From positions 62,001-126,000 of the forward strand of contig NZ_SBKQ01000007.1 of NCBI RefSeq assembly GCF_004122145.1: DNA of 64,000 nt. Direction: 5' to 3'. Shown here piece after piece: positions 1-64,000 of this stretch (positions are counted from its first letter, which is position 1; every line of letters starts with the position of its first letter). Made by a program: the position numbers and the translations under genes. Source of the DNA: Flavobacterium piscinae (GTDB lineage Bacteria > Bacteroidota > Bacteroidia > Flavobacteriales > Flavobacteriaceae). The notes beneath the pieces were generated by a model, which saw nothing but the letters and a program-made list of their open reading frames with translations, searched no databases and had not been told where the DNA came from.

Positions 1-1
1 A

Positions 2-1009
2 TACCAAGATTTTAAGAACGATGGTGTTTTTGTTGAAGAAGAAAAGCCAGTATTTTTTGTGTACGAAATTCAAACGAAAACCAATTCTTTTACCGGAATT
101 GTGGCCGGAACCTCCATTGACGATTATAAAAACAATATCATCAAAAAACACGAAGACACGTTGCAATATCGTGTGGAATTATTTAAAGATTATTTGTATC
201 AAACGGGTTTTAATACCGAACCGGTTTTGATTACTTATCCTGACAATTCTTTAATTAATCAATGGATAGCAGAAAAGAAAAAAAATGTTCCACTTTACAA
301 TTATGCTACCACCAACAAAGAGAAACATCAATTGTGGAAAATTGATAATGAAGAAGATATTCAGTGGTTGCAACAACAGTTTGAACAAATTCCGGAACTG
401 TATATCGCGGATGGGCATCATCGTTCGGCTTCGGCAGAATTATTACATGACGAATTTAAAGCTGAAGGAAATGAGAAACTAAACTATTTCATGAGTTTTC
501 TAATTGCTGAAAGCGAAATAAAAATTTATGAATTCAATCGAATTATCCGGGACTTGAATGGTTTTGAAATCAATGACTTTTTAGCTCAATTAGAGGAGCA
601 TTTCATCATCAAAAACAAAGAACAAGAATTGTGGAAACCCCAAAGTAAGTTTGAATTTGGGATGTATTTGGATGGGAATTTTTATGCTCTTTTTTACAAA
701 TTAGAGAACAATAATCCTTCCATTTTGGAAAACTTGGATGCTCAAATTTTATATGATAAAGTCTTGCATCCGTTACTTGGAATAGAAGATTTACGCAACG
801 ATGAACGCATTGAATACATTCCGGGAAAACAATCAGTTTTAACCATCAAAGAGTTAATAGACGAAGGCGAATTTGAAGTAGGTTTTATGCTTTATCCTTC
901 GGATATTTCTGAAATTAAAGCCTTAGCGGATAACAATTTGATTATGCCACCGAAGAGTACCTATATTGAACCGAAGTTTAGGAGTGGGTTGATGGTGTAT
1001 GAATTGTAG
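2..1009 (+). CDS. DUF1015 family protein, 5'-truncated by window edge
   Basis: The reading frame is open from base 2 with no stop, so the true start lies upstream of the window; an internal GTG at 59 is not a credible start. About 336 residues are visible, against roughly 400 for the family. The diagnostic ADGHHR motif is present, followed by the conserved C-terminal half that ends with a PPKST motif. The biochemical function of DUF1015 is not established. From memory it often sits beside serine biosynthesis genes in Flavobacteriaceae, which cannot be tested here. It ends 73 bases before a damaged rhuM gene. Confidence 0.9.
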   Translation, partial: YQDFKNDGVFVEEEKPVFFVYEIQTKTNSFTGIVAGTSIDDYKNNIIKKHEDTLQYRVELFKDYLYQTGFNTEPVLITYPDNSLINQWIAEKKKNVPLYNYATTNKEKHQLWKIDNEEDIQWLQQQFEQIPELYIADGHHRSASAELLHDEFKAEGNEKLNYFMSFLIAESEIKIYEFNRIIRDLNGFEINDFLAQLEEHFIIKNKEQELWKPQSKFEFGMYLDGNFYALFYKLENNNPSILENLDAQILYDKVLHPLLGIEDLRNDERIEYIPGKQSVLTIKELIDEGEFEVGFMLYPSDISEIKALADNNLIMPPKSTYIEPKFRSGLMVYEL

Positions 1010-1082
1010 AGTAATGATTGATGATTAACGAATTTTGATTTAAGAAAATAGAATATAAACAAATATTATAAACATTTACGCC

Positions 1083-1552
1083 ATGCAAAACACTATTGTA
1101 TTTTATCAATCAGAGAAAAAGAATGTAACGATTAATGTTACTTACCTCAATGAAAGTTTTTGGCTTTCGCAAAAAATGATTGCACATCTTTTTGGAGTTG
1201 ACAGAACTGTAATCACAAAACATATAAAAAACATCTTTGAAACTAATGAATTATACGAAGATTCAGTTAGTGCAATTTTTGCACATACTGCCGAAGATGG
1301 TAAAAAATACAATACAAAGTTCTATAATCTAGATGTAATTATTGCCGTTGGCTATCGTGTTAATTCTAAAGAAGCAACCCAATTTAGAATTTGGGCAACT
1401 CAAACATTAAAAGAATTTATCATTAAAGGTTTTGTTTTAAACGATGAGATGTTGAAAAATGGAAAACCTTTTGGTAAAGATTATTTAGAATTATCCAATA
1501 CAAAAAATATATTTCTGACTTAGATGAAATTATTAAAAATTTAAATAAATAA
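1083..1552 (+). pseudogene. rhuM-like gene with internal deletion
   Basis: The first 140 or so residues match the N-terminal half of the RhuM family (virulence protein RhuM, DNA-binding-like), including the WLSQKMIAHLFGVDR segment and a late KNGKPFGKDY motif. Full RhuM proteins have over 300 residues, but this frame stops at 1521-1523. In another frame, about 1475-1552 reads FRIIQ-KKYISDLDEIIKNL, which resembles the last residues of RhuM. The simplest reading is one gene that lost its middle (about 170 codons) by a deletion near 1470-1480, leaving head and tail out of frame. The 146-residue frame itself could still be translated. RhuM genes are often found on genomic islands, so this looks like decaying accessory DNA. 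Confidence 0.75.
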
Positions 1553-1594
1553 ACTCAATTTTGTAATTTGTAGAAGAAGAAATCATAATTAAAA

Positions 1595-2124
1595 ATGAAA
1601 AAAATACTATTCTTTCTATTATTCATTAATTTTAGTTTTTCACAAAATGAAAAATTAACAATTACGAAAATTGATAGTATTTGTGAAGCAAATGGAATTT
1701 ATGGAATATCAGAAGGTCATATAAAAATTAATAAAAAAAAAAAAAGAAACTGATTGGTTCGGGTAGATTTTCAATAAAAACATATTTAAATTACTATAAT
1801 CAAGAATATTACAACAACTTAAGTCTAGAAGAAAAAAAAAGGTACAATGGAGAAAAAGACTCCGAATTAATTAGAGCAGATTATAATGAAAATATTTCAT
1901 ATAATGACAATAATCAGGAATCTATATTTGCTCAATTTTATTACTATAAAAACCAAGTATTTTGTTTAAAATTAAAAATATCAAAAAATAAAAAAGTCTT
2001 AATCTTTTTACTTAATCAATCTGAAATTGAAAGTGAAAAGAAAATTAAGAATGAATTAGGTCTGGAATTAAATAATTGGATTATTGAAAAGAGTCGCGAA
2101 ATACTAGAATTTCATAATAAATAG
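1595..2124 (+). pseudogene. Small secreted protein gene, frameshifted in an A13 tract
   Basis: An ATG at 1595 opens a frame with a typical signal peptide (MKKILFFLLFINFSFSQ) that stops after 51 codons. The next frame is open from the homopolymer of 13 A's (1733-1745) to a stop at 2122-2124. The whole stretch is 530 bases, so one extra A would make a continuous protein of 176 residues. The predicted product is a small, Lys/Asn/Tyr-rich exported protein of no family I recognise. The shift may be a real mutation, a phase-variable tract or a homopolymer sequencing error. It sits between the rhuM remnant and yggS, within the accessory insertion. Confidence 0.65.
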
Positions 2125-2130
2125 CTTAAA

Positions 2131-2790
2131 ATGTCAATATCAAAAAACCTATCTAAAATAAAATCCTCTCTCCCACCGCACGTAACCCTAGTTGCTGTTT
2201 CCAAAACCAAGCCTATTGCTAATTTGATGGAAGCTTACAACGCCGGGCAACGCATTTTTGGTGAAAACAAGATTCAGGAAATGACAGAAAAATGGGAACA
2301 AATGCCCAAAGACATTCAATGGCACATGATTGGTCACGTTCAGTCGAATAAGGTAAAATACATGATTCCGTATGTGAGTTTAATTCACGGTGTGGATAGT
2401 ATGAAATTGCTGAAAGAAATCAATCGATTAGCAACCAAATGGAAAAGAACAGTTGATTGTTTGTTGCAAATACATATTGCAGAAGAAGATACTAAATTTG
2501 GTTTGGATGAAAAAGAATTACATGAAATTCTATATTCAGAAGAATTGAAAACCTTTCAAAATATTCGCATTGTCGGTTTAATGGGAATGGCTACTTTTAC
2601 TGTAAATCAGGAGCAAATTAAACGTGAATTTTTACATTTAAAATCTATTTTTGATAAACTTTGTCAACTGAATACTGAAAACTGCCAACTGACCACTTTA
2701 TCCATGGGCATGAGCGGCGATTATCAACTCGCCATTGAATGTGGGAGCACGATGATTCGAATCGGAAGTAGTATTTTTGGCAGTAGATGA
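2131..2790 (+). CDS. yggS: YggS/PROSC family PLP-homeostasis protein
   Basis: This 219-residue protein has the single-domain alanine-racemase-like barrel of the YggS/PLPBP family, which binds pyridoxal phosphate and buffers its cellular pool rather than catalysing a known reaction. The PLP lysine lies in LVAVSKTKP near residue 25. The family signatures FGENKIQE, WHMIGHVQSNK and the C-terminal MSGDYQLAIECGSTMIRIGSSIFG are all present. Length is normal. The ATG at 2131 starts 6 bases after the frameshifted gene. It is cytosolic. Confidence 0.93.
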   Translation: MSISKNLSKIKSSLPPHVTLVAVSKTKPIANLMEAYNAGQRIFGENKIQEMTEKWEQMPKDIQWHMIGHVQSNKVKYMIPYVSLIHGVDSMKLLKEINRLATKWKRTVDCLLQIHIAEEDTKFGLDEKELHEILYSEELKTFQNIRIVGLMGMATFTVNQEQIKREFLHLKSIFDKLCQLNTENCQLTTLSMGMSGDYQLAIECGSTMIRIGSSIFGSR

Positions 2791-2814
2791 GTTTCAATGG
2801 CAATAGCAATGGCA

Positions 2815-2904
2815 AAATTCAATATCAATTACAAATTCAATATCAATTACAAATTCAATATCAATTACAAATTCAATATCAATTACAAATTCAATATCAA
2901 TTAC
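2815..2904. repeat. Five tandem copies of an 18-bp unit
   Basis: The unit AAATTCAATATCAATTAC is repeated five times without a mismatch (2815-2832, 2833-2850, 2851-2868, 2869-2886, 2887-2904), followed by a degenerate stretch. The unit length is a multiple of three but the region is non-coding. It resembles the CAAT-rich array at 3317-3360 and the sequence near 38680-38715. Confidence 0.95.
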
Positions 2905-2945
2905 AACTTTAATATTTATTTTTAATTTCAAAAACCAATTATTAA

Positions 2946-3314
2946 ATGGAGGAGAATATTACCTTTAGTGAAAAAATTTTCAATTTTGAAGATCGATTAG
3001 TTCGTTTTGCCGGTGAAAGTATTTTCTTTACAAGAAATCTAAATAAATCTTTTGAAAATGAATATTATAAAAATCAATTAATTAGATCTTCCGGGAGTTC
3101 CTCTCTAAATTTTGGCGAAGCTCAAGGAACAATTAGTGATAAAGACTTCATTTTTAAATTAACTTTAGTAGTCAAAGAATTAAAAGAATCAAGGAATTCA
3201 TTAAAAATATTAAATTATATTAAAGAAGGTGATGAAAATACCAGAATTTTACTTTTAAAAGAAGTAGAGGAGTTGATAGCAATTTCGTCAAAAATGATAA
3301 TTAACAAAAAGTAA
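2946..3314 (+). CDS. Four-helix-bundle protein (23S rRNA intervening-sequence family)
   Basis: This 122-residue protein belongs to the small four-helix-bundle family first seen as ORFs in 23S rRNA intervening sequences (S23/IVP). The family core is clear: a segment around IRSSGSSSLNFGEAQ, then KDFIFKLTLVVKELKESRNSL, and a C-terminal EELIAISSKMI helix. No catalytic residues are known and its function is unknown. Here it is not in rRNA. It lies alone between yggS and an exonuclease gene, flanked by CAAT repeats that form inverted and direct repeats around it. It may be cargo of a small mobile or recombining cassette. Confidence 0.88.
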   Translation: MEENITFSEKIFNFEDRLVRFAGESIFFTRNLNKSFENEYYKNQLIRSSGSSSLNFGEAQGTISDKDFIFKLTLVVKELKESRNSLKILNYIKEGDENTRILLLKEVEELIAISSKMIINKK

Positions 3315-3316
3315 AA

Positions 3317-3360
3317 CAATAGCAATGACAATAGCAATAGCAATGACAATAGCAATGACA
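3317..3360. repeat. CAATAGCAATGA microsatellite-like array
   Basis: Alternating CAATAG and CAATGA hexamers run directly downstream of the four-helix-bundle stop codon and end with the same CAAAATTCAA motif found on the upstream side. The array is low complexity and probably arose by slippage or recombination. Confidence 0.85.
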
Positions 3361-3440
3361 AAATTCAATTTGAAAGATTGATTTTTGAATTTGTTTTTTG
3401 AATTTGAATTTTGAAATTGTCATTGCTATTGCCATTGAAA

Positions 3441-4802
3441 ATGTACGCAATCCTAGACATAGAAACCACCGGAGGTCAATACAACGAAGAAGGAATTACC
3501 GAAATCGCCATCTATAAATTTGATGGTCATGAGGTGGTGGACCAATTTATCAGTTTGGTGAATCCGGAAATTCCGATTCAACCTTTTGTGGTGAAATTAA
3601 CCGGCATTAACAACGCCATGCTTCGTTCGGCTCCCAAGTTTTACGAAGTGGCCAAACGCATCATTGAAATAACCGAAGGTTGCATTGTAGTGGCTCATAA
3701 TGCTTCGTTTGATTATCGAATTTTGCAAACCGAATTCAGACGATTGGGATTTAAATTTCAAAAACCAACGCTTTGCACCGTAGAATTATCCAAAAAATTA
3801 TTACCCGGACACGCTTCATACAGTCTAGGAAAATTGGTTCGAGCACTCGGAATTCCGATGGCTGACCGGCATAGAGCCAGTGGTGATGCGATGGCAACAG
3901 TGAAATTATTTAAAATGCTTTTGGCTAAAGATGTTGAAAAAGAAATTTTAAAAAATTCTGTCAAAACCGAAATTAAATCGGGTATGTCACCGAAATTATT
4001 GGATATTGTAGAAAGTCTTCCATCCAAAACAGGAATTTATTATATCCATAACGAAAAAGGTGATTTGATTTATATTGGTAAAAGTAAAAATATTAAAAAA
4101 AGGGTTAACCAACATTTTACGGGAACCAATCGAAAAAGTAAAAAGATACAAATGGAAGTGTACACGGTTACCTATGAAGAAACCGGAAGTGAACTCATTG
4201 CCCTTTTGAAAGAAAGTGAAGAAATCAAAATTAATAAACCCATTTACAATCGGGCTCAACGCAAAACGTTATTTCAGTGGGCTTTGTATCCTGTAAAAAA
4301 CGAAAAAGGTTACATGAGTCTTTCCCTTCAAAAAACGGACGGTCGAAAAAAAGAAATTACCTCTTTTTCATCCATTCAAGAAGGAAAAAATGTGTTATTC
4401 AAAATAACAGACCATTATCACTTATGCCAAAAAATTAATGGTTTGTATGAAACACAAAATTCGTGTTTCAAATATAAAATCAAAGAATGTGACGGAGCTT
4501 GTATTGGCGAAATTAGTCCGGAGGAATACAACGAACGTGTACAGGAATTTATAGAAAATAATGAGTTTGAAAGCCAAAACCGAATCATTATTGACCGCGG
4601 TAGAAGTTTAGAAGAACGTTCAGTAGTATTGATTGAAAACGGAATATACAAAGGCTATTGTTTTTTTGATTTGAATTATCAAATTACCAATGTAGAAGTA
4701 TTGCGTAACATCATTATTCCAATGCAAAATAACCGGGATACTAAAAATATCATCAATGGTTATTTAAGAAAGCATAAAGTGATGAAGATTATTCCGTTTT
4801 AA
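3441..4802 (+). CDS. DEDDh exonuclease fused to GIY-YIG nuclease
   Basis: This 453-residue protein starts with a DnaQ/epsilon-type 3'-5' exonuclease domain (about residues 1-165). AILDIETTG carries the first acidic pair, VAHNASFDYRIL the next, and HRASGDAMAT the HxAxxD motif. A UvrC-like GIY-YIG endonuclease domain follows (about 190-280), with GIYYIHNEKGDLIYIGKS and a downstream Glu. A C-terminal region with Cys residues near 345 and 355 completes it. The pairing resembles UvrC/Cho-type incision nucleases joined to a proofreading exonuclease and suggests a DNA-repair role. I chose ATG 3441 over the in-frame TTG/ATG around 3411 because the exonuclease motif begins at once and the upstream codons lie in the repeat. 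Confidence 0.9.
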   Translation: MYAILDIETTGGQYNEEGITEIAIYKFDGHEVVDQFISLVNPEIPIQPFVVKLTGINNAMLRSAPKFYEVAKRIIEITEGCIVVAHNASFDYRILQTEFRRLGFKFQKPTLCTVELSKKLLPGHASYSLGKLVRALGIPMADRHRASGDAMATVKLFKMLLAKDVEKEILKNSVKTEIKSGMSPKLLDIVESLPSKTGIYYIHNEKGDLIYIGKSKNIKKRVNQHFTGTNRKSKKIQMEVYTVTYEETGSELIALLKESEEIKINKPIYNRAQRKTLFQWALYPVKNEKGYMSLSLQKTDGRKKEITSFSSIQEGKNVLFKITDHYHLCQKINGLYETQNSCFKYKIKECDGACIGEISPEEYNERVQEFIENNEFESQNRIIIDRGRSLEERSVVLIENGIYKGYCFFDLNYQITNVEVLRNIIIPMQNNRDTKNIINGYLRKHKVMKIIPF

Positions 4803-4808
4803 ATTAGT

Positions 4809-4816
4809 TAAATTTG
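4809..4816 (+). promoter_or_regulatory. TAnnTTTG -7 box before ion channel gene
   Basis: TAAATTTG matches the Bacteroidota -7 consensus and ends seven bases before the ATG at 4823, so a transcript from it would be nearly leaderless. No clear -33 element is visible. Confidence 0.4.
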
Positions 4817-4822
4817 TACATC

Positions 4823-5659
4823 ATGAAAACAATTAAATCCAGATTTGAAATTTTCAGGCAAAAAACGCATATCATCATTTATGGTACCAATACTTTTGCC
4901 GGAAGATTATTTGATTTAATACTTTTGGGGTTGATTTTACTAAGTGTGCTCATCGTAATGATGGAGACGGTAAAAGGTTTTGATCAAAAATACCATACTG
5001 AGTTAGTATTTTGTGAATGGGTTATTACCCTTTTTTTTACAATTGAATATCTGTTAAGAATTATTTCGATTAACAAACCATTTCGATACATTTTCAGTTT
5101 TTACGGAATTATCGATTTAATTGCGACTTTACCCATGTATTTATCGCTCTTTTTTGCCGGAACAAGTGTTCTGACAACGATAAGAGCTTTACGACTTTTG
5201 AGACTTTTCAAAATTCTAAATCATCCACAATTTTCCAGTCAGTCTGTACATTTAAAAGAATCGATTTTAGCCAGTAGAGGTAGAATTTTAGTCTTTATGT
5301 ATTTTGTATTAATCAGTTGTGTTATAATTGGTTCTCTAATGTACGTGGTTGAAGGAGCAGATGCCGGATTCACCAGTATTCCTACCAGCATTTATTGGTG
5401 TATAGTAACACTTACTACGGTTGGCTACGGTGATATTTCACCAGTTACACCATTAGGTCAATTTATTGCTTCATTTGTGATGATTCTAGGTTATGGTATC
5501 ATTGCTGTCCCTACGGGTATTATTACGGCTGAGATTGCTAAAAACACATTACGAAAAAAATCTTTAAAGATACATTGCTTTAGTTGTGGCTCTGAAGATC
5601 ACTTAGAAAATGCAAAATTTTGTCAAAATTGTGGGAGTGAATTAGATGAAGCAAAATAA
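4823..5659 (+). CDS. Voltage-gated potassium-type ion channel with zinc ribbon
   Basis: This 278-residue six-transmembrane channel has a voltage-sensor-like S4 with repeated arginines (TIRALRLLRLFKIL) and a pore loop with the potassium selectivity filter TVGYGD near residue 200, followed by S6. The cytoplasmic tail ends in a treble-clef/zinc-ribbon-like pair of CxxC motifs (CFSCGS and FCQNCGS), unusual for simple Kv-type channels but common in flavobacterial versions. I chose ATG 4823 rather than TTG 4814. The 3' end overlaps miaA by 14 bases, implying co-translation. Confidence 0.9.
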   Translation: MKTIKSRFEIFRQKTHIIIYGTNTFAGRLFDLILLGLILLSVLIVMMETVKGFDQKYHTELVFCEWVITLFFTIEYLLRIISINKPFRYIFSFYGIIDLIATLPMYLSLFFAGTSVLTTIRALRLLRLFKILNHPQFSSQSVHLKESILASRGRILVFMYFVLISCVIIGSLMYVVEGADAGFTSIPTSIYWCIVTLTTVGYGDISPVTPLGQFIASFVMILGYGIIAVPTGIITAEIAKNTLRKKSLKIHCFSCGSEDHLENAKFCQNCGSELDEAK

Positions 5660-6575
5660 TTTCCTTATTACAATTATTGGTCCAACGGCTATTGGCAAAA
5701 CCGCTTTGAGTATTGCATTAGCTCAACATTTTGGTTGTGAAATCATTTCTTGTGACAGTCGGCAGTTTTATAAAGAAATGAAAATAGGTACCGCTGTTCC
5801 CAATGAAGAAGAGTTAAATGCCGCTCCCCATTATTTTATCCAACATAAATCAATTTTAGAATCCTATAATGTTGGCGATTTTGAACGGGAAGCACTTTTG
5901 AAATTGGATGAATTATTTGAAAAAAAGAATATTCAAATTATGGTGGGTGGTTCCGGATTATATGTAGATGCCATTTTGAAAGGTTTTGATGATTTTCCGG
6001 ATATTAATCCCGCTATAAGAAAGGAAATTAAAGCTGAATATGAATCAAAAGGGTTGGATTATTTACAACAAAAACTACAAGAATCAGATCCGATTTATTT
6101 TGAAAAATTAAGTTCTGAAAATCCGCAAACATTACAAAATCCACAACGGCTGATGCGATTTGTAGAAGTTAGTTTGGGTTCCGGAAAACCGTATTCTTCT
6201 TTTTTAAATCAGAAAAAAAATAAGCGAAACTTCACTCCGATTGTTATTGGATTAGAAGCGGATAGAGTAATAATGTACGACCGAATTAACCAACGAGTTG
6301 ATTTAATGATTCAAGATGGTTTGTTGGAAGAAGCCAAAAAACTATATCCAAATAAACAGTTAAATGCATTGCAAACCGTTGGATACAGAGAATTATTTGA
6401 TTATTTTGACGGAAAAACAACACTAGATTTTGCTGTAGAAGAAATCAAAAAAAATACCCGCCGTTTTGCCAAACGACAATTAACATGGTTTAAACGAACA
6501 GAAAATGTGAATTGGTTTGATTACTTAACAGATAGAAAAGAGATTATTTCAACAATAGAATCATCAATAAAGTAA
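5646..6575 (+). CDS. miaA: tRNA dimethylallyltransferase
   Basis: MiaA transfers a dimethylallyl group to N6 of A37 in tRNAs reading UNN codons. The 309-residue protein has the Walker A loop GPTAIGKT at residues 12-19, the SCDSRQFYKEM motif binding substrate, the VGGSGLYVDA segment and the DPIYFEKLS and NPQRLMRF motifs. A typical C-terminal RRFAKRQLTWF region follows. Length is normal. The start lies inside the end of the ion-channel gene, so the two are probably one transcript. Cytosolic. Confidence 0.97.
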   Translation: MKQNNFLITIIGPTAIGKTALSIALAQHFGCEIISCDSRQFYKEMKIGTAVPNEEELNAAPHYFIQHKSILESYNVGDFEREALLKLDELFEKKNIQIMVGGSGLYVDAILKGFDDFPDINPAIRKEIKAEYESKGLDYLQQKLQESDPIYFEKLSSENPQTLQNPQRLMRFVEVSLGSGKPYSSFLNQKKNKRNFTPIVIGLEADRVIMYDRINQRVDLMIQDGLLEEAKKLYPNKQLNALQTVGYRELFDYFDGKTTLDFAVEEIKKNTRRFAKRQLTWFKRTENVNWFDYLTDRKEIISTIESSIK

Positions 6576-6619
6576 CGCAACCTTTTAAGCTTTTTTTTAT
6601 CTCAAAAAAAAAATTAATC

Positions 6620-7183
6620 ATGAAAAAAATAGTGCTTGTTTTCTTCATCAGCCATTTATTTTTGGCATTCCAATGTGGAACAGAAGAGCCATGCTCGGCA
6701 AAAATTATTGTTAAATTTAAGCCTCAATTAATTACAATTGAAAATTTTCAACCTATTTATAATGTTGGAGATATAATTTGGTTTAATTCGACTTTAGAAA
6801 GAATTCAAAATTTTGAAAATCCAAATGAAACTATAGACTTATACAGTTATCCTTTAGATTATGCATTTGGAATTCAATTTATTAAATCTTCAATTTACAA
6901 TCCTGAAATATTTCTTTGCTTAAACAGTACAACTACAGAATTATCAACGGGTAGCTTAAACGAAACTTTAGGGTGTAATTTATTTGTATATGAAAAAATT
7001 GGAAATGAATTAAAATGCAGAATTGGAGTCAAGCTTTTAGAACCCGGAAATTATAAAATGTCCGTTTTTGATATTTCAACTTTTAGAGAAAACGGTCTAA
7101 ATTGTAATGACACAGGTCTTGATATTAATACAACATTTAGCAATACTAATCAACAAGAAATTAATTTCACCGTTGAAAATTAA
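6620..7183 (+). CDS. Exported/lipoprotein-like hypothetical protein
   Basis: This 187-residue protein begins with a signal peptide (MKKIVLVFFISHLFLAFQC). The cysteine at residue 19 sits where a lipidation cysteine would, although AFQC is a poor lipobox. The rest is beta-rich with several more cysteines (CSAK near 26, then CLN, GCN, KCR and NCN), which suggests a disulfide-bonded periplasmic or surface domain. I do not recognise the family. It lies between miaA and the thioesterase gene, 44 bases after miaA. Confidence 0.75.
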   Translation: MKKIVLVFFISHLFLAFQCGTEEPCSAKIIVKFKPQLITIENFQPIYNVGDIIWFNSTLERIQNFENPNETIDLYSYPLDYAFGIQFIKSSIYNPEIFLCLNSTTTELSTGSLNETLGCNLFVYEKIGNELKCRIGVKLLEPGNYKMSVFDISTFRENGLNCNDTGLDINTTFSNTNQQEINFTVEN

Positions 7184-7191
7184 AAATTTAT

Positions 7192-7935
7192 ATGCCTATT
7201 TCAACTCATTTTACCTCTGAATATTCCAAAGAATGGGAAATCAATTTTATTCAATGCTATCCAAACGGGCAGTTGAAACATACCGAATTGTGTAATATTA
7301 TACAACTTACGGCAGGTTTACATGCCGAGTTGGGTGGATTGAGCTTTAGCGATATGCAAGTTTTTCATCAGGCTTGGGTATTGAGTAGAATGCGTGTTGA
7401 AGTAAGTGATTTACCCAAATGGCGTGATGTGGTTACCGTAAAAACGTGGATTGTTGAAATGAAAGATTCTCGTTCGGTTAGGGCTTTGGAGTTGTATTTG
7501 GGAGACCAAAAATTGGTTGGGGCTCTCACCTATTGGGTGGTTATCAATACCGAATTACGCAAACCGGAAGCATTGGCTTTACCTTTTGATCATTTTACTT
7601 TTTATCCAGAAAGATTGCCAACCGTTAAATCTTTAGAGAAAATTGATTTGAATGTTGAGTTGCTGTCTATAAAGCATAAAACTATTTTATTATCGGATTT
7701 GGATATTGTGAATCATGCCAATAATGTGAAATATTTAGAATGGTGTTTAGACGGTTTACATCCAAATGCGATTTTGAAACATCAAATTCAAGCATTTGAC
7801 ATGAATTTCTTAAAGGAACTACATTGGAATGATGAAGTGGAAATTAAAGCTTCGTCAGGAGAAAATCCGGAATTGATGTGTGTTACCAAAAACGGAAAAA
7901 CCAGTTTTGCTTTGAAATTGGAATATAGCAGGTAA
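7192..7935 (+). CDS. Acyl-ACP thioesterase
   Basis: The 247-residue protein has the two hot-dog domains of FatA/FatB-type acyl-[acyl-carrier-protein] thioesterases, which release free fatty acids from ACP. The first half carries the LHAELGGLSFSDMQ and WVLSRMRVEV regions. The second carries the DLDIVNHANNVKYLEW motif, with the Asn/His pair used in catalysis. It starts eight bases after the preceding lipoprotein gene. Cytosolic. Flavobacteria commonly carry one copy. Confidence 0.9.
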   Translation: MPISTHFTSEYSKEWEINFIQCYPNGQLKHTELCNIIQLTAGLHAELGGLSFSDMQVFHQAWVLSRMRVEVSDLPKWRDVVTVKTWIVEMKDSRSVRALELYLGDQKLVGALTYWVVINTELRKPEALALPFDHFTFYPERLPTVKSLEKIDLNVELLSIKHKTILLSDLDIVNHANNVKYLEWCLDGLHPNAILKHQIQAFDMNFLKELHWNDEVEIKASSGENPELMCVTKNGKTSFALKLEYSR

Positions 7936-7936
7936 T

Positions 7937-8078
7937 CCTACCCCAGATTGTAACGGAAAGCATTTTGGACTAAAAAATATAGAATTCTTAAAGCCAAAAA
8001 GCGACCAAAGGAAGCTCTTTTGGGTTTGTAGAATTCTTTTTTTTAGCCCAAAATCTTGTAGTGAAAAGCTGGAATAGG
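7937..8078. repeat. 142-bp imperfect inverted-repeat (MITE/REP-like) element
   Basis: CCTACCCCAG at 7937-7946 pairs with CTGGAATAGG at 8069-8078. The arms 7962-7988 and 8030-8054 are nearly perfect inverted copies (ATTTTGG...AGAATTCT against AGAATTCT...CCAAAAT). The inner part (7989-8029) can also partly pair. The whole element would fold into one long hairpin. It begins right after the thioesterase stop codon. It contains no reading frame of note and resembles dispersed flavobacterial intergenic elements, from memory. Confidence 0.75.
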
Positions 8079-8082
8079 TTCA

Positions 8083-8112
8083 AAAAAAAAGCTCCCAAAA
8101 TTTGAGAGCTTT
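8083..8112 (-). terminator. Rho-independent terminator of response regulator gene
   Basis: A stem AAAGCTC/GAGCTTT (8088-8094 with 8106-8112) closes a short loop. Read on the minus strand it is followed by a run of T's. It lies just beyond the minus-strand stop codon at 8118. Confidence 0.8.
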
Positions 8113-8117
8113 AATAG

Positions 8118-8834
8118 TTATTGGGCAACTTTGTTTTTGATTACCAATCGGAAACCTTCGCCGTGGATGTTAAGAATTTCAACATCTTCGTCTGATTTTA
8201 GGTATTTTCTCAATTTGGCAATATATACGTCCATACTTCTGGAAGTAAAATAGTTATCGTCTCTCCAGATTTTAGTTAAAGCTAATTCACGAGGCATCAA
8301 ATCATTTTCATGAAGGGCCAACATTTTCAACAATTCGTTTTCTTTAGGCGACAATTTGATTGGTTCATCATTTTGGAACGTCAAGAAACGTAATTTTGAA
8401 TTCAAGTGGAATTTTCCGATTTGGAACTCAAACTTCAAGTTGTCTGTTTTACTTTCAGACTGTTTGCGTTGCATGATGGCTTTTATCTTCATCAACAACA
8501 CTTCAGAATCAAATGGTTTATTTAGGTAATCATCTGCTCCTACTTTATATCCTTTCAAGACATCTTCTTTCATTGACTTGGCGGTCAAGAAAATTAAAGG
8601 CACTTCTTTGTTTTTTTCACGAATTTCTTTGGCTAATGTATATCCATCTTTGTATGGCATCATGACATCCAAAATACACAAATCGTACGTGTCCTTTTTA
8701 AATTTTTCAAATCCTTCCATTCCGTTTTTTGCTAAAACAACTTCAAAATCGTTTAGCATCAGGTAATCTTTTAGTATGGCTCCAAAATTTGGATCATCTT
8801 CTACTAAAAGAATCTTTTTGTTTTCTGCTTCCAT
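8118..8834 (-). CDS. OmpR-family response regulator
   Basis: The 238-residue regulator has an N-terminal receiver domain with the acidic pair D13/D14, phospho-acceptor D56 (ILDVMMP), T84 and K106 (NKPF). A C-terminal winged-helix DNA-binding domain begins near residue 140 and ends with RSMDVYIAKLRKYL and the NIHGEGFRL hairpin. It lies 24 bases after its partner histidine kinase on the same strand. The arrangement resembles the RprX/RprY pair of Bacteroides, but I cannot assign the stimulus. Confidence 0.93.
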   Translation of the reverse strand: MEAENKKILLVEDDPNFGAILKDYLMLNDFEVVLAKNGMEGFEKFKKDTYDLCILDVMMPYKDGYTLAKEIREKNKEVPLIFLTAKSMKEDVLKGYKVGADDYLNKPFDSEVLLMKIKAIMQRKQSESKTDNLKFEFQIGKFHLNSKLRFLTFQNDEPIKLSPKENELLKMLALHENDLMPRELALTKIWRDDNYFTSRSMDVYIAKLRKYLKSDEDVEILNIHGEGFRLVIKNKVAQ

Positions 8835-8858
8835 AGGTTAATTTATATTTAGTGGTAT

Positions 8859-10442
8859 TTAATTTATTAATGGCAATTTAATACTAAATGTACTTCCTTT
8901 ACCTTTTTCACTCTCCACGGTTATTTGTCCGTTATGTTCTTCTACTATTCTTTTCACATAAGCTAATCCTAGCCCATGTCCTTTGACATTGTGAATGTCA
9001 CCCGTGTGCTCACGATAAAATTTTTCAAAAATTCTTTTTTGAGCCACTTTACTCATACCGGCACCGTAATCTTTAATTTTTATAATTAGAAAATCTTTTA
9101 TGTTTTCTGTATGCACTTCAATAATTGGTTTATCCGGTGAATATTTTACTGCATTATCTAACATATTAACAAATACATTTGTAAAATGCACATCGTTTAA
9201 TAAAACAGTTGTTCGTGTTGCTTTAAAGTCTTTTGTTATCGTTCCTTCTCTGTCTTCAACAATTAAACTCACATGTTCAATCGCATCATTAATAATATCA
9301 TTTACATCCAAAGGTTCTTTGTTAATTTCTAGTTCCTTTTTTTCGAGTTTTGAAATGCGTAGAACATTTTCAACTTGGGCATGCATTCGTTTATTTTCGT
9401 CTCGAATCATTTGGAGATAACGATGAACTTTTTCTTTGTCTTCAATAACTTTAGGATTCTTTATTGCGTCCAAAGCCAAATTAATAGTGGCAATAGGTGT
9501 TTTAAACTCATGCGTCATATTATTAATGAAATCTGTTTTAATTTCAGAGATTTGACGTTGTTTGAACAATTGATTTAAAGCATTGGAATAAGCAATAATA
9601 ATAATTAACGTAAAAATCAACGATAACATTGCAATTCCGATTAAATCTGAGAAAATAAATTTCTTTTTTTCAGGAAAACTCACTAATAATTGGTACTTAC
9701 TTATTCCATCATTATCCGTGAAAATTGGAATACTGTAAGTATCGTTTTTATTGAATTTGAAATTGTCTGATTTTACCTTAGTAGCTAAACCATTACTGTA
9801 AATTCCAAATTCAAAAGGAGTATTTACACCATATTCTTTAAGTTCTCTTTGCAAAAGTTCTTGTAACTTTTCTTTTGAAATTCTTCGTTGAATCGGATAA
9901 GTCAAAGCAATATCATTGAACGATATATCATAAAGCAACTTATCTAAAATAGCCAGATTTCCGGACTTTTCCATCTTATAATCAGGTCTAGTCGTATTTT
10001 GCAAATTTGATTTATCAATTCCGTTATAATAAATTTCTGTTTTACGTTTAGATGAAAAACTTTTAATTTTCAAACTATCATTTTTTTTATCAAAGAACGA
10101 AGGTGAAATAGTAAAATCCTGTGAATTTATACTATTCGAATAAATTATAGTTTCATTCGTTTGTGAATTTCTTTCATAATAACCGAATTCTAAAAAATCA
10201 GTGTTGTCAACTTTATCAGCTCCTGTACTGTCTTTGAATTGGTTAATTTTATCAACAAATGCAAGTATTTCTTGATTTTTTATATCTTCAGAAACATTGC
10301 CTAAAACTTGTTTTACATGAAACTTGAATTGTTCTTGGTTGTTTTCCAACGAGGAATTAAACCAATATACTTGTACAAAAATTATTCCAATGAGCGACAA
10401 ACTCATTAAAACCACAAGCACTCTAAACAAAACTTTATTCAT
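8859..10442 (-). CDS. Two-component sensor histidine kinase
   Basis: This 527-residue membrane kinase has an N-terminal transmembrane helix (about residues 5-27), a periplasmic sensor region of some 230 residues, and a second helix near 265-290. A HisKA domain follows with phospho-acceptor His in NNMTHEFKTPIATI, then an HATPase domain with MLDNAVKYS (N box), KDYGAGMS (G1) and GHGLGLAYVK (G2). I prefer the ATG at 10442 to the TTG two codons upstream. It is the cognate partner of the adjacent response regulator. Confidence 0.93.
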   Translation of the reverse strand: MNKVLFRVLVVLMSLSLIGIIFVQVYWFNSSLENNQEQFKFHVKQVLGNVSEDIKNQEILAFVDKINQFKDSTGADKVDNTDFLEFGYYERNSQTNETIIYSNSINSQDFTISPSFFDKKNDSLKIKSFSSKRKTEIYYNGIDKSNLQNTTRPDYKMEKSGNLAILDKLLYDISFNDIALTYPIQRRISKEKLQELLQRELKEYGVNTPFEFGIYSNGLATKVKSDNFKFNKNDTYSIPIFTDNDGISKYQLLVSFPEKKKFIFSDLIGIAMLSLIFTLIIIIAYSNALNQLFKQRQISEIKTDFINNMTHEFKTPIATINLALDAIKNPKVIEDKEKVHRYLQMIRDENKRMHAQVENVLRISKLEKKELEINKEPLDVNDIINDAIEHVSLIVEDREGTITKDFKATRTTVLLNDVHFTNVFVNMLDNAVKYSPDKPIIEVHTENIKDFLIIKIKDYGAGMSKVAQKRIFEKFYREHTGDIHNVKGHGLGLAYVKRIVEEHNGQITVESEKGKGSTFSIKLPLIN

Positions 10443-10447
10443 CACCA

Positions 10448-10455
10448 CAAAATTA
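10448..10455 (-). promoter_or_regulatory. TAATTTTG -7 box of the kinase/regulator operon
   Basis: On the minus strand TAATTTTG fits TAnnTTTG and ends six bases before the ATG at 10442, implying a leaderless or near-leaderless mRNA. The 65-base gap to coaE would hold the rest of the promoter. Confidence 0.5.
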
Positions 10456-10513
10456 GGATTTTAACATTTGTATTGTTAATAGATTAACCAAACATTAACA
10501 TCATGCCTATTTT

Positions 10514-11098
10514 TTAAATTTTATTTAAAAGTTTAATTATATCGTCCACTTGTGTTTTAGTTTTCTCTAAATCAATGTTTTCAATCACAAAATCACTCAA
10601 CATAATCTTCTTCTCTTCGCTCCATTGGTTGTTGATTCGTTGCAAAACACTCTGTTTATCAGATTTATCTCGTAAAATAACTCGCTCAATTCTTAACAAT
10701 TGTGGAGCGACTACAGTAATCACTTTATCACATTGCTTGTGCCCGTTTGTTTCGAACAAAATTGCCGCTTCTTTAATTACGTAAGGAGCTGAATAATGGA
10801 TTTTTAACCAATCCTTAAAATGCTTTTGAACTGCTGGATGTATTATTTTGTTGAGTTTTTTTAACTGTTCGGCATTGTTAAAAACAATTTTGGCTAATTT
10901 AGCCCGATCTATTTTATTATTTACTATTGTATCATTGCCAAATGTTATTCTGACCTCTTCAATGATTTCATCTAAATCCATTAATTTTTTGGCTTCTTCA
11001 TCAGCTATGTAAACTGGAATTCCTTGTTCCGAAAACATCTTTGCAACGGTTGTTTTTCCGCTTCCAATTCCACCGGTTAAGCCAATGATTTTAGTCAT
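10514..11098 (-). CDS. coaE: Dephospho-CoA kinase
   Basis: CoaE phosphorylates the 3'-hydroxyl of dephospho-CoA, the last step of CoA biosynthesis. The 194-residue protein has the P-loop GGIGSGKTT near residue 9, the ADEEAKKLM segment, the NKIIHPAV motif and the ILRDKSDKQSVLQRINNQ lid region. Its start overlaps the end of the glycosyltransferase gene by eight bases, so the two are co-transcribed. Cytosolic. Confidence 0.96.
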   Translation of the reverse strand: MTKIIGLTGGIGSGKTTVAKMFSEQGIPVYIADEEAKKLMDLDEIIEEVRITFGNDTIVNNKIDRAKLAKIVFNNAEQLKKLNKIIHPAVQKHFKDWLKIHYSAPYVIKEAAILFETNGHKQCDKVITVVAPQLLRIERVILRDKSDKQSVLQRINNQWSEEKKIMLSDFVIENIDLEKTKTQVDDIIKLLNKI

Positions 11099-12104
11099 TT
11101 TCGATTGTTTTAAAAAATAATTCCGGAAATTCTTTCTCAGGATATTTATTTAATAATTGGATTAATAAAAATGATTTTAAAAAACCAAAACCATACCCAT
11201 AAAATTGAATACAAGTTGCAACTATAGATAAAGACCCAATTTTAACACTTTTGTTACAGTACGTTGCCGTAAAAAATAAAAGGAGAATATAAAAAGCATA
11301 AAGCATTAAAGGAAAGAAAAAATTAAAAAGTAAAGCGAATGCCAAGGCAAAAAAGAAACCAACTATAAATAAAGTTGGAAAGAAAAAGGTTGCTTTACTA
11401 TATTCAGGATACCAACTATTAAGAATTGGTCTAGCTTTTCCAAATTTTGAAACTTGATGATAAAATTTATTCCAATCGATTCTTCTTTTATGATAAACAT
11501 AAGCCGAAGAAATCAATTGGGTTTCAAAATTCATTTTCCATAATCGTATTGATAAGTCGGGGTCTTCTCCCGGATGAATATTCCCAAATCCCTTGGATGC
11601 TTCAAATGCTTTTTTGGAGATACCCATATTAAAACTTCGTGGCTGAAATTTATCAATTTTTTCTGAACCTCCACGTAAACCACCTGTAGTCATAAACGAA
11701 GTCATGCTAAAATTAATTGCCTTTTGAACATCAGAAAAAGAATCTAATGCTTTGTCAGGCCCACCGAAACAATCTGTAAAGTTATTTTTTAAAGCTAAAT
11801 CAACTTCAGAAAGATAATCAGACGGAATAATACAATCGGAATCAAAAATGATAAAATAATCGCCCTTTGCTTTTTTCATCCCATAATTTCTGGAATCGCC
11901 TGGACCGGAATTTTGTTTAAAAAAATAACTAATGTTTAATTTGTCAGAGTATTTTTCTACAACATTTTTACAATCGAAATTTGAACCATCTTCCACGATA
12001 ACAACTTCAAAAGGTGATTTGTAATCTTGCAGGCCAAGACTTTCCAAAAGTTCATTAATCTCATCAGGTCGATTATAAACTGGAATGATAATTGAAAAAT
12101 ACAT
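11091..12104 (-). CDS. Family 2 glycosyltransferase with C-terminal membrane helices
   Basis: The 337-residue protein opens with a GT-A fold (MYFSIIIPVYNRPDEI), the EDGS nucleotide-sugar motif, the FDSDCIIP (DxD-like) metal site and GEDPDLSIRLW for the catalytic region. Hydrophobic segments in the last 110 residues (about 240-310) would anchor it in the inner membrane. Substrate cannot be told; polysaccharide or glycolipid synthesis is likely. I chose ATG 12104, not the upstream 12149 start, because the family motif begins there and a -7 box lies just upstream. Confidence 0.87.
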   Translation of the reverse strand: MYFSIIIPVYNRPDEINELLESLGLQDYKSPFEVVIVEDGSNFDCKNVVEKYSDKLNISYFFKQNSGPGDSRNYGMKKAKGDYFIIFDSDCIIPSDYLSEVDLALKNNFTDCFGGPDKALDSFSDVQKAINFSMTSFMTTGGLRGGSEKIDKFQPRSFNMGISKKAFEASKGFGNIHPGEDPDLSIRLWKMNFETQLISSAYVYHKRRIDWNKFYHQVSKFGKARPILNSWYPEYSKATFFFPTLFIVGFFFALAFALLFNFFFPLMLYAFYILLLFFTATYCNKSVKIGSLSIVATCIQFYGYGFGFLKSFLLIQLLNKYPEKEFPELFFKTIEND

Positions 12105-12118
12105 GTCAAAAATTTTAA

Positions 12119-12126
12119 CAAATATA
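12119..12126 (-). promoter_or_regulatory. TATATTTG -7 box upstream of glycosyltransferase-coaE
   Basis: This minus-strand match to TAnnTTTG predicts a transcript start near 12113, nine bases before the chosen ATG. It supports the shorter start and a separate glycosyltransferase-coaE transcript. Confidence 0.5.
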
Positions 12127-12140
12127 CAGCATAAAAAAAC

Positions 12141-12166
12141 AAAAGCCATGCAACCGCATGGCTTTT
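12141..12166 (-). terminator. Terminator of the T9SS protein gene
   Basis: An 11-bp perfect stem (AAAAGCCATGC with GCATGGCTTTT) and a four-base loop are followed on the minus strand by a T-rich run, 22 bases beyond the stop codon of the gene at 12188. Confidence 0.9.
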
Positions 12167-12187
12167 GAAAAATCTATAGATTACTTT

Positions 12188-14467
12188 TTATTGTTTCACA
12201 ATTTTAATTGTCTTTTCAAGATTGTCTTCAGTGGTAACTTTTACTAAATAAGTCCCTGCAGTTAAACTCGATAAATCTAGTTGACTTTCATTAGCATTAA
12301 CATTTTTAGCAAATACTTGTTGACCTAAAAGATTAATTACACTAACATTAGAGATTGAGCTTATATAACTTAAATTTAAGACATCTTTAACCGGGTTTGG
12401 ATAATATTTGAATCCGGCATTATCAAATGAACCTGTACTTAACGATGCATCAAATGCAGAAACAACGAATGAACCTTCAGCCCCGTTATAACCCCAAACT
12501 CTTACTAATAAAGTTTGACCTGCAGTTAATCCATCTAACTCTAATCTAGAATAAGGATTTGCTGGAAAATCAACATCATCATTACAATCAACTAAAACTA
12601 ACGCCTCGCAACTTCCTGAGTAAACTTCCAAAACAGAATCGGATAAGCCACCATTTCCTTGCGTTTCAATTGTTAATGTTCCTGATTCAGGTACAACAAC
12701 TGAAAACCAAACATCTTTTCCATTTGTTGCAAAATTAAATGCTCCGCATGTAGGCACAGGATTATCAACGTTTGCAGTAGCAGCAGCATTAGATGAAGTT
12801 AAAGAATTATCTTCAAACACAGCTCCAGGAGTAAGCGGAGTTGCATTCGCACATTCATCGTTTCCGGGTGCTGGAGGTGGGGTTACAGTTAAAACACCAC
12901 TTAAGTAAGTTGTTCCATCCCAAAAACCATTATTTGTTCCACCATAAACATATGGACCGTCATTTAATCTATAACGTGTAGCATAATAATATGTTCCAGG
13001 AACTAAACCTGTACCTATATTTGCTTGGTATTCATCATTGTTACTCACATGTCCGTCATTCCAAGTAGCTGGTATCCATGTAGTCCAAGTATTTGGATTT
13101 GTATTTTCACCAATTGGACTTACACCAACCCATGCTTGTATTCCTGGAGCCTGGCCAACAATATTAGGTTCTACATCAGTTAATCCGGCAACATAAATTT
13201 GTCCATAAACAGTAACCGTTTCACCTTGTTCAATGGTAGCATCAAAAGGGAATTGTAGATTAGCAAATTCAGGAACATCGCTTGTTAAAACACCACAAAT
13301 AAAGGAACGTTCGCGATCAACTTCTTCAGTTTCGCATTGATCGTTTAAGTGTGAATAAAAACGAATGACACCTGTATGATTTGATACCCAAGTTAATGGT
13401 GAATCTCCAAATGTTGCAGCAGTAACACCATCATCTGTACTAATTGTAATAAAATCAGATGTTCCTGAAGTAAATATATACGTTTCACCTTCCGTTACAT
13501 TAACTAAAGAATATTCTCCGGCATAACCTAAAAGAGTAATAACATTAGAGGTTACACCATCACAATCTGTTGCTGTAAATGGCTCACCACCGGGATATTG
13601 ACCTCCGGGTGCATTCAAACAAAATCCGGGAGAATCAAGTGTAGTGAAGGTCCAAACCGGACAATCTACAGCACTACCCGCAGCATTTTTAGGAACAATT
13701 TTCCAATAAAATGTAAATCCGTAATCGTTAAGTGTAATATCAACAGTTGTATCAGTAAAAGTTCCAACTAAAATGTCAACTGCTTCCGGTGTAACACCAT
13801 AGAAGAAATCATAAGCTGTTGGAACACCTCCTGTAGTTGGTGCTTCCCAAGAAAAAGGTACGATACCAATTGGCACATCTATTGCGTTGTCTGCTGGAGC
13901 GATAACAGTTGCACAATTGGGTAAATCAACAGAAGGGACCATATTAACATTATCCACTGCCCAATTATCACCATCATCATTGGTCATTACAAAGGCAATA
14001 TAAATAGATTGACCTTCATAGGCACTTAAATCAACCAATTTTTCACTCATCGTAAATGGAAGATCAGCTTCAGTTTGTGTATTAACGATTGTAAATGAAC
14101 TAATGTCGGTTTGTGAAGTAGTTGAAACTCGAATTGTATATTCACTACCGTAATCTATTGCAAACGTTTGTCGTTGAAAAAAGGACAATGAAGTATTAGG
14201 TGCAGTAACCGTATGTAGTGGTGAAACTAACCAATCTTCAGCTAAACCACCATCTACGTTTTCCCATCGAACGAAAGCAGCCTGAGCACCTTCGCTAACA
14301 TCATCAGCTACTGTGGTAACTGTCCAATCTTGGGCAGTTCCAATGCCATTTGTTCCTCTAAAGGCTGTCCAACCTGTTGGAGGAACCGTAGTTTCAAAGC
14401 TTTCCGGAAATTGAGCAAAAGCTGAAAAACTTAGAAACAATAAAAATAATAATGTAATTTTTTTCAT
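12188..14467 (-). CDS. Secreted multidomain protein with T9SS type A sorting tail
   Basis: This 759-residue surface or secreted protein has a signal peptide (residues 1-18), then a choice-of-anchor/MAM-like beta-sandwich (about 20-180, with the DNWAVDNVNMVP segment), a fibronectin-III-like domain (185-275), Cys-containing beta domains (about 283-390 and 395-530), and a PPC-like domain (535-672). A C-terminal type A sorting domain follows (about 685-759) with YYPNPVKDVLNL, LLGQQVF, LTAGTYLVKV and a final KIVKQ. It is exported by Sec, then by the type IX system, and probably attached to the cell surface or released. No catalytic domain is evident; adhesion is a guess. Confidence 0.9.
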   Translation of the reverse strand: MKKITLLFLLFLSFSAFAQFPESFETTVPPTGWTAFRGTNGIGTAQDWTVTTVADDVSEGAQAAFVRWENVDGGLAEDWLVSPLHTVTAPNTSLSFFQRQTFAIDYGSEYTIRVSTTSQTDISSFTIVNTQTEADLPFTMSEKLVDLSAYEGQSIYIAFVMTNDDGDNWAVDNVNMVPSVDLPNCATVIAPADNAIDVPIGIVPFSWEAPTTGGVPTAYDFFYGVTPEAVDILVGTFTDTTVDITLNDYGFTFYWKIVPKNAAGSAVDCPVWTFTTLDSPGFCLNAPGGQYPGGEPFTATDCDGVTSNVITLLGYAGEYSLVNVTEGETYIFTSGTSDFITISTDDGVTAATFGDSPLTWVSNHTGVIRFYSHLNDQCETEEVDRERSFICGVLTSDVPEFANLQFPFDATIEQGETVTVYGQIYVAGLTDVEPNIVGQAPGIQAWVGVSPIGENTNPNTWTTWIPATWNDGHVSNNDEYQANIGTGLVPGTYYYATRYRLNDGPYVYGGTNNGFWDGTTYLSGVLTVTPPPAPGNDECANATPLTPGAVFEDNSLTSSNAAATANVDNPVPTCGAFNFATNGKDVWFSVVVPESGTLTIETQGNGGLSDSVLEVYSGSCEALVLVDCNDDVDFPANPYSRLELDGLTAGQTLLVRVWGYNGAEGSFVVSAFDASLSTGSFDNAGFKYYPNPVKDVLNLSYISSISNVSVINLLGQQVFAKNVNANESQLDLSSLTAGTYLVKVTTEDNLEKTIKIVKQ

Positions 14468-14503
14468 ATTTTGTTTGTTTAATATTTAATGTGATAAAAT
14501 TAT

Positions 14504-14535
14504 AAAAAAAAACACCTATAAAAAAATTATAGGTG
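14504..14535 (-). terminator. Terminator of fabI
   Basis: CACCTATA (14513-14520) pairs with TATAGGTG (14528-14535). The minus strand continues into an eight-base T run (14504-14511), 29 bases after the fabI stop. Confidence 0.85.
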
Positions 14536-14563
14536 GCTTTTAAAAGTTAAAATATAAAGTATA

Positions 14564-15376
14564 TTATTCTTTCGTAAAATATTCCATAACATCTTGGCTG
14601 ACACCCATGTTAGAAAAACCTCCGTCGTTGTATAAATTTTGTAATGTAACACGCTTTGTTAAATCTGAAAACATTGCTACAGTGTAATTCGCACAATCTA
14701 AAGCAGTTGCATTTCCAAGAGGAGACATTTTATCTGCATAAGTAATAAAGCCATCGAAACCTTTGACTCCCTGTCCGGCAGTGGTTGGTGTTGGCGATTG
14801 TGAAATGGTATTCACTCTCACTTTTTTATCTTTCCCAAAAAAGTAACCAAAACTTCTGGCAATTGACTCTAAGTAAGCTTTATTATCCGCCATATCATTA
14901 TAATCAGGAAACACTCGTTGAGCAGCCATATAAGTCAAAGCGACTACACTACCCCATTCATTCATGGCATCTTTTTGATATAAAACTTGCATTACTTTGT
15001 GGAAAGAAACAGCCGAAACATCCCAACCTTTATGCGTAAAATCATAATTTTGATTAGTATAATGATTCCCTTTTCTTACATTCACTGACATTCCTATAGA
15101 ATGAAGAACAAAATCTAATTTTCCGCCAAGGATTTCTGTCGCTTTCTCTACTAAATTTTCTAAATCCGCAATAGAAGTTGCGTCAGCCGGAATAATTTGC
15201 GAACCGGTTTTTTCTGCCAATTGGTTTATTGTTCCCATTCGCATGGCAATTGGAGCATTTGTTAATACAAAAGTTCCTCCTTCTTCATGAACTCGCTCAG
15301 CAGTTTTCCATGCAATAGAATTTTCGTCTAAAGCTCCAAAAATGATTCCTCTTTTTCCTTTTAATAAATTATACAT
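14564..15376 (-). CDS. fabI: Enoyl-[acyl-carrier-protein] reductase (NADH)
   Basis: FabI catalyses the last reduction of the type II fatty acid elongation cycle. The 270-residue short-chain dehydrogenase-like protein has the modified nucleotide motif GALDENSIAWKTA near residue 15, the HSIGMSV segment, and the FabI Tyr-Lys pattern (TYMAAQRVFPDYNDMADNKAYLES) in which both tyrosines and the lysine are present. Length is normal. It has its own promoter and terminator and so appears monocistronic. Cytosolic; the usual triclosan target. Confidence 0.95.
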   Translation of the reverse strand: MYNLLKGKRGIIFGALDENSIAWKTAERVHEEGGTFVLTNAPIAMRMGTINQLAEKTGSQIIPADATSIADLENLVEKATEILGGKLDFVLHSIGMSVNVRKGNHYTNQNYDFTHKGWDVSAVSFHKVMQVLYQKDAMNEWGSVVALTYMAAQRVFPDYNDMADNKAYLESIARSFGYFFGKDKKVRVNTISQSPTPTTAGQGVKGFDGFITYADKMSPLGNATALDCANYTVAMFSDLTKRVTLQNLYNDGGFSNMGVSQDVMEYFTKE

Positions 15377-15407
15377 AGTAGGTATTATTTTAGTTTGTAT
15401 GATGTTT

Positions 15408-15435
15408 CAAATATAATTAAATTTTTCAGTTCAAT
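15408..15435 (-). promoter_or_regulatory. fabI promoter (TTG-N17-TATATTTG)
   Basis: The minus strand has TTG at 15435-15433 and TATATTTG at 15415-15408, separated by 17 bases. This fits the Flavobacterium consensus TTG-N17-23-TAnnTTTG. The predicted start near 15403 leaves a leader of about 27 bases. The -33 part overlaps the 3' end of recN. Confidence 0.6.
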
Positions 15436-17078
15436 AATGCTTTTGCATGATTTAAAGCAGAATCTGATATATTGGAACCGGATAACATTTGGGCAATTTC
15501 TACCACTCTATCCTCTTTATTTAATAATGTAATTTCGGATATAGTTTGATTTCCGTTAACCGTTTTAAATACTTTATAATGTGTTTTACCTTTGGCAGCG
15601 ATTTGTGGTAAATGTGTAATGGCAAAAACCTGCATTTTTCCACTCATTTCTTTCATAATATCCCCCATTTTATTGGCTATTTCACCTGAAACACCCGTAT
15701 CAATTTCGTCAAAAATGAGTGTTGGTAGGTTAGAATAGTTAGCCAAAATTGCCTTTACAGCCAACATAATTCGCGACATTTCACCACCGGATGCTACTTT
15801 TTTTAATAACCCGAAATCGGAACCTTTATTGGTGGAAATAAGAAATTGAATCGTATCTTTTCCATTGGTAAAAAAAGTTTCTGAAAGTTCAACTTTGATT
15901 TTGAATTGTACGTTTGGCATTCCTAACTGACTCAAAATACCTTGAAGCATATCACTTAATTTTGGAATGGATTTAGCTCGATTGGAATGAATTAGAATTG
16001 CCAATTCATTTAGATCCACTTCATATTTTTCTAAGCGAATTTGTATTTCTGCAATTTCATTTTCCAAAGAGGTGACTGAAATGACCTTTCCTTCCAAATC
16101 ATTTTGAATTTGCAATAACTCTTCAACAGAATTCACTTGATGTTTTTTCTGCAAATTATAAATTGTCTGTAATTTTTGATTTACCAAAATCAATTGCTCC
16201 GGATCATTAACTACCGATTCTGAAAAGCTATTCAATTCATTTACAATGTCTTTTAATTCAATCAAAAGACTTTCCACTCGTTCAAAAAGTTGAGCATACT
16301 CTTTTGAATAAGAACTGATTCTTTGAATCGCATTTTTAAATTCTTTTATATTAACCAATAAGCCGAATTGCTCGCTATCAGCCAAACTGATACTTTTTTC
16401 AAGCTGCTCTTTGATTAATTCAACATTGCTTAATTGTTCAAGTTGAGCTTCTAACTCAGCTTGTTCGTCATCTACCAATTTGGCTTCAGCTAATTCATTG
16501 TAAAGGAAAGTGTTATAATCTTGTTCTTTTAACGCACTTGCATAAAGTTGCTTTTTTTCGTCTAATTGAATTTTTAATTTTTTATATTGTTTTAGTTTTT
16601 CGGAATAATCATCCAACAATAATTGATTGGAAGAAATAGCATCAATAATCTGAAATTGATATAGCTCTTCTGTTAATTCTCTGGTTTGATGTTGCGAATG
16701 AATATCGAGTAAAAATTCGCCTAATTCAACCAATTCATTAAGATTTACAGGACTATCGTTGATAAAAGCTCTTGATTTTCCGGATGGTAAAATTTCTCTT
16801 CGTATAATAGTTTGGTCTTCGTAATCCAAATCATTTTCTTCAAAAAAATCTCTAATATTATAAGTAGAAATTGAAAAATGTCCTTCGATTACACATTTTT
16901 CATCTTTATTTTTTAATGAAGTCAAATCGGCTCTTTTTCCCAAAACCAATCCTAAAGCACCCAAAAGTATTGACTTACCGGCTCCGGTTTCGCCGGTTAT
17001 AATTGAAAATCCATCTGAAAAATCTATGGATAATTTTTCAATTAAAGCGTAATTCTTTATGGATAACGAAGTTAGCAT
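15426..17078 (-). CDS. recN: DNA repair protein RecN
   Basis: RecN is an SMC-like ATPase acting early in double-strand-break repair. The 550-residue protein begins MLTSLSIKNYALIE, has Walker A GETGAGKS near residue 30, a long coiled-coil middle, the signature SGGEMSRIMLA, and Walker B in TLIFDEIDTGVSGE. I chose ATG 17078 instead of an upstream start at 17117 because RecN proteins begin precisely at this motif. It is the last gene of the bamD-rpoZ-coaBC-DUF4835-recN cluster. Confidence 0.96.
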   Translation of the reverse strand: MLTSLSIKNYALIEKLSIDFSDGFSIITGETGAGKSILLGALGLVLGKRADLTSLKNKDEKCVIEGHFSISTYNIRDFFEENDLDYEDQTIIRREILPSGKSRAFINDSPVNLNELVELGEFLLDIHSQHQTRELTEELYQFQIIDAISSNQLLLDDYSEKLKQYKKLKIQLDEKKQLYASALKEQDYNTFLYNELAEAKLVDDEQAELEAQLEQLSNVELIKEQLEKSISLADSEQFGLLVNIKEFKNAIQRISSYSKEYAQLFERVESLLIELKDIVNELNSFSESVVNDPEQLILVNQKLQTIYNLQKKHQVNSVEELLQIQNDLEGKVISVTSLENEIAEIQIRLEKYEVDLNELAILIHSNRAKSIPKLSDMLQGILSQLGMPNVQFKIKVELSETFFTNGKDTIQFLISTNKGSDFGLLKKVASGGEMSRIMLAVKAILANYSNLPTLIFDEIDTGVSGEIANKMGDIMKEMSGKMQVFAITHLPQIAAKGKTHYKVFKTVNGNQTISEITLLNKEDRVVEIAQMLSGSNISDSALNHAKALLN

Positions 17079-17174
17079 TTCCTGATAGTATTCAAAATAC
17101 AATGGCAATGTACTCAATAAATCGGAACTAATAAAAGTAGGGTTTGAGATAATATTGACAAAGTTATTAAAACC

Positions 17175-18056
17175 CTAACGTATCTTTGACCAATTCGAAG
17201 CGTTTAAAGGAGAAACTCGATTTAAATTGTCTACCAAGTCTGAAATATCAATTTTTGGACCACCGGTAAAAATGGAAAGAATTTCATCTGATTTTGTGTC
17301 AAAAAATACACGTGTTAAATATGCATTAGGACGAACAGCATTGATTTTTGATAAAGTTAATACGGCATTTTTCACACCTTCTTTACCGGCTGCTAAATCG
17401 TCTGCCATTAAATCTAAACCAGCTTTGTGGTAATCATAAAATCCTAATCGGATGGGATCAAACGTACTGGATAACAAATCATTTACTAAAAAAAATCTGT
17501 TTTGCAAGCCGTCTGACTGCGACCACCCTTTGCCACCCGCTTGAGAAACGCTTACAATATTTTGAGCGATTTCTAAATATTCATTACCTCCTTGGTATTC
17601 AAAAGAGTCGGCATCCATGGCTAAAATCATGTAAGAATAAAAAGCGATTACAGAAACCAAATTGGAATCAAAACTATTTGGATTGAAAAACAAATTTTCA
17701 AATTCTACATATCTAAAGGTAAAATCTTTATCGTTTATATTTAAAATTGGTGTACTATAAGTAGAGTTAAAAACAGGTCTTGAAGCCTGAACTTGAATGG
17801 TAGCCGTAAATATATTATTGTTAAACTCCGAAACATTGATAAACATCGAACAATCGATTCGTTCGTTATTTTTAAATTCACGCGTACTCCATTTTGTTTT
17901 ATTCACAAACTCATTTAAGGACGTTTCAAGTGTTTTAAAAATTTGTTGATTAGCAGCAGTTATTCGTTCAGAATTAACTTTTACACTACAATTTAATTCT
18001 TGTGCTTGAGTTATACCCAACGCAATCAAAAAAACAAATACTAGAAGTTTACGCAT
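17175..18056 (-). CDS. DUF4835 family exported protein
   Basis: This 293-residue protein has a signal peptide (MRKLLVFVFLIALGITQAQ) and matches DUF4835, a Bacteroidota family almost always found between coaBC and recN. The conserved ELNCSVKVNSERI start, the FYSYMILAMDADSFE centre and a C-terminal LNRVSPLNASNWSKIR are visible. Some annotation schemes link this family to type IX secretion (as PorD); I cannot verify that here. It overlaps coaBC by eight bases. Probably periplasmic. Confidence 0.88.
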   Translation of the reverse strand: MRKLLVFVFLIALGITQAQELNCSVKVNSERITAANQQIFKTLETSLNEFVNKTKWSTREFKNNERIDCSMFINVSEFNNNIFTATIQVQASRPVFNSTYSTPILNINDKDFTFRYVEFENLFFNPNSFDSNLVSVIAFYSYMILAMDADSFEYQGGNEYLEIAQNIVSVSQAGGKGWSQSDGLQNRFFLVNDLLSSTFDPIRLGFYDYHKAGLDLMADDLAAGKEGVKNAVLTLSKINAVRPNAYLTRVFFDTKSDEILSIFTGGPKIDISDLVDNLNRVSPLNASNWSKIR

Positions 18057-19260
18057 GATATTGTTGTATTATTTTGTTCAAAATATCCTTTGCAACTTCC
18101 TCTTTTGATTTAAGTGGCATCGGTTCTATTTGAAATGATTTATCAATAAATGTTATTTTGTTGGTCGCTTTACCAAAACCGGCACCTTCATCATTCAGCG
18201 AATTTAAAACAATCAAATCTAAGTTTTTTTTCTGAATTTTCAACTTAGCATGCTCAATTTCATTTTCTGTTTCCAAAGCAAAACCAATTAAAAATTGGTG
18301 TTTTTTAATTTCTCCCAATGATGCTAAAATATCTTTTGTCTTTTCTAATTCAATAGAAAAATTCACATCTGACTTTTTAATTTTTTGATTAGCAACTACT
18401 TTCGGTTTATAATCAGCTACTGCTGCCGCTGCTATCGCAACATCAACGTTATCAAAATACAAATGACATTGTTGATACATTTCTTCTGCAGATTGTACAC
18501 GGATTAACTGAATCGCCAAATTATTCACATTCAAATGCGTCGGGCCGGAAATCAAAATAACTTCAGCCCCCAATTGAGCTGCTTCGTTAGCGATATCAAA
18601 ACCCATCTTTCCTGTTGAATGATTACCTATAAAACGCACGGGATCTATTGCTTCGTATGTGGGACCGGCAGTAATGAGTATTTTTTTTCCTTTTAGTGGT
18701 AATTTTTGCGAAATATCATTTTCCAAAAAGGATATAATATGCTCAGGTTCAGCCATTCTCCCCTCTCCGGAAAGTCCGCTGGCTAATTCACCCGATTCTG
18801 CCGGAATCATGATATTACCGAATAATTGCAGTTTGTGAAAATTATCAATCGAAGTAGGATGCTTGTACATATCCAAATCCATGGCCGGTGCAAAATATAC
18901 CGGACATTTGGCAGATAAATACGTAGCTATCAGTAAGTTATCGCAATTTCCATTGGCCATTTTAGCCAACGTATTTGCGGTAGCCGGTGCAATAATCATC
19001 AAATCTGCCCAAAGGCCTAATTCAACGTGATTATTCCACAATGCATTTTCATCTTCGTCGTTATAAAACTCGGAAAAAACAGGGTTTTTTGATAAAGTAG
19101 ACAGTGTTAAAGGCGTAACAAAATCTTTAGAAGCAGGTGTCATGACAACTTGCACTTGAGCACCTGCTTTAATAAATAGTCTAACCAAAGTTGCAGTTTT
19201 ATAGGCAGCAATTCCGCCGGAAACACCCAGCAGTACTTTTTTCCCTTTTAAAACTGACAT
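18049..19260 (-). CDS. coaBC: Bifunctional CoaBC (phosphopantothenoylcysteine synthetase/decarboxylase)
   Basis: CoaBC joins cysteine to 4'-phosphopantothenate and decarboxylates the product to 4'-phosphopantetheine. The N-terminal flavoprotein decarboxylase half (about residues 1-180) starts with GVSGGIAAYKT and contains the ATANTLAKMANG and PAMDLDMYKHP motifs. The C-terminal CTP-dependent synthetase half (about 185-403) contains ITAGPTYEAIDPVRFIGNHSTGKMG and AAAVADYKPK. It lies seven bases after rpoZ. With coaE, two CoA steps are encoded in this window. Confidence 0.97.
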   Translation of the reverse strand: MSVLKGKKVLLGVSGGIAAYKTATLVRLFIKAGAQVQVVMTPASKDFVTPLTLSTLSKNPVFSEFYNDEDENALWNNHVELGLWADLMIIAPATANTLAKMANGNCDNLLIATYLSAKCPVYFAPAMDLDMYKHPTSIDNFHKLQLFGNIMIPAESGELASGLSGEGRMAEPEHIISFLENDISQKLPLKGKKILITAGPTYEAIDPVRFIGNHSTGKMGFDIANEAAQLGAEVILISGPTHLNVNNLAIQLIRVQSAEEMYQQCHLYFDNVDVAIAAAAVADYKPKVVANQKIKKSDVNFSIELEKTKDILASLGEIKKHQFLIGFALETENEIEHAKLKIQKKNLDLIVLNSLNDEGAGFGKATNKITFIDKSFQIEPMPLKSKEEVAKDILNKIIQQYHA

Positions 19261-19267
19261 AAGGTTC

Positions 19268-19585
19268 TTATTTGGTAGTATCTCTGTGATAAATTTTTCC
19301 TTCTAACCACTCTTGTACAGCCAATGCATGTGGTTTTGGTAATTTTTCATAGAATTTTGAAACTTCGATTTGTTCCTTGTTTTCAAAAATCTCTTCTAAA
19401 CTATCATTGTAAGTAGCAAATTCTTCTAATTTTTCAATTAATTCTTTTTTAATTTCAGAATTAATTTGATTTGCTCTTTTAGCGATGATTGTAATCGCTT
19501 CGTACACATTACCGGTGGTTTGCTCAATCGCTCTCTTATCATAAGTAATCGTGTTAACCGGAGCATTCGTCTTTTTTAAATCCAT
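19268..19585 (-). CDS. rpoZ: RNA polymerase omega subunit
   Basis: The 105-residue protein is the divergent Bacteroidota form of omega: the conserved helix GNVYEAITIIAKRANQIN replaces the classical omega motif, and an acidic C-terminal extension follows. It helps assemble or stabilise RNA polymerase. The position between bamD and coaBC is the usual one in Flavobacteriaceae, which supports the call. It is spaced nine and seven bases from its neighbours, so the run is a tight operon. Confidence 0.88.
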   Translation of the reverse strand: MDLKKTNAPVNTITYDKRAIEQTTGNVYEAITIIAKRANQINSEIKKELIEKLEEFATYNDSLEEIFENKEQIEVSKFYEKLPKPHALAVQEWLEGKIYHRDTTK

Positions 19586-19594
19586 AACTACTAT

Positions 19595-20401
19595 TTATTT
19601 TGAATATTGTTCTAAAAGTTTATTAACGTCTTCTTTAATTTTATCTGCTTCTTCTTTGTATTTTGTCTCGGGATATTGCTTGAAAAGCTTATCATAATTT
19701 TCCAATGTTTCATTTAATCGTGATTTTACTTTATAATCCACACTATTGATAGCATATTTGTAACTTGCCTCAATTTTATAATAAAGTGCATCTTCTCTGT
19801 AGGGTGTACCAGGATAATCAGCTATAAAATTATCTAAAGCCACAATAGGAGCCCTAAAATCTCTGATTGCTTCGGCGATTGTATGGTATTGCTTTGCAAT
19901 TTCAAATGCTTTAAATTCAAGTTTTTCCCTTAAAGCCTTGACAACCACGTTTGCTTCTGTAATGTACTGAGATTCAGGGTAGGCATCAATAAAGGCTTGC
20001 ATTTTTTCAATTGCTTTATCGGTGTCTATTTGATCTAAAGAATACCTTGGTGATAATTTTGAATAACAATAAGCCCCTAAATAAGCAGCTTCCTCAACTT
20101 TTTCACTTTTGGGGTAACCCGATGCAAAACTTTCAAATTGATATCCTGCAGTATAAAATTGTTCTGTTTTGTATAAACTTTGAGCATACATATAAAACAT
20201 TTTTTCTGCCTGTGGTTTACCTCTGTAAGAAGGAGCTATCTGCTCAAATAAACGAATAGCTTTTTGGTATTTTTCCTTGTTGTATTTTTCTTCTGCAGCG
20301 GCATATTTTAAAGCAATATCTTCACTTTTCAATGCTTTTTGGTATGGACTGCAAGAGCTGAAAACAACTGCAAGAAGGAATACAAAATATAATTTATTCA
20401 T
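19595..20401 (-). CDS. bamD: Outer membrane assembly lipoprotein BamD
   Basis: BamD is the TPR lipoprotein partner of BamA in outer-membrane protein insertion. The 268-residue product has a lipoprotein signal with Cys18 (VVFSSC), then about five tetratricopeptide-like repeats (for example the KYNKEKYQKAIRLFEQIAP and EQFYTAGYQFESFASGYPKSE segments). I selected ATG 20401, since an upstream start at 20458 would bury the signal peptide. First gene of the operon ending with recN. Confidence 0.93.
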   Translation of the reverse strand: MNKLYFVFLLAVVFSSCSPYQKALKSEDIALKYAAAEEKYNKEKYQKAIRLFEQIAPSYRGKPQAEKMFYMYAQSLYKTEQFYTAGYQFESFASGYPKSEKVEEAAYLGAYCYSKLSPRYSLDQIDTDKAIEKMQAFIDAYPESQYITEANVVVKALREKLEFKAFEIAKQYHTIAEAIRDFRAPIVALDNFIADYPGTPYREDALYYKIEASYKYAINSVDYKVKSRLNETLENYDKLFKQYPETKYKEEADKIKEDVNKLLEQYSK

Positions 20402-20524
20402 TAGGCGAATTTTATAGGCAAATTTCCATGAATCTTTATCAAGAAAACCGGACTGCAAATTTAGTTAATAATTGCAGACTACAAAACATTTTTTTTATAG
20501 TCTTTAAAGGCAGTAAAAAAACAA

Positions 20525-20550
20525 AAAGATGCGATATAAACCGCATCTTT
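20525..20550 (-). terminator. Terminator of ferritin gene
   Basis: AAAGATGCG (20525-20533) pairs with CGCATCTTT (20542-20550) around an eight-base loop; T's follow on the minus strand. It separates ferritin from the bamD operon. Confidence 0.85.
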
Positions 20551-20572
20551 TATATTTTGATTAACATTGTTC

Positions 20573-21082
20573 TTATTTTGCGGGAGCCATTGGACTCACA
20601 AAGTTTTTCATTTCATTATCAAAAAGATACAAACCACCTTTGTCATCGCCAATTAAATTGATTTTATCTAAGATATAACGAGCTGTTGCTTCTTCTTCAA
20701 TTTGCTCTGACACATACCATTGTAAAAAATTGTGGGTTGCAAAATCGCGTTCGTCTAAAGTAATACCCACTAAATTATTAATGCTTTCCGACACTTTAAT
20801 TTCATGCTCTAACAATTGTTTGAAAAGTGCTTTATAATTGGTTAAATCCAAGGAAGGTTCTAATGTAGCTCCAACTTTTGCTTCGCCTCCTCTTTGGTTA
20901 ACATATTTAATTAACTTGAGCATGTGCATCCTTTCTTCATCGGATTGGTTATACATAAAAGTAGAAATTCCTTCAAACCCTTGAACCTCTGCCCAAGAGG
21001 CCATGGCTAAATATACTTGTGAAGAATCACCTTCCATTTTAATCTGATTGTTTAAAGCTGCTAATACATTTGCTGATAACAT
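20573..21082 (-). CDS. ftnA: Ferritin
   Basis: This 169-residue non-heme ferritin stores iron as a 24-mer. The ferroxidase ligands are in place: a Glu in the first helix, QSDEERMHM (Glu and His) in the second, and EQIEEEATARYILDKI in the fourth. Length is typical. It lies 34 bases downstream of dapA on the same strand and has its own terminator; a separate promoter in the short gap is possible but not clear. Cytosolic. Confidence 0.95.
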   Translation of the reverse strand: MLSANVLAALNNQIKMEGDSSQVYLAMASWAEVQGFEGISTFMYNQSDEERMHMLKLIKYVNQRGGEAKVGATLEPSLDLTNYKALFKQLLEHEIKVSESINNLVGITLDERDFATHNFLQWYVSEQIEEEATARYILDKINLIGDDKGGLYLFDNEMKNFVSPMAPAK

Positions 21083-21116
21083 ATTTCTCTTATTTTTCTA
21101 ATTAATAAATCTACCG

Positions 21117-21998
21117 CTAATTTACAATTTTTTTGACAGTTTGACGAATTCTGTTTGCTAAGTCTTCGTTAACATTAACCAAAGGAAGTCTTAATATATT
21201 TTCACACAAACCTAAAACATGGAAAACTTCTTTTATTCCGGCAGGGTTTCCTTGTTCAAATATCATATCGATAGCATCTGCCACTTGGTAATGAATTTGA
21301 TAAGCTTCCTCTACCTTTCTTTCTAGTCCTAATCGAACCATGGTTGAGAATTGTTTTGGAAATCCTTCGCCAATAACCGAAATCACCCCTGCTCCACCGG
21401 CTAAAATCATTGGTAAAGTAACCATATCATCACCGGAAATTACTAAAAATCCTTCCGGTTTGTGTTGAATTAATTTCATGGCTTGGACAATATCGCCAGC
21501 CGCTTCTTTGATGGCTACAATATTTTTAAAGTCATTGGCCAATCGTAACACAGTCGAAGGAAGCATATTACTCGCTGTTCTACCGGGAACATTATATAAA
21601 ATGATTGGAATTGGCGAAGCTTCTGCAATAGCCTTGAAATGTTGATAAATTCCTTCTTGTGTTGGTTTGTTGTAATAAGGTGAAACTGATAAAACTGCTG
21701 TAAAACTTGACAAATCTCTCGTTTTTAATTCCTCTACAACTTGATAAGTATTATTTCCTCCAACTCCTAAAACAAGTGGTAATTTATTATTATTTGCTTT
21801 GATAACTGTATTGATTACCAATTCCTTTTCAGCAGTTGTTAATGTCGCCGTTTCAGCAGTTGTTCCTAAAACCACTAGATAATCTATTCCGTTATCTATT
21901 TGATAATGAACAATCTTAGTTAACGCTTCCGTGTCAACGGATAAATCTTTTTTGAACGGAGTTATCAAAGCCACTCCGGTTCCAATGAGTGATTGCAT
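21117..21998 (-). CDS. dapA: 4-hydroxy-tetrahydrodipicolinate synthase
   Basis: DapA condenses pyruvate with aspartate semialdehyde in the lysine/diaminopimelate pathway. The 293-residue TIM-barrel aldolase has GTTAETATL near residue 45, the catalytic Tyr in [15 protein letters not shown], and the Schiff-base lysine in [12 protein letters not shown] and GGAGVISV follow. It is two bases after the DUF6913 gene, so they are co-transcribed. Cytosolic. Confidence 0.96.
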
Positions 21999-22000
21999 AG

Positions 22001-22519
22001 TTATAGTTTGTTTAGTATTCTTAAGTATTTGAATAATTCATCAACAAAAACTGTATAGTTTTCTACATCCGTATCTATCATAAAATGATTTAATCGTTTG
22101 TCTGTTGATGTAAATCCAACTTTAAAATCTGCCTTTGATTTGTGAGTTACAATTTGAAGTGGGGTCTTCATTTCATCATAATAACTGATTAATAAATCAA
22201 ATTGGTTGGATTTAAACTCTTTTGCTTCTTTTTTTTCAATAGTTCCCAACCAAGTTACATCACTCTTACTATAATGTGGGTAATTTATTTCTTCTTTCTT
22301 CTTATACCTGGTCTTGTAGGCCAACACTGAAATTTTTTCAGGTTTGATTCCATTCGAAACTATAAGTTGAATCAAAGCCTCTTTTTTATCGAAATGCGTT
22401 TCGTCTATCAAAACACCAACCGTTTGAATGGGCTTGTTTGAAATAGAAGAATTTAGATTGAGTGAACTTTTTTTTAATACTCTTTTAGCGGAAAAAGTTC
22501 TAAAATATTTTAAAAACAT
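22001..22519 (-). CDS. DUF6913-like protein
   Basis: This 172-residue protein looks like the small Bacteroidota family DUF6913 that typically precedes dapA; I make the match from memory of that context. It has a short basic N-terminus and an alpha/beta pattern ([42 protein letters not shown]) reminiscent of a Rossmann-like fold, without a signal peptide or catalytic motif that I can name. The start is followed two genes later by ferritin. Confidence 0.7.
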
Positions 22520-22538
22520 TGTACCTTTACTTGGATTA

Positions 22539-22546
22539 CAAAATTA
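22539..22546 (-). promoter_or_regulatory. TAATTTTG -7 box for DUF6913-dapA
   Basis: A minus-strand match to TAnnTTTG lies 20 bases before the ATG at 22519, in the divergent gap between the dapA operon and the 5'-nucleotidase pair. Confidence 0.5.
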
Positions 22547-22567
22547 TAGAATTAAAGTCGTTTTTTG

Positions 22568-23353
22568 ATGCTAAAACTAAAAAACTATACCGTTATAATG
22601 ACACATTTTGTGTTATTTATAACATTTTCATTTATTTTCTCAGGTTGTAAATCAAACTATGAAATTGTAAAAATTGAGGGAAAACAAATTGAAATAGCAA
22701 ACAATTCTTCTGAATATCCTGAAATTGAAAACTTTATCGAGCCCTATCGTCATCACATTAACAAAGACTTAGACAGTGTGTTGGCTTTTTGTCCCGAAAC
22801 CTTAGATAAAAGTAAAGGTGAATGGCAAACCAACATTGGTAATTTTATGGCTGATGTTTGTTTAATTGAAAGCAATACGATTTTCAGAAAACGATATGGT
22901 AAATCTATCGATATTTGCTTATTAAATCATGGAGGAATACGCTCTATTATACCTAAGGGAAATGTTACTACGAGGACAGCATTTGAAGTGATGCCATTTG
23001 AAAATAATATGGTTGTGGCTGCATTGAAAGGAAGTCAAATTATGGAAATGATTGATTATTTGATTGCTGAAAAAAAACCTCACCCGTTGAGCGGATTACA
23101 AATAACACTTGATAAGAATAAAGCTTTTAAATCAGTGTTGATAAATGGTGACGTTTTGGATTTAAACAAAGTTTACTATGTTGCTACTTCTGATTATTTA
23201 GTAAATGGTGGTGATAACATGAATTTCTTTCTGAAAAACAGTCAACTATTTGACTTAGATTATAAAATACGAAATATTTTAATTGACTATTTCAAGGCCG
23301 TTGAAGTGGTAGAAGCTTCTTCAAAACCAAGAATAATTGTTGACCAAAACTAA
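22568..23353 (+). CDS. 5'-nucleotidase C-terminal domain lipoprotein
   Basis: The 261-residue product is the substrate-binding C-terminal domain of UshA-type 5'-nucleotidases on its own. A lipoprotein signal ends in FSGC near residue 27. Domain markers are TNIGNFMADV, the LLNHGGIRS motif, LSGLQI and the ATSDYLVNGGDNM loop that stacks on the nucleobase. It probably works with the separate metallophosphatase encoded four bases downstream. It is likely anchored in a membrane facing the periplasm. ATG 22568 was chosen over the adjacent TTG at 22565; ATG 22598 is also possible. Confidence 0.88.
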   Translation: MLKLKNYTVIMTHFVLFITFSFIFSGCKSNYEIVKIEGKQIEIANNSSEYPEIENFIEPYRHHINKDLDSVLAFCPETLDKSKGEWQTNIGNFMADVCLIESNTIFRKRYGKSIDICLLNHGGIRSIIPKGNVTTRTAFEVMPFENNMVVAALKGSQIMEMIDYLIAEKKPHPLSGLQITLDKNKAFKSVLINGDVLDLNKVYYVATSDYLVNGGDNMNFFLKNSQLFDLDYKIRNILIDYFKAVEVVEASSKPRIIVDQN

Positions 23354-23357
23354 TGCT

Positions 23358-24272
23358 ATGAAAAGAAGAGATTTTATCAAAAATACGGTTGCCGGTTCAA
23401 CATGGGTTAGTTTAGGAGGTTTGCCTTTAACAGGTTTTAGTCAAGCTAAGACAAAACAGTTAACTATTTTGCACACGAACGATGTACATAGTCATATTGA
23501 CCCTTTTCCGGCAAATCATCCTAAAAACCCGAATATGGGCGGAGTTGTTAATCGAGGTATTCTTATTGAAAAAATCAGAAAAGAAAACCCAAATGTTTTG
23601 CTCTTAGATGCCGGTGATAGTTTTCAGGGAACCCCCTATTTTAATTATTATGGCGGAGAATTAGAATTCAAATTAATGTCGAAAATGGGTTATGAAGCTA
23701 CCACTATTGGTAATCATGAGTTTGACAATGGCATTGAAGGGCTAGCCGCTCAAATGCCTCATGCGAAGTTTGAAATTCTTTCTGCAAACTATGATTTTAA
23801 AAACACAGTGATGCATCCTTTTGTGAAACCTTACAAAGTATTTCACAAAAACGGAATCAAAGTGGGTGTGTTTGGATTGGGTGTTGAATTAGCCGGTTTG
23901 GTTGATAAAAAGATGTATAAAGAAACGGTTTATAATGACCCGGTTGAAATTTCTAAAGAAATTGTAAAAAAATTAAAATCTAATGAAAAATGCGACTTAA
24001 TTATTTGTCTCTCCCACTTGGGTTATGCCTACAAAAATGATCCAAACAAAATTTGCGATACCAAATTAGCAACGTTAACCCGAGATATTGATTTAATTAT
24101 TGGTGGACATACACACACTTTCTTAGACAAACCAACTCTACTTAAAAATCTTGATAATAAAGACGTCTTGGTAAATCAAGTTGGGTGTTATGGCATTAAT
24201 TTAGGGCGAATTGACTTTTATTTTGATACAGATTCTTCAGTCATTTCACAAGGTAAATCGATTATTGTTTGA
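23358..24272 (+). CDS. Metallophosphatase domain of 5'-nucleotidase (UshA N-part)
   Basis: This 304-residue protein has a twin-arginine-like leader (MKRRDFIKN) and then a calcineurin-type phosphoesterase: HTNDVHSH (first metal ligands), LLDAGDSFQGTPYF, TIGNHEFDNG, CLSHLG and GGHTHTF. These give the full dinuclear metal site. It lacks the C-terminal nucleotide-binding domain, which is the preceding gene. The 3' end overlaps a minus-strand membrane-protein gene by 55 bases, tail to tail. Periplasmic nucleotide hydrolysis is the likely role. Confidence 0.9.
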   Translation: MKRRDFIKNTVAGSTWVSLGGLPLTGFSQAKTKQLTILHTNDVHSHIDPFPANHPKNPNMGGVVNRGILIEKIRKENPNVLLLDAGDSFQGTPYFNYYGGELEFKLMSKMGYEATTIGNHEFDNGIEGLAAQMPHAKFEILSANYDFKNTVMHPFVKPYKVFHKNGIKVGVFGLGVELAGLVDKKMYKETVYNDPVEISKEIVKKLKSNEKCDLIICLSHLGYAYKNDPNKICDTKLATLTRDIDLIIGGHTHTFLDKPTLLKNLDNKDVLVNQVGCYGINLGRIDFYFDTDSSVISQGKSIIV

Positions 24273-24934
24273 TGTTCTGAAAGTAATATATACCGCATAA
24301 AAAGATAATGTCCTCCAAAAAAACAGAAGGTTCGAATGGGTTTAAACACTTGAACGTATAGGTAATACTTTTCAATCATAAAAATAAAAATCAACAAGGT
24401 GAACAACAAAGTGCTTATTAGTAGCCAACTGTTTTTCATGTTATCTTCCTCTAAAACAAAATTTGAAACAGCCAATCCTCCTAAAAAGGAAATGATGAAT
24501 GCATTAAGAATTGACGGTAAATAATTTATGCCTAAAGAAGCATACGTTAAAAATATCAAATAAAAACAAATTGATAAAAAAGGTAAAAAACCAAGTGTTA
24601 CAGGAATAAAACTGATTTTCTTTGAATTTTTTAATACAATGATAATCGTTAATATTTCAAAAATTAAAAAGAAAAGTGTTGCAAATAAAATTCCAACATC
24701 TGATTTTAAAAACAAAAACAGTATGGATAATAGTGAGAACAATAACGAAACCAAATAGAGCTTATTTTTTTTGAAAGAACTTAAATAATAAATCAAAAAA
24801 ATTAAAGAAAGTCCAATCAATCGAGTAATCAGAATGATTCTATCTATATCAAAATAAACTCCATAGGCTAGAATGCCTATAACAATAAAAAATAAGCCAG
24901 TTAAGGGTAATACTAATTTGTAGTTCTTTTTCAA
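24218..24934 (-). CDS. Polytopic membrane protein, paralog 3 of 3
   Basis: This 238-residue protein has about eight hydrophobic segments and a basic N-terminus. It shares length, topology and motifs with the next two genes: a G-G-x-[AS]-x-S-N-[FY] turn in the fifth or sixth segment and a late [IV]-[EQ]-K-[YF]-Y...P-[IR] motif. No ATG is available, so TTG at 24934 is the probable start. The layout resembles YhhN/TMEM86 lysoplasmalogenases, but I cannot confirm homology. It overlaps the 5'-nucleotidase gene at its 3' end. Confidence 0.72.
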   Translation of the reverse strand: MKKNYKLVLPLTGLFFIVIGILAYGVYFDIDRIILITRLIGLSLIFLIYYLSSFKKNKLYLVSLLFSLLSILFLFLKSDVGILFATLFFLIFEILTIIIVLKNSKKISFIPVTLGFLPFLSICFYLIFLTYASLGINYLPSILNAFIISFLGGLAVSNFVLEEDNMKNSWLLISTLLFTLLIFIFMIEKYYLYVQVFKPIRTFCFFGGHYLFMRYILLSEHQTIIDLPCEMTEESVSK

Positions 24935-24943
24935 ATAAAAATA

Positions 24944-25627
24944 TTAATGTTTACCAATCTGCTTTTCAGTCATTAAAATATAAAGATAAAAAAAATAATG
25001 AGCCAACATTAAAACTAAAACACGAATTGGTTGAAAAATTGGAATAAACAAATAATATTTTTGAATAACGAATAAAAATACAATAATGGTGTACAACAAT
25101 GTGCTTACCAGTAACCATGTGTGCTTAAATCCTTCTTCCATTAAGTAATTAGACAAGGATAATCCGCCCAGAATTGAAACTAAAACTACATTTACAATAG
25201 CAACCATAAAACTTTGTCCTAACGAGTCCTGCGTAAGTACAATAAAATAAAGTAAAGGAAAGAGAAAAAAAACACTCCCAATTCCAACTGTAAAAAAAGA
25301 GCGTATTGGTGAAGCTTTTATCACTAAAATTATAGTTATGATTCTGTAAAGTAAAAAGGCAATTAAGCCATAATTAAGTAAGATCACATCGGTTGAAATG
25401 AAAAGAATATTTGATATTGCTGCACAAAAAAGTGCAACTAAGTAGAATCTGCTAATTTGCGTTGATGTCATAATATAAAGCAACATCAAAACCGGAATAC
25501 TGATTGATTTTAAAATGTATTCGATTAATTTATTATCAAAAAACGAAACAATGATTAATAAAAAAACAATCAGAACAAAAACAGAAGTTAATACTTTAAA
25601 ATGCCTATTTAACAAATATTCCTTCAT
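24944..25627 (-). CDS. Polytopic membrane protein, paralog 2 of 3
   Basis: The 227-residue middle copy has about eight transmembrane stretches and the shared motifs SILGGLSLSNYLMEE and IQKYYLFIPIFQPIRV. There is no signal peptide and no soluble domain. It ends nine bases before the TTG of paralog 3 and begins 27 bases after paralog 1, so the trio forms one operon. Function unknown; a distant YhhN-like membrane hydrolase is one possibility. Confidence 0.75.
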   Translation of the reverse strand: MKEYLLNRHFKVLTSVFVLIVFLLIIVSFFDNKLIEYILKSISIPVLMLLYIMTSTQISRFYLVALFCAAISNILFISTDVILLNYGLIAFLLYRIITIILVIKASPIRSFFTVGIGSVFFLFPLLYFIVLTQDSLGQSFMVAIVNVVLVSILGGLSLSNYLMEEGFKHTWLLVSTLLYTIIVFLFVIQKYYLFIPIFQPIRVLVLMLAHYFFYLYILMTEKQIGKH

Positions 25628-25654
25628 AAATTATTTTATTAAAATGTAAAGAAA

Positions 25655-26317
25655 CTAATTAGAATTTGATTTTTCTATGATTAAAATAAACTTATAAAAA
25701 GCAAAATAGGCAAACGCATTCAAACTCATGGCAATAGGTCTGAAAATCTGTAATTGAAAATAAAATTTTTCGATAAAAATAATAAAATGAAGCGTTACGA
25801 AAGACAAAACACAAATCAATAGCCATGAACTTCTTGAGCTGTCATTCATGATGTAATGCGAAAGGGCAATTCCGCCTAATAAAGAAATCAAACTATTATG
25901 GATAATCATGATGTAATATACTTCATTAGAAAGTAAATCGGTGTCAAAAAAAATATAGAAAAAAATGAATAAAAAAGGAACTGATGCCAAGATTACTGGG
26001 ATAAAATCTTTAGTTTTCATTACTTTAATTATATAAAAAATATTAATTAATCGATGAAACACAAAAACAATCAACCCAATAAAAATAAATTTAAAATCGT
26101 TTGGAATAAAAAGTACATTGGTTATTAAGGATGTTACAATAGTAAGGAAAAATAAAATATCTTTTATTGGTGAACTATACCAATACAAAGTCATCAAAAC
26201 CACCGAAATGAGCGGTTTGAAAATATAAATTACGGGTAAAAATCTAAAATATTCGGCAATTACCTCAATTAAAGCAACTAAGAGTAAAATACCAGTTAAA
26301 ATTTTTACTTTATCCAT
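25655..26317 (-). CDS. Polytopic membrane protein, paralog 1 of 3
   Basis: The 220-residue first copy carries the same fold signals (KPLISVVLMTLYWYSS, SLLGGIALSHYIMND, IEKFYFQLQIFRPIAM) with some eight membrane segments. The shared motif has His where the other copies have Asn, so the copies have diverged at a conserved polar position. It is the promoter-proximal gene of the trio, separated from the downstream PPIase operon's terminator by an A+T-rich gap. Confidence 0.75.
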   Translation of the reverse strand: MDKVKILTGILLLVALIEVIAEYFRFLPVIYIFKPLISVVLMTLYWYSSPIKDILFFLTIVTSLITNVLFIPNDFKFIFIGLIVFVFHRLINIFYIIKVMKTKDFIPVILASVPFLFIFFYIFFDTDLLSNEVYYIMIIHNSLISLLGGIALSHYIMNDSSRSSWLLICVLSFVTLHFIIFIEKFYFQLQIFRPIAMSLNAFAYFAFYKFILIIEKSNSN

Positions 26318-26395
26318 ACTAATTTTAATTTATAAATTTAAGAATAAAATTAATATGTAGTTAACTATTTAATAATTTTACTAAATAAAATGAAT

Positions 26396-26435
26396 AAAAA
26401 AATCCGAAATACATTAAATACTTCGGATTTTTTTT
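26396..26435 (-). terminator. Terminator of the PPIase operon (bidirectional)
   Basis: AATCCGAA (26401-26408) pairs with TTCGGATT (26422-26429), flanked by A's and T's on either side so it could act both ways. The operon ending at 26450 on the minus strand needs it. The rest of the 131-base gap is A+T-rich with nothing clear. Confidence 0.85.
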
Positions 26436-26449
26436 ACTTTACTTTAAAC

Positions 26450-27460
26450 TTACTTTATGTCAACTAATTCAGTGTTAAAAATAAGAGTTGCTTTAGCCGG
26501 AATCACCGGTGGTCTTCCCTCTGCACCATAGGCTAACCAATACGGAATAATTAATTTGGCTTTGGCTCCTTTGTTGAGTAGAGCGATGCCTTCTTCCCAT
26601 CCCGGAATTACCATTCGGTTGCCAAGTTTAAAATCGATTGGTTGATTTCGGTCGTAGGAACTGTCAAATTTTTTACCGTCAGACAGTTCTCCAATATAGT
26701 GCACAGAAACATTGTTTCCGGGCATAGCTTTTGCTCCTGTTCCTTCGCTTTCCATAATGTAAGCTAAACCGGATGGAAGAATCGTTGCTTTTGGGAAAGT
26801 CTTTTTCACATATTCATTGAATTTCACCTTCTCTGCTTTTAATTCTTCTTCTTTTTTCTTTTTCTTTGCTTCTTCTAAAGCCAATCTGCTTTCAAAAACT
26901 TTTGGTGCATCAAATTTTTTAGCAGCATCCCCAATTCTGATGATTTTAACTTTATCCATCACATCATTTTGAGCGATCGCATTCACCACCTCTTGTCCTT
27001 CAACAACACTTCCAAAAACGGTGTGTTTACCGTCTAAATGAGGAGTTGGCACATGTGTAATAAAAAACTGTGATCCATTGGTTCCTTTACCGGCATTTGC
27101 CATAGAAAGAATTCCGGGACGATCGTGTTTTAAATCGGTAATTTCATCGGCAAATTTATAACCCGGTCCACTCGTTCCGGTTCCTGTTGGATCGCCTCCT
27201 TGAATCATAAAATTTGCAATAACTCGATGAAATTTTAATCCGTCAAAATAAGGTTTCCCTTTAAGGTTTTCCGAAACTTCTTTATTTGTACCTTCCGCTA
27301 AGGAAACAAAATTGGCTACTGTAATAGGTGCTTTTTCATATTCTAATTTAAGAAGGATTTTGCCTTTCAAAGTTTGAATTTCAGCATAAAGACCATTCTC
27401 CTTTTGAGCAAATGTGCTCATGGATATGGCAAAAACGATAATTGTAACTAACTTTTTCAT
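26450..27460 (-). CDS. Cyclophilin-FKBP fusion peptidyl-prolyl isomerase
   Basis: This 336-residue secreted isomerase has a signal peptide ([19 protein letters not shown]), a cyclophilin domain (about 25-185; [26 protein letters not shown] and [11 protein letters not shown]), a charged helical linker ([13 protein letters not shown]), and a C-terminal FKBP domain (about 235-336; [37 protein letters not shown]). The cyclophilin half has the catalytic Arg in FHRV. It is a tandem relative of the upstream lipoprotein gene and is periplasmic, presumably folding exported proteins. Confidence 0.93.
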
Positions 27461-27469
27461 ACTTAATAA

Positions 27470-28597
27470 TTATTGATTTGGTATATTTTCTAAAAGTTCT
27501 AATTCAAAAATTAAATTGGTATTAGGAGGAATAACTCCACCGGCACCAGCCTCTCCATACCCAAGATGAGAAGGGATAAATAAAACCGCTTTATCACCAA
27601 TACTCATTTTTTCTAATCCTTCCAAGAAACCGGGAATTAATCCAGTTTTATTTCCGTATTGAAATGGAAAAGGCACATAAGCTTTTGCATCGGCTTTTTG
27701 CTGATTGAATTTTCCAAATGCTTTGGATAGATCTTCATAACTGGAATCGAACAATTCACCACTTTCAAAAAATCCGGCATAGTGAACGTACACAGTTGAA
27801 CCAACAGCCGGTTTTATGCCTTTCCCTTTTTGATAAATGGTATACTGCAATCCGTTTGCCGTTTTTTGTGCATTTTTTTTCTGCTCTTCAAAAAAGGCTA
27901 CTTTTGTATCAATGACATCTTTATATTGAGCTAAAAATTCTGCTTTTTCAGCAGCTGCTTTTTCTTCAGCTTTTTTTCTATTTTCGGCTTCTACTTTTAA
28001 ACGATCGTTAAATACTTTTACGGCATCAAATTTTTTAGCCGCTTCGCCATTTCTTACAATTTTTATTGACTCCATTACATCTGAAGCCACAATGGCATTC
28101 ACCACTTCCTGACCTTCTTTAACTTTTCCGAAAACAGTATGTCTCCCATCTAAAAATTTGGTTTCCACATGTGTGATAAAAAACTGAGAACCATTTGTAC
28201 CCGGACCCGCGTTGGCCATTGACAAGATTCCGGGTCCGTCATGAGACAAATCGGTAATTTCATCCATAAAATTATAACCAGGACCACCACTTCCGTTTCC
28301 GGCAGGATCACCTCCTTGAATCATAAAATTTGCTTCTACTCTGTGAAATGTTAAACCATCATAAAAAGGCACTCCTTTTTTAGCATTATCGGTTACATGT
28401 TCATTGGTTCCCTCTGCCAACGAAATAAAGTTGGCTACGGTGATGGGCGTTTTTTCATATTCTAATTGGGTAATAATATCACCTTTGTTGGTTTTTATCA
28501 CTGCAAAAATACCATCACCTAAATGGTCATAATCTTTTCCGCAAGAGGCTAAAAATAAAGCCGTTATACTTAAAACCAGAAATTTTACTTTTTTCAT
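27470..28597 (-). CDS. Cyclophilin-FKBP fusion lipoprotein
   Basis: The 375-residue product starts with a lipobox (LFLASC, Cys near 19), a cyclophilin domain ([24 protein letters not shown]), an Ala/Lys/Glu-rich coiled linker, and an FKBP domain (VYVHYAGFFESGELFDSS, IPGFLEGLEKM, YGEAGAGGVIPPN). The FKBP loop holds an insert (SKAFGKFNQQKADAKAYVP) that the neighbour lacks. I chose ATG 28597 over 28639 so that the signal peptide is at the start. It lies nine bases from the next PPIase gene, consistent with a duplication. Confidence 0.92.
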   Translation of the reverse strand: MKKVKFLVLSITALFLASCGKDYDHLGDGIFAVIKTNKGDIITQLEYEKTPITVANFISLAEGTNEHVTDNAKKGVPFYDGLTFHRVEANFMIQGGDPAGNGSGGPGYNFMDEITDLSHDGPGILSMANAGPGTNGSQFFITHVETKFLDGRHTVFGKVKEGQEVVNAIVASDVMESIKIVRNGEAAKKFDAVKVFNDRLKVEAENRKKAEEKAAAEKAEFLAQYKDVIDTKVAFFEEQKKNAQKTANGLQYTIYQKGKGIKPAVGSTVYVHYAGFFESGELFDSSYEDLSKAFGKFNQQKADAKAYVPFPFQYGNKTGLIPGFLEGLEKMSIGDKAVLFIPSHLGYGEAGAGGVIPPNTNLIFELELLENIPNQ

Positions 28598-28613
28598 TTT
28601 ACTATTTACTTGT

Positions 28614-29204
28614 TTATTGCTTGTTAGAATTATTTTCATTTTTAATTTTTTTTAAGTCCGTTTCCTTTTTAAAATCGATTAATGTAACCGTGCACATGAT
28701 AGGAACGTTAGGTCCTATTCGGTTTTTATCACCCAAATAACCATAAGCCATATGAGAGGGAAATAAAAATGTTACCTTTTCATTTTTACGCATCAATTTG
28801 ATAGCGTCTCTCAAACCAATCATAATTTCTTGTTTATCGACCAAGTAATCTTGCGGACGAAGTTCCAAAGCGGTATAAATCACATTTCCTTTTAAATCAT
28901 TTATTTCATATTCAAAAAATGCTACATCTCCCCTTTTAGGTCTGAGTGTATCGGTTTCATTTTTTATTTCATATGTGTACCAATAGCCTTTTTTGGATGC
29001 CAAATACTCTTTAGTTGGATTGCTTTTAATGATTGAGTCTATCTGTTTTTCTTCATAAGCTACCAGCTTTTTGTTGCGAACAATCGATTCTTTTATGAAA
29101 CTTCCCGACGATTGTTGAATGGGTCGTCTTGCTTCCGTGTCTTGGCAACCGATAGCGAATAACATGCCAAAAAAAAGTAAACTATAAAAAATTTTTGCTT
29201 TCAT
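28614..29204 (-). CDS. gldI: Gliding-motility lipoprotein GldI, FKBP-type PPIase
   Basis: This 196-residue lipoprotein (lipobox FAIGC, Cys near 20) has a single FKBP-type domain with the GDVAFFEYEINDLKGNVIY, IMIGLRDAIKLM and FLFPSHMAYGYLGD segments. Its size and sequence fit GldI, required for gliding motility in Flavobacterium johnsoniae and associated with type IX secretion. Its ATG overlaps the stop of the DHH phosphoesterase gene by one base (TAATG), so translation is coupled. The active-site aromatic residues are only partly kept. Confidence 0.9.
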   Translation of the reverse strand: MKAKIFYSLLFFGMLFAIGCQDTEARRPIQQSSGSFIKESIVRNKKLVAYEEKQIDSIIKSNPTKEYLASKKGYWYTYEIKNETDTLRPKRGDVAFFEYEINDLKGNVIYTALELRPQDYLVDKQEIMIGLRDAIKLMRKNEKVTFLFPSHMAYGYLGDKNRIGPNVPIMCTVTLIDFKKETDLKKIKNENNSNKQ

Positions 29205-30217
29205 TAGAATTTTAATTTCGGATGATTCTTTACTACATTTTCAAATTGTTTGATTGTGTCTTCCATTGACAACATTGATTTTCCACCGGCCGCATTATTG
29301 TGACCACCACCATTAAAATGCTCTCTAGAAAGCTGATTAACATCGAAATCCCCCAAAGAACGCAATGATATTTTAATGATTCCTTCTTCTTTATTTTCAA
29401 TAAAAATGGCCGTAAAGATTACATCTTTAATAGACAAACCGTAATTTACTATTCCTTCAGTATCTCCTTTTTTGTAGTTAAAAAGATCTAATTCCTCTTG
29501 TGTTAAAGTAATGTAAGATGTTTTATGGTCTTTTATAACCCGTAAATTTTGTAGAGCTTTTCCCAACAATTGTAAACTCTCATAGGTATTGTTATTGAAA
29601 AGCAGATTGTGGATTTCGGTATTTTCAATTCCCAAATCGATTAAATCAGCTACAATTCGATGAGTTTTTCCGGTTGTTTTTGGAAATTTAAACGACCCGG
29701 AATCGGTTACTATTCCGGTGTAAATGCAGGTTGCAATAGTTTTATCAAGGTAGTTTCCATTGCCAAAAGATTTTATAAAATCATAAATCATTTCACAAGT
29801 AGAACCATAACGAGTGTCTGAAAAAGTTACCTTGGCATAGGTGTCAGGTGCTTGATGGTGATCAATCATAATTAAAGGCACTTGTAATGTATTTAATACA
29901 TTCTCCATTTCACCGGTGCGGTGTAAAGCATTAAAATCGAGTGTGAAAATTAATTCTGCTTTTTCGAGTATGTTTTTTGTTCCGTTTCTGTCTTTTTCAT
30001 AAATTAAGACATTTTGAGATTCGGGCAACCATGCCAAAAAATCAGGAAATTCATTTGGAGAAATAACAACCGGTTGATGGTTTAATTTTTTTAGAAAATG
30101 ATATAATGCTAATGTTGATCCCATGGCATCTCCATCTGGATTTCTATGCGGAATTATGGCAATTTTTTTTGAACTCTGAAGCAGTTTTTTGGCTTCGATA
30201 ATAAGATTTTCTTCCAT
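29204..30217 (-). CDS. nrnA: DHH-family phosphoesterase, NrnA-like
   Basis: The 337-residue protein has the DHH domain with HRNPDGDAMGSTLAL near residue 24, an acidic LDFNALHRTG motif, and the name-giving MIDHHQAP motif near 118. A DHHA1 domain ends with FNGGGHNNAAGG near 315. NrnA-type enzymes degrade nanoRNA and can dephosphorylate pAp; other substrates such as cyclic dinucleotides are possible. It is first in the operon with gldI and two PPIase genes. Cytosolic. Confidence 0.88.
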   Translation of the reverse strand: MEENLIIEAKKLLQSSKKIAIIPHRNPDGDAMGSTLALYHFLKKLNHQPVVISPNEFPDFLAWLPESQNVLIYEKDRNGTKNILEKAELIFTLDFNALHRTGEMENVLNTLQVPLIMIDHHQAPDTYAKVTFSDTRYGSTCEMIYDFIKSFGNGNYLDKTIATCIYTGIVTDSGSFKFPKTTGKTHRIVADLIDLGIENTEIHNLLFNNNTYESLQLLGKALQNLRVIKDHKTSYITLTQEELDLFNYKKGDTEGIVNYGLSIKDVIFTAIFIENKEEGIIKISLRSLGDFDVNQLSREHFNGGGHNNAAGGKSMLSMEDTIKQFENVVKNHPKLKF

Positions 30218-30223
30218 AGGATG

Positions 30224-30231
30224 CGAAGTTA
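30224..30231 (-). promoter_or_regulatory. TAACTTCG -7-like box for nrnA-gldI operon
   Basis: One mismatch from TAnnTTTG, this minus-strand box ends six bases before the ATG at 30217, so a leaderless transcript is possible. Confidence 0.35.
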
Positions 30232-30267
30232 CTTTTTTTCTTTCAATAACGAAAAAATAGCCTGAAA

Positions 30268-31515
30268 TTATAAATTTTCGAATGTCGATTTTTTGAATTT
30301 ATTATAAATTTTTCCTTTTACTCCGTCAATCATTTGGGTTGAATAAATACCCTTCCTACCCGAAAAAAGATAGGAAATCAGACAAGCGATGCCGAGAAAC
30401 AATCCGGATTCAATGCCAAATAGTTCCATTCCCATTACAGTGCAAGCAATCGGCGTTTGAGTTGCTCCTGAAAAAACGGCAACAAATCCCATTCCTGCTA
30501 AAAGTGCAGTAGGTAAAGGAATGTAAAAGGATAAAAAACTTCCTAATGTTGCTCCTACAAAAAACAATGGTGTAACTTCACCACCTTTAAAGCCTGCCCC
30601 CAAAGTAAAACCGGTAAATAAAATTTTCAACAAGAAAACATACCCCAATTGCTGTGTTTGAAATGAATCAACAATTGTTGGTATTCCTAATCCGATAAAC
30701 TGAGTTGTTCCCATCAAAATAATGGCAAATGCAATAACACTTCCTCCCACAATTGGTCGTAATGGTGGAAATGTAATGTATTTTGCAAACATATTCCCCC
30801 ACCAATGCGTGCTTTTAGAAAATAACATTGCTGCAAAGCCAAATGGAATGCCCACCAACAAAGTCCATAGTACCATTTTAAAAGAAATTGCAGGGATAAA
30901 AGGTATTGAGTAATGTGTATGCTTTACCGGTAAAAACTCTACCGTGTAATAAGCAATAAAAGCCACTAAAAATGTGGGGAATACAATTTTAAAATTTATT
31001 TTACTGAAGAAAAGTACCTCGATAGCAAAAATTGCTCCGGCTAAAGGCGTTCCAAAAACAGAAGCAAACCCTGCACTAATGCCGCAAATTAATATTATTT
31101 TTCTATCTTCTTTATCTAAAGAAAAGAGATTTGTAAATTGGTCTGCAATACTAGTACTCATTTGAATTGCTGTACCTTCTCTACCGGCAGAACCCCCAAA
31201 AAGATGAGTAATTAGGGTACCTAGAAGTACCATTGGAGCCATCCTGAAAGGTATTTTCTTTCGAGGATTGGAATATTCTTCTAAAATTAAATTGTTTCCT
31301 TCAACCACCCTTTTACCGAATTTATAATAACCATATCCTATAAAGAGTCCGCCAAAAGGCAAAAAGTAAATTATCCATTGGTTAATTTCTCTATAGTCAG
31401 TTACTAATTCCAAGCTATATAAAAATAAACCCGAGGTAAAACCGGAGATAATTCCGATAATTACTGCAAGAAACGTCCATTTAAAAAAGAATTTTAATGT
31501 AGATTTTAAAAGCAT
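30268..31515 (-). CDS. ClC-family chloride channel or antiporter
   Basis: This 415-residue integral membrane protein shows the ClC signatures: GGSAGREGT (selectivity filter with the gating-type Glu), GFKGGEVTPLFFVGA, and GATQTPIACTVMGME near the end. About ten to eleven membrane helices are visible. It lacks cytoplasmic CBS domains. The gating Glu suggests chloride/proton exchange rather than passive conductance, from family knowledge. It has its own promoter region and faces the hybrid kinase gene divergently. Confidence 0.93.
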   Translation of the reverse strand: MLLKSTLKFFFKWTFLAVIIGIISGFTSGLFLYSLELVTDYREINQWIIYFLPFGGLFIGYGYYKFGKRVVEGNNLILEEYSNPRKKIPFRMAPMVLLGTLITHLFGGSAGREGTAIQMSTSIADQFTNLFSLDKEDRKIILICGISAGFASVFGTPLAGAIFAIEVLFFSKINFKIVFPTFLVAFIAYYTVEFLPVKHTHYSIPFIPAISFKMVLWTLLVGIPFGFAAMLFSKSTHWWGNMFAKYITFPPLRPIVGGSVIAFAIILMGTTQFIGLGIPTIVDSFQTQQLGYVFLLKILFTGFTLGAGFKGGEVTPLFFVGATLGSFLSFYIPLPTALLAGMGFVAVFSGATQTPIACTVMGMELFGIESGLFLGIACLISYLFSGRKGIYSTQMIDGVKGKIYNKFKKSTFENL

Positions 31516-31532
31516 TGGTTTTTATAACTTTC

Positions 31533-31540
31533 CAAAAATA
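31533..31540 (-). promoter_or_regulatory. TATTTTTG -7 box for the ClC gene
   Basis: A minus-strand TAnnTTTG match 17 bases before the ATG at 31515. No -33 TTG is seen at the normal distance. Confidence 0.45.
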
Positions 31541-31661
31541 ATGAAATTATCAGATTTTTTGTTGATATTTAAATAGATTAAAAACTACAAAAAAGTTTGA
31601 AAATTAAATAATATTGTTATTTTTAACCTCAATTAAAAAGAACCAAACCAAATACCATACA

Positions 31662-34600
31662 ATGCCCCATATAATTAAATTATGGATATTGCCATTTTTA
31701 AATCTTTTTAAAGTTGTAAAAGAAATAGCATCCTCTAAATTTAACTTGAAAGTTCCCTATTTTCTAAATCTTTCATCTACATCAATAAGTAAAGATTGGC
31801 TTTTTGTAATTGTCTTTGTGCTTTTCCTTTTCACCATTTCTTATTTAGTTTTTAGAAGAAACCTAGCTTATAACAAAAATTTTGTGAGAGATTTTTCTGA
31901 GACAGAATTTTCTAAATCAGAATATCAAAAATATTTTTTATCGCTTTCTATCATCATACCCTTTGTTGAAATTGTATTGAATGTATTTGAATTGAGAAAT
32001 AAGCCGATGGTATTTTCAAATTTAGTATTTGGAGTAATCTTTTTAGGCATTTATTTTTTAAGTAAAATAAGTAGTGTTTTATTTAACTTATTGCCTCGCC
32101 TATTTATTTTCTTTTATCTCGTTTATGTATCAATCGTAATAAAAAATCTAGTTTACTACGATCCGATGGAATTAATAACCTTTTCTGCTTTATTAACTTT
32201 AATCTTTTTTTCGTATAATGTTTTTAAAAAAATTAAGCATTACTGGTTTTTTATAAGTTCATTGTTTGTCATTTTTCTACTACTTTTAATTACCGGAAAA
32301 TTAGTTTTTGAAATTGGAGTAATTTGTATAATAAGTTTTTTATTAATTGTAATTTTAAATCATGTTAGACATACTTCAATATTAAATACTAAAGACAAAT
32401 TTTTATTTGCTAATGAAATTGTAAATAAAGGGAACTCGCTTGTTATTGCCACAAAAAAGAACGGAGAATTAACCTATTGTAGCGAAAATATACAAGGCAT
32501 TTTAGGTTATCAAGTGGAGGAAGTCTTGGGAATGGGATTTTGGCAATTAACAGAAGACCCTGAATTTATTGGAGAAGATTATCATCAAGATTACCAAAGA
32601 GATCGAGTTTATAAACGAAAACTTAAGTGTAAAAATGGTAAATATAAATTTATTCAATGGGTAGACAAAGAATTTGGTGATGATTTATTTGTTGGGATTG
32701 GAATCGACGTTACCGAACAAATAAACATAGAAAACCAATATAAAAATCTTGTTGAAACAGCCACTGATTTAATTTTTGAAACAGATAATCTTGGAAAATT
32801 TACTTACATCAATTCCTTTTCGTGTGAATTACTTGAATATGATTTGGGTGAATTGATGAAATTAAATTTTGGACAATTAATAAAGGAAGATTATCGAGAA
32901 AAAATAGTCTCTTACTATATTGAAGAATTTAAAGAAAGTGGTAGTTCAAGGCTGATGGAATTTCCCATTTTAAAAAAATCAGGCGAAGAAGTTTGGATTT
33001 CACAAAAAGTAACCGTTAAAAAAAATGATTCAGGTGAAATTATTGGCTATTCCGGTATTGCAAGAGATATTACATTAATACGAAATTTAGAGATTGAAAG
33101 AAATCAAAGGCAGGATAAAATAAAAAAATACAACAATGCTTTAACAAAATTGTCTACAACAAGTTTTGCAAAATATGATAGCATTGTATCCATAATAAAA
33201 GTAGTTTCTGAAAATGTTTCTAAATCTTCCGGAATTCAACGTATAAGTTTTTGGAATTATTTTCCTGATCGAATTGAATGTGTAAACTTATTTGAACTCA
33301 AAGACTATAAACACTCTAATCATTTGGTCATTAAAAAGAAAGATTATCCAATCTACTTTGAATCCATCGAAAAAGAGCAAATTATTATTGCTTCTGACGT
33401 AAATTTACAAAAAGAAACTTCAGAGTTTATTGATAATTATTTCTTAGAAAATAATATAAAATCGTTATTGGATTATCCCGTTTTTATTGATGGAAAATTG
33501 TCAGGAATTATTTGTTTTGAAACCACTCATTCAAAAAGATACTGGGATAACGAAGATATAAATTTTACCCGATCAGTTTCTGAAATTATTACCTTAGGTT
33601 TTGAAACAATTAAAAGAAAACAAATTGAAGATAATTTAATTTATAAAAGTGATTTATTAACCGCAGTGACCAAAATTTCTGAAAAAATATTGGTTTCAAA
33701 AGATACCTTTAAAGATTTTGATGAAATATTAGCTACCCTTGGAGATGCTACAAAAGCAGACAGAGTGTATTATTTTGAAGCGGTTGAAGAAAATAGAACA
33801 ATATCGCAAAAATTTGAATGGGTAAAAGGACAAATTGAACCACAAATTGAAAATCCTGACTTACAAAATGTTCCTTATGAAATGTTTTTAGATATCGTTA
33901 TTCCTTTAAAATCAAGTAAAGTATACAACAAACTTGTGAAAAATATGTTCGAGAGTGAGTTTAAAGAACTTATGAAATCACAAGACATATTATCGGTTCT
34001 CATTTTTCCAATTCAAGTTAAAAACAAACTTGTAGGTGCCATAGGATTTGATGATTGTACCAATGAAAGAGTATGGTCAGAAGATGAAATAAATATTCTC
34101 CAATCGTTAATGAATAATATTTCTTCTGCTATTGAAAGAGGTTTAAATGAAAGCTTAATTTATAGTAGTGAAGAACGTTTCAGATTGTTGGCCGATAATA
34201 TTCCGGGAACAATTTATTTATCTAAATACGATTCTAAATTTACCAAAATTTATCTGAACGATGAAATCCAAAAATTGTCAGGTTATTCTAAAGATGTATT
34301 TTTAAATAATGAAATATCATATTTAGATATTATACATCCTGATGATCGAGAAAGAGTGATAAAAGATCAGAAATATGCCTTAGAAAACAATCAAAAAATA
34401 CATTTTATTTATCGAATTATTCATAAAGATGAGCGAATTGTTTGGGTAGAAGAATTTGGTGATGTAATTACAAAAAACAACCAAGTAGAATTTATTGAAG
34501 GAATTTTTATTGATATCACAGAACGTAAACTACAAGAAGCAGCCATCAAAGAAAAAGAAATGGCCATTGCTGCTAATAAAGCTAAATCTGAATTTTTGGC

Positions 34601-35714
34601 CAATATGAGTCATGAAATTAGAACACCATTAAACGGTATTATTGGATTTACAGATTTATTAATGAACTCCGATTTAGAAAAGGGACAAGCTAAATACATG
34701 AAAACCGTCAACCAATCAGCTAAGTCATTGATGAGCGTGATTAATGATATCTTAGATTTTTCTAAAATTGAGTCCGGTAACCTTGAACTGGTAATTGAAG
34801 AAACCAAACTAAAAGATTTAGCAATCGAAGTAATCGATACCATTCGTTTTGAAGCCATTCAAAAGAAAATTGATGTAGATGTGCATGTAAACGCTGATGT
34901 CCCTAAAACGGTTTGGATTGATGCAGTTCGTTTAAAGCAAATTTTAATCAATCTTCTCGGAAATGCTGTAAAATTTACTTCCAACGGAAAAGTGAAACTA
35001 AAAATTGAAGTGATTGATAGAATTACTTCGCATCAAACCCGACTTCGTTTTTCTGTAATTGATACCGGAATAGGAATTAGACGAGAAAATCAAGCGAAAA
35101 TTTTTGAAGCATTTTCACAAGAAGATAGTTCAACAACAAGACAATATGGCGGTACCGGATTAGGCTTAAGTATTTCAAACAAATTACTGGCTTTAATGAA
35201 CAGTAAATTGGAATTAATTAGTGAACCTAATGTAGGAAGCTCTTTTTATTTTGATGTCGACGTTCAGTCATCGAGCAAAGAAAAAATTTCAAATCTTAAT
35301 CTTTTAAAAGTGGATGAAGAATTTGTATATCAAAATTTTGATGCTCTTCGTGTATTAATTGTGGAAGACAACAACATCAATTCTTTGCTGGCAAAAACCT
35401 TAATAAAAAAGATTCTACCTAATTCAAAAATTACAACCGTTTCCAATGGTCAAGAAGCCATAGAAAAATTTGAGGTCGAACAATTTGATATTATCTTCAT
35501 GGATATTCAAATGCCTTTGATGAACGGTTACGAAGCAACCAAAGTAATTCGAACAATGGATCATGGAAAAACTATTCCTATTATCGCTTTAACGGCCGGA
35601 ACAGTTATTGGTGAAAAAGAAAAATGCCTAGAAATAGGGATGAATGACTATGTATCAAAACCAATAGTTAAAGGAAGTTTGGAAGAAGTAATCGCAAAAT
35701 GGACTTCTTCTTAA
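31662..35714 (+). CDS. Hybrid sensor histidine kinase/response regulator with PAS and GAF domains
   Basis: A 1350-residue hybrid kinase. About eight membrane helices fill residues 35-260. Two PAS domains follow (about 265-370, 375-490), then two GAF-like domains (about 515-670, 690-850) and a third PAS domain with C-terminal PAC (about 860-975). HisKA comes next ([13 protein letters not shown], around 1000), then HATPase ([15 protein letters not shown] and GGTGLGLSI), and a C-terminal receiver with VEDNNIN and FMDIQMP. I chose ATG 31662 over TTG 31614. It probably autophosphorylates and passes phosphate within the protein. No dedicated output partner is adjacent. Confidence 0.9.
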
Positions 35715-35749
35715 TTTTTTTGTACTTTTAATTACTAAAATCATAAATT

Positions 35750-36604
35750 ATGAAATGGGAAGGCAGAAGACAAAGCAAAAATGTTGAAGACCGTCGTGGC
35801 ATGGGCAACACCGGAAAAGTGGTTGCCGGTGGAGGATTAATTGGTATTATTTTATTGCTCATTAATATTTTTGGTGGTGAAGGTGCTCAAAACCTTACAC
35901 CTATATTAGAACAATTAAATCAACAACAACAATCATCAGCAACTCCTGCACAGCCTTTGAGTGAAAAAGATGAAAAAATGGGTCAATTTGTGTCAACAGT
36001 TTTAGCCGACACAGAAGATGTTTGGCATAAAATTTTTGAAGAAAACGGTATGACTTACAAAGAACCGGGAATGGTATTATTCAGAGGTTCTGTTCAAACG
36101 GAATGTGGCGGAGCTACATCAGCCTCCGGTCCTTTTTATTGCCCGGCTGACCAAAAAATCTATATGGATTTAGATTTTTTTGATGAATTGCAAACGCGTT
36201 TCGGAGCAAAAGGTGGAGATTATGCCATTGCATATGTTATCGCTCACGAAGTGGGTCATCACGTACAAACCTTATTAGGCACATCCGGAAAAGTAAGACA
36301 ATTGCAGCAAAAGTTAAGCAAAGCGGAAGGAAATAAACTTTCTGTTTCTCTTGAACTACAAGCCGATTTTTATGCCGGTTTATGGACTCATTACAATAGT
36401 AAGTACCTGGAAGAAGGTGATATTGAAGAAGCTCTTAGTGCTGCTCACGCAGTAGGTGATGATGCTATTCAAAAGAAAATGCAAGGTCATGTAGTACCCG
36501 ATTCATTCACACATGGAACTTCTGAACAACGCGTAAAATGGTTTGGCAAAGGATTTAAAACCGGTGATATCCGTCAAGGAGATACTTTTGCTGCATTGAA
36601 TTAA
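35750..36604 (+). CDS. Neutral zinc metallopeptidase (YpfJ/KPN_02809 family)
   Basis: The 284-residue protein starts with the family signature MKWEGRRQSKNVEDRRG, then a transmembrane helix (about 27-48, GGGLIGIILLLINIFGG), a Gln-rich linker, and a zincin domain with HEVGHHVQ (zinc-binding HExxH) and a downstream ELQADFYAGLW motif supplying the third ligand. It is membrane-anchored with the catalytic domain probably outside. Substrates unknown. It lies 35 bases after the hybrid kinase gene. Confidence 0.93.
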   Translation: MKWEGRRQSKNVEDRRGMGNTGKVVAGGGLIGIILLLINIFGGEGAQNLTPILEQLNQQQQSSATPAQPLSEKDEKMGQFVSTVLADTEDVWHKIFEENGMTYKEPGMVLFRGSVQTECGGATSASGPFYCPADQKIYMDLDFFDELQTRFGAKGGDYAIAYVIAHEVGHHVQTLLGTSGKVRQLQQKLSKAEGNKLSVSLELQADFYAGLWTHYNSKYLEEGDIEEALSAAHAVGDDAIQKKMQGHVVPDSFTHGTSEQRVKWFGKGFKTGDIRQGDTFAALN

Positions 36605-36730
36605 TTTCAGTTTTTAAGCATTTTATTGTTCATTCAAAAAATAAATCTTCCCTTTTTTAAAACATTCGTAATTCGTTTTAAATTAGGGATTTTTTATGAA
36701 TTGTTCCCTTAAATATGGGTGACACTTTTA

Positions 36731-36738
36731 TACTTTTG
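36731..36738 (+). promoter_or_regulatory. TACTTTTG -7 box for HMG-CoA synthase gene
   Basis: This exact TAnnTTTG match predicts transcription from about 36743 and supports ATG 36757 rather than the in-frame ATG at 36715, which lies upstream of the box. Confidence 0.6.
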
Positions 36739-36756
36739 TTTTTTAAAAGTACAAAA

Positions 36757-38112
36757 ATGAACGTTGGCATCGATAGTATTTCCTTTGATATTCCTAAACT
36801 TTACTTACCCATTTCTACTCTTGCACACAAGCGTAACATAGAACCCGATAAATTGATAAAAGGTCTCGGTTTACACAAAATGAGTTTTCCGGATCAACAT
36901 CAAGATGTTGTAACCTTCGCAGCAAATGCTGCTTTAAAGTTAATTCAACAGGAAAATATTAATCCATCTGAAATTGCTCGAATATATGTAGGTTCAGAAA
37001 GCGGTGTGGATAGTTCCAAACCGGTTGCCTCCTATGTGTTATCGTTATTAGAAAGTAAATTAGGTGTTGGTTCATTTCGAAATTGTGATGCAGTTGATTT
37101 AACTTTTGCTTGTATTGGTGGTGTGGATGCATTACAAAATTGTTTGGATTACATTCGTTTACATCCAACCAAAAAAGCGATTGTCATTGCTTCCGATAAC
37201 GCCAAATATGATTTGGAATCGAGTGGTGAATATACACAAGGTGCGGGTGCCATTGCCATGTTGATAACTTCCAACCCAAGAGTTTTGAGTTTTTCTAGTG
37301 AAGTTGGTGTTTCCACCGAAGGTGTTTTTGATTTCTTTAAACCAAGAAGAAGTTTTTCCAAATCAGAAATAACTAAATCCCCTGAAAATGAGGAATGGTT
37401 TGGCGTTTTGGAAAATGAAGTTTCCATTTACAAAGAACAACCTGTATTTGACGGACAATACTCCAACCAATGTTACATCAACAGAATTACCGAAGCTTAC
37501 GAACATTTTAAAAAAGAAAGTCAACAAACTGGAAAAGTGTATGAAAATTGGGCTTCTATTTTAATGCATCTTCCCTATTGTTTTCAAGGAAGAAGAACTT
37601 TTATAGAAATTTTTGCGAATGAAAATCCGGAATTACTCAAGAGTCAAATTGGCGAAACTGTAAAAGACAAACTAAAAGCATTGACCAAAAGTCCGGAATA
37701 TTTGGAACTCATCAACCAAAAGATTTATCCCTCAGAAATTGCCTCCGGTCAAATAGGCAATATTTATACGGGTTCCATTTTCCTTGGTTTACTCTCTGCT
37801 TTATGCTATCATGCCCAACAAAACACTTCTTTAGAAAACCAAAAAGTAGGATTCATAGCCTACGGAAGTGGTTCCAAATCAAAAGTTTTTGAAGCCATAG
37901 TTTGTGAAAATTGGAAATCGGTCATTAGCCAAAATAATCTCTTCGAAACATTAGAAAATAATCATTCGATTGATTTTGAAACCTATGAAAAATTGCATAA
38001 AAAAGAATTGCAACAGGCAGTTTTAGAACCAAAAAATGAATTTGCTCTAATTTCTATCGAAAAAGAAAATCCGGTTTTGGTGGGTGCAAGGTATTATGAG
38101 TTTGTGATATAA
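36757..38112 (+). CDS. mvaS: Hydroxymethylglutaryl-CoA synthase
   Basis: The 451-residue thiolase-fold enzyme condenses acetyl-CoA with acetoacetyl-CoA to HMG-CoA, entering the mevalonate route to isoprenoids that Flavobacteria use. It starts MNVGIDSISFDIP, has ESGVDSSKPVASYV, the nucleophilic Cys in DLTFACIGG (near residue 116), and a C-terminal FIAYGSGSKSKVFEA motif. No other mevalonate genes are near. Start set by the promoter position. Its end is 8 bases from the REP hairpins that flank the RAYT gene. Confidence 0.9.
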   Translation: MNVGIDSISFDIPKLYLPISTLAHKRNIEPDKLIKGLGLHKMSFPDQHQDVVTFAANAALKLIQQENINPSEIARIYVGSESGVDSSKPVASYVLSLLESKLGVGSFRNCDAVDLTFACIGGVDALQNCLDYIRLHPTKKAIVIASDNAKYDLESSGEYTQGAGAIAMLITSNPRVLSFSSEVGVSTEGVFDFFKPRRSFSKSEITKSPENEEWFGVLENEVSIYKEQPVFDGQYSNQCYINRITEAYEHFKKESQQTGKVYENWASILMHLPYCFQGRRTFIEIFANENPELLKSQIGETVKDKLKALTKSPEYLELINQKIYPSEIASGQIGNIYTGSIFLGLLSALCYHAQQNTSLENQKVGFIAYGSGSKSKVFEAIVCENWKSVISQNNLFETLENNHSIDFETYEKLHKKELQQAVLEPKNEFALISIEKENPVLVGARYYEFVI

Positions 38113-38120
38113 ATCCTCTC

Positions 38121-38160
38121 AGTGCGACAGCACTAAATTTCGTCCGACTTCAGTCGGATG
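38121..38160. repeat. Two REP-like hairpins downstream of the RAYT gene
   Basis: AGTGC-GACA-GCACT (38121-38134) and a 16-base TCCGACTTCAGTCGGA palindrome (38143-38158, extendable by a wobble pair and a C-G) sit at the 3' end of the RAYT gene. The second overlaps the last codons, so the hairpin encodes the C-terminus. Confidence 0.85.
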
Positions 38161-38594
38161 AAGAAAAAAACCTCCCTAATCTTATCGTACTCCTCACCAA
38201 ATGATTTTTTACGATGATGATTTTCTTGGTTTTTAATATAATTTCGAACACGCTTCAAAATAGATTCAGAAACTGATAATGCAAAAAATTCACTTTGCCA
38301 TTCAAATCTTTTCCCTTTCAAATTCGGAAACAAATCAGGGTTTTGGTTAATCCAATACGAAGATTCACCTTTAATTAATTGCATTACTTTTTCAACACTT
38401 TGATTAATTCCCAATGAAATCAAACAATGACAATGATCTTCATAACCATTAACAAAATCAACATGAATTCCTTTTTGTTTTGCATTTTCTTTGATATGAT
38501 TCCAAACAAATTGTCTTGATTCAATTGTGTTTAGAAATGGATATCTGTTTTTTGTGCACCAGACAAAATGGATGTAAATTTTTAGATATGGCAT
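38133..38594 (-). CDS. REP-associated tyrosine transposase (RAYT, Y1/TnpA-REP)
   Basis: This 153-residue protein belongs to the IS200/REP-associated tyrosine transposase family. It has the start YIHFVWCTKNRYPF, an HUH motif in DHCHCLISLG (residues about 99-108), and a single catalytic Tyr candidate in VRNYIKNQENHHRKKSF. RAYTs are thought to move REP palindromes. The gene is flanked on both sides by matching hairpins, as in a REPtron. Its last codons lie inside a hairpin. It sits between two housekeeping genes and its mobility is uncertain. Confidence 0.9.
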   Translation of the reverse strand: MPYLKIYIHFVWCTKNRYPFLNTIESRQFVWNHIKENAKQKGIHVDFVNGYEDHCHCLISLGINQSVEKVMQLIKGESSYWINQNPDLFPNLKGKRFEWQSEFFALSVSESILKRVRNYIKNQENHHRKKSFGEEYDKIREVFFFIRLKSDEI

Positions 38595-38620
38595 ATAATA
38601 ATGATTTTGGATTTTTTAAT

Positions 38621-38659
38621 CCTCCGACTGAAGTCGGAGGCAAGTTAGTGCTGAAGCAC
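38621..38659. repeat. Two REP-like hairpins upstream of the RAYT gene
   Basis: A perfect 20-base CCTCCGACT-GA-AGTCGGAGG palindrome (38621-38640) is followed by GTGCT-GA-AGCAC (38648-38659). The order mirrors that at 38121-38160, so the gene is bracketed by inverted copies of a hairpin pair. Confidence 0.88.
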
Positions 38660-38714
38660 AAATAATATTGATTATGCTTTTGAATTTGTCATTGATATTG
38701 ATTTTTGACATTGA

Positions 38715-40250
38715 TTACCCCAACCAACCCTCGCGATCTAAACTTCGATATTGAATCGCCTCCGCTATATGATTCGGTTTGATGTTTTCAGCAGCTTCCA
38801 AATCCGCAATGGTGCGGGCCACTTTCAAAATTCGATCATACGCCCGTGCGGATAAATTCAAACGTTCCATTGCGGTTTTAAGCAATTGTAAGGATGTTTC
38901 ATCTAACACACAAAACTCTCTAATATATTTACTACCCATTTGAGCATTGTAATGCAAATTATCGAATTGTTCAAACCGTTTCGATTGAATTTCTCTAGCT
39001 AGTGTAACTCTTTTCCTGATTTCTGCACTGCTTTCAGCTTTTCGGGTTTCCGTTAATTTTTCAAAGGGAACCGGATTCACTTCAATATGAATATCAATCC
39101 TATCCAAAAGCGGACCTGATATTTTACTTAAATACCGTTGCATTTCCGCCGGAGAAGTACTGACCGGTGCATCCGGGTCATTGAAATAACCACCCGGACT
39201 CGGATTCATACTCGCCACTAACATAAAAGAAGATGGATAAGTAATCGTAAATTTTGCTCTGGAAATGGTTACTTCTCTATCTTCTAACGGTTGCCGCATA
39301 ACTTCCAACACTTCGCGTTTGAACTCCGGTAATTCATCTAAAAACAAAACACCGTTATGTGCCAATGAAATTTCACCCGGTTGCGGATAACTTCCACCTC
39401 CAACAAGTGAAACTGAGGAAGCCGTATGATGCGGACTTCTGAACGGACGCTGACTCATCAAACCGGCATCTTTAATTTTTCCGGCAACGGAATGAATTTT
39501 GGTGGTTTCCAACGCTTCCTTCATGGTCATGGGTGGCAAAATACTCGGCATTCGTTTAGCCAACATCGTTTTTCCTGAACCGGGTGGGCCAATTAAAATG
39601 ATGTTATGACCACCGGCAGCAGCAATTTCCATACAACGCTTGATGCCCTCCTGCCCTTTTACGTCCGAAAAATCAAATTCCGGAAAATCTAAGGTTCTTG
39701 AAAATTCGGTCTGGGTATCAATAACAGTTGGTTGTAAATCGCCTTTCCCTTCAAAAAAATCAATGACTTGTAACACATTTTCTACTCCATACACATCTAA
39801 ACCTTCTACAATCGCGGCTTCTTTTACGTTTTGAATCGGGAGAATAAATCCTTTATAGCCTTCTTCTTTAGCTTTAATGGCAATTGACAACGCTCCTTTT
39901 ATAGGTTGTAAACCGCCATCCAATGAAAGTTCGCCCATAATGATGTAACGATCTAATTCCTCCGCTTGAATTTGTCCGGTAGCAACTAAAATACCAATGG
40001 CAATCGTAAGGTCATAAGCCGAACCTTCCTTTCTCATATCAGCCGGAGCCATATTGATGGTGATTTTTTTAACCGGTAAAGAATAGTTGTTATTTTTGAG
40101 GGCGGCAGCAATGCGGTAACTGCTCTCTTTGATAGCATTGTCGGGTAATCCGACCAAGTGGTAGCCCACTCCTTTATCAATATTTACTTCAACTGTAATC
40201 GTGGTGGCTTCAACGCCGAAAACGGCACTTCCAAATACTTTAACTAACAT
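38715..40250 (-). CDS. YifB/ComM-type Mg-chelatase-like AAA+ ATPase
   Basis: The 511-residue protein has an N-terminal Lon-protease-like domain (about 1-170, from [18 protein letters not shown]), a Mg-chelatase AAA+ core (Walker A GPPGSGKT near 221; Walker [10 protein letters not shown]) and a C-terminal Mg-chelatase domain with [21 protein letters not shown]. Relatives include ComM, a helicase promoting branch migration in natural transformation. I chose ATG 40250 over 40280. Adjacent CAAT-rich repeats lie beyond its stop. Confidence 0.92.
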
Positions 40251-40302
40251 GGCGTATACATTTAATGTGACAAATATCACAAATTGATTTGAATAATTAC
40301 TT

Positions 40303-40310
40303 TAATTTTG
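40303..40310 (+). promoter_or_regulatory. TAATTTTG -7 box for DUF2490 gene
   Basis: An exact TAnnTTTG match 13 bases before ATG 40324; no clear -33 element is seen at consensus distance. Confidence 0.5.
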
Positions 40311-40323
40311 AAAAAAATTTAAC

Positions 40324-41055
40324 ATGTGTTGGTCAAAATATTTCAAATTCGTATTAATTTTACTACTCTCAGCCACTTCCATTTCACAAAATAAAATCAC
40401 TGAAAATCAGCAAATTTGGTTAGGATACATCACACAAACAAAGTTATCCAATCATCTTTCATGGTGGAATGATGCTCACTGGGTTCCGGAGAGTTTTGGT
40501 TTAGTCAGAACTGGAATAACTTATCATTTCGGTAAAAAAAATCAAATGACCACAACTGTCGGTTATGCTTTTGGGAAAATATATCCGCCGGAAGGAGCAG
40601 AAACTTTTCGACCGGAACATCGCTTGTGGGGTCAAACAACATTAAGCCATAAACATAATGATTTTTCGTTTTTACACCGATTACGTTATGAAGGACGATT
40701 TAGAGGAAAAATTATCGAAGATCATCTTCAAAATGAATTTAATTTTAACTACCGATTACGCTATTTACTGCAAGCACGATACTATTTTAAAAATCAAGAA
40801 AAAGGAAAATTTTATCTAATGGCATCCGATGAAGTCTTATTTAATGTGGGAGATGAAATAAAAAATAATTTCAGATTAGACCAAAACAGAATTTCGCTTG
40901 GCGTTGGTTATCAGCTAAAAAAAATGACTTTTCAGGTGGCATACATGAATCAATTGATAGAATCCAATACAAGTTACACTTTTAAAATGAACCATAATTT
41001 GCAAATTTTGGTTTTGCATCACTTCGACTTACGGAAAAACCCGAAAACGAATTAA
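40324..41055 (+). CDS. DUF2490 outer-membrane beta-barrel-like protein
   Basis: This 243-residue protein has a signal peptide (ending ATSISQ), a run of amphipathic beta strands rich in Tyr, Arg and Phe, and a DUF2490 pattern (FRPEHRLWGQTTL, LHRLRYEGRFRG, FNFNYRLRYLLQARYYF). It probably forms a small outer-membrane beta-barrel; function is unknown. It is transcribed divergently from the YifB gene and lies 67 bases before the GAF kinase gene. Confidence 0.85.
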   Translation: MCWSKYFKFVLILLLSATSISQNKITENQQIWLGYITQTKLSNHLSWWNDAHWVPESFGLVRTGITYHFGKKNQMTTTVGYAFGKIYPPEGAETFRPEHRLWGQTTLSHKHNDFSFLHRLRYEGRFRGKIIEDHLQNEFNFNYRLRYLLQARYYFKNQEKGKFYLMASDEVLFNVGDEIKNNFRLDQNRISLGVGYQLKKMTFQVAYMNQLIESNTSYTFKMNHNLQILVLHHFDLRKNPKTN

Positions 41056-41122
41056 CTTTTTTAAAACCATACTTTTAGTTTTTACGTATATCCATTTACC
41101 AATAAAACGAAAAACAAAAAGT

Positions 41123-42328
41123 ATGGATAAATTAATTTCATTAACCAATGAGCACCAAAGGTTAGCAGCCCTAAAAAGTTATAACATTTTAGACACTCAA
41201 CCTGAAAAAGATTTTGATGATATTACTGAATTAGCCTCTCAAATTTGTCAGGTTCCAATTTCTGCTATCACATTGATGGATAAAGACCGACAATGGTTTA
41301 AATCAAAAGTAGGTTTTGATAAGGTCGAAATTCCGAGAGAAGAGGCTTTTTGTACTTATATGATGGACAACAATTTGAAATCCATAGAAGTACAAAACAT
41401 GCATATGGATAACCATTTCAATACGAATCCATATGTGGCAGGCGACCCAAAAATAGCTTTCTACGCTGGAGTTCTTTTAATTGATCCGGACGGACAAACC
41501 TTAGGTAGTTTGTGTGTTTATGATCTTGAACCAAAACAATTAACTGATTTTCAACTCAATGCTCTTGAAAAACTTGCACATCAGGTAATTCAGTTATTGG
41601 AACTTCGAAAAAAGAATGCTCTTTTAGAAGAAAATAATGCCAATCTCCTATCAAAATATAATGAATTGGAACAATTTGCCAGAGTAGTTTCACATGATAT
41701 TAAATCGCCTTTAAACAATATAATTTCACTAACCAATTTATTTCAAGAGGAATACGGAAACAGCATAGATGAAGCCGGAAATGAATATTTAGAATACATT
41801 TCGAAATCTTCATTGGAATTGAAAAATTTTGTGGATGCGATTCTGATTTACTACAAAAGTGACACCATCAATACCACACAAAAAGAAGAAATTAATTGGA
41901 ATGAATTGTTTCGTAAAACAATTTCGATGTTAGATTCTAAAAATGAATATGAGATTGTTTTTCCTTCAAACAATACCGTTCAATTTTATTCTAACAAAAT
42001 GGCGATGGAACAAATCATTTCCAATTTAATCAGTAATAGCATCAAATACAATGACAAAGAGAAAGTGAAAATTGAAATTGGTTTAACGGAACGAACAAAA
42101 GAAATTTTACTCACCATCAAAGACAACGGAATTGGTATTGCTAAAGAAGATTACGAAAAAGTCTTTTCATTTTTTACAACTTTAGGCAAAAAAGATCGTT
42201 TTGAAAATAACGGAACCGGAATTGGTCTTTCAACTGTGCAAAAAATGGTACACAAATTAGATGGCCGAATTGAATTAGAATCAGAAATTGGTAAAGGTTC
42301 TACCTTCACATTATATTTCAAAAAATAG
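41123..42328 (+). CDS. GAF-domain sensor histidine kinase
   Basis: The 401-residue soluble kinase has a GAF domain (about 1-165, containing ITLMDKDRQWFKSKVG and EAFCTYMM), a HisKA domain with VSHDIKSPLNNIISL near 195, and an HATPase domain (LISNSIKYN, DNGIGI, GTGIGLSTVQKMV). No membrane segment or receiver is present. The GAF is of the type usually fused to small-molecule sensing kinases. No partner regulator is adjacent, so it is probably an orphan kinase. Confidence 0.9.
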   Translation: MDKLISLTNEHQRLAALKSYNILDTQPEKDFDDITELASQICQVPISAITLMDKDRQWFKSKVGFDKVEIPREEAFCTYMMDNNLKSIEVQNMHMDNHFNTNPYVAGDPKIAFYAGVLLIDPDGQTLGSLCVYDLEPKQLTDFQLNALEKLAHQVIQLLELRKKNALLEENNANLLSKYNELEQFARVVSHDIKSPLNNIISLTNLFQEEYGNSIDEAGNEYLEYISKSSLELKNFVDAILIYYKSDTINTTQKEEINWNELFRKTISMLDSKNEYEIVFPSNNTVQFYSNKMAMEQIISNLISNSIKYNDKEKVKIEIGLTERTKEILLTIKDNGIGIAKEDYEKVFSFFTTLGKKDRFENNGTGIGLSTVQKMVHKLDGRIELESEIGKGSTFTLYFKK

Positions 42329-42357
42329 TTAGTGAGTTAGTTTACGTTTTTAAATCG

Positions 42358-42386
42358 AAAAAGCCACTCTAAAAAGTGGCTTTTTT
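42358..42386. terminator. Bidirectional terminator between GAF kinase and dsbD
   Basis: AAAAAGCCACT pairs with AGTGGCTTTTT around a short loop. A and T runs flank both sides, so it can stop the plus-strand kinase gene and the minus-strand dsbD, four bases from the dsbD stop codon. Confidence 0.88.
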
Positions 42387-42390
42387 ATAT

Positions 42391-44388
42391 TTATTTTTTA
42401 AACTTGTCAATTCCTTCTCGCAACCATTTTTCGTATAAATCGATGTCTGGATCATAACTTGCCGGTTCTTCTGAAATGGTATTTCCATCGGTATCTAAAA
42501 TCAAGTAATACGGCTGTGCATTGGCTTTGTATTTAGTGATTTGGAAATCACTCCATTTATTACCAACTGTTTTTATTTTTTTGCCGGTTTCTTTAGAAAC
42601 ATATTTGTCTTTTTCGGCTAATTCTTTTTTATCATCTACATAAAGAGAAATCAATACTACTTCATTTTTTAAAATAGAAAGTATTTTTTTATCCGACCAA
42701 ACATAATCTTCCATTTTACGGCAATTCACACATGCATAACCGGTAAAATCAAGTAAAATAGGTTTATTTATTTGTTTGGCATAAGCCAATCCGTCTTCAT
42801 AATCATGAAAAGCAATAATTCCATGTGGGCCCGAATGAGCTCCTTTAGGTAAAGCTCCTAATTCTGAAGAACCGCCACTGCTTCCAATTCCGGTTGGACT
42901 TTCGCTGTAATTCAATGGTGGTGGAAAACCTGAAATAATCTTTAATGGAGCACCCCAAAGTCCGGGAATCATGTAAATAGTGAAACTCAATACAAACAAT
43001 CCCATAAATAATCTTCCTACGGAAATATGTGTCATCGGACTATCATGAGGTAAAGTTATTTTTCCGAATAAATACATTGCCCAAGTTCCAAAAACAGCTA
43101 TCCAAATCGCTAAAAAGGTTTCTCTTTCAAACCAATGCAATTGCAATACCAAATCGGCATTGGATAAAAATTTAAACGCAAAAGCTAATTCTAAAAATCC
43201 TAATGAAACTTTTACTGTGTTTAACCATCCGCCTGATTTGGGTAAGGAATTCATCCAACCCGGAAATAAAGCAAATAACATAAATGGTAAAGCAATGGCT
43301 GATGAAAAGCCTAACATTCCGACAATCGGAGCAATTCCGCCTTTAGAAGCCGCTTCCACAATCAATGTTCCAACTATCGGACCGGTACAAGAAAATGACA
43401 CGATGGCTAACGCTAATGCCATAAAAAAGATACCGATGATGCCTCCTCTATCCGCTTGACGGTCTACTTTATTGGCCCAAGAATTAGGTAAAACAATTTC
43501 AAATGCTCCTAAAAAAGAGGCTGCAAAAAAGACTAATAACCCAAAAAACACCAAATTAAAAGTAACGCTGGTAGATAATTCATTCAACGAATCAGGACCG
43601 AATATAGCAACTATGGCAGTACCTAAAAGCACATAAATAACTATAATAGAAGCACCATAAATAATTGCATTTTTGATTCCTTTTGCTCTATTTTTACTTT
43701 GTTTAGTAAAAAAACTCACCGTCATTGGAATCATTGGAAATACACAAGGAGTCAACAAAGCGAGAAATCCTGAGAAAAACGCAAGAATAAAAATAGTCCA
43801 TAAATCCTTCTGTTCTTCTTTTTTTGTTTCTTTTTCAATTTCCTCCTTTAATTCTTTTGAAGCTAATTTTTCTGAAATTTCATCATTTGATGTTGTAATT
43901 GTATCAATAGTTTCAACCGGAGCAGCAACTACACTTTCTTTTAGAGGTAATTGAAATTCAAAATTCTTAAATTGTTGGATACACTGTTCCAAACAAGCTT
44001 GATATTCTACCTCCACTTTAATCGACTTTAAAGCTGGATTCGTGACTTTTACTAATTGTGAAAATTGAGCGGAACCTTCAAACATGTATTCATCTACTTC
44101 AAAAATTTCGCTATACACTTTTTTGTATTTACTTTCTGTCGTTTTACCGATTAACTGATAGTTTCCTTTTGAATCGTTGTAAATGAATACTGTAGGTAAA
44201 GAACCTCCATCCGGCGTAAACTGTGAAAAGAAATGCCAATCCTTTTGAATGGTTGCATCAAATTTTAAAAGAAATTCCGTATCCGATTTTTGTTCTATGG
44301 ACGTTTTCCATTTCACAGGATCTAAAATTTGTGCTTGCGTAATCGTAATTACAAAAAAGGAAAGTAGCGTAAAAAATAAATGCTTCAT
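42391..44388 (-). CDS. dsbD: Thiol:disulfide interchange protein DsbD
   Basis: DsbD moves electrons from cytosolic thioredoxin across the inner membrane to periplasmic proteins. The 665-residue product has a signal peptide, an N-terminal DsbD-alpha domain with the Cys pair in CLEQCIQQ (near 127), eight or so membrane segments beginning with TPCVFPMIPMT, and a C-terminal thioredoxin domain with CVNC near 554. All three Cys pairs seem present. I chose ATG 44388 over 44469 since the signal peptide follows. Its start overlaps the tilS stop by one base. Confidence 0.94.
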   Translation of the reverse strand: MKHLFFTLLSFFVITITQAQILDPVKWKTSIEQKSDTEFLLKFDATIQKDWHFFSQFTPDGGSLPTVFIYNDSKGNYQLIGKTTESKYKKVYSEIFEVDEYMFEGSAQFSQLVKVTNPALKSIKVEVEYQACLEQCIQQFKNFEFQLPLKESVVAAPVETIDTITTSNDEISEKLASKELKEEIEKETKKEEQKDLWTIFILAFFSGFLALLTPCVFPMIPMTVSFFTKQSKNRAKGIKNAIIYGASIIVIYVLLGTAIVAIFGPDSLNELSTSVTFNLVFFGLLVFFAASFLGAFEIVLPNSWANKVDRQADRGGIIGIFFMALALAIVSFSCTGPIVGTLIVEAASKGGIAPIVGMLGFSSAIALPFMLFALFPGWMNSLPKSGGWLNTVKVSLGFLELAFAFKFLSNADLVLQLHWFERETFLAIWIAVFGTWAMYLFGKITLPHDSPMTHISVGRLFMGLFVLSFTIYMIPGLWGAPLKIISGFPPPLNYSESPTGIGSSGGSSELGALPKGAHSGPHGIIAFHDYEDGLAYAKQINKPILLDFTGYACVNCRKMEDYVWSDKKILSILKNEVVLISLYVDDKKELAEKDKYVSKETGKKIKTVGNKWSDFQITKYKANAQPYYLILDTDGNTISEEPASYDPDIDLYEKWLREGIDKFKK

Positions 44389-45692
44389 TATACTAATTGA
44401 ATTTTTAGGATAGTTTGTGTGTTTTCGGTTACTTTGAATCGTTCGTCCATTCGTTTCCCAACGAGCCAAACAATTTGATTGTCAGAGCATAAAAGCCATG
44501 CCTTTTCTTTATCGATGATAGAAAATTTTTCGTCTTTAAAAAATTTACTCAACTTCTTTTTTCCATTCATTCCAAAAGGGTAAAAATAATCACCTTCTTG
44601 CCAATTTCGAAGTTGTAAAGGAAACTTTAATGCCTCTGCATCCACAAAGATAGTTTTTGCATCGGATTTTCCAATTTCACATACACTAATTAACCTCAAC
44701 TTTAAGGGAAAATTAAGTTCATCTTGATGTTCATGAATAAAATACTCACTAGAAATTTCAGTAGATTTTGTTTCGACAATCAATGTATTTCTATTTTTCA
44801 GTAATCTGAAATGCTCCGAAAAAATTTGTTTTCCGGATTGAGCATTCACTAAATCATAAATATCCAGCCATGCCGAAAATCCGAATGGTGACAACCATTG
44901 AAATAAATATGCTTGATAATTAGGTAATTGTAGTAGTTCATTTAAATTAATTATCTTTTGATGATCAACATCTTGCACTACTTTTCGATACACCATTCGC
45001 GAAGCATCATCCACTAAACTTTGTGTTTGATTAAGGTTTTGAAGGGTGTTTTCAAACGAATCTAAAAAACTTGGATTCAATTCTTTTAAAACCGGAACCA
45101 GTTGATGACGAATTTTATTACGTACATATTTATCAGACGCATTACTGGAATCTTCTCGCCATTTTAGATTGTTTTCTTTGGCAAACGTTTCAATTTCTGC
45201 TCTTGAAAAATGTAAAAGCGGTCGAATAATTTTATCATTTTGGGATGGAATTCCGCACAATCCCTCCAAACCGGTTCCACGAGATAAGTTTATCAAAAAG
45301 GTTTCCAATTGATCATCTAAATGATGAGCAGTAAGCACAAAATCGAAATTTTCAGTAGCTAACAATTCATAAAACCATTCGTACCGCAACTTTCGAGCAG
45401 CAACTTGAAACGATAATTTTTCGTCTTCGGCAAATTGTTTCGTATCAAATTTTTGAAAAAAACCTTTAATAGAATTGGAAGTACAATAAGATTGCACAAA
45501 ATGCTCATCTTCATTACTTTCATCACCCCTAAGTTGAAAATTGCAATGAGCCACTGCAAATTCTACATTCATTTTCGAAATTAAATCCAACAAAACCATA
45601 CTATCTAAACCGCCACTCACCGCAATTAGTATTTTTGCCTTTTGCAGAAAAGGAAATTGAGTTGAAAAGTGATTTTGGAATTTCAAAAACAT
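44388..45692 (-). CDS. tilS: tRNA(Ile)-lysidine synthetase
   Basis: TilS modifies C34 of the minor tRNA-Ile, changing its reading to AUA; it is essential in nearly all bacteria. The 434-residue protein has the PP-loop SGGLDSM near residue 31, the HHLDDQLETFLINLSRGTGLEGL motif, a linker, and a C-terminal TilS domain ending near WLVGKRMDERF. ATG 45692 was chosen over the TTG two codons upstream. A -7 box ends four bases before the ATG, implying leaderless transcription of tilS-dsbD. Confidence 0.94.
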   Translation of the reverse strand: MFLKFQNHFSTQFPFLQKAKILIAVSGGLDSMVLLDLISKMNVEFAVAHCNFQLRGDESNEDEHFVQSYCTSNSIKGFFQKFDTKQFAEDEKLSFQVAARKLRYEWFYELLATENFDFVLTAHHLDDQLETFLINLSRGTGLEGLCGIPSQNDKIIRPLLHFSRAEIETFAKENNLKWREDSSNASDKYVRNKIRHQLVPVLKELNPSFLDSFENTLQNLNQTQSLVDDASRMVYRKVVQDVDHQKIINLNELLQLPNYQAYLFQWLSPFGFSAWLDIYDLVNAQSGKQIFSEHFRLLKNRNTLIVETKSTEISSEYFIHEHQDELNFPLKLRLISVCEIGKSDAKTIFVDAEALKFPLQLRNWQEGDYFYPFGMNGKKKLSKFFKDEKFSIIDKEKAWLLCSDNQIVWLVGKRMDERFKVTENTQTILKIQLV

Positions 45693-45695
45693 TTT

Positions 45696-45703
45696 CAAAA
45701 GTA
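45696..45703 (-). promoter_or_regulatory. TACTTTTG -7 box immediately before tilS ATG
   Basis: The minus-strand TAnnTTTG match has its last base four nucleotides before the ATG at 45692, so the mRNA would begin at or within the start codon (leaderless). Confidence 0.5.
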
Positions 45704-45729
45704 AGGAATTTTGTCCGAATGGAATAATG

Positions 45730-47040
45730 CTAATTCAACACCTCAAACATAGCCTTCGCTTTCAACAAACATTCTTCATATTCGCCTTCCGGTGTGGCTT
45801 CGGAAGTAATGGCACTTCCTACTGAGAAAGATAGATATTGATTTTTAGCATTGAATAAAATACTTCGAATGACAACATTGAAATCGAAGTCGCCTTCAGG
45901 CGTAAAATAACCAACAGCCCCACTATACAGACCGCGTTTTGTTTCTTCTAATTCTTCAATGATTTTCATCGCTGAAATTTTGGGAGCACCAGTCATACTT
46001 CCCATCGGAAAAGTCGTTTTGATAATTTCTACAGCAGAAGTTGTATTTTCCACTTGAGAAACAACTGTCGAAATCATTTGATGGACTTGCTGAAAGGAGT
46101 AAATTCCACATAATTCTTCCACCTCAACCGAGCCTTTCGAAGCTGTTCGAGACAAATCATTGCGAACCAAATCGACAATCATAATGTTTTCAGCTCTTTC
46201 CTTGGGATTATTTTCCAAATCAACTTTCGATTGTTCATCCAAAATTGGATTTGAATTCCGTTTAGCTGTTCCTTTAATGGGTTGGGAAATCACTTTTATT
46301 CCTTCCTTTTTCAAATAGCGTTCCGGCGAAGCCGATAATAAATACTGATGATTATTTTTGAAATAGACGGCAAAAGGCGGTTGCGAAATGGCATTAAGTT
46401 TTTGGTAAATTTCTAAAGGCTCAATACTTGCATTCTCAGCAAAAAATTCCATGCAAAAATTGGCTTCATAAATGTCGCCGTAATGAATATATTCGAGCAT
46501 TTTGGAAACTTTTTGAAGATAAGCTTCTTTTGAAATACGTTGTTGGATTTTAATTTCGCTTCCTACTCCAAACTCCTTACCCCCAACTTTTGACTCCCAA
46601 CTTCCCTCATTCAAAATTTCATGAAAATCATCCTTCATTTCATCATCACACAAATTCAGATACTTCATTTCAACTTGATTGTCTTTTAAAAAAAACAACT
46701 TCTTCGGTTGAAAAAAAAACAAATCCGGAAAGTCTAATCCATCAAAATTTTTCGAGTTTAAAGCTTCCGTATCGTTTTTAAGATCATACGACAAATAACC
46801 AAACAACCAATCTTGGGTTTTACTTTGGTATTGATGTAAATCTTCAAAAGCATTAAAATAATCGGTTTTAATGGAAGTAAAAGCATCTACAGCCAAAACC
46901 GCATCATAACAGGAATACTTTTGATGGTAATTATTGCTATCTAAGAAAACAACTTCTCTGAATTGATTAGCCCAAATCAACAATTTTTGTTTGAAGATTT
47001 CAGGATGTTCAATGGTAAAGACTTTTGTAGCTCTGAGCAT
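45730..47040 (-). CDS. pabB: Aminodeoxychorismate/anthranilate synthase component I (PabB-like)
   Basis: The 436-residue chorismate-binding enzyme makes aminodeoxychorismate (folate route) or anthranilate. The C-terminal core has SASPERYLKKEG, ISQPIKGTAKR, ENIMIVDLVRNDLSR, GSMTGAPKISAM and GAVGYFTPEGDFDFNVVIRS. No glutaminase domain is fused. Length and the ISQPIKGT pattern favour PabB over TrpE. It precedes tilS by 37 bases and follows an FMN reductase gene by 13 bases. Confidence 0.88.
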   Translation of the reverse strand: MLRATKVFTIEHPEIFKQKLLIWANQFREVVFLDSNNYHQKYSCYDAVLAVDAFTSIKTDYFNAFEDLHQYQSKTQDWLFGYLSYDLKNDTEALNSKNFDGLDFPDLFFFQPKKLFFLKDNQVEMKYLNLCDDEMKDDFHEILNEGSWESKVGGKEFGVGSEIKIQQRISKEAYLQKVSKMLEYIHYGDIYEANFCMEFFAENASIEPLEIYQKLNAISQPPFAVYFKNNHQYLLSASPERYLKKEGIKVISQPIKGTAKRNSNPILDEQSKVDLENNPKERAENIMIVDLVRNDLSRTASKGSVEVEELCGIYSFQQVHQMISTVVSQVENTTSAVEIIKTTFPMGSMTGAPKISAMKIIEELEETKRGLYSGAVGYFTPEGDFDFNVVIRSILFNAKNQYLSFSVGSAITSEATPEGEYEECLLKAKAMFEVLN

Positions 47041-47053
47041 TTTTTGAAAAAAA

Positions 47054-47593
47054 TTACTTTAAAACAGCTTCAAACTGATGTAGTTTAGCTACAATTTCAT
47101 TTTTAATATCTTCATTACTGATTTTCGTTTCTTCAACAGAAAAATTTTCTTTGAAAGATGGAAAGGAATAAGTTGAAACAACTTCTCCACCAAAACGAGG
47201 AATTAATTTTTCAACAACTTCCAAAGCACTCATTCCGCCACGAGCTCCGGTTGAAGCACTTAATAAAAATACTTTTTTTCCATCTAAAAACTTTCTATCC
47301 AATCGTGATAACCAATCCAATACATTTTTAAAGAAAGCAGATGGGTTACTGTTGTGTTCGTTAACGGAAATAACTAAACCTTCTGCTGCTTGAATATGTT
47401 TGTAAATTTGGTTGATTGAAGAGGGAAACCCGTTATCTCGTTGTTCATCTTCACTGTACACAATCAAATCCATATCGGATAATTTGAATAATTCAAACGA
47501 AGTTTCTTTTAATTGAGTGGTTAAATAAGTTACTAATTGGTGGTTGATGGAAGTGGAAGAGTTACTTCCGGCAAAGGCTAAAATAGTTGACAT
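47054..47593 (-). CDS. NADPH-dependent FMN reductase
   Basis: This 179-residue flavodoxin-like quinone/FMN reductase has the FMN-phosphate loop AGSNSSTSIN near residue 8, SVNEHNSNPSAFFKNVLDWL and LSASTGARGGMSALE. Such enzymes reduce quinones, chromate or azo compounds with NAD(P)H. Cytosolic. It is upstream of pabB with a 13-base gap. Confidence 0.9.
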   Translation of the reverse strand: MSTILAFAGSNSSTSINHQLVTYLTTQLKETSFELFKLSDMDLIVYSEDEQRDNGFPSSINQIYKHIQAAEGLVISVNEHNSNPSAFFKNVLDWLSRLDRKFLDGKKVFLLSASTGARGGMSALEVVEKLIPRFGGEVVSTYSFPSFKENFSVEETKISNEDIKNEIVAKLHQFEAVLK

Positions 47594-47758
47594 AAAAATA
47601 CTTTTTGTAAAGGTACGGAAGAAAAAAATTCAATTCAAATTAAAATGCTAGGGTTTACTCTATCTTTTTAAATTATTTTCTTTGGTTTGACGCTTTGGAC
47701 ATAACTCTAAAAAAAACTTTCTTTTAAAATTGAATATTTTATTTTTACAGAAAAAAAC

Positions 47759-49420
47759 ATGAAACATTGGTATTTGATATTAATATTTATTACGCAATCA
47801 ATTGTAAGCCAAAATTACTCTATTACCTACGAAAAATGGAGTAACGGTACAAAAATTGAAAACCAAGACCCACTTTTAGTTTACACGAATTCATTATTAA
47901 CTTTAGTTAGTTCGGAGGGAATATTTTCAGGTAAAAATAATTTTCCTTTGGAACAAATTTACATTGATCGAGATAAACAAACGCTCATTCAATCAGCTCA
48001 ATTAAATCAAAATAAATTAATTGCCTCAAAGGACTCATTAGCTTTAGGAAAACAAACTTTTGAACTGTTAAATGAAACCAAAACCATTTTAGGTTACAAA
48101 TGCACAAAAGCAAAAACTATCATAAATTCTAACACGATTGAATTATGGTATACCAACGACCTCAACGTGAAAGGTGCTCCAACGGTTTTAGGTCAGAATT
48201 TAGGATTGGTTTTAGAAATGAATCGCAACAATAACTTTGTGATTACCGCCACTAAAATTGAAAAACTAAAAAAATTACCTTCTCAAATTTCTTTGCCAAA
48301 CTCCAATTTTTCTGATGCATTAACCTATCGCGACTTACTTTGGAAAAGTCGTTTTATTTCGCTTTCTGTTTTTGAAAACGAGACCATCAATTTTTCGGAT
48401 GAATCTAAATCAACTGATAGTATTTTACGATTTGCCAATGGAACTGTCATTTTGAGAAAAGTAAAATTTCCGGAAATCAAAAATGGAAGTCCGATTTTTG
48501 CTGAACTAAAAACCAATTCTACAGGTGATGCTTATGATAGAACCGGTTCCATCTTCGTCATTCCCGTGAAGGCTGAAAATTCTTTTTTTAATGGTCTAAA
48601 AAATGGTATGAATACCCTACCAAGCTATCAAAATGGAAATGGAAAAACCTATCAAGGTGTTGTGTTAAAAGATGATTATCAGCCGTTAACAGAGTTAATG
48701 CGGTTTTTTACACCTTTTGGAATTAAGCAATACAATCATATTTCGTTAAAAGACAAAACGTGGCATAATGAAGTTCCGTATCGTCAAGACATTTCTGAAT
48801 TGCAACCCATTTTAAATAATCAAGAAATGTGGGTGGGAGCTTTTATCGGTAATTATGACAAAGGTGGTCACCGAGTGACTGTAGAAATTACAATTCATCC
48901 ACAAGACAATGAGCCTAAAAAAACATCCTTTGCTTTACCACTTTTTAATACAACCAATGTAATGGAAATGGGTGGACAAGAATATGCTACGATGTTTTCG
49001 GAGGAAAAAGGTTTGGAAGTAATTTTTAATTTAGAAAAACCGATTAAAAATGCTCAATTACGATACATTACCACCGGACATGGCGGCTGGGAAAACGGAG
49101 ACGAATTTGTTCCCAAGAAAAACAGCATTTACCTTGATGAACAACTTGCCTTTTCATTTATCCCTTGGCGACAAGATTGTGGTTCGTATAGGTTGTTTAA
49201 TCCGGCTTCAGGGAATTTCAGTAATGGTTTATCCTCATCGGATTACAGCCGCTCCAATTGGTGCCCTGGTACAGTAACCAATCCAATGTTGATTGATTTG
49301 GGGGATTTATCGGCCGGAAAGCATTCCATTCGAATTCAAATTCCGCAAGGATTACCGGAAGGCGGCAGTTTTAGTGCTTGGAATGTTTCGGGAGTAGTGA
49401 TAGGAGAACCGGTAGAGTAA
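47759..49420 (+). CDS. PNGase F-like peptide-N-glycosidase with N-terminal GLPGLI-like domain
   Basis: This 553-residue exported protein (signal MKHWYLILIFITQSIVSQ) combines a GLPGLI-like region (about 20-180; ILGYKCTKAK and IELWYTNDL) with two PNGase F jelly-roll domains (about 210-553). The catalytic Asp/Glu candidates lie in STGDAYDRTGSIFVIPVK and in TGHGGWENGDEFV. The PNGase F hallmarks PWRQDCGSYRLFNPASGNF and RSNWCPG are near-identical to the enzyme from Elizabethkingia. It would cleave intact N-glycans from proteins. No T9SS tail is seen, so it is probably periplasmic. Confidence 0.9.
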   Translation: MKHWYLILIFITQSIVSQNYSITYEKWSNGTKIENQDPLLVYTNSLLTLVSSEGIFSGKNNFPLEQIYIDRDKQTLIQSAQLNQNKLIASKDSLALGKQTFELLNETKTILGYKCTKAKTIINSNTIELWYTNDLNVKGAPTVLGQNLGLVLEMNRNNNFVITATKIEKLKKLPSQISLPNSNFSDALTYRDLLWKSRFISLSVFENETINFSDESKSTDSILRFANGTVILRKVKFPEIKNGSPIFAELKTNSTGDAYDRTGSIFVIPVKAENSFFNGLKNGMNTLPSYQNGNGKTYQGVVLKDDYQPLTELMRFFTPFGIKQYNHISLKDKTWHNEVPYRQDISELQPILNNQEMWVGAFIGNYDKGGHRVTVEITIHPQDNEPKKTSFALPLFNTTNVMEMGGQEYATMFSEEKGLEVIFNLEKPIKNAQLRYITTGHGGWENGDEFVPKKNSIYLDEQLAFSFIPWRQDCGSYRLFNPASGNFSNGLSSSDYSRSNWCPGTVTNPMLIDLGDLSAGKHSIRIQIPQGLPEGGSFSAWNVSGVVIGEPVE

Positions 49421-49465
49421 AATTCCCTACCGATTTCCCTTCAATCAACCAATCAACTAAAACAA

Positions 49466-49654
49466 TCAATCTTTTATTTTAAACACTTTTGTCAAAATAT
49501 CATCCATCAAACACCATTTGGTTAAGGATGATTGTAATAAATTGGCTCCTACAAATGCAGTGAACCACAACCAATTTTGGTTGACATAAATAGCCAGAAG
49601 TAAACTAAGTAAAATAAACGTTCCGGCAATACCACGTACGATTCTGTTTTTCAT
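49466..49654 (-). CDS. DUF2892 (YgaP-type transmembrane) small protein
   Basis: The 62-residue protein has two hydrophobic helices (about 6-24 and 28-46) and the DUF2892 pattern: NRIVRGIAGTFIL at the start and a CLMDDILTK end. This domain occurs alone or fused to rhodanese in YgaP. It is last in the efflux operon, on the same strand, separated from the PII-like gene by a repeat array of about 95 bases. Confidence 0.85.
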   Translation of the reverse strand: MKNRIVRGIAGTFILLSLLLAIYVNQNWLWFTAFVGANLLQSSLTKWCLMDDILTKVFKIKD

Positions 49655-49660
49655 TTTTTT

Positions 49661-49698
49661 AAGGTTCTAAGGTTCTGAGGTTCTAAGGTTCTGAGGTT
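49661..49698. repeat. 8-bp AGGTTCT(A/G) tandem repeat, with inverted partner 49720-49745
   Basis: Four to five alternating AGGTTCTA/AGGTTCTG units are followed after about 20 bases by a CTCAG/CCTTAG-rich inverted version. The same repeat occurs at 50062-50100 on the other side of the PII-like gene. Confidence 0.85.
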
Positions 49699-49748
49699 GG
49701 GAACTATTTTTATCTTAATCCCTCAGTTCCTCAGCACCTTAGTCCCTT

Positions 49749-50054
49749 TTATATAAATTTTTCGATATTAAAAGTCGCCAAATGCACTTTAGATTTGGTT
49801 TCTAATTCTTGATTAAAAGCGAAAATTAATGCATATAATTTTTCTAAATTTTCAATTGGCACAAAAGCATAAAAAGCAATCGATTCATTTTCGTTTACTT
49901 CGCTGCCAAACCAATTGGAAGCTAATGCTTCTTCTGATACATCTTTAAATCCGGTTACGTTACGATACGAATAGGTTTTTACACCGGATTCTTTAAGCAA
50001 ATGCTGTATCTCTCTTTTGAAAGAATGGACAGCGGTTATAAGGACTAATTTCAT
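49749..50054 (-). CDS. PII/DUF3240-like small protein
   Basis: This 101-residue protein reads as a ferredoxin-like beta-alpha-beta fold similar in layout to PII or DUF3240 regulators: MKLVLITAVHSFKREIQHLLKES, a mobile loop (about 30-50), then AFYAFVPIENLEKLYALIFAFNQ. Related proteins often accompany RND metal-efflux pumps, and this one lies right after the pump gene on the same strand. No ligand residues can be named. Repeats flank it on both sides. Confidence 0.65.
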   Translation of the reverse strand: MKLVLITAVHSFKREIQHLLKESGVKTYSYRNVTGFKDVSEEALASNWFGSEVNENESIAFYAFVPIENLEKLYALIFAFNQELETKSKVHLATFNIEKFI

Positions 50055-50061
50055 TTTTTAT

Positions 50062-50157
50062 AAGGTTCTAAGGTTCTGAGGCACTAAGGTTCTGAGGTTT
50101 TACTAATTACTATTCACTATGGACTAAGGACTAATCACTAAGGACTAATCACTATCC
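50062..50157. repeat. Tandem AAGGTTCT and GGACTAATCACTA arrays at end of RND gene
   Basis: AGGTTCTA/AGGTTCTG units (50062-50100) are followed by GGACTAA/TCACTA units (50121-50157). The second array overlaps the last codons and stop of the RND permease at 50145. Confidence 0.8.
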
Positions 50158-53100
50158 TTCTCCCATTTCTTCCGTTCAGTGATGTAATAAATTAAGGGTA
50201 CTACAATTAAAGTTAAGAGTGTCGATACAATCGCTCCCGCCACTAGCGAAATCGCTAATCCTTGGAAAATCGGGTCAAACAGAATAATTGAGGCTCCAAT
50301 GACTACGGCTCCGGTGGTTAACAAAATAGGCGTGGTTCGCACCGCTCCGGCTTCGATTATGGCTTGTTTGATTTCGATACCGTCATTTAACCTGATTTCT
50401 ATAAAGTCGATTAAGAGAACCGAGTTCCGAACCATCACCCCGGCCAAAGCAATCATACCGATGAAAGATGTAGCTGTAAAAAATGCTCCTAACAACCAGT
50501 GACCTAAAACAATTCCCACCAAGGAAAGTGGAATGGCCACCATCATCACAATGGGGGTTTTAAAGTTTTGGAACCATCCCACAATCAACATATAGATAAT
50601 GATGATGACTACTAAAAAGGCAGCCCCTAAATCACGGAAAACTTCTAATGTAATTTGCCATTCTCCATCCCATTTTACGGTAAAATCATTTTCATCTGTG
50701 GGCTGTTCCATATACAATTCATTTACTTTGTAGCCTTTGGGAAGTTGCATTTTTTCCAATTTTTCATTCATCCCTAAAATAGCATACACCGGACTCTCCA
50801 AAGCTCCCGCCATATCGGCTAATACATATACCACTCGTTTTTGATCCTTACGGTAAATCGTATTTTGCAAGGTATCGGTTGTTACTTTAACCAAATCACT
50901 TACCGGAACCACATTGCCTCTACTTCCTTTAATTTTTACATTTTGAAGGTCTTCGATGGAGGTTTTATCTGCATCGTATAAGGATAAAGTAATTCCAACC
51001 GGATTGTTTGAACGTTCGTCATACAAATTGGAAACCGGCATTTCTCGTAACAAATACGTCAAATTACCCACCACTTGCTGTGGAGCGATTCCGTTTAACA
51101 TGGCTTTCTCTCGGTCAATTTCCAATTTGTATTCTACTTGAGGAGCCTCTACCATCCAATCGGTATCCACTACATCAGAAGTACTTTCCAAAATAGATTT
51201 CACTTGATTAGCCACTTTAATTTGTTCTTGATAATCGGGTCCGTAAACCTCCGCCACCAAAGTGGAAAGCACAGGAGGTCCTGGTGGAACTTCAACAATT
51301 TTTACATTAGCTCCATATTTTTTCGCAATTTTTTGAACTTCGGGACGAACTAATTTCGCTAAATCATGACTTTGTAAATCTCTGTCTTCTTTGTGTAATA
51401 AATTCAATTGAATATCGGCCATATTGCTTCCGCCACGCATATCATAATGACGCACCAACCCATTGAAAGTTATGGGTGCAGAAGCACCTATATAATTTTG
51501 ATAATCCACCACTTCAGGAACCGTTGACAAATATTGAGCAATTTCTTTCGTAACTGCTGCCGTTCGTTCTAAAGTAGTTCCTTCCGGCATATCAATCACC
51601 ACTTGGAATTCATTTTTGTTGTCAAAAGGTAACATTTTTACGGCTACCGATTTGGTAAAAAACATGACTACTGACCCTATCAATAAAACAAGCGTTACTA
51701 AGAACATCGCATTTCGCTTTTTAGAATTGTCCAATAAGGGTTGTTCTATTTTTTTGTAAATTCTATAAATCCAAGATGTTTCTAGACCTTGTTCTTCTTT
51801 TTGTTCTTGTTCGTCTTTTTCATGCAATAAATGATAACCCAAATAAGGTGTCACCGTTAAAGCCACGAATAAAGATAAAAGCATTGCGATAGAAGCACCA
51901 ATCGGCATCGGACTCATGTATGGTCCCATCATTCCGGACACAAAAGCCATCGGAAGAATTGCCGCAATAACCGTAAATGTGGCCAAAATGGTTGGATTAC
52001 CTACTTCATTAATCGCATAAATCGCAGCTTGTTTAAAGGGCAATCGCTTCAATTTAAAATGTCGATGCATATTTTCGGCTATAATGATACTATCATCTAC
52101 CACAATTCCAACCACAAACACTAAAGCAAAAAGCGTGATTCGATTTAATGTATAGCCTAACAGATAATAGCTAAATAAGGTTAAGGCAAACGTCAATGGT
52201 ACAGAGAAGAAAACAACCAAACCACCTCTCCATCCCATGGCTAACATTACTAAAACCGTAACCGCAATGATGGCTACACCTAAATGTAATAACAACTCAC
52301 CTACTTTGTGCGAAGCTGTTTCGCCATAATTTCGGGTTACTTCTACATGTACATCATCCGGAATAAGTGTTTTCTTTAATACTTCCACTTTATCCAAGAT
52401 TTTTTCGGCAATTTTCATCGCATCAGCCCCTTTTACTTTGGCAATTGAAATGGTTACTGCAGGGTACTCTGAATTATATGTTGTATATTTTTCATTGGCT
52501 TTTCCGTAGCCAAAAGAAACATAGTTTTTAGCTGTTTGCGGTCCATCTTGAATGGAAGCCACCTGTTTCAAATAAACCGGTAGATTGTTGTTCACCCCAA
52601 CCACTAAATTCTCAACATCCTCAGAAGTGGCTAAAAATTTTCCGGTGGTGACCAAATACTCTGTATCATTTTGTACAAAAGAACCCGATTGTGAACTCCC
52701 GTTATTGGCTTGAATCATTTGCATAATGCTTAGTGCATCCACTCCATTTTCCGCCATTTTATCTTTGTCTAAAACCACTTTCAATTCTCGGGTTCGTCCA
52801 CCAATTTCTTTGGTAATAGCCACATCTTTTACCTTTTCAATTTCAGAAGTTACTTCTTCTGCTAATTGTCGGATTTCAAAATCATCGTATTTTTCACTCC
52901 ACAATGTTAGTCCCAACATAGGAACATCATCAATCGAACGGGTTTTAACTACCGGTTGCATTACCCCTGTCGGGAACATATCTCGGTGTTTCATCAATTC
53001 ATCATATAATTTCACATACGAATCTTCACTGTTTTCACCTACATAAAATTGCACCACCATCATGGAGTAGCCATTCATCGCCATACTGTGAATATGCTCT

Positions 53101-53345
53101 ACCCCTTTGATGTTTCCGATTACTTTTTCTAACGGTTTCACCACTCTGCTTTCAATTTCAGACGGACTGGCTCCCGGATACATCACCATGACATCCGCCA
53201 TGGGAACATTAATTTGTGGTTCTTCCTCTCGTGGAATTAAAAACGAACTATATGTACCAATAATCATCAACGCTACCATTAATAAAATGGTTAGTTTGGA
53301 GTTGATAAAGAAATTGGCAATTTTACCTGATATACCTTCTTGCAT
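50145..53345 (-). CDS. RND efflux permease (AcrB/CusA-like)
   Basis: The 1066-residue inner-membrane pump has the RND pattern: first helix near residue 20, large periplasmic loop, membrane helices with ALVFVVGIVVDDSIIIAENMHRH (proton-relay Asp pair), a second loop, and GMIALAGVMVRNSVLLIDFIE. The PREEEPQINVPMADVMV start is shared with a flavobacterial group of multidrug or metal pumps; substrate is undetermined. I chose ATG 53345 over 53369. It lies 78 bases after the adaptor gene, within the efflux operon. Confidence 0.93.
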   Translation of the reverse strand: MQEGISGKIANFFINSKLTILLMVALMIIGTYSSFLIPREEEPQINVPMADVMVMYPGASPSEIESRVVKPLEKVIGNIKGVEHIHSMAMNGYSMMVVQFYVGENSEDSYVKLYDELMKHRDMFPTGVMQPVVKTRSIDDVPMLGLTLWSEKYDDFEIRQLAEEVTSEIEKVKDVAITKEIGGRTRELKVVLDKDKMAENGVDALSIMQMIQANNGSSQSGSFVQNDTEYLVTTGKFLATSEDVENLVVGVNNNLPVYLKQVASIQDGPQTAKNYVSFGYGKANEKYTTYNSEYPAVTISIAKVKGADAMKIAEKILDKVEVLKKTLIPDDVHVEVTRNYGETASHKVGELLLHLGVAIIAVTVLVMLAMGWRGGLVVFFSVPLTFALTLFSYYLLGYTLNRITLFALVFVVGIVVDDSIIIAENMHRHFKLKRLPFKQAAIYAINEVGNPTILATFTVIAAILPMAFVSGMMGPYMSPMPIGASIAMLLSLFVALTVTPYLGYHLLHEKDEQEQKEEQGLETSWIYRIYKKIEQPLLDNSKKRNAMFLVTLVLLIGSVVMFFTKSVAVKMLPFDNKNEFQVVIDMPEGTTLERTAAVTKEIAQYLSTVPEVVDYQNYIGASAPITFNGLVRHYDMRGGSNMADIQLNLLHKEDRDLQSHDLAKLVRPEVQKIAKKYGANVKIVEVPPGPPVLSTLVAEVYGPDYQEQIKVANQVKSILESTSDVVDTDWMVEAPQVEYKLEIDREKAMLNGIAPQQVVGNLTYLLREMPVSNLYDERSNNPVGITLSLYDADKTSIEDLQNVKIKGSRGNVVPVSDLVKVTTDTLQNTIYRKDQKRVVYVLADMAGALESPVYAILGMNEKLEKMQLPKGYKVNELYMEQPTDENDFTVKWDGEWQITLEVFRDLGAAFLVVIIIIYMLIVGWFQNFKTPIVMMVAIPLSLVGIVLGHWLLGAFFTATSFIGMIALAGVMVRNSVLLIDFIEIRLNDGIEIKQAIIEAGAVRTTPILLTTGAVVIGASIILFDPIFQGLAISLVAGAIVSTLLTLIVVPLIYYITERKKWEKDSD

Positions 53346-53423
53346 AATATTTTTTGTTTGAAGTTTCAAGTTTAAGGTTTCAAGTTTTTTAACTTAAAAC
53401 GAAGACCGAAAACTGTTTACTAT

Positions 53424-54503
53424 TTATTGAACACTCACTTTTGCTCCGTTGAACAATTTACCTTCTGCTGAAACGATATACGGTTCTTTGGAAGATAAGC
53501 CTGAAAGAACTTCTACTTTATCACCATACTCTTTTCCGACGCGTAACCATCTCAAAATGGCAACGTTTCCACTTCCAACGGTATAAATACCGGTGAGCTG
53601 ACCTTGTTTCACTAATGCCGAAGTTGGGACTATCACTTGTTCTGAAACAGTTGTATTTGTATCTTTTTCAATTGGAAATTGTACGTTAACAAACATTCCG
53701 GAAAGAATGGTTTTATCTGTAGCATCTAAATTGACTTTTACTAAATATTGCCCGCCTGTGTTTTTGGATGACAAACTCACTTCCGATACTTTTCCGGGTA
53801 CTTTTTTATTCATAGATTTAATGATAACCGAAACTGCCATTCCTTGTTTGATTTTAGCAATATCGCTTTCAGAAACCATCGCGGTTACTTGCAATTTTCC
53901 TGAACCTTCTACACTCACCAAAGGCATTCCCGGATTGGCCATGTCGCCTTCTTTGATAAACGTATTAGTCACCACTCCACTAAACGGAGCTGTAATGTTG
54001 GCGTAATTAAATTGAGCCATCACTTCGTTTCGCATTTGCTTTGCCCCTTCCAATCCGGCTTTGGCCATTTCAAAACGAGCGGTCATGTCGTCCAATTCTT
54101 TTTGCGAAGCACTTTGTTGAGCAAACAAGTTTACAAAACGATCGTAATCTTTTTTGGCATTGTTATAACCGGCAGTTGCTTGAAGAATCGCAGCATCTAC
54201 TTGTGCTTTTTTGGCTTGTAAATCGGTGTTGTTGATACTTACTAATAATTGACCTGCTCCGACTTTTTGACCGACTTTTACATGCATTTTTGTAACGTAA
54301 CCCATCATTCGTGTACTTACATTGGCACTGTTTTCAGCTTCGATTTTACCACTTGCCGTTACAAAAGGATTGGTTGAATTTTCGATTGAACCATTTACTT
54401 TTACAGAAATGGGTGGTAATTCTTTGGTTTCTTTTCTATCGCTTCCACAGGAAAATAAAAGAATTGCAGAAAAAATAATTAGGGATGTTATTTTGATTTT
54501 CAT
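53424..54503 (-). CDS. RND periplasmic adaptor (membrane fusion) lipoprotein
   Basis: This 359-residue protein has a lipobox (LLFSC, Cys near 19), a barrel-sandwich domain with GYVTKMHVKVGQKVGAGQLL, a coiled-coil hairpin (about 95-150) and a beta-barrel with GSGKLQVTAMVSES and TSALVKQGQ. It links the RND pump with TolC. It is in the middle of the TolC-adaptor-RND run. Confidence 0.94.
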   Translation of the reverse strand: MKIKITSLIIFSAILLFSCGSDRKETKELPPISVKVNGSIENSTNPFVTASGKIEAENSANVSTRMMGYVTKMHVKVGQKVGAGQLLVSINNTDLQAKKAQVDAAILQATAGYNNAKKDYDRFVNLFAQQSASQKELDDMTARFEMAKAGLEGAKQMRNEVMAQFNYANITAPFSGVVTNTFIKEGDMANPGMPLVSVEGSGKLQVTAMVSESDIAKIKQGMAVSVIIKSMNKKVPGKVSEVSLSSKNTGGQYLVKVNLDATDKTILSGMFVNVQFPIEKDTNTTVSEQVIVPTSALVKQGQLTGIYTVGSGNVAILRWLRVGKEYGDKVEVLSGLSSKEPYIVSAEGKLFNGAKVSVQ

Positions 54504-54605
54504 AAGGTTGAATTTTATTTTTTAATTGATTGTTTTTTTCTTGAACACAGATTTAAGAAATTTTAATAATTTTAATAATTTCTCTAATCAGTGTTCTTTT
54601 AATGA

Positions 54606-55919
54606 TTATTTTGTTAAAAATTCCAAATACATTTTGGTGAAGTTGTATTCAAAAACCGCCTGTAAGTATTCCAATTCTTTTTGAGCCGTTTGTGTTTCCG
54701 TCATCAATAAATCAGACGTTTTTTCTAATCCTTGTACGAAACGATTTTGACGGATTCTAAAACTTTCCTGAGTTTGTTCAAAAGCCAATTTCGATAGAGC
54801 TACTTTATTTTGAGCATCGGCCAATTGACGGTTGGTTTTGTTCAATTCCAACTGACTTTGCTTTTTGTATTGTTCGGCCTCCGTTTCCGCTTTTTGGAGT
54901 TCTACTTTTGATTTTTCATATTTTCCGATGGATTTATATCCGTCAAAAAGATTCCAAGACAATTGAGCTCCGATGGTGTAACCGTTTGCTCCAAATTGAA
55001 AAATTTCGGTATCGTATAATTCATAAGTTCCAAAAGCATTTAATCTGGGTAAAAAACTCATTTTACCGGATTTCATCATATTCTTATACGCTTCGGTTGA
55101 TTTATCCATCGCTAAAAAATCTTTTCTCGAAGTAGACAATTGAGCGATTTCCAAAGCAGGATTGATTTCATTTTCTAAATTTTCAACCGGTTTATAAATG
55201 CCACCCTTTGTATCTTCATTCAATAGAAAAGCTAAATAATCGGAGGCGTTTCGCACATTACTTTTGGCATACGAAAGTTGATTGGTAATTTCATTAACCC
55301 GAACTTGTACATCCAATACATCGGTTTTTTGTAACATGCCTTGTTTGAAATAATTGTTGACCAAATTAAGATTGGCTTGTGCGGTAGTATTGGCTTTTTC
55401 CAAAACACCAACTGCTTTATACGCCAATTGCAATTGCATGAACGCTTTGTTTACTTCCAATTCTAAATATTCTTTGGTGCGTTCGGTTTGCAATTGATAG
55501 GCTTCCATTTTGGATTTGGCTGCTTTTCGTTCAAACAAACCATCAGCATTTAAAATGGGTTGAAGTACTTCAATTCGAGTTGCATAATTTTGCACTTGAG
55601 ACGGATCATTCAACAACGCCGGATTAAAATCAGCTTGCGTTAAAATTTCCTGATTCAATTTTGAACCAAAGGCCATTAACGGATTGGTTGTCGTAATAGC
55701 CGTATGAGAAGCTGAAATATTCGGCAAAAAAAGAGCATTGGATTGGCGGTAATCTGAACGAGCCGACTCAACATTTTGTTTGGAAATTTTCAATTGAAGA
55801 TTTTGATCCGATAATTTTGTGGTCAAATCCGTTTTGGAAATTTGCAAGGTATCTTGACTGAATACAGCTGAAGAACAGACAAATATCCCAATTGCAATTG
55901 TATTTTTAATGGTTTTCAT
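54606..55919 (-). CDS. TolC-family outer membrane efflux protein
   Basis: The 437-residue protein has a signal peptide (ending AVFSQ) and two OEP repeats with long alternating Gln/Ala/Lys-rich helices (for example NVESARSDYRQSNALFLPN and ELNKTNRQLADAQNK). It forms the outer-membrane channel of the pump. It is first in the operon. Its promoter has a TACTTTTG box, no -33 element, and a Crp/Fnr-like operator at about -41.5. Confidence 0.93.
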   Translation of the reverse strand: MKTIKNTIAIGIFVCSSAVFSQDTLQISKTDLTTKLSDQNLQLKISKQNVESARSDYRQSNALFLPNISASHTAITTTNPLMAFGSKLNQEILTQADFNPALLNDPSQVQNYATRIEVLQPILNADGLFERKAAKSKMEAYQLQTERTKEYLELEVNKAFMQLQLAYKAVGVLEKANTTAQANLNLVNNYFKQGMLQKTDVLDVQVRVNEITNQLSYAKSNVRNASDYLAFLLNEDTKGGIYKPVENLENEINPALEIAQLSTSRKDFLAMDKSTEAYKNMMKSGKMSFLPRLNAFGTYELYDTEIFQFGANGYTIGAQLSWNLFDGYKSIGKYEKSKVELQKAETEAEQYKKQSQLELNKTNRQLADAQNKVALSKLAFEQTQESFRIRQNRFVQGLEKTSDLLMTETQTAQKELEYLQAVFEYNFTKMYLEFLTK

Positions 55920-55943
55920 TCGATTTACTTCTTAATTACAAGG

Positions 55944-55951
55944 CAAAAGTA
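55944..55951 (-). promoter_or_regulatory. -7 box of the TolC-adaptor-RND operon
   Basis: On the minus strand TACTTTTG matches TAnnTTTG and predicts a start near 55939. No TTTG lies 17-23 bases upstream, consistent with activator-dependent use of the operator at 55974-55987. Confidence 0.65.
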
Positions 55952-55973
55952 GAACGATGAAAAGAGGTGTGCA

Positions 55974-55987
55974 GTAACATTTGTTAC
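55974..55987. promoter_or_regulatory. GTAAC-N4-GTTAC Crp/Fnr-like operator, shared by divergent operons
   Basis: The perfect palindrome GTAACATTTGTTAC is centred at 55980.5. That is exactly 36.5 bases from the last base of the minus-strand -7 box (55944) and from the last base of a plus-strand TAAATTTG box (56017). A start five bases further on puts the site at -41.5 for both operons, the class II activator position. Confidence 0.6.
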
Positions 55988-56009
55988 CAATAGGAAAATT
56001 ACACCCATA

Positions 56010-56017
56010 TAAATTTG
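56010..56017 (+). promoter_or_regulatory. Operator-linked -7 box P1 of the MbnP/MbnH cluster
   Basis: TAAATTTG fits TAnnTTTG, with its final G 36.5 bases from the operator centre. No -33 TTG is at the usual distance. A start near 56022 would leave a leader of some 43 bases before the GTG at 56065. Confidence 0.5.
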
Positions 56018-56028
56018 TGAATAATTTC

Positions 56029-56060
56029 TTTTGTTAGAAGATTTAATACTTATACTTTTG
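56029..56060 (+). promoter_or_regulatory. Consensus promoter P2 (TTTTG-N19-TACTTTTG), leaderless
   Basis: TTTTG at 56029-56033 and TACTTTTG at 56053-56060 are 19 bases apart, an excellent match to the Flavobacterium consensus. Transcription would start about 56065, right at the GTG start codon of the following gene. Confidence 0.7.
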
Positions 56061-56064
56061 CAGT

Positions 56065-56433
56065 GTGAAAAATCTGTATTTCATATTGGCCCTTTTTCTT
56101 TTTGTAAAACCTATAATTCCTGTTTTTGAATATATAGTGAATTATGATTTTATAGTGAAAGAATTGTGTGAAAACAAAGCAAAACCGGAATTGGCTTGTA
56201 ACGGGAAATGTCATTTAATGAAAGAATTGGCCAAAGCAAATGACAGCGACAATCCCTTATCAACAGATAAAAAAGAAACAAGCAAACAGCCAATTGAAGT
56301 ATTATTTTTAGAAAAATTCCCAGTTGATTTTCAACTTTTTAGTTTTAAAGAAATAAAAAAGTTTAATTCTTTTTATTCCAATCTTTACCAAAACACTACT
56401 ACTTTTTCTACTTTCCACCCACCCACTGTGTAA
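56065..56433 (+). CDS. Small Cys/His exported protein of the MbnP cluster
   Basis: The 122-residue protein starts at GTG 56065 with one hydrophobic N-terminal segment (about 3-20). A Cys-rich motif follows near residues 33-51: CENKAKPELACNGKCHLMKEL, three cysteines and a histidine, which could bind a metal. The rest is Ser/Lys-rich with an aromatic C-terminus ending FHPP. I do not recognise the family by name. Small proteins of this kind, with a GKCHLxK motif, sit near metal-uptake genes in Bacteroidota, so a copper-related role is a guess. GTG is supported by the promoter position. Confidence 0.75.
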   Translation: MKNLYFILALFLFVKPIIPVFEYIVNYDFIVKELCENKAKPELACNGKCHLMKELAKANDSDNPLSTDKKETSKQPIEVLFLEKFPVDFQLFSFKEIKKFNSFYSNLYQNTTTFSTFHPPTV

Positions 56434-56523
56434 TTGCTATTTCAGTTTTATTTTATCGTTCAGGATACTTCTCCTTGAGCAAAATTTTACATTCAACTTT
56501 TATAACAATTAACACATTTAAAA

Positions 56524-57306
56524 ATGAAATTTCAATTAAAAAATTTGGCTTTAGCCATCATGACTACTATTGCCTTAACTTCTTGTTCAAATGATGATGA
56601 CAATGCACCAATTTCCGGAGAAGGAAGCCTAAAACTAGAATTTGACAACGTTTATGGAGATGCAGATTTAATTTTCGGAACAGAATATACTAATTCAAAT
56701 GGCGAAAAAGTAAAACCAAATAATGCTATTTACATCGTAAGCAATATTGTTTTAACAAAAGAAGACGGCACAACTTATACTGTGCCAAAATCAGAAAGTT
56801 ACTTTTTTGTAAATGAAGCAGATGCGGCAAGTACAATTATAACATTACCTAATATTCCAGCAGCTAATTATACCAGTGTTAAATTTGGTATTGGTGTTGA
56901 CCAAGAACAATTCAATGCAGGAGCAGACGGTCAAGGGGACATGTGGACAACTGCTCAAGGTTTAGGAATGACATGGTCATGGGCAGCAGGATACAAATTC
57001 ATGAAATTTGAAGGGACTACAACAACAACTTCGCACACCGATGCTGTTTACAGAGTACATACCGGTAAAACAGGAGATGTTTACAATTATGCAGAAGTTA
57101 CGTTAAACATGCCTGAAAAAGCTTTAGTAAGAACGAATGTAACGCCACAAGTTCACATTATGGCTGACTTTAAAAAAGTAATTGACGGTACAACCAAAAT
57201 CAATTTTGAAGAAGGTCTTGATGTAATGGGAGGAACCAAAGTACAAAATATTATGGCGAATAATGTTCCAACCATGTTTGAAATTCACCACGTACACAAC
57301 GATTAA
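56524..57306 (+). CDS. MbnP-family periplasmic lipoprotein
   Basis: The 260-residue lipoprotein (LTSC, Cys near 21) matches the MbnP family: LEFDNVYGDADLIF start, NAIYIVSNIVLTKEDG, MTWSWAAGYKFMKFEG and a His-rich end (MFEIHHVHND). In methanotrophs MbnP is modified by the di-heme enzyme MbnH, which oxidises a Trp to kynurenine; the Trp-rich GMTWSWAAGYKF region is the candidate substrate here. It precedes an MbnH-like gene by about 120 bases. It is probably copper-related but no methanobactin genes are nearby. Confidence 0.9.
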   Translation: MKFQLKNLALAIMTTIALTSCSNDDDNAPISGEGSLKLEFDNVYGDADLIFGTEYTNSNGEKVKPNNAIYIVSNIVLTKEDGTTYTVPKSESYFFVNEADAASTIITLPNIPAANYTSVKFGIGVDQEQFNAGADGQGDMWTTAQGLGMTWSWAAGYKFMKFEGTTTTTSHTDAVYRVHTGKTGDVYNYAEVTLNMPEKALVRTNVTPQVHIMADFKKVIDGTTKINFEEGLDVMGGTKVQNIMANNVPTMFEIHHVHND

Positions 57307-57322
57307 TTTCGTTTTTTGATTA

Positions 57323-57367
57323 AAAGTCCGGGCTTGCAGTTGCTGAATTGCAAGCCAAATGGACTTT
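57323..57367 (+). other. Strong intra-operon hairpin between mbnP and mbnH genes
   Basis: AAAGTCC/GGACTTT (57323-57329, 57361-57367) and, inside it, GGCTTGCA/TGCAAGCC (57331-57338, 57349-57356) make a long two-part stem. Only a T-rich, not homopolymeric, tail follows, so partial termination or 3'-end protection of mbnP mRNA is likelier than a full stop. Confidence 0.7.
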
Positions 57368-57425
57368 ATCTTATTTCTTTTAAAAACTTACATAGTTTAA
57401 TAACTAGGGCTAAAATCCTTTCATT

Positions 57426-58463
57426 ATGAGAAAAATATTCTCTTTATTAGTTGTTATAAGTTTCTTCAGTTGTCAAACCGATGACGATGCCGCTTATCAA
57501 AATATTCCGATTGACTTTCAAGTTCCGTCCAATTTTCCTCCTTTGGCTTATGATATGACAAATAATCCTTTAACCGAAAAAGGATTTGAGTTAGGAAAAA
57601 AAATATTTTACGACGGAAGACTCGCATCTGACGGTGTTGTTTCTTGTGGTTTTTGTCATATTCAAGAAGATGCTTTTACCCATCACGGACATACTTTTAG
57701 TCATGGTGTGGGTGACGGAGTGGGCACGCGAAATGCTCCTCCTATTCAAAATATGGCTTTTCAAACGCAATTTTTTTGGGATGGAGCATCAGACCATATA
57801 GAATTATTGTCAATGTCACCCATTTCAAATGAAGTGGAAATGAATGGAAACATTGTTAACATCATGAACATGATGAAAAATGATCCACAGTATAAAAAAT
57901 TATATAAACAAGCCTTTATCAACGGAGAAATTAATCCGGAAAACATGCTTAAAGCATTGGCTCAATTCATGACGATGCTAACCTCAACCAATTCTCGTTT
58001 CGACAAATATAGAAGAAACGAAACCGGAGGAACGCTTACACAGCAAGAGTTAGAAGGGTATGCGATTTTCAATCAAAAATGTGCAAGCTGTCATGCTACT
58101 GATATTTTTACAGATAACACTTTTCGAAACAATGGTTTACCCATCAATCCTCAAATTAATGATTTCGGACGTTACAGAGTTACAGAAAATCCTTCGCATA
58201 AATACCAATTCAAAGTACCAAGTTTACGCAATATTGAATTGACTGCTCCTTATATGCATGACGGTCGTTTTTATACGTTGGAGGCTGTGTTGAATCATTA
58301 TGCTCAAGGAGTAACTTCAACTGAAAATTTAGATCCCATTCTTAATAACAATGGTAGTTTGGGTATTCCGCTTAACTCAGATGAAAAAGCAAAAATCATT
58401 GCCTTTTTAAAAACGCTTACCGACCACGAATTTATTTCCAACCCTAAATTTGCAGAATTTTAA
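57426..58463 (+). CDS. MbnH-like di-heme cytochrome c peroxidase
   Basis: The 345-residue protein has a lipoprotein-like signal (FFSCQ, Cys near 17) and two c-type heme motifs, CGFCH (near 75) and CASCH (near 220), with later YMHDGRFYTLEAVLNHY. This is the bacterial di-heme peroxidase/MauG/MbnH superfamily. Next to an MbnP gene it is probably MbnH, oxidising its partner's Trp rather than detoxifying peroxide. It lies in the periplasm and is two bases before the next gene. Confidence 0.9.
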   Translation: MRKIFSLLVVISFFSCQTDDDAAYQNIPIDFQVPSNFPPLAYDMTNNPLTEKGFELGKKIFYDGRLASDGVVSCGFCHIQEDAFTHHGHTFSHGVGDGVGTRNAPPIQNMAFQTQFFWDGASDHIELLSMSPISNEVEMNGNIVNIMNMMKNDPQYKKLYKQAFINGEINPENMLKALAQFMTMLTSTNSRFDKYRRNETGGTLTQQELEGYAIFNQKCASCHATDIFTDNTFRNNGLPINPQINDFGRYRVTENPSHKYQFKVPSLRNIELTAPYMHDGRFYTLEAVLNHYAQGVTSTENLDPILNNNGSLGIPLNSDEKAKIIAFLKTLTDHEFISNPKFAEF

Positions 58464-58465
58464 AG

Positions 58466-59434
58466 ATGAAAAAGTATCTATCTTACCTTTTAGTTTTAGT
58501 GTTTTTTTCAATTCATGCAACAGAAAAGGACAGTTTATCTCTTTTCAAAAAATATGATTTTTCGAATAGAGTCGGTATTTTTGAAGAAGAAGAAGATTGC
58601 GATGCCTGTGGGTGTTCAGCCAGTGGCGGAAGTATGGGATTTGCCTCTATGTTAACGACCAATTTCATCGGAATTCGTTATTTTAATCAATCGTATAAAA
58701 GCACAGATGGTTTATATAGCAATTCGCCATGGTACGATGAAAATTTCAATACCATACAAGTTTGGGGTAGAATTCCAATCGTTAAAAATGTGCAGGCAAC
58801 TGTTCTTTTGCCTTATCACTTTCACAACAGAGAAAGTAACAACGGTAAACAAAACATCAGTGGAATTGGCGATATTACACTTTTGGGGATGTATCAAATT
58901 GTACAAACCAAATCAGACAGTTTGTTTTTCAAACATACTTTACAACTCGGTGGTGGAGTAAAAATGCCAACCGGAAAATTTGACGAAACCAACAACGGCA
59001 GCGTCAACCCAAGTTATCAAGTAGGAACCGGCAGTTGGGATTATCTTTTAGCGACAGAATATATCATCAGAAGAAAAAATTGGGGTTTAAACAACATGGT
59101 AAACTACGTCATTAAAACCGAAAATGATAAGTCCTACCGTTTTGGAAACCAATTTAATTATGCTTCTACGCTATTTTATTTAGTAGAAAAAAATCATTTT
59201 TCATATGCACCTCAGCTTGGAATTGCCGGTGAACTGTATGAAGATAATTATCAACGAGGTCAAAAAGTGAGGGGCACAGCCGGTGATATCTTTTTGGGGA
59301 AATTGGGAATTGAGATAGGAAAAAACAACTTCTCCTTTGGAGCCAATTATATGATTCCTATTCAACAAAATCTAACCGGAGGAAATGTGGAAGCCAATTA
59401 TCGATGGAGTTTGAATTTGAATTATATGTTGTAA
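58466..59434 (+). CDS. MbnP/MbnH-associated beta-barrel protein with CDACGC motif
   Basis: The 322-residue protein has a signal peptide (ending IHAT), then an acidic stretch with a Cys cluster CDACGCSASGG (about 48-58), and then alternating beta strands rich in Asn/Tyr/Phe that end in an aromatic LNLNYML, typical of an outer-membrane barrel. The Cys cluster could bind copper. It lies two bases after the MbnH-like gene, closing the four-gene cluster. The family is unnamed to me; transport of a metal or metallophore is inference. Confidence 0.8.
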   Translation: MKKYLSYLLVLVFFSIHATEKDSLSLFKKYDFSNRVGIFEEEEDCDACGCSASGGSMGFASMLTTNFIGIRYFNQSYKSTDGLYSNSPWYDENFNTIQVWGRIPIVKNVQATVLLPYHFHNRESNNGKQNISGIGDITLLGMYQIVQTKSDSLFFKHTLQLGGGVKMPTGKFDETNNGSVNPSYQVGTGSWDYLLATEYIIRRKNWGLNNMVNYVIKTENDKSYRFGNQFNYASTLFYLVEKNHFSYAPQLGIAGELYEDNYQRGQKVRGTAGDIFLGKLGIEIGKNNFSFGANYMIPIQQNLTGGNVEANYRWSLNLNYML

Positions 59435-59440
59435 AAAGAC

Positions 59441-59477
59441 AAAAGCCGCTTAAGAAATCATCCTAAACGGCTTTTTT
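59441..59477. terminator. Terminator between MbnP cluster and flavoprotein gene
   Basis: AAAAGCCG (59441-59448) pairs with CGGCTTTT (59468-59475), followed by T's on the plus strand; the A+T-rich sequence on the other side would let it act for the minus-strand gene ending at 59667 too. The remaining 190 bases of the gap show nothing else. Confidence 0.8.
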
Positions 59478-59666
59478 ACTATCAAAATATTTCATCTTGT
59501 TCCACCATGACCACCGGCGACAATTTTTAATATTCTGATATTTAAATAGAAAAATTTAAAAAACTGAATGAATGGATTTTGCATTTTTCTTTTTTGTGAA
59601 ATCGATATTCGTTGCATAATTATATTTTTAAATGTTATTAACTTTTTTTTGGTATATCTCTGAACT

Positions 59667-61127
59667 TTATTCAGGAATTAACCACCAAAAAGGCTTCATT
59701 TTTGCTTTGTAAAGAAAGGCATAATGCAGCGAAAGTTTCACCCAATGACCAGCTAAACCAATGTCGCCAAATGTTTTTTTGATGTCACGACCGCCGGTCT
59801 CACCATATTTTTTATAATCAGGAACAATCGGATAAGTAGTTATACTGACACCACTACCTTGTGTGAGTCCATAACCGGCTGAGGCGATACAAGCCGCTCC
59901 CATATTTCCAAGTGAACCTTTATGATGCATCGATTCTTTACCCAATTTTATAGAATCGATAATATTGTCGGCTACCAATTTAGCAGTGATTCCGGAGGGC
60001 ATTCCGGTTCTGGGTGGAGACGGAAAAATTTCTGTTCCGTTTTTACTTTTTCTGGGTTTAGAAATGGAATGTGGCGGTGCAAAAGCAATTCCGGGTGCAA
60101 AAATGTTTTTATAACTTGGATTTTGATACGTTTCCGGCCAATCTTGAACTGACCAATCTTCGTATGGTTTTGATGTATAATCCGCATCAACAATCATAAA
60201 TCCTTTGAATAATTTTTCAGTTATATTTTGTCCGGTTTTATCATACGCCTGAAATCCATGACCGGAAAAAGCCGGAATTAACATCCCAAAATCAAACGTT
60301 TCTGTTTTAAATTCTCCGTCCAGATTTTCGTAATGTACTAATCCGTCTTCCACTTTATTTACAGCAGCTCCTAAAATCCATTTTATTCCACGGTCTTCAA
60401 AAATCATTTCAATCATATCTTTCGATTTCATGTTGAAACCGTTATATTCCATCAACATGCCGTCCATTCCAAAATCGCCTAATTCGTATTCGTTGGAAAT
60501 CCAAGTTATTTCAGCTTTATCCCGAACACCAAACTTCTGTAATTCTTTTTCAACATTTAGAATATATTCAAACGCTGCCCCTTGGCAAGTTGCTTTACCA
60601 TGACCTGTACCAATCAGAATTTTTACCTTTTTATCTGATTTTTTTATTTCATTAATCAATTGATGAAGAGCTTTCGAAGCATGGTCTGCATGATCATACG
60701 TACAAACCGAATACACTTTATTGGTTCCCGGATTCAATCCTTCGGTTAAATCAAAAGCTAATTTTGGACCGGTTGCATTGATTAAATAATCATAGGTTAC
60801 TTTTTCCTGTTTACCTAATTTTTCTCCAAAAACACCTTCAACTAAAATATAGGGATTTGTTTCTGAAGAATCTCCTTCCGGATGAAAGGAAACGGCTTTG
60901 GCTTGTTTGTAACCAATGCCTTTTCGTTTGTATAAAGGTTCAAGTGGAAAAATAACTTCTTTTGGTTTCATTCGTCCAATTCCCACCCAAATATTAGAAG
61001 GAACCCATTGATAATTTCGATTAGGAGAAACCACTAAAATCTCGTGTTCTTTGGATAATTTTCTACGTAAATGAGCTGCAGCCGTATGTCCGGCAATTCC
61101 TGCTCCTAAAACTAAAATTTTTGCCAT
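59667..61127 (-). CDS. FAD-dependent sulfide:quinone-reductase-like oxidoreductase
   Basis: The 486-residue protein begins with a Rossmann GAGIAGHTAAAHLRR, has the SQR-family YQWVPSNIWVGIGRM region, GTGHGKATCQGAAFEY and a C-terminal MGAACIASAGYG motif. Cysteines near 145, 180 and 415 could be the redox set used to oxidise sulfide. Such enzymes pass electrons to the quinone pool, fitting cytochrome bd next door. Sulfide as substrate is inferred from family. It has its own promoter and operator upstream. Confidence 0.87.
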   Translation of the reverse strand: MAKILVLGAGIAGHTAAAHLRRKLSKEHEILVVSPNRNYQWVPSNIWVGIGRMKPKEVIFPLEPLYKRKGIGYKQAKAVSFHPEGDSSETNPYILVEGVFGEKLGKQEKVTYDYLINATGPKLAFDLTEGLNPGTNKVYSVCTYDHADHASKALHQLINEIKKSDKKVKILIGTGHGKATCQGAAFEYILNVEKELQKFGVRDKAEITWISNEYELGDFGMDGMLMEYNGFNMKSKDMIEMIFEDRGIKWILGAAVNKVEDGLVHYENLDGEFKTETFDFGMLIPAFSGHGFQAYDKTGQNITEKLFKGFMIVDADYTSKPYEDWSVQDWPETYQNPSYKNIFAPGIAFAPPHSISKPRKSKNGTEIFPSPPRTGMPSGITAKLVADNIIDSIKLGKESMHHKGSLGNMGAACIASAGYGLTQGSGVSITTYPIVPDYKKYGETGGRDIKKTFGDIGLAGHWVKLSLHYAFLYKAKMKPFWWLIPE

Positions 61128-61146
61128 TTTGTTATGAAATATTGTA

Positions 61147-61190
61147 CGAAGTTAGATGGAATTAACAGAACAAAACGCAACAATTGTTAC
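61147..61190 (-). promoter_or_regulatory. Promoter and Crp/Fnr-like operator of the SQR-like gene
   Basis: On the minus strand GTAAC-AATT-GTTGC (61190-61177, centre 61183.5) precedes TTTTG (61175-61171) and TAACTTCG (61154-61147). The centre is again exactly 36.5 bases from the last base of the -7 box, which puts it at about -41.5 from a start near 61142. One half-site differs from GTTAC by one base. Confidence 0.55.
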
Positions 61191-61201
61191 ATAACCAAAA
61201 A

Positions 61202-62248
61202 TTAATAACTGGTGTCGTCCAATATAACTTTTCCTTTAAAAGTTCGGTACAGAAATAGAAAATAAAACGCCAATAAAGGAGCTCCAATTAACACAATCGT
61301 CAACATGATGCCTAGTGATTTTTTTGAAGAAGCGGCATTATAAATGGTGATACTGTATTTCGGATTCAAGGTTGAAATCAACAAGGTAGGATACAATTGA
61401 AAAGCCACCAACATCAACAGAAAAGCCATGGTGAGTGAAGAAAACAACAAGGCCTGGAAATATTTCTTTTTAGAAACCAAACGAGGTACATTGGCTACAG
61501 CTAAAAAAGACAACAAAGGAATAATAAAAAAAACCGGATTTTCTCTGAAATTATCGGTTACCCCCGGAATAAAAATTAAGGTGTAAAGCGATGTTACTGA
61601 AAAACTGATGATAAAAAAAATCATTCCTTTACGAAGTAAAAAAGTGAGTCGGGCATGTAATCGTCCTTCTGTTTTTAACAACAAAAATATTGCACCTTGG
61701 GTCATAAAAAGGGATAAGGTTGTGAAGCCTGTCATCAAAGCATAAGGAGATAAAAAAGTAAAAAATAGGCCACCTTGATAGGAATAATTAGGGCCGATAG
61801 CAAAACCTTGCAACACATTTCCTAACACAACTCCAAGTAAAAAAGCGATTAAAGTATTGGAAATAAAATAAATATAATCCCAAGAATTTCTCCACCATTT
61901 CATTTCCTCAGCACTTCTAAATTTGATGGCTGCCGAACGCAAAACCAACAACATCAAAAACAACATAAACGGAATATACATCGCTGAAAGCATCGTGGCA
62001 TACATCACCGGAAAACCGGCAAAAAGTGCTCCTCCCCCAATAATTAACCAAACCTGATTGGCATCCCAAAGCGGACCAATGGCATTTATGGCAATACGGC
62101 GACTTTCATCTTTTCTGAAAAACAAATGCCAAGCTCCGGCACCATAATCAAAACCTTCCAAAATGGCATAACCGGAGAACAACAAACCAACTACTAAATA
62201 CCACAAGGTTGGGTAATCTATTCCTAAAAAAGTTTCCATATTTTCCAT
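61202..62248 (-). CDS. cydB: Cytochrome bd ubiquinol oxidase subunit II
   Basis: The 348-residue membrane protein has CydB markers: LEGFDYGAGAWHLFFRKDESRR near the N-terminus, GPLWDANQVWLIIGGG, and about eight to nine membrane helices. With CydA it forms the oxygen-scavenging, cyanide- and sulfide-tolerant quinol oxidase. Its start overlaps the cydA stop by one base (TAATG). Confidence 0.95.
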   Translation of the reverse strand: MENMETFLGIDYPTLWYLVVGLLFSGYAILEGFDYGAGAWHLFFRKDESRRIAINAIGPLWDANQVWLIIGGGALFAGFPVMYATMLSAMYIPFMLFLMLLVLRSAAIKFRSAEEMKWWRNSWDYIYFISNTLIAFLLGVVLGNVLQGFAIGPNYSYQGGLFFTFLSPYALMTGFTTLSLFMTQGAIFLLLKTEGRLHARLTFLLRKGMIFFIISFSVTSLYTLIFIPGVTDNFRENPVFFIIPLLSFLAVANVPRLVSKKKYFQALLFSSLTMAFLLMLVAFQLYPTLLISTLNPKYSITIYNAASSKKSLGIMLTIVLIGAPLLAFYFLFLYRTFKGKVILDDTSY

Positions 62249-63597
62249 TAGTAAATTGAATTTAGATTTGCTTCTTGCTCATTATAAGGGCCATGCTTAA
62301 TTTTTTTGTTCAGTGAATACAAAAACAATAAAAATAAAAGCGTGTAAATCACTAAAAATAAAATCAATGAAAATAGAATTTGATTGGCTGAAACCTCTTG
62401 CGAAAATCCTTCACTTGTTCGAAGATGTCCGTACACAATCCATGGTTGCCTTCCCATTTCGGCTGCAAACCAACCGGCTTGATTGGCAATTTGAGGTAAT
62501 AAAACGGAAAATGAGAAAATCCATAACAGCCATTTTGTTTCAAATAATTTTCCCCTCCACCATAAAAAACTGGCATAAAACGTTAAGGCAATCAAAAACA
62601 TTCCTATTGAAATCATAATGTGATAAAATTGAAAAACAGCATTCACTTGGCTCGGTTGATCTTCTTTTGGAAAAGCATTCAACCCTGTTACCGGAGCTTG
62701 AACATCTTGATGAACCAAAAAAGACAATCCACCGGGAACCGCAATACCTGAAACTTCTTGTTTTTCATTGTCCACCCAACCTAAAAGATACAAATCTGCC
62801 GGAGCAGAAGGTTCGTAATGTCCTTCCATGGCTGCCAATTTAGCCGGTTGATTTTTGACCACACCATCCGCAGAACTATGTCCGGAGAGTAACTGAGTAA
62901 AAGATACTACAGTTGCCACTACCAATGCAATTTTGAACGCTTTTTTTGAAATAGCCTCATAACGTCCTTTACGAAGATAATAAGCGTGAACACTTAAAAC
63001 CATGAAGGCACCGGCCAAAAAAGCCCCTTGCCAAACGTGAATTATCCTGTCTACACTGGAAGGATTAAATACCATCGCCCAAAAGTCAGTAACTTCTGCT
63101 CTGGCATTAAAACCTTCACCAACAATATGATAACCGGCAGGTGTTTGTTGCCAACTGTTTGCCACGACAATCCAAACAGCAGAAAACATGGAACCCAGAA
63201 AAACACCAATGGTTGAAATAAAGTGAACTTTAGGTGAAACGCGATTCCATCCAAAAATTAGTATTCCTAAAAAAGTACTTTCTAGCCCAAAAGCAAACAA
63301 ACCTTCTGCTGCGAGTGCACTACCAAAAATATCCCCTACATATCGGGAATAAACTGCCCAATTGGTCCCGAACTCAAATTCCATTATGATTCCGGTTGCC
63401 ACACCAATACCAAAAGTAATGGCAAATATTTTGAGCCAAAAACGGGTTAATACTTCGTATTCTTTATTTCCGGTTTTGAGGTAAAGTCCTTCAAAAATAA
63501 CCATCAATAAACCTAATCCTATACTCAATGGTGGATAAATATAATGAAAGGCAACGGTGAAGGCAAATTGTATTCGAGCTAATATTTCAACATCCAT
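62248..63597 (-). CDS. cydA: Cytochrome bd ubiquinol oxidase subunit I
   Basis: The 449-residue subunit carries heme ligands: His in FTVAFHYIYPPLSIG (near 19), the EFGTNWAVYSRYVGDIFG Q-site region, SWQQTPAGY, and the heme b595/d-linked GRQPWIVYGHLRTSEG segment. The Q-loop is short, as in flavobacterial CydA. I chose ATG 63597 over 63675 because CydA proteins begin MDVEILARIQF. It is 11 bases after the thioredoxin-like gene, within the operon. Confidence 0.95.
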   Translation of the reverse strand: MDVEILARIQFAFTVAFHYIYPPLSIGLGLLMVIFEGLYLKTGNKEYEVLTRFWLKIFAITFGIGVATGIIMEFEFGTNWAVYSRYVGDIFGSALAAEGLFAFGLESTFLGILIFGWNRVSPKVHFISTIGVFLGSMFSAVWIVVANSWQQTPAGYHIVGEGFNARAEVTDFWAMVFNPSSVDRIIHVWQGAFLAGAFMVLSVHAYYLRKGRYEAISKKAFKIALVVATVVSFTQLLSGHSSADGVVKNQPAKLAAMEGHYEPSAPADLYLLGWVDNEKQEVSGIAVPGGLSFLVHQDVQAPVTGLNAFPKEDQPSQVNAVFQFYHIMISIGMFLIALTFYASFLWWRGKLFETKWLLWIFSFSVLLPQIANQAGWFAAEMGRQPWIVYGHLRTSEGFSQEVSANQILFSLILFLVIYTLLFLLFLYSLNKKIKHGPYNEQEANLNSIY

Positions 63598-63608
63598 AAT
63601 TTTGTGTT

Positions 63609-63911
63609 TTAAGGTTCTATTTCCAGCATTTTCTTGATAATTTCTTCTTTTGAAAGCACTTCTCTGGTTTTCCAAATCAACTTTCCGTTTGCAAAAAGTG
63701 CTAATAAGGGCAAAGAATCAATCTGTAGATGGTTGATTTTAAAAGGTAATTGATTTATTTCAAAGGTATGTATTTCAACTCGCTTTCCAATGGAATTTTT
63801 AACCTGTTGTAAAGTTGGTTTAATCATTTCACAAGGGTCACAGGATGAAGATTTAAAATTAATTAAGATCAATTCATTATTTTGAATGACGGTATTTATT
63901 TCGTGATTCAT
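63609..63911 (-). CDS. Thioredoxin-like protein (CDPC motif)
   Basis: The 100-residue thioredoxin-fold protein has NFKSSSCDPCEMIKPTL with a CxxC active site (CDPC, residues 24-27) and a SLPLLALFANGK strand with cis-Pro (P68). No signal peptide is seen, so it is cytosolic or translocation is unclear. It lies between a Cys-rich membrane protein and cydA, and its ATG overlaps the previous stop (ATGA), implying coupled expression and a role in redox assembly or maintenance of the oxidase. Confidence 0.88.
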   Translation of the reverse strand: MNHEINTVIQNNELILINFKSSSCDPCEMIKPTLQQVKNSIGKRVEIHTFEINQLPFKINHLQIDSLPLLALFANGKLIWKTREVLSKEEIIKKMLEIEP

Positions 63912-64000
63912 TCTGTTTTAGATTTAGAAATTTGACAACTACCCGAACTACAGGTATTGAAAACAGCTTGAAAAAGAAAAAAAGCCCCAAAAAATAAGAA
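63908..64000 (-). CDS. C-terminal end of a Cys-containing membrane protein (partial)
   Basis: Only about 30 codons are inside the window. They read a hydrophobic segment (FLFFGAFFLFQAVF) followed by NTCSSGSCQ and a short tail, with the stop at 63908-63910. The TCSSGSC motif with a hydrophobic helix resembles small flavobacterial membrane proteins of unknown function (DUF-type). It is the most upstream gene visible of the thioredoxin-cydA-cydB operon, with stop and start overlapping as ATGA. Confidence 0.6.
   Translation of the reverse strand, partial: FLFFGAFFLFQAVFNTCSSGSCQISKSKTE

Follow-up and report, generated by a model that had tools for sequence, protein, structure and literature searches.

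The gap between two divergent operons of Flavobacterium piscinae raises the question of whether a single palindromic operator governs both of them. The window, which is the whole 64,000-nucleotide stretch that was analysed, corresponds to G000:C59:62001-126000 of a 3.37-Mb draft genome. The operator GTAAC-ATTT-GTTAC (GTAACATTTGTTAC) is located at 55974-55987, belongs to neither strand in particular, is a putative dimer site of the Crp/Fnr family and is kept upstream of TolC orthologues. A sequence-only reading of the window had described a TAnnTTTG box at the same distance on either side. Both boxes were found, namely TACTTTTG on the minus strand (55951-55944), facing a TolC/RND efflux operon, and TAAATTTG on the plus strand (56010-56017), facing an MbnP/MbnH operon; the last G of each lies 36.5 bases from the operator centre at 55980.5. 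The further statement that neither box has a -33 TTG at consensus distance also held, as none was read at N17-23 upstream of either. In our judgement, it is likely that a Crp/Fnr activator at 55974-55987, for which the protein encoded at C8:8063-8692 is the best candidate, drives the pump together with sulfur detoxification, and probably the MbnP side too.

The pump operon lies on the minus strand. It comprises genes for a TolC-family outer membrane protein (OEP; 54606-55919, Pfam PF02321), an RND periplasmic adaptor (53424-54503; TIGR01730, 198.9 bits against a cut-off of 94.9), an RND permease (50145-53369; PF00873, best solved relative 6vej) and a small protein (49749-50054) with a weak match to a PG0541-family transporter-associated model (NF045581, 17.9 bits, under the cut-off of 45). 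The permease contains a VVDDS motif, which we take to indicate that it is probably of the drug/hydrophobe type. The heavy-metal RND model (CusA/CzcA, TIGR00914) gave 242.2 bits, under its cut-off of 701.45; the multidrug model NF033617 scored higher, at 454.6 bits, and was likewise under its own cut-off of 1250. Metal efflux was judged less likely on the basis of the profile scores and the best solved relative. Of the two functions named earlier, metal or drug efflux, the drug/hydrophobe one was thus favoured and the metal one disfavoured, with no subfamily cut-off passed.

The promoter geometry was compared among TolC orthologues from 121 genomes of the genus, 299 genomes of the family and a number of named records. 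For the genus, 40 genomes contributed 41 upstream regions, with two fragments of the decayed TolC gene of G089 left out. In the family, matches occurred in 110 genomes besides that of the window, and 28 of 29 fetched loci were analysed; two loci were excluded, that of the window itself and L226, in which the contig starts with the gene. The named set contained 21 loci after exclusion of L204, which covers just the 3' end of the gene, and the closest pumps among these records came from Flavobacterium species and Flavobacterium/Flavobacteriales MAGs. We found that 39 of the 41 genus regions carry a palindrome with at most one mismatch whose centre lies exactly 36.5 bases from the end of the TAnnTTTG box; the TolC upstream region of G059 had the palindrome without the box. 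The palindrome was present in all 28 family loci, one of them with a mismatch, and TAnnTTTG occupied the 36.5 position in 27, with TATTTTTA in the remaining one. Across all sets, the tally for the exact spacing came to 88 of 90 orthologous regions (82 distinct sequences). It leaves out L219, which has a palindrome with one mismatch yet a box at 36.5; some genomes are possibly present in two of the sets, and since the genomes are related, the counts are not independent. In loci chosen around the pump, the regulator and palindromes, 60 palindrome-box pairs had the 36.5 spacing, whereas 19 had any other offset from 10 to 80. A TTG at N17-23 upstream of the box occurred in none of the 82 distinct sites, and two sites had a TTG at N16. 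The base five positions after the last G of the box, which is the predicted start, was A or G in 96% of the 82 sites. A conserved CATAA was also seen around the predicted start, at bases 47-51 from the start of the palindrome, with A as its last base in 97%.

The position typical of class II activators is -41.5. An excerpt of PMC9723704 reports that TAnnTTTG spans -12 to -5 in F. psychrophilum. With this numbering, the operator centre falls at -41.5, and the -7 box TACTTTTG of the TolC/RND promoter (55944-55951, minus strand) has its predicted start at 55939. The conserved spacing of 36.5 and the lack of a -33 TTG in 82 of 82 sites strongly supported the class II placement that had been proposed for the TolC/RND operon. 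As sequence features, the operator and the class II geometry of the pump side are nearly certain.

The number of palindromes carried no such information. Genome-wide, forward matches of GYAACNNNNGTTRC numbered 19 and those of its reversal, used as a control, 21, and no excess was found; 10 of the 19 sites fall within long reading frames. The window contained four palindromes with at most one mismatch (one exact and three with one mismatch), compared with a mean of 1.24 in shuffled windows, of which five in 100 reached four. Since the control was equally high, the palindrome count was discarded as evidence. The palindrome alone therefore proves nothing, and it is its placement that carries weight.

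Five proteins of this genome matched the Crp HTH model. Only the one at G000:C8:8063-8692 has a Val helix, TSRVVVSR, and the helices of the four others read TESCIR, TRQTIV, SREVITR and RVETVI. The C8 protein belongs to the Crp/Fnr superfamily (PF13545, 34 bits, cut-off 27; PF00027, 29.3 bits, cut-off 27.5), and solved Crp structures were found among its relatives with a best E value of 2.3e-12. Of the 40 genomes of the genus that have the pump, 22 paired a Val helix with GTAAC and 18 paired a Glu helix with GTGAC, with no mismatched case. In 28 genomes of other genera, both GTAAC and a Val-helix regulator were present in 28 of 28, and one genome had a second copy with Ile. The helix residue (Val or Glu) thus agreed with operator base 3 (A or G) in 68 of 68 genomes, as tallied on the best-matching regulator of each. 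Fisher's test on the Val/Glu and A/G table gave a p value of 8e-17, which ignores the kinship of the genomes. Given that the relatives also have more distant Crp/Fnr copies (at least five) and that this genome has a Glu-helix copy at C5, the rule holds for the best match only. This Glu-helix Crp/Fnr protein (L023) lies at G000:C5:75124-75300, and it would suit a GTGAC-N4-GTCAC site (L161, G000:C43:105452) whose class II position is occupied by TAACTTTG. The regulator of G092, which is 78% identical to the C8 protein and has Glu, was set aside as independent proof of the code because that genome also carries a second Glu-type regulator. A link between residue and operator has been described for Crp/Fnr proteins including HcpR, as given in an excerpt of PMC1274295. 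The residue-to-base match supported the suggestion that Crp/Fnr-family proteins would bind sites of this kind, and it makes the C8 protein a strong choice as the best candidate activator of the operator.

The gene neighbourhood of this candidate was rich in sulfur genes. Its neighbours encode a TauE protein (PF01925), a YeiH-type protein (TIGR00698 below cut-off, PF03601 above), an SQR-like flavoprotein, two persulfide-dioxygenase-like proteins that combine an MBL fold with rhodanese domains, a separate rhodanese and a thioredoxin-like protein. As SQR and persulfide dioxygenase are named here from weak sub-cut-off model matches and from domain make-up, we use SQR-like and persulfide-dioxygenase-like as presumed descriptions. 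Sulfur genes were found near 76 of 86 regulator loci; within 1.5-kb flanks, they occurred in 49 of 58 regulator loci and in none of 29 MbnP control loci. In this genome, a full box occupies the class II position at operators that precede TolC, a rhodanese gene (reading frame start 159 bases past the box), a CXXCH protein gene (Haem_bd, 25.5 bits, slightly under cut-off) and a 491-aa gene that appears kelch-like by eye, and likewise at a site with GTGAC halves that precedes a 518-aa gene. The near-boxes TAATTTTA, TAGTTTTA and TAACTTCG lie exactly at the class II position before an MBL-rhodanese gene and two SQR-like genes, the latter being the one beside the C8 regulator and that at 59667-61127. 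The operator of the last gene is the second in the window (GTAACAATTGTTGC, 61177-61190, minus strand), and TAACTTCG is its class II near-box. At C60:7371, TACTTTTG is displaced by one base from the class II position; at C6:25624, there is a near-box only; and the non-coding palindromes at C2:3940 and C60:165364 have no box at that position. Judged from this gene company, a sulfide or reactive-sulfur signal for the regulator is likely. All 91 aligned regulator sequences have Cys77, and 89 of them have Cys83 (own sequence counted twice).

These results suggested a mechanism for the pump side. Most probably, the regulator senses a reactive sulfur species via its cysteines and then binds 55974-55987. 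Bound at -41.5, it would stand in for the missing -33 element and recruit RNA polymerase to the TolC-adaptor-RND promoter, so that the pump would be switched on jointly with sulfide/reactive-sulfur detoxification.

On the opposite side of the operator, the plus strand carries four genes. The first (56065-56433) encodes a 122-aa CNGKCHL protein without a family match, which has a GTG start and is predicted to be leaderless. It is followed by genes for an MbnP-family protein (56524-57306; PF20243, 155.5 bits; TIGR04052, 41.5 bits, under the cut-off of 140), an MbnH-like di-haem peroxidase (57426-58463; PF03150; TIGR04039, 223.5 bits, under the cut-off of 362.85) and a recurrent CDACGCSASGG protein without a family match (58466-59434), which by eye is possibly an outer-membrane barrel. 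The MbnP/MbnH pair was recognized by PF20243 and PF03150 in neighbouring genes, and both NCBIfam cut-offs were missed. The order of CNGKC protein, MbnP, MbnH-like protein and CDACGC protein was seen in most of 30 comparison loci, the best 30 of 75 matching genomes. In close relatives including F. orientale, the place of the MbnP operon beyond the operator is taken by a methyltransferase-like gene. Its counterpart in this genome is found about 8 kb further, past the MbnP, SQR-like, cydAB and thioredoxin-like genes, and the intervening stretch, comprising the MbnP operon, the SQR-like gene, cydAB and the thioredoxin-like gene, runs from 55994 to about 64200. The displaced counterpart suggests that a rearrangement brought the MbnP-side genes next to the operator; it seems to be lineage-specific, with a break about 6 bases beyond the operator.

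Whether the operator also acts in this direction was weighed against the reading that it serves the pump only, with TAAATTTG a chance or passive element and the MbnP operon driven solely by its own promoter. Such a promoter, P2, which was absent from the sequence-only reading, was identified at 56031-56060 on the plus strand as TTG-N19-TACTTTTG-N4-GTG, with the box at 56053-56060. As the box ends 4 bases before the GTG, the transcript should be leaderless; an excerpt of PMC9723704 gives leaderless transcripts as 5.5% of the mRNAs examined in F. psychrophilum. The pump-only reading is favoured by the conservation of this distance, since TAnnTTTG ends exactly 4 bases before the first-gene GTG in 20 of the best 30 of 75 loci, window included. 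A TTG at N16-23 accompanies the P2-type box in seven of those 20, with N19 in the window. It is also favoured by the other 29 of these loci, in which the 400 bases preceding the assigned start contained no palindrome at fewer than two mismatches; the assigned start codon is off in some loci (the box count used re-set starts). P1, the candidate box for class II activation of the MbnP operon (TAAATTTG, 56010-56017, plus strand, spacing 36.5), has its predicted start at about 56022, and this base is T rather than a purine. A P1-type facing box was restricted to the window and two MAGs (L184 and L202) that share the arrangement, and it marks the edge of a longer block of conservation that extends past it, both of which again suit a pump-only operator. 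Against that reading, the frequency of the box on the P1 strand was about 0.0016 per position in 88 regions, the clade's own included, which is the chance of a box at the exact position. In the three-way alignment, moreover, operator and TAAATTTG box were identical and the 22-base length of the spacer was kept, though only 8 of its 22 columns were conserved and 14 varied; on the pump side, 21 of 22 were conserved. A box and a length kept across a varied spacer favour a real second class II promoter, but they represent one evolutionary event. We therefore consider the pump-only reading a real possibility that stays clearly below an even chance, and use of the operator in both directions somewhat more probable than its opposite. 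The expectation that palindrome and spacing would be kept in relatives was borne out on the pump side and, for the MbnP side, in the two relatives that were found to share the arrangement. The proposed class II site for the MbnP/MbnH cluster is likewise plausible and was an incomplete account, given the operon's own leaderless-type P2 and a facing box confined to one small clade. In two-way use, the rearrangement would have placed the MbnP operon on the far side of the operator in the window genome and the two relatives, and TAAATTTG at equal distance would probably let the operator act that way, adding an inducible start to the leaderless P2. The predicted starts of the two facing promoters are 83 bases apart, so two polymerases would exclude each other.

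Two further readings concern the protein itself. It could be a repressor of one or both promoters that covers the -35 region, since a site at -41.5 overlaps the position of the -33 element; yet there is no TTG at N17-23 to block in any of the 82 sites, and such promoters would presumably be weak without an activator, and we regard repression as very improbable. The operator could instead belong to a NO-responsive regulator of the HcpR type, a candidate named by the sequence-only reading. In an excerpt of PMC1274295, the HcpR2 motif of Bacteroides, Clostridium and others is GTAACnnnnGTTAC, a consensus that the operator here also matches, and HcpR2 has Pro at the position of CRP Glu181. HcpR2 and the C8 regulator share, on that description, membership of the Crp/Fnr family and a specificity residue adjoining the conserved Arg of the recognition helix, but the C8 regulator has Val where HcpR2 has Pro, and its putative targets are sulfur and efflux genes, not hcp. 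No match to hcp (PF03063) was found in this genome, which is 99.99% complete, whereas matches occurred in 5 of 14 control genomes. The regulator and its targets sit among sulfur genes, and the C8 regulator has a conserved Cys pair, whereas an excerpt of PMC12750200 presents HcpR as a NO sensor that depends on haem. The motif thus fits, but HcpR as the regulator was rejected on the absent hcp match and the helix residue, and an operator of the HcpR type in general appears improbable.

A broader form of the preferred activator reading is that a branch of Crp/Fnr regulators with a conserved CX5C pair in the sensor domain, spread over many genera of this bacterial family, acts as a reactive-sulfur sensor coupling sulfide detoxification to an RND pump via class II promoters of constant spacing, with a two-way switch in one clade that arose by rearrangement, has divergent promoters at -41.5 on either side and recruits MbnP/MbnH; we offer this tentatively, as not far short of an even chance. 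The analysis supplies a testable regulator, an operator code and a target list for one response, and suggests that the RND pump is part of a sulfide/reactive-sulfur defence. The match of Val/Glu with A/G makes a residue swap a simple test of the code. The MbnP side is a traceable case in which an operon may have gained an inducible promoter via rearrangement; if true, a copper/redox operon, MbnP/MbnH, was recruited into a sulfur response in one clade. A literature search of partial coverage, judged superficially, yielded no description of this response in this group.

In class II CRP/FNR promoters of E. coli, the site is centred at -41.5 and replaces the -35 element. Unlike these, the promoters here have the Bacteroidota -7 box TAnnTTTG, and one clade has the equal distance on both sides. 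The known sulfide regulators FisR, SqrR and CstR control SQR/persulfide-dioxygenase genes and belong to other protein families, whereas the candidate here is a Crp/Fnr protein whose putative targets include an RND pump and share a class II architecture that is conserved at the pump. Sulfane sulfur has been tied to multidrug-resistance regulators such as MexR, according to an excerpt of PMC9495516; MexR is of the MarR family, often repressors, in contrast to the candidate Crp/Fnr activator here. A decayed TolC orthologue with several stops was observed at G089:C1:34182-34800, in a genome that retains the regulator. Several relatives (L095, L096, L105, L160, L097-L099, L101, L102 and L201) carry a second palindrome upstream of the first, at a distance of 17 or 22 bases, and these doubled palindromes perhaps reflect cooperative binding.
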